11,711 nucleotides of DNA from the NCBI GenBank assembly GCA_007127275.1, contig SKZP01000548.1, positions 1 through 11,711 of the forward strand, written 5' to 3'. The stretch is from Planctomycetota bacterium (GTDB taxonomy: Bacteria; Planctomycetota; UBA8742; SKZP01). Every line of letters starts with the position of its first letter. Position 1 is the first letter of the stretch. The position numbers were made by a program, and so were the translations under genes. The notes below the pieces were generated by a model. The model saw only the letters and a program-made list of their open reading frames with translations. It had not been told where the DNA came from and did not search any database. This document shows positions 1 through 11,711 of the stretch, one piece after another.

Positions 1-474
1 CGGGCGGCCACCGACAAGGCCAGCGAGGAGACGTGTTTTGATCATCGCGCTGACGTAGATTTCGCCGCGGTGCACCTTGCGACTTGCCTCCATGACGAGG
101 TCGGTGGCTTCTTGCTTCATGATGTAGCCGCGGGCCCCGGCGCGGAGCGCACGCTCGGCGTACATGGTTTCGTCGTGCATGGAGAGCACGAGCACCGGCA
201 GCTCGGGGTAGAGCGACTTCAAGCTGTGAATCAGCTCAATGCCACTGACGCCCTTCAGCGAGACGTCAATGACGGCGATGTCCGGCTGAAGCTCCTTGAT
301 TCGGTCAATGGCCTCCTGCGCTTCCTCGGCCTCGCCGCAGACGTTGAGATCTGCCTCCGCATTGATCAGTTGCGAGAGGCCCTCGCGGACAATGGGATGG
401 TCGTCGACAATGAGCACCCGCGTCGTGTGGGTGCTTCGGTTGCCATTTTGTATGTTCGTCGCGTCGTCGTTCAT
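1..474 (-). CDS. NarL/LuxR-type response regulator, receiver part (3' end outside window)
   Basis: This gene encodes the receiver domain of a two-component response regulator. Reading from the ATG at 474-472, the frame is open to the window edge (158 codons). Visible receiver landmarks are the acidic pair D24-D25 in VLIVDDHPIVREGL, the probable phospho-acceptor D70 in AVIDVSLKGVSG, the switch residue S98 in VLVLSMHDE, and the conserved lysine K120 in GARGYIMKQEA. The VDDHPxVREGL and GYxxK signatures are those of the NarL/FixJ family, whose members normally carry a C-terminal LuxR-type helix-turn-helix. That part would lie beyond position 1 and is not seen here. The ATG overlaps the stop codon of the upstream histidine kinase (ATGA), so the two are very probably translationally coupled, and this protein should be the kinase's cognate partner. 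All receiver catalytic residues are present. The target genes cannot be told from the window. Confidence 0.93.
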   Translation of the reverse strand, partial: MNDDATNIQNGNRSTHTTRVLIVDDHPIVREGLSQLINAEADLNVCGEAEEAQEAIDRIKELQPDIAVIDVSLKGVSGIELIHSLKSLYPELPVLVLSMHDETMYAERALRAGARGYIMKQEATDLVMEASRKVHRGEIYVSAMIKTRLLAGLVGGRP

Positions 475-3400
475 TCCGCTTCTTGATCGCCGGTGGTAGA
501 CAAACTTTTTCCGCGACCGCAGCGACACTGTACCACACTTCCTCGGGGGCTTCCACGGCGGATAGACAACTCCGCGCCGATCAGGCGGGCGCGCGCGTGC
601 ATGATGCGAAGTCCGAGTCCGCGAACCTCCTCGGGATCAATCTCCTCGATCCCATCGCCGTTGTCGCTGACACGTAATACGACTTCCTTGGCGGAGTTGA
701 GGTCGAGCTCGAGCTCCACCGTTTCCGGGGCGGCGTGGCGCAGGGCGTTGTGCACCGCTTCCTGGGCGATGGCGTAAAGCTGCGTCGCCGCAGAGGCGTC
801 GGGCACCGTCGCCTCCGGATGGAAGCGTGTCTGGCAGCGCACGCCGAAAACGTCTTCGAAGCCCGCAGCCAGGTTCGCCAGCGCCTCGGGCAACTCGTCC
901 GGCTCGAGTTGCGAGGGGTGAACCGCGCGGGCCATTTGCCGCACTTCGGTCAGCAACTGGTCCAGTGCGGCACCGACGAATTCCACCCGCTCGGCCAGCG
1001 TCTCGTCGAGCGGACGCACGTCATGGAGAATTCGGCCCAGCTCCAGCGCGTGTTCGGTCAATTCGCGGCCGAGGCCTTCGTGGAGTTGTCGCGCCACTTT
1101 GAGCCCGGTTTGGTGCTGGATGCGCGCGTTTTCTTCGAGGCGCTGGCGCTCGACCGGCAAGGTGCGTAGCGCGAGCAGCAACTGTGGCGTGCCGCCGGAG
1201 AGGCTCGGCATCAGTGTCGCCACGGCCTCGACAAGCAGCCAGTCGTTTGTGTCGCGCATCAGTCGAAGCGTCCATGCCTCGAACTGCGCGTCGCCGTCGA
1301 AGAGGCGCTGCACCCCCATCTGCATGTGAGTGACCTCCTCGGGGTGCACCCAGTCGGTCAGCGTCGAGCCGAGGATCACCTCGCCGGTGAAGCCGAACAT
1401 GCGCGGCCAGCCCGTGGAGTACCAAAGGATACGGCCGTCGCCGTCGACGAGCACGAGCGCCTCGGGCAGCGAGTGCACGACGGCGAGCGCGAGTTGGCCC
1501 TGTTCGTGCTCGAGCTGGCGCTGCTCGCGGCGGCCGAGTACGCGGCCGAGCAGGTCACACATGCTGCGCAGGGCCCGCACGTCCTGCTCGGGCCACGTCC
1601 ACAGGGCCTCGCGGGCGAAGCCGACCACGGCTCGTAGCTGACGCGCCTCGTCGCGCACCGGCAGCAACAGGAGCGAGCCAAAGCGGTAGCCAGCCAGCGC
1701 GTCACGGGCCACCTCGTGCGAGATTGCCCCGGTATCCTCGACGTGCACCGGCTTTCCCTCGGCGAGCAGGTCGTGCCAGGCGCGCAAGAGGTGCCGGGCC
1801 AGGGCGCGCATTGGTACGCCGGTCGAGGAATCCCGTGCCCAGTCGACGTGCTCGACCGGCTCACCCTCTTGCAGCACCGTCCAGTAGCCCACGTCGGCGG
1901 AGACCAAATTGCCGAGCATGGCGAGCATCCGTTCGGTGTCCGGTACGCCGTCGGTCGCAAGCCCCTGGGCGAGGCGCCCCTTGGTGCGCTCAATCTGCAA
2001 GCGGTGGTACAGCCCTACCCGGGTGCGCCAGTTCTGGATGGCGAGCTTGGCAACCTTCGCGGCCGCCTCGAGAAGCTCGCGTTCGAAGTCGGTGACGGTG
2101 CGTACCTCGTGCAGATAGAGCGAAATCGTCGCCAGCGGCGTCTGGTCGGCGCCAAGCACGGGCAAGGCCCAGGCGCCGTGCACCTCGTGCTCGGCGACGT
2201 CGAGGTCGACGTAGCGGGGGTCGCTTGCCAGGTCGCGCGTCCAGACCGGCGAGCGCCGGTGCGCCGCGCTGCCGCACAGGGTCGTGTCCGGCGCGACTCG
2301 TACCCACTCGAGCATCCGCTTGAGCGGCCGCGGCAGCCCCGGGCCGGCGACGAGCCGCAGATGTCGCTTGTCTTCCTCGACGAGCGAGATCGCGGCAATG
2401 CTTCGCTCGGATTGCTCCTCCAGCAGGCGAACGAGTCCCTGCAGCGTCTCGGAGAGCGGCTTGCCCTCGACAATCCCTTTCAGGAGACGGTGTGTGCGCG
2501 TCCGGAGTTGCGACTCCCGGCGCGTCTCGGTGATGTCGCGCAGCACCCCCTCGACGCGTTCGCCGCCTCCGTCGACGGGAACGGTGCGGCGCGTGTCGCG
2601 AACCCAGCGAATACGCCGCTCCTTGGTGAGGATACGCAACTCACGAGTGGTACGGCCGCCGGCGTCGTGCGCCTCGTCGAGGCGCTCGCGGTCCTCGGGG
2701 TGAACGAGCAATTCCAGCGGGTCGCGCGGTGGCAACTCCTGCGGGCTCAGTCCGCTGATGGCGTGCAAAGCCTCGCTCGCCCACACCCCGTCGAACGTGC
2801 CGGAGGCGCTGCGCACAAAGCCGTAGACGCAGTCAGGAACGAGCTCGGCCAAGGCGCGGTGACGCTCCTCGGTGCGAGCGAGCGCCTGCCGGGCCCGCGT
2901 GTGCGTGTGCACCTCGTCACTGCGGTGCAGTGCCAACGCGAGAAACTCGGCGGCATCCTCGAGCAGATCCACCTCGAGCGGTCGCCAGCGCACCGGGTGA
3001 TCCGCCTCGAGCAAAAGCAGCCGCACACGGCCGTCCGCTTCCAACCGCACCGGCACAAAAACCGCCGCCTGCGCCCCCGTTCGCTCCAACGCCTCGAACG
3101 CCGGAGCCGTGCGCACATCTTCGGCCACCTCGAAGACGACGACGGTGGCGTTGGCCTGTAAGGCGCCGACGAGTTCCGTGGCCGCACCAAGGGCGACGGT
3201 GGCGCCGCGCATGGGCGCGAGGTTCGCCGCGCCGGCGGCTTGTTCGAGGCGCAGCCGGCCGTCGGCGTCGAGCGTTGCGTAAGCGACTCGGCGCCGTGGA
3301 AAGCGCGTGCGCAACCGCTCCAACGCGTGTCCAATCAGTTCCGGCAACTCGCGCTCGTCAAGCAACTCGAGGGCGATCTCGCGGGCTCCTTCGAGGCGAA

Positions 3401-4847
3401 ACCGCGTGCGGCGCAGCTCAATCTCGGCTTGCTTGCGCGCCGTGACGTCGGCGACGCAGTAGACTCGCCCCAGTTGCACCGTCGTCGAGGATTCCTCGGC
3501 CGGCTCGAAACCGTCGGCGAACGGTTGTTGCGACACGGTCAACCAGCGCACTCGGCTCTGCTCGCCGGGGACTTCGAGGCGCACCAGCGTCTCCGCCTGT
3601 TCGTAGCGCTTTCCCGAGTCGTCGAGTTCCACCGGTTCGAGCTGCGCCGTGCCGTCGAGCGGCAGCAGCTCGGCGACGGCGGTGCCGACAATGCTCGTTC
3701 GCTCGCGGGAAAGCAGGTGCTCGACGGCGCGGTTGCAGTCGGTGACACGGCCCGCCGGGTCGGTGACGAGCACCCCGTGCTCCAACGCGTCAAGCACCGT
3801 TTGCGCCGGCGCCGTTGCGGGCTTGCGAAGCCATGCGGTGCGCGAGCGCCGGCGGACGGCGTTGGTGTGCTCGTGATCGACGCGTTGCAGGCAGCGCGCA
3901 AGCAGCGGGGCAAGCCGCTCGGCGAACTCCGCCGCCTCCGCGTCAAGTTCCCGCGCCTCGGTCGTCGCGCAAAGCAACAAGCCGACCGGCTCGCCGTCGA
4001 ACCGCACGGCAACGCCAAGTGCGCTTTCCACGCCCCAGTCGGTCAGCCACTCATCCGGCTCGAAGCGCGTCTCCTCGAACAGCGACGGGATGGCGACCGC
4101 TTCGTCGCAGCCCAGGATGTAGGCAGCTTGCGAGCCTTCCTCCAGGTCGAGCCGGCCGCCCTGCGCAAGCTTCTTCGGCCAGCCCACCGCGGCGCGAACC
4201 GCCAGGTGCAAGGCATCCTCGGTAAAGTCGGCAACGAGGCCGTATTCCATCCCCAGGCCGCGTACCAAGCGGTCGAGGACCGTTTGGAGAGATTCCTCGC
4301 AAGAGCGTTGCGAATCCTCAATCAGCGCCTCAAGCTCGAGGAGCACCGCCGGGAGGGTTGCATGGGCAGCGGACGACGCCCCGGGTCGGTCGTACGTGTC
4401 AGAGACCCCCGGGCCACGCGGCAGCGAAGCCCCAGAGGGATGGCGTTGCCCTCTGCTGCGTGACTCGTGGCCGTTGCCGTCCCGCCACGGTGACGCCTCC
4501 CGGCCAAGCGCGTCGTCGGACGGTCCGAGCACCTCGTCGGCCCCGGCCACCTTCCACGTGAGCGCAACTTCCTCGGAAACCGGCGCACAACCGTGCACGA
4601 CGAAGCGAGGCCGCCGTTGCCGTTGCTCCACGGTGATGTTGATGGCCTGGCGAATCTGTTGCACCGCCGCCTCGACCGCCTCCGGCTCCTCCGGCGCGGC
4701 CAGCAACACGAGTACGTTCACCCGCTCGCGGGAAAGCTGCCCGGCCACATCCGCCACCGCAGCGCGCGGCCACTTCGCATAACGCTCAAGCAGCCGCCCT
4801 GGCACCGCGTCCGGCGAGAGCAACACGACGAGCCCGTTGTGGTTCAC
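471..4847 (-). CDS. Multi-sensor (4 GAF, 3 PAS) HisKA_3 histidine kinase with degenerate N-terminal receiver
   Basis: This encodes a very large soluble sensor kinase of 1458 residues that should phosphorylate the NarL-type regulator overlapping its end. No membrane segment or signal peptide is visible. Approximate layout: receiver-like fold 5-118 without the acidic residues; low-complexity linker 119-165; GAF 170-325; PAS 350-475; GAF 485-642; PAS 662-778; GAF 785-942; GAF 955-1105; PAS 1115-1235; dimerisation and phosphotransfer helices with H1256 in ARQLHEGLGREL; ATPase domain with N-box N1367 (AVHNALRHA), G1 box DNGDGI 1395-1400 and GLGL 1410-1413. This is the HisKA_3 class that partners NarL/LuxR regulators. 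I chose the GTG at 4847 because GAGGGGG lies five bases upstream. An in-frame ATG at 4889 would add 14 residues but lacks such a site. The kinase motifs look intact, so it is probably active. The ligands of its sensor domains cannot be read from sequence. Domain limits are estimates by eye. Confidence 0.93.
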   Translation of the reverse strand: MNHNGLVVLLSPDAVPGRLLERYAKWPRAAVADVAGQLSRERVNVLVLLAAPEEPEAVEAAVQQIRQAINITVEQRQRRPRFVVHGCAPVSEEVALTWKVAGADEVLGPSDDALGREASPWRDGNGHESRSRGQRHPSGASLPRGPGVSDTYDRPGASSAAHATLPAVLLELEALIEDSQRSCEESLQTVLDRLVRGLGMEYGLVADFTEDALHLAVRAAVGWPKKLAQGGRLDLEEGSQAAYILGCDEAVAIPSLFEETRFEPDEWLTDWGVESALGVAVRFDGEPVGLLLCATTEARELDAEAAEFAERLAPLLARCLQRVDHEHTNAVRRRSRTAWLRKPATAPAQTVLDALEHGVLVTDPAGRVTDCNRAVEHLLSRERTSIVGTAVAELLPLDGTAQLEPVELDDSGKRYEQAETLVRLEVPGEQSRVRWLTVSQQPFADGFEPAEESSTTVQLGRVYCVADVTARKQAEIELRRTRFRLEGAREIALELLDERELPELIGHALERLRTRFPRRRVAYATLDADGRLRLEQAAGAANLAPMRGATVALGAATELVGALQANATVVVFEVAEDVRTAPAFEALERTGAQAAVFVPVRLEADGRVRLLLLEADHPVRWRPLEVDLLEDAAEFLALALHRSDEVHTHTRARQALARTEERHRALAELVPDCVYGFVRSASGTFDGVWASEALHAISGLSPQELPPRDPLELLVHPEDRERLDEAHDAGGRTTRELRILTKERRIRWVRDTRRTVPVDGGGERVEGVLRDITETRRESQLRTRTHRLLKGIVEGKPLSETLQGLVRLLEEQSERSIAAISLVEEDKRHLRLVAGPGLPRPLKRMLEWVRVAPDTTLCGSAAHRRSPVWTRDLASDPRYVDLDVAEHEVHGAWALPVLGADQTPLATISLYLHEVRTVTDFERELLEAAAKVAKLAIQNWRTRVGLYHRLQIERTKGRLAQGLATDGVPDTERMLAMLGNLVSADVGYWTVLQEGEPVEHVDWARDSSTGVPMRALARHLLRAWHDLLAEGKPVHVEDTGAISHEVARDALAGYRFGSLLLLPVRDEARQLRAVVGFAREALWTWPEQDVRALRSMCDLLGRVLGRREQRQLEHEQGQLALAVVHSLPEALVLVDGDGRILWYSTGWPRMFGFTGEVILGSTLTDWVHPEEVTHMQMGVQRLFDGDAQFEAWTLRLMRDTNDWLLVEAVATLMPSLSGGTPQLLLALRTLPVERQRLEENARIQHQTGLKVARQLHEGLGRELTEHALELGRILHDVRPLDETLAERVEFVGAALDQLLTEVRQMARAVHPSQLEPDELPEALANLAAGFEDVFGVRCQTRFHPEATVPDASAATQLYAIAQEAVHNALRHAAPETVELELDLNSAKEVVLRVSDNGDGIEEIDPEEVRGLGLRIMHARARLIGAELSIRRGSPRGSVVQCRCGRGKSLSTTGDQEAE

Positions 4848-4851
4848 ACAT

Positions 4852-4858
4852 CCCCCTC
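4852..4858 (-). promoter_or_regulatory. Ribosome binding site of the histidine kinase
   Basis: On the minus strand this reads GAGGGGG, followed by five bases and then GTG at 4847. It is the only good Shine-Dalgarno match in the region and favours the GTG start over the in-frame ATG at 4889. Confidence 0.6.
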
Positions 4859-5035
4859 GCAGCTCGTTCAAAAGAGCCACGCCACACAATACACTTCACA
4901 CACTCGGTCGTGACTGAGCTCAAAGACAACTCCTTTTACCTCATTCCCAAACGCAACGACAACCGCCGAACAAAGATTAAGCAATTGGGCGAGGCATCCG
5001 CTTGGGCCGCTTCCGCGACGACGAGTGATGGCCGA
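4859..5035. promoter_or_regulatory. Divergent intergenic region with near-palindrome CTCgGTCgtGACtGAG
   Basis: This stretch separates the minus-strand kinase from the plus-strand protease remnant and is visibly richer in A+T than its surroundings, as expected of a control region. At 4903-4918 there is a 16-base near-palindrome, CTC-n-GTC-nn-GAC-n-GAG, which could bind a dimeric regulator such as the LuxR-type regulator encoded next door. That is inference. No convincing -35/-10 pair was found on either strand, so the promoters are not assigned. An open frame from a GTG at 4910 crosses this region, but its first ~75 codons show no domain and no signal peptide. Confidence 0.35.
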
Positions 5036-5491
5036 ATGGCCGGCAAAGACTCCGCGCCCCTCGCCGTTCGGGGCAGTCTGCCCGCAAATCAAAGATGTAG
5101 CTCCGCAGAGGCGGCCAAGCAGCCAAGGGGAGGGCGAGGGCCGTCGAAGCCAGCGCTCGAACACGTCGCCGAGCCGGCCGGGGCGCTCGTCGAGACCGTC
5201 GTCCGCTTGCATGTCGAGTCGGAAACGGTTGGCCTCGGTCTTGTCGTCGACGAGGCGGGCCACATGCTCAGCAAGCTCTCCGAAGTGGGGATGAATCCAC
5301 CGCACCTCGACCTCGAACGCGATCTGCGACGGTACACAGGCAAAATGATCGCTGGCGATGATTTCCGCGACGTCGCGTTGATTCGCATTGACGCCGACGG
5401 ACTCATGCCGGTCGAGGTCGCCGACGAGCAGCCGGACCTCGGCGAGTTCGTCGCCGCCGTGAATGAGGTCGGTGAGCCGTGGGGCTCGTAG
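4910..5491 (+). pseudogene. Truncated trypsin-like (DegP/S1C-type) serine protease domain, probable pseudogene
   Basis: The open frame is 193 codons from a GTG with no ribosome binding site. An ATG at 5036 is an alternative start. From about residue 80 (5147) it resembles the N-terminal half of a DegP-like protease: VVRLHVESETVGLGLVVDEAGHMLSKLSEVG, interrupted here as residues 97-127, then DDFRDVALIRIDADGLMPVE and GEFVAAVNE. Intact proteases have THxV where this has SKLSEV, so the catalytic His is absent. The Asp equivalent may be D154 in RDVAL. The frame stops before the catalytic Ser and any PDZ domain. In the -1 frame the sequence GCC GTG GGG CTC GTA (5476-5490) reads AVGLV, similar to the AVGxVS strand that follows in this family. 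That suggests a frameshift near 5474. With no signal peptide and half the domain lost, I read it as a remnant. A short inactive protein cannot be excluded. Confidence 0.5.
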
Positions 5492-5580
5492 ACAGATGTC
5501 GCGCCGGCGTTGGTAAACCTTCCCTCCATGGGGTTGTATTCTCTCAATCCCAAATATCCCGAGCCGCGCGGCCGCAGGGA

Positions 5581-6021
5581 TTATCGGCTCAAAAACAGCC
5601 GCATGAAGCCATGTTATCGGCGGCACAGGTTTGCCGATAATGCAACGGCGCCGGCCGTCTGAGCAGTCCGATAACGCTACTACATATTATCGGGCCTTTG
5701 GGAGGACGACCCCCATCGCATTATCGGCAGCGACCCTTGCGGCATAGACGGGTTATCGGCGGCAAGTGCTGCCGGCATTATCGGCTGCTGCCGCTTTTCT
5801 GCATGGGCGGTTTATCGGCACATTCGGCAAGGTGTGTCAATGCGTATTATCGGCAGGCGCTTCGGCTGGTCGAGAGGGATTATCGGCTTTCGATGGCGCT
5901 TTGTACGAACGGGTTATCGGCACAGTCGCAACGGCGAGCATGGTCGCATTATCGGCGCCGGTACCAAGTGGTCGGGATGTGTTATCGGCGCAGATAACGC
6001 ATGTGTCTCGCGTGTTATCGG
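5581..6021. repeat. Regularly spaced array of 15 TTATCGG(C) motifs
   Basis: Plus-strand TTATCGG starts at 5581, 5614, 5687, 5721, 5753, 5778, 5812, 5847, 5880, 5914, 5949, 5982 and 6015. The reverse form CCGATAA starts at 5634 and 5668. In 13 of 15 copies the next base is C (TTATCGGC), and in 14 of 15 the preceding base is a purine. Start-to-start distances are 32-35 bp, apart from 25 (5753 to 5778) and the two orientation switches (20 and 19). The 18-28 bp between copies show no similarity to each other. A looser reverse copy, CAGATAA, lies at 5991-5997. The distances are not multiples of three, so the motif drifts through reading frames and the array is not coding. It lies between two convergent gene ends (5491 and 6036). 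Its function is unknown. The core is far too short for a CRISPR repeat. Confidence 0.9.
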
Positions 6022-6035
6022 CGTGCTCGGTTTCG

Positions 6036-6509
6036 CTAGTTGTCGTCAAGTCGGCGGAACTCGCCTCGGTACAAACGCCAGCCGCGGTACAACTCGGTGT
6101 CTTCGCCGCGGATCAGTTCGAAGCGCACGGGTAGCGGTCGCATGCTGTATATGTCGTCGTCGCCGTGAAGGCGTATCATCGCTGTCACCTCCGCGTGGTC
6201 GCCATCAACATCAATCTCGACGTTTCGTACTTCGAGTTCCTCGACGGTGCCGCGCCCGAGCTCGCGGTTGACCACCTCTACGAGGTTGTCGTACGCAACC
6301 ACGGATGATTGACCGGCGCCCCCACCGAACGCGAAGTCGCGCCGAAAGGCCGGCAAGGCGGACTCGAAGTCGCCCGCTTCCACCGCCTGATGCACGTCCT
6401 TAAGTAGCGCCTGAATGGCGTCGCGGTCCGGCGTGCAGGTCCACCAGAGCAGGAACGTGCCGAGCCCGACCAGGGCGGCTAAGCCGAGTGCAAGTCGCTG
6501 TCGTGTCAT
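6036..6509 (-). CDS. Small exported or membrane-anchored NTF2-like (SnoaL-fold) protein
   Basis: This encodes 157 residues. The N-terminus is a short basic stretch (MTRQR) followed by a hydrophobic segment, about residues 6-24 (LALGLAALVGLGTFLLWW). It is either a membrane anchor or a signal peptide; TCTP just after it could be a cleavage region. Residues 28-157 look like an NTF2/SnoaL-type alpha+beta domain: helices DRDAIQALLKDVHQAVEAGD and VVAYDNLVEVVNREL, then strands VEELEVRNVEID, DHAEVTAMIRLHG, LPVRFELIRG and WRLYRGEFRRL. Such domains form cone-shaped barrels used as enzymes or as binding and scaffold modules. I see no catalytic set that would assign an enzyme activity. The ATG at 6509 is preceded by GGAGGG four bases upstream, a much better start than the ATG 35 codons further up. 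It has no same-strand partner nearby, and its 3' end abuts the TTATCGG array. Confidence 0.8.
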   Translation of the reverse strand: MTRQRLALGLAALVGLGTFLLWWTCTPDRDAIQALLKDVHQAVEAGDFESALPAFRRDFAFGGGAGQSSVVAYDNLVEVVNRELGRGTVEELEVRNVEIDVDGDHAEVTAMIRLHGDDDIYSMRPLPVRFELIRGEDTELYRGWRLYRGEFRRLDDN

Positions 6510-6513
6510 GGGT

Positions 6514-6519
6514 TCCCTC
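6514..6519 (-). promoter_or_regulatory. Ribosome binding site deciding the start of the NTF2-like gene
   Basis: GGAGGG on the minus strand, four bases before ATG 6509. It fixes the start there rather than at the longer in-frame ATG at 6614, whose extra N-terminus would bury the hydrophobic leader. Confidence 0.7.
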
Positions 6520-6554
6520 CGCACTGAAGCGATGCCTGTTGCATGTCTGCAGCT

Positions 6555-6611
6555 TTGACCAAAAGAGAGCACCCCCAGTAGGTTGGGTCTCAACGAGCGC
6601 GTTTTGGTCAA
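6555..6611. repeat. Perfect 10-bp inverted repeat with 37-bp loop
   Basis: TTGACCAAAA at 6555-6564 is the exact reverse complement of TTTTGGTCAA at 6602-6611. The loop can form an inner stem, GAG..ACCC pairing with GGGT-CTC around 6565-6591. It lies upstream of the NTF2-like gene (its ATG is 46 bases further down on the minus strand), so it could be a cruciform or operator pair, or a hairpin in that gene's 5' leader. There is no U-run typical of a terminator. Confidence 0.6.
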
Positions 6612-6658
6612 CAAGTCAGAAGACCGTCCGAAGCCACCGAAGCGGGGGGAGAGGTCCG

Positions 6659-6672
6659 ATAATGTACATTAT
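6659..6672. promoter_or_regulatory. Perfect 14-bp AT-rich palindrome ATAATGTACATTAT
   Basis: A perfect 14-base palindrome in an otherwise G+C-rich surrounding, the usual look of an operator for a dimeric regulator or of a melting or nicking site. It overlaps a lone CCGATAA (6656-6662), the same heptamer found in the array 640 bp away. No promoter could be paired with it convincingly. Confidence 0.45.
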
Positions 6673-6684
6673 GTTACGTTTCGG

Positions 6685-6769
6685 CGAGCGCTCGACGGCC
6701 GCGAGGCCCCATTCCTGCGTGTCCTTCTCTGCGGGACGGTACATGATCATGGCGTCGGCTGCGGGACGG
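6685..6769. repeat. Two 10-bp palindromes and an 11-bp direct repeat
   Basis: CGAGCGCTCG (6685-6694) and CATGATCATG (6742-6751) are perfect 10-bp palindromes. CTGCGGGACGG occurs twice, at 6729-6739 and 6759-6769, 30 bp apart and flanking the second palindrome. No open frame here resembles a protein. Function unknown. Confidence 0.45.
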
Positions 6770-6813
6770 CGGCCATCTTGTCGAATGGGATTCGTCGCAT
6801 ACCGGCAGGCCGT

Positions 6814-6923
6814 GGCCCGTGCGTCGCACGGCATCACGGGCCGACCCGTGGCTTGGAAGGGCTCCGAATCCGAGGTGCAAAGGGGGTTTGCGGCGCGACC
6901 GACATACGTCGGCGGTCTCGCCG
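6814..6923. other. Cluster of competing hairpins, possible structured RNA or leader
   Basis: GGCCCGTG (6814-6821) can pair with CACGGGCC (6835-6842). Parts of the same arms can instead form CCGTGC/GCACGG (6817-6831) or CACGGG/CCCGTG (6835-6850). These pairings exclude one another. Further on, 6891-6923 folds into a hairpin of two stems (CGGCG/CGCCG and GACCG/CGGTC) with a single mismatch. G+C-rich DNA makes hairpins easily, so this supports only a candidate structured RNA or 5' leader. No known RNA family is recognised. Confidence 0.3.
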
Positions 6924-7002
6924 TTGCCCCGCAATGTGAAAAGGACCCCGTCAGCGGTGCTCGTCCGCCCGTTTTGAACTCAACGGCCACTTTTTCCTGG
7001 TG

Positions 7003-7022
7003 AGCGGTACAAAGTGACCGCT
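7003..7022 (-). terminator. Hairpin just after the AAA ATPase gene, weak terminator candidate
   Basis: AGCGGT (7003-7008) and ACCGCT (7017-7022) form a 6-bp stem with an 8-base loop, starting four bases past the ATPase stop codon on the minus strand. No U-rich tail follows, so intrinsic termination is doubtful. It may only protect the mRNA 3' end. Confidence 0.25.
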
Positions 7023-7025
7023 GCG

Positions 7026-8684
7026 TCAAGTGGCGGGCGGCGGGGTAAAGCCAATTTGTGGCTTGTTGTTGCTCGGCGCAATCATTTGCAGAGCCTCGCG
7101 CAGGTGCTTTTCCTTGAGGCGCACCGTTCCGTCCTCCTCGTCGACGGACTTCGCTTCCACGGCGAGGATGGCGCCGAGCGTGATCAGTTCGCGCAATTCT
7201 GCACCGGTCAAGCCGTCGGTGTCCGAGGCCAGCCGTTTGTACCCAATGCGACCGACATTGTGATCTCGCATGTAACGGCGCAGCAGCCGCTCGCGGCAGG
7301 CAGCGTCCGGACGCTCGAAGTGGATGACCACGTCGAAGCGCCCCGGGCGGCTGCGCAGGGCGCGTTCAATGGAGTCAAGGTCGTTCGTCGTCAGGATGGT
7401 GATGACCCCGTCGTTGCCCACCGGGCCGTCGAGCTGGTTGAGAAATTCGCCAAGGATGGGGTTGTTGCCCTCGGCGTGAGTTTCGCGGTCCTTGAGGTAG
7501 AGGTCCATGTCCTCGAAAAAGATCACCGCCGGGGCGCAGCGGCGCGCCAACGCATACACGTTGACCACCGTGCGGGGATCCCCCTCAATGTGGCGCGGGC
7601 TGACCCAGATGAAGGTCAGCAGTCGCTCGCGGACGTTGGATTGCGCTGCGTCGCCCTCGCTGCTGTTTTTTGCCGTTGCGCCGCGGTCCCCGTCGAGGCC
7701 GACGCCACCGGCGACATCTTCATATACGGGCAACTCGTGGATGTTCGGCGACTGTGCCCGGCTGGGTTTCAGATCAATGCGCAGCGAGCGCTTCACGAGG
7801 TCGTTGGCAAGCACCTTGCCGGCGAGCGTCTTCCCCGTACCCGGCGGCCCCGCGAGGATCAGCCCGCGCTTGAGCGGCAAGCCGTTGCGTTGATACAGCG
7901 GCAGCTTGTCCAGCAACTCCACCGTATTGCGACGTAGTTGCCGCATTACCTCGGGGGAGAGAATCAACTCGTCCCAGCCGAAGGCCTCAATGGGCACGAA
8001 CTCCGCATGTGGCGTGATCACTTGACCCGCATAAATGGGGTGCTCGTCAATGTGGCGCTCGAGTTCGCCGGCCACGTCGCGCAACACGGCAAGCGAGTTC
8101 TCGTCCTCGCCGGCGTACCAGGTCAGCTTGCCGACTTCGCGCGGATCCGGGTCTGCAAAGGCAATGTGCAGCGCAAGCGGCACCCCTTTGACGCGCAACA
8201 AGAGCACCCCCTCGGCAACGCATTCGCGCGTTTGCTCCGGACCGACCGAGATCAGAATGCGACGCACCGGTGCGACGTCGTTGCGGTAAGAATGCTCGTT
8301 GAACGCCTCGAGCAATTCCGGCGCGGGCAGGCCCTCGTCGGCGTAGTCCCCCTTGAGCAGCCGGTCAATGTGGACGCAGACGTTGCCGCGTTCGAACGAG
8401 CCGAACCAGCGGTACCGCACGTGCAACGACTCGGGACGGGTGCCGAGGTGCGCGGCAATGCGCTGCCAAACGACCTCGCGAGCTTGCACCCGGTGCAAGG
8501 CGAGGTAGGCTGCCGGTGGTAGGTCCGTCCACGCGGTTTCCTTCGCGACGTGTTTTCCGAGCGCCTCGGGGTCGGGACGCAATTCGGCGGCCGAGGCGTG
8601 TGCGGGCTTCGCGGCCGAGGAGTTGTGGGTCACGGATTTGTTTCCGTTGCGGATGTCCGAGTCGGCGCGGCGGCGTTTCGTCAT
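7026..8684 (-). CDS. AAA+ family ATPase with uncharacterised N-terminal domain
   Basis: This encodes 552 residues of an ATP-driven remodelling protein whose substrate is unknown. Residues 1-48 are basic or polar and probably flexible. Residues 50-235 form an N-terminal domain that I do not recognise. The AAA module has Walker A GPPGTGKT 279-286, Walker B VIFFEDMD 387-394, sensor-1 N434 in LTTNDLD, and a second region of homology with R444, R446 and R449 in ALRSRPGRFD; LTGAELREL (492-500) marks the lid. Walker B reads ED where most AAA proteins read DE, a variant also seen in Bcs1-like proteins. Between Walker A and B (about 308-352) there is a hydrophilic insert rich in G, D, S and N, probably a disordered loop. 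No protease, membrane or zinc-binding domain is fused, so this is not FtsH. The start at 8684 has no clear ribosome binding site. It lies 111 bp downstream of coaX on the same strand and may be co-transcribed. A plain protein-unfolding or chaperone role is only a guess. Confidence 0.9.
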   Translation of the reverse strand: MTKRRRADSDIRNGNKSVTHNSSAAKPAHASAAELRPDPEALGKHVAKETAWTDLPPAAYLALHRVQAREVVWQRIAAHLGTRPESLHVRYRWFGSFERGNVCVHIDRLLKGDYADEGLPAPELLEAFNEHSYRNDVAPVRRILISVGPEQTRECVAEGVLLLRVKGVPLALHIAFADPDPREVGKLTWYAGEDENSLAVLRDVAGELERHIDEHPIYAGQVITPHAEFVPIEAFGWDELILSPEVMRQLRRNTVELLDKLPLYQRNGLPLKRGLILAGPPGTGKTLAGKVLANDLVKRSLRIDLKPSRAQSPNIHELPVYEDVAGGVGLDGDRGATAKNSSEGDAAQSNVRERLLTFIWVSPRHIEGDPRTVVNVYALARRCAPAVIFFEDMDLYLKDRETHAEGNNPILGEFLNQLDGPVGNDGVITILTTNDLDSIERALRSRPGRFDVVIHFERPDAACRERLLRRYMRDHNVGRIGYKRLASDTDGLTGAELRELITLGAILAVEAKSVDEEDGTVRLKEKHLREALQMIAPSNNKPQIGFTPPPAT

Positions 8685-8795
8685 GAGCTACGGGTGGGGC
8701 CAGTGGAATCCAGGAAAGCAACAGCCTGCTAACGCTAATACGTGACCTACACACATCCTACCTCACGGAACCGTCATCTCAGCAGTTCGGACGCA
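8685..8795 (-). other. Gap between coaX and the ATPase gene
   Basis: This gap holds a small tandem repeat, GCTAAC-GCTAAT (8728-8739), and no convincing promoter, terminator or ribosome binding site. Readthrough from coaX into the ATPase gene is therefore possible but not shown. Confidence 0.3.
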
Positions 8796-9671
8796 TTACG
8801 TGGAGGACGCCCGGTCACGCTGATTTTCGTGGTACGTCAGCAGCAGCCCTTCGTGGGTGAGCAAGGGGACGCGCTCTTCGAAGGTATTCGGCGGCAACTC
8901 TGCCTCAATCAGTTTGGTGTCGCCTCCGGTGGAGACGACCACCGGCGGCGGGTCAAACTCGCGTTTCAGCGCCCGCAGCACGCCCTCAATCAGGCCGGGA
9001 AAGCCGTAGTACGCCCCGGAAAGCAATGCCGAGCGCGTGTCGCGACCAATGGCGGGAACCCGCTCGCGCGGCGGCTCAATCACTGGCAACAGGGCCGTGC
9101 GCTCGTGCAACGCAGTCAACGACATGCTTACTCCCGGAGTGATGACGCCCCCGAGGTAGGCGCCGTCCGCACCGACAATGTCGAACGTTATGGCCGTGCC
9201 GAAGTCGACAACAACCACCGCACGAGACGGGTAACGGAAGCGGCAGGCAAGCGCGTTGAGCAGGCGGTCCTGGCCGACTTGTTGCGGCTGCGCCGTGCGG
9301 TTGATGATTGGGATTTCGAGGTTGTCGCCGACACGCAGGACCGCCACGGGTTTCGACCGCCGCGCATTGAGATACGTCGTTACCCACCCTTCCACTGCCT
9401 GCGCTGCCTGCGGATTGACACTGCCAATGACGAGCGCCTCGACTTCCTGCTCCACCACTTCCAGTTCTTGCTCGCGCTGCGAGATCCCCTGTTGCCAGGC
9501 GACGTCGACACCTTCCGGCGTCAGCGGGTTCGCGACGCTTAGAAAGACCGGCGGCCGGGGTTCCAAGCCGGGCCACGCCTGATCCGCACCTTTCTGCGGC
9601 CAGGTCACCGCATTGAGGTCGATCAGCGCAAAGGTGGCGCGCGTGTTGCCGCAATCTACCGTTACGAGCAT
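8796..9671 (-). CDS. coaX: Type III pantothenate kinase
   Basis: This enzyme phosphorylates pantothenate with ATP, the first step of coenzyme A synthesis, in the cytosol. The type III form belongs to the ASKHA (actin/Hsp70-like) fold and is unrelated to CoaA. Visible motifs are the phosphate-binding loop VDCGNTR (5-11), IGSVNP (82-87), VGQDRLLNA (132-140) with D135 as the likely catalytic base, VVDFGTAITFD (154-164), YLGGVITPG (172-180), ERTALLP (190-196), SGAYYGFPGLIEG (218-230) and TGGD (248-251). The length, 291 residues, is somewhat above the usual ~255, mostly through a longer C-terminal end. The ATG at 9671 opens directly on the phosphate-loop strand, which fits the family, although no Shine-Dalgarno site is evident. 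It follows rbfA by 41 bp on the same strand. A 6-bp stem with 3-base loop (9695-9709) lies in that gap and lacks a U-run. Confidence 0.95.
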   Translation of the reverse strand: MLVTVDCGNTRATFALIDLNAVTWPQKGADQAWPGLEPRPPVFLSVANPLTPEGVDVAWQQGISQREQELEVVEQEVEALVIGSVNPQAAQAVEGWVTTYLNARRSKPVAVLRVGDNLEIPIINRTAQPQQVGQDRLLNALACRFRYPSRAVVVVDFGTAITFDIVGADGAYLGGVITPGVSMSLTALHERTALLPVIEPPRERVPAIGRDTRSALLSGAYYGFPGLIEGVLRALKREFDPPPVVVSTGGDTKLIEAELPPNTFEERVPLLTHEGLLLTYHENQRDRASST

Positions 9672-9712
9672 CTGAACAGGTTGGTTCTTGCATTCGACGC
9701 TGCGCGTCGGGT

Positions 9713-10168
9713 TCAGTCGTTCTGCGCCGAGCCCTCGTCGTCCTCGCCGCCGTTGGCGTTCTCGCTTTCCGTCTCGCCTGCGTCGTCACCCGCCGCCGTC
9801 GGTTCGCCGAGTTGCTCGCGCTCCTCTTCGAGTTCGCGCAGTGTTTCGCTGATTTTGATGGCCCCTTCGACGGACGGGTCGAAGATGAACTCGAGTTGCG
9901 GCAGCGTGCGCGTCGTCAAATCCTCGCCGAGCCGTTCACGGATGTAGTTCTTCGAGTGCTCCAAGAATCCTTCCGCGGTACGGCGGTCCGACTCGTTACC
10001 GAGCACGGAGTAGTACACCTTTGCCACGGCCAGGTCGCGCGAGACTTTGCACTTGGTGAAGGTGAGGGTTTTGGCGGTGCGCGGATCCTTCATGTCGAAG
10101 AGCACAATGTTCGAAATGGAGCGAAGGATCTGCTTTTGCACGCGCTCAACGCGCCGGGGAGTTGCCAT
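9713..10168 (-). CDS. rbfA: Ribosome-binding factor A with acidic C-terminal tail
   Basis: RbfA binds the immature 30S ribosomal subunit and helps 16S rRNA 5'-end maturation. It is a KH-like single-domain protein. Family features visible are RRVERVQKQILRSISNIV at the N-terminus, KDPR (27-30), the strand-turn VSRDLAVAKVYYSVLG (42-57), YIRERLGEDLTTRTLPQL (75-92) and FIFDPSVEGAIKISETL (94-110). The family core ends near residue 118. About 33 residues follow that are almost all D, E, G, S, N and A, an acidic and probably disordered tail. The ATG at 10168 is chosen because MATPRR begins exactly where family members begin. The frame stays open upstream to 10903, but that part is not RbfA-like. No ribosome binding site is obvious. 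rbfA often sits with infB and nusA; here it heads a group with coaX instead, after a 568-bp gap. Confidence 0.95.
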   Translation of the reverse strand: MATPRRVERVQKQILRSISNIVLFDMKDPRTAKTLTFTKCKVSRDLAVAKVYYSVLGNESDRRTAEGFLEHSKNYIRERLGEDLTTRTLPQLEFIFDPSVEGAIKISETLRELEEEREQLGEPTAAGDDAGETESENANGGEDDEGSAQND

Positions 10169-10693
10169 GTTCGACGTTGCGGGTAAGAATTCCAAGGACG
10201 TGGTTACGACGCTCAAAGCGGTACGGCCACCACGGTAGAGAAAGCCTCTCAACCACGAAACACGGGGGCAAGTCAAGGCCATCCGTGCGCTCGGGTGCAT
10301 CCGGCACTTGTTGAGCCGAAAGATTTCGTATGTGCCCTGTGTACCGCGGACCTCGGCGACCGCCCGGGTCTGCACGAAACCATTCTGGACGCGTCCGTTA
10401 CCAGCCCGTTCGCTGCGTAAATGCGCGCCGTAGTCCCCTGTAATGTTCCAAGGCCTCGACCGACTTGACGGGCGAAGCGCAGCATTGCCCTGGAGAGGCC
10501 GCAGGAACTCAAGGACACTCTCTGCCGTTTTGCGTGACGAGTGGCGCGCAAACGGGTGGGGAGTCCGCCCGCGGGACGGGTGGGAAGAGCAGGGAGCGCG
10601 CTCTCCGTAGGTGATGCCGTCCAAACATGATTTTTGCCGCACAAGCCCACTGCATCCTTGGCGACGGCGGCGCTGGCTGTGAGGCGGTTGCGC
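10169..10693. other. Long divergent intergenic region between rbfA and nadC
   Basis: This stretch of about 525 bases has no credible gene. It must hold the rbfA promoter (minus) and the start of nadC control (plus). Visible elements are ACGGGTGGG twice (10552-10560 and 10576-10584) and the palindrome GAGCGCGCTC (10594-10603). A TTGACT at 10271-10276 (minus strand) resembles a -35 box but lacks a good -10. I looked for tRNA, RNase P, SRP RNA and tmRNA signatures and saw none. An unrecognised small RNA or a long rbfA leader is possible. Confidence 0.4.
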
Positions 10694-10702
10694 TGATATA
10701 CT
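10694..10702 (+). promoter_or_regulatory. Extended -10 promoter of nadC
   Basis: TG-A-TATACT matches the extended -10 form, with five of six bases of TATAAT, and lies about 35 bp ahead of the nadC ATG. Transcription would begin near 10709. The -35 region (around TGGCTG) is weak, as is usual for extended -10 promoters. Confidence 0.5.
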
Positions 10703-10718
10703 CGCCGGCAACGACCCG

Positions 10719-10723
10719 AGGAG
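10719..10723 (+). promoter_or_regulatory. Ribosome binding site of nadC
   Basis: AGGAG within CGAGGAGAAAG, 13 bases before ATG 10737. The spacing is longer than usual, but no closer purine-rich site exists and no in-frame ATG, GTG or TTG start lies between. Confidence 0.5.
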
Positions 10724-10736
10724 AAAGATTGCGCGT

Positions 10737-11666
10737 ATGAGCCTGCAGGTGGATTTCGACCTTTTCGGACTGCGGTCCTTAATTGAAGCGGCGTTTCGCG
10801 AGGATGTCGGCAGGGGCGACTTGACCGTCGAGACACTGCTCTCGCCGGAGTTGCGCGAGCGTCCCGTCGACGCGCATATTATCGCGAAAGCGCCGGGTGT
10901 CATCGCCGGCTTGCCGGTGGCGGCCGCCTGCTACGGCTCTCTCGACAAGCGGATTGCGTTTCGGGCCGTGGTCAAGGACGGCGAGGCCGTCGAGTCCGGT
11001 CAGCGCGTCGCGCATGTGCACGGTCCGGCCGGTCATTTGCTCACGGCGGAGCGCACCGCCTTGAACTTCCTCGGCCGGCTCAGCGGCATTGCCACGCTGA
11101 CACGCCGCTTCGTCGAGGCCGTCGCCGGAACCGGCGCCGTCATTTGCGACACGCGCAAGACGACTCCGGGTCACCGCATGCTCGAAAAGTATGCCACCGA
11201 CCAAGGCGGCGCCAAAAACCACCGCCTAGGTCTTTTCGACCAGGTGCTGATCAAGGAGAATCATCTTGAAGCGGCAGGCGCCGGCATTGACGCCGCCGTC
11301 CGCCTTGCCGTCGAGTCGTTGTCGGGGAATCCGCGGCCGGTAATCGGCGTTGAAACGAAAGACCTTGCCGAGTTCGACGTGGCTCTCGGAACACCGGCCG
11401 ACTTAATCCTCCTCGACAATTTCGCTCCGGAGGAGGTGGCCGAGGCGGTACACCGTCGTGGCTCGGCAACACGGCCCGCACTTGAGGCTTCCGGAGGCGT
11501 GACGCTGGAAAATGTGCGCGCCTACGCAGAGACCGGCGTGGACCGAATTTCCGTTGGAGCACTGACGCACAGTGCGCCGACATTGGACTTGTCCTGCTTG
11601 TTTGAATGGCGGCCGCAAGGGGCGACTTTGCCGACGCGGCCCAAGGGGGAAAACACACCATCATGA
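10737..11666 (+). CDS. nadC: Nicotinate-nucleotide pyrophosphorylase (carboxylating), quinolinate phosphoribosyltransferase
   Basis: NadC converts quinolinate and PRPP to nicotinate mononucleotide, CO2 and pyrophosphate in de novo NAD synthesis. The protein is 309 residues. Motifs in order are EDVGRGDLT (22-30), ERTALNFLGRLSGIATLT (105-122), DTRKTTPGHRMLEKYA (138-153), GGAKNHRLGLFDQVLIKENH (157-176), GVETKDLAE (204-212), LLDNF (225-229), EASGG (250-254) and GVDRISVGALTHSAPTLDLS (267-286). Together they cover the substrate-binding and barrel residues of the family, so the enzyme should be active. About 20 extra C-terminal residues rich in P, T and K follow the core. It has its own promoter and is divergent from rbfA. 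Its stop codon overlaps the start of the next gene (ATGA), which points to an operon. No NadR or NiaR operator or riboswitch is recognised upstream. Confidence 0.97.
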   Translation: MSLQVDFDLFGLRSLIEAAFREDVGRGDLTVETLLSPELRERPVDAHIIAKAPGVIAGLPVAAACYGSLDKRIAFRAVVKDGEAVESGQRVAHVHGPAGHLLTAERTALNFLGRLSGIATLTRRFVEAVAGTGAVICDTRKTTPGHRMLEKYATDQGGAKNHRLGLFDQVLIKENHLEAAGAGIDAAVRLAVESLSGNPRPVIGVETKDLAEFDVALGTPADLILLDNFAPEEVAEAVHRRGSATRPALEASGGVTLENVRAYAETGVDRISVGALTHSAPTLDLSCLFEWRPQGATLPTRPKGENTPS

Positions 11667-11711
11667 TTCAATTGTTCAACGGACGCACGGGCGAATTGAT
11701 TGGTCAGGTTA
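11663..11711 (+). CDS. Start of an unidentified gene coupled to nadC (cut by window edge)
   Basis: An ATG at 11663 overlaps the nadC stop by four bases and has AAGGGGGAA about a dozen bases upstream. The 16 visible codons read MIQLFNGRTGELIGQV. That is too little to name a family. The overlap and ribosome binding site make it a likely real gene in the nadC operon. Confidence 0.55.
   Translation, partial: MIQLFNGRTGELIGQV

Follow-up and report, generated by a model that had tools for sequence, protein, structure and literature searches.

A largely one-directional array of 15 TTATCGG sites in a Planctomycetota draft genome as a candidate landing array for a DNA-binding protein

Introduction

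The operators and stoperators of Cluster A mycobacteriophages such as L5 and TipsytheTRex are numerous asymmetric 13-mers that serve as binding sites for a monomeric repressor (PMC9283540). They are located in promoters and short intergenic spaces, and their orientation is tied to transcription (PMC9283540). Plasmid centromeres, including parC, parS of pSM19035, and tubC, likewise consist of clustered short direct repeats to which a small protein binds (PMC5016525). A third kind of array with even steps and variable spacers is found in CRISPR loci.

Here we describe 15 copies of the heptamer TTATCGG in an 11,711-nt window (the whole stretch of DNA analysed, contig SKZP01000548.1) of a Planctomycetota draft genome. 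Like stoperators, the array consists of many asymmetric sites that lie mostly in one orientation (13 of 15 on the + strand). Stoperators differ in being spread over a phage genome rather than set as 15 sites at 34-bp steps, and the host here is bacterial; their sequence also differs from TTATCGG. Of the known systems they are the one that the array, with a putative protein bound, would most resemble in its working. The repeats of plasmid centromeres are more closely spaced than the sites described here, and most such centromeres lie beside a par operon, whereas none of the window ORFs tested near the array was recognised as a par gene. Even steps and variable spacers are shared with CRISPR arrays, from which the locus differs in its 8-bp core, the mixed inner positions beside that core, its inverted units, and the lack of a protospacer match.

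To our knowledge, it is unusual for a chromosome to carry an array of many asymmetric non-promoter sites whose step is measured and whose spacers are free, and a literature search, limited in extent and therefore no proof of absence, found no published account of such a bacterial or TTATCGGAC-type array. We propose, at roughly even odds and from sequence patterns, that this segment serves as a polar landing array, with many sites, for a putative asymmetric DNA-binding protein recognising GNRTTATCGGC.

Results

Fifteen exact copies of TTATCGG or its complement CCGATAA, counted on both strands, lie within 441 bp (5581-6021). The entire 11.7-kb window holds 16 against an expectation of 0.46, and 200 shuffled versions contained at most three. 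With its consensus, the array was placed at 5581..6022 on the + strand from heptamer, column, and interval counts. The heptamer count places the two sites on the − strand (5634 and 5668) within the inverted elements TTATCGGC (5633..5640) and TTATCGGA (5667..5674). Successive intervals are, in order, 33, 20, 34, 19, 34, 32, 25, 34, 35, 33, 34, 35, 33, and 33 bp; 11 of the 14 steps thus measure 32-35 bp (mean 33.6, sd 0.9), the other three being 19, 20, and 25 bp, and 11 of the 14 spacers are 24-27 bp long. In 40,000 random placements, never more than eight intervals fell into one 4-bp bin, compared with the 11 of 14 observed.

Conservation extends beyond the heptamer. C follows it (position +7) in 13 of 15 sites, G occupies position -3 in 13 of 15, and a purine is found at -1 in 14 of 15, while position -2 and the spacers are free, so that -2 and -1 carry mixed bases between conserved neighbours. 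The extended site, GNRTTATCGGC, is non-palindromic and covers about one helical turn, with only 7 bp invariant. The original prediction of 15 heptamers in 441 bp, mostly 32-35 bp apart and retaining a 3' C, is borne out by these counts, to which the conserved G at -3 and purine at -1 can be added. Its description of the step as a little over three helical turns did not translate into a common helical face: with 10.5 bp to the turn, their phases are scattered (R = 0.38 over all 15 sites and 0.14 over the last eight), and a period of 11.25 suits the last eight (R = 0.93). The failure of the step to match an integral number of 10.5-bp turns was counted against the binding-array reading.

The mixed bases at -2 and -1 favour a recognised site over a copied repeat, in which one base would be expected there. 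A copied origin nevertheless has some support in a possible duplicated block at 5778..5981 on the + strand (5778-5879 followed by 5880-5981), in which the interval run 34, 35, 33 is immediately repeated (P = 0.02), the spacers agree at 36 of 78 positions at a lag of 102 bp, and several weak repeats have that same spacing. With the lag fixed beforehand from the intervals the similarity is strong; over all lags and windows it is not significant (P = 0.44). From the recurring intervals and matching spacers, one old three-unit duplication within the array is possible. It was claimed earlier that the spacers share nothing and that the array is no decayed 33-bp minisatellite; the spacers are indeed nearly unrelated and Tandem Repeats Finder reports no array at 5581-6021, yet the 102-bp block qualifies the first claim and leaves room for a decayed repeat. 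Under that alternative, units of about 34 bp, or 102-bp blocks of three, were duplicated and their spacers drifted, leaving the core with or without a function. We consider it unlikely: besides the mixed -2 and -1 inside a conserved site, 15 exact copies beside nearly unrelated spacers would call for selection on the heptamer in any case, selection that is itself judged from one sequence of one strain.

To the right of the array lies a SnoaL-like gene (6036..6614, − strand; Pfam SnoaL_4), the stop codon of which is 13 bp away and which probably starts at an ATG at 6509. Its protein had a single protein-database match, a 157-aa version (P0001) differing in one residue and encoded on a 7,678-bp contig, and none in 19 genomes of the class. 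To the left, a truncated HtrA/DegP-like ORF (4910..5491, + strand) ends 89 bp before the array; it matches DegP/HtrA over 89 residues (E = 3.5e-5, under the family cut-off), and a protein search returned no match besides itself. The proposed position between convergent gene ends is therefore plausible and even likely, but its left member is only a fragment, and may be a remnant, since the ORF ends inside the HtrA domain and matches only itself. The sixteenth heptamer of the window (ACATTATCGGACC, 6656..6662, − strand) stands outside the array, preceding the SnoaL-like gene at a distance of 42 bp from 6614 or 147 bp from 6509, and its 3' side matches the phage version of the site described below. 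Other genes in the window encode a 1,472-aa PAS/GAF histidine kinase, an AAA ATPase, type III pantothenate kinase, RbfA, and NadC. The AAA ATPase (7026-8684) shows weak similarity to IetA/TRIP13 defence ATPases (E = 5e-11), and its best match in class relatives is 45% identical over 164 residues. Among the 120 of 8,000 matches listed for NadC, the best-scoring named one (56% identity) belongs to a Planctomycetota bacterium, which points to a probable source in that phylum.

The source is a 3.53-Mb draft genome in 712 contigs, 54% complete. It contains 38 copies of TTATCGG, namely 15 in the array, the one at 6656, and 22 elsewhere, compared with 51 copies of the reversed control word; TTATCGGC occurs 23 times, 13 of them in the array. 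Among the 23 heptamers outside the array, 17 fall within mechanical ORFs of at least 100 aa and five are intergenic, the remaining one (6656) overlapping an unlikely ORF on the opposite strand. Only two of the 23, both within ORFs, fit G, R, and C together. A scan of 80 of the 712 contigs (567 kb) for other arrays found no larger 7-mer cluster than one of nine copies with steps in multiples of three.

As had been suggested, genome and relatives were scanned for spaced runs, and the array turned out to be unique in its own draft genome and no comparable one was detected in the 391 other phylum genomes. Four of 392 genomes, including its own, matched a search for three heptamers at the array steps; of the matches outside its own genome, two proved to be short tandem repeats and the third an isolated triple, with no cluster of seven or more flagged. 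Of 59 other genomes, 14 had pairs of TTATCGG 20-30 bp apart, each pair standing alone. The class comparison covered 19 other genomes, which share only the class with the source and include no closer relative. That a 54%-complete genome holds a single such array was also counted against the binding-array reading.

Two further features of the genome were observed. Another contig (C165; L584:11888-11948) has a further intergenic pair of GNRTTATCGG sites with 54 bp between them. They run in the direction of a gene, encoding a probably secreted protein, that lies some 120-180 bp downstream; the lone site at 6656 is likewise upstream of a protein with a signal-like start. The genome is also rich in palindromes of the form GCCCACGGGC-TTC-GCCCGTGGGT, with 66 core matches in 80 contigs and none in the window (for example at L404:3150-3480, L399:150-420, and L381:1750-1900, and on other contigs of the genome).

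Arrays of the same heptamer were found in phage contigs. When viral contigs were searched for three heptamers spaced 31-36 bp apart, 35 loci emerged, ten of which passed a filter of at least six sites in 450 bp with dissimilar flanks; the ten form approximately four groups (four of B type, two of A type, three C, D, and E contigs with common proteins, and one more). Control heptamers passed in none of 25 (GGCTATT), none of 30 (TGATTCG), and one of 46 loci (GTTCATG, a dense overlapping repeat). At 14-19 bp steps, TGATTCG passed at 12 of 43 new loci versus eight of 44 for TTATCGG, and phage heptamer arrays are therefore not special to TTATCGG at all steps. In the genome_contigs scan, three of 118 loci among the matches listed passed (L198, L132, and L137), with steps of 7-24 bp in the last two. 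L198, on a contig labelled Methanosaeta, carries ten TTATCGG in 300 bp (7577-7874) within a long ORF with an NrS-1 polymerase-like domain. Half the genome of the Microcystis phage MaeS holds 13 copies in 40 kb.

Phage sites mostly read R-TTATCGG-AC, with AC where the bacterial array has C. A purine stands at -1 in three of the four phage sets (75% of 373, 87% of 89, and 82% of 38 sites), while the B-type set reads TTATCGGCCC, with CCC after the core and no purine preference at -1 (A 0.50, C 0.36). Phage TTATCGGAC arrays thus share with the bacterial one the heptamer, the purine at -1 in three of four sets, and dissimilar flanks, and differ from it in the bases after the core and in steps that are irregular or about 14-17 bp; in one phage type the sites are spread over several kb, unlike those of the bacterial array. 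Across 13 phage loci, 245 sites point the same way as the nearest mechanical ORF and 100 the opposite way, with 118 unassigned; they thus tend to run along gene direction, as stoperators are described to do (PMC9283540). At four loci, 42 of 69, 34 of 48, 23 of 38, and eight of 29 sites are inside mechanical ORFs. Four viral contigs (L053, L059, L078, and L081) carry 17-19 TTATCGG, mostly as TTATCGGCCC and mainly at 15-17 bp steps, which are possible replication-origin iterons; in L053 they are downstream of genes for a primase/helicase and an ERCC4-type nuclease.

In four phage contigs (C, D, E, and L types), the site-rich region includes the gene for a 106-124 aa protein that has no Pfam match. 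A search with this protein, in which the motif was not used, led to 11 loci: four belong to the seed contigs, and among the remaining seven two look alike. TTATCGG was the commonest 7-mer in all 11 (once tied). These loci (L526-L536) contain 26-69 TTATCGG in about 6.2 kb, compared with 0-3 copies of four control words. The gene itself does not make up this count, because in the four seeds its copies number just two to five over both strands; near the start of two seed genes, the motif translates in frame to VIG. ERCC4-type nuclease is found in B, C, and D phage types, and no protein common to all TTATCGG phages was seen in the parts of several contigs that were covered. Neither a search of one member of the 106-124 aa protein against named phages (E <= 0.1) nor a comparison with solved structures gave a match.

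Discussion

From the observed sites, their polarity, spacing, and consensus, and their rarity elsewhere in the genome, we infer protein binding. A protein would land on GNRTTATCGGC about every 33-34 bp, mostly in one direction, and one molecule or dimer per site could build a nucleoprotein stretch occupying the gap that separates the HtrA-like fragment from the SnoaL-like gene. Such a stretch may act as a polar roadblock or silencer, similar to mycobacteriophage stoperators, and limit transcription across the gap; the array and the lone site at 6656 would then bracket the SnoaL-like gene. We place this mechanism first within the binding-array reading because of the one-way orientation, the gap between gene ends, and the lone site upstream of the SnoaL-like gene, together with the phage parallel and its bias along gene direction, although as a proposal by analogy it remains tentative and, taken by itself, unlikely. 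If a protein does load on the array, it would represent a new one-directional roadblock, silencer, or scaffold. Among the roles proposed at the outset, a multi-site binding array fits best, while nothing positive spoke for a nucleoid or partition protein as its ligand.

Two of those roles were not supported. A recombination target array finds no recombinase among the window ORFs tested (eight with Pfam, four with NCBIfam, and eight with PADLOC), and a repeat class akin to CRISPR is opposed by the mixed -2 and -1, chance-level spacer matches, and no cas gene among the same ORFs. CRISPR repeats are identical and about 21 bp or longer; the array fails as a CRISPR array by this standard, with its 7 invariant bp in an 11-bp site. 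Spacers gave best matches of E = 7 against phage records and E = 0.5 against plasmid records, both at chance level, and an origin of the spacers in the genome itself was rejected, the best BLAST match outside the array being E = 0.037 over 24 bp. A protein-coding repeat was rejected as well, because the steps are not multiples of three.

Several other functions can be set against the binding array proposed here. Iterons for an initiator, or a centromere-like array for a partition protein, would agree with the array being the only one in the draft genome, with the clustering of direct and some inverted short repeats as described for plasmid centromeres (PMC5016525), and with two phage groups in which TTATCGG arrays share a contig with a RepB-primase-domain primase/helicase. 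We regard an origin or partition array as rather improbable, given that no par, rep, or dnaA gene was found among the window ORFs tested (eight with Pfam, four with NCBIfam) and that the array site is not a DnaA box. The DnaA box has the consensus TTATNCACA; TTATC is common to both, and the absence of the subsequent CACA from the array sites led us to reject a DnaA-box cluster. Usual iterons also have a shorter step than the approximately 33 bp seen here.

At the RNA level, UUAUCGGC or GCCGAUAA could form repeated sites for an RNA-binding protein within a 3' untranslated region, as the position directly behind the SnoaL-like stop codon and the tendency of phage sites to run along gene direction might suggest. 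The + strand folds slightly better than shuffles (z -1.97, with 3 of 100 as stable), but folding is overall unremarkable (z -1.06 on the − strand, 11 of 100 shuffles as stable) and two sites are inverted, and such an element appears very unlikely. An Rfam search of the array gave nothing at gathering scores, a terminator scan found two candidates, neither clear, against a shuffle mean of 1.1, and a promoter scan found one against 0.3. Read on the − strand, the array could instead be a cluster of -10 elements for sigma-28 (FliA), the consensus of which is TAAAGTTT-n11-GCCGATAA (PMC2859248). The complement of the TTATCGG site, GCCGATAA, is exactly the -10 half at 13 of 15 sites, two differing in the first base, and the genome encodes a FliA/WhiG-type factor (G000:C659, 204.4 bits, cut-off 189.6). 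However, at n15 at least three bases of TAAA are present at none of the 15 sites, and at any one distance from n12 to n18 at no more than one; no column is conserved at the -35 distance, and conservation continues downstream instead. This reading is largely refuted and retains scarcely any probability.

The bacterial and phage TTATCGG sites may be alike because they share ancestry, because they converged on a single binding domain, or by coincidence. One version, which we hold to be a long shot, would make TTATCGG the recognition core of a DNA-binding family present in many phage lineages, and the chromosomal array either a decoy titrating the site-binding protein of an invading phage or a captured phage-type silencing array put to use by the host. 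The common core would in any event offer a route to the protein, by way of the TTATCGGAC binder in phages and then its bacterial relative. The 106-124 aa phage protein had no match in the source genome at E <= 1, and weak partial matches to it were detected in nine of 20 genomes of the class (best E = 0.0033).
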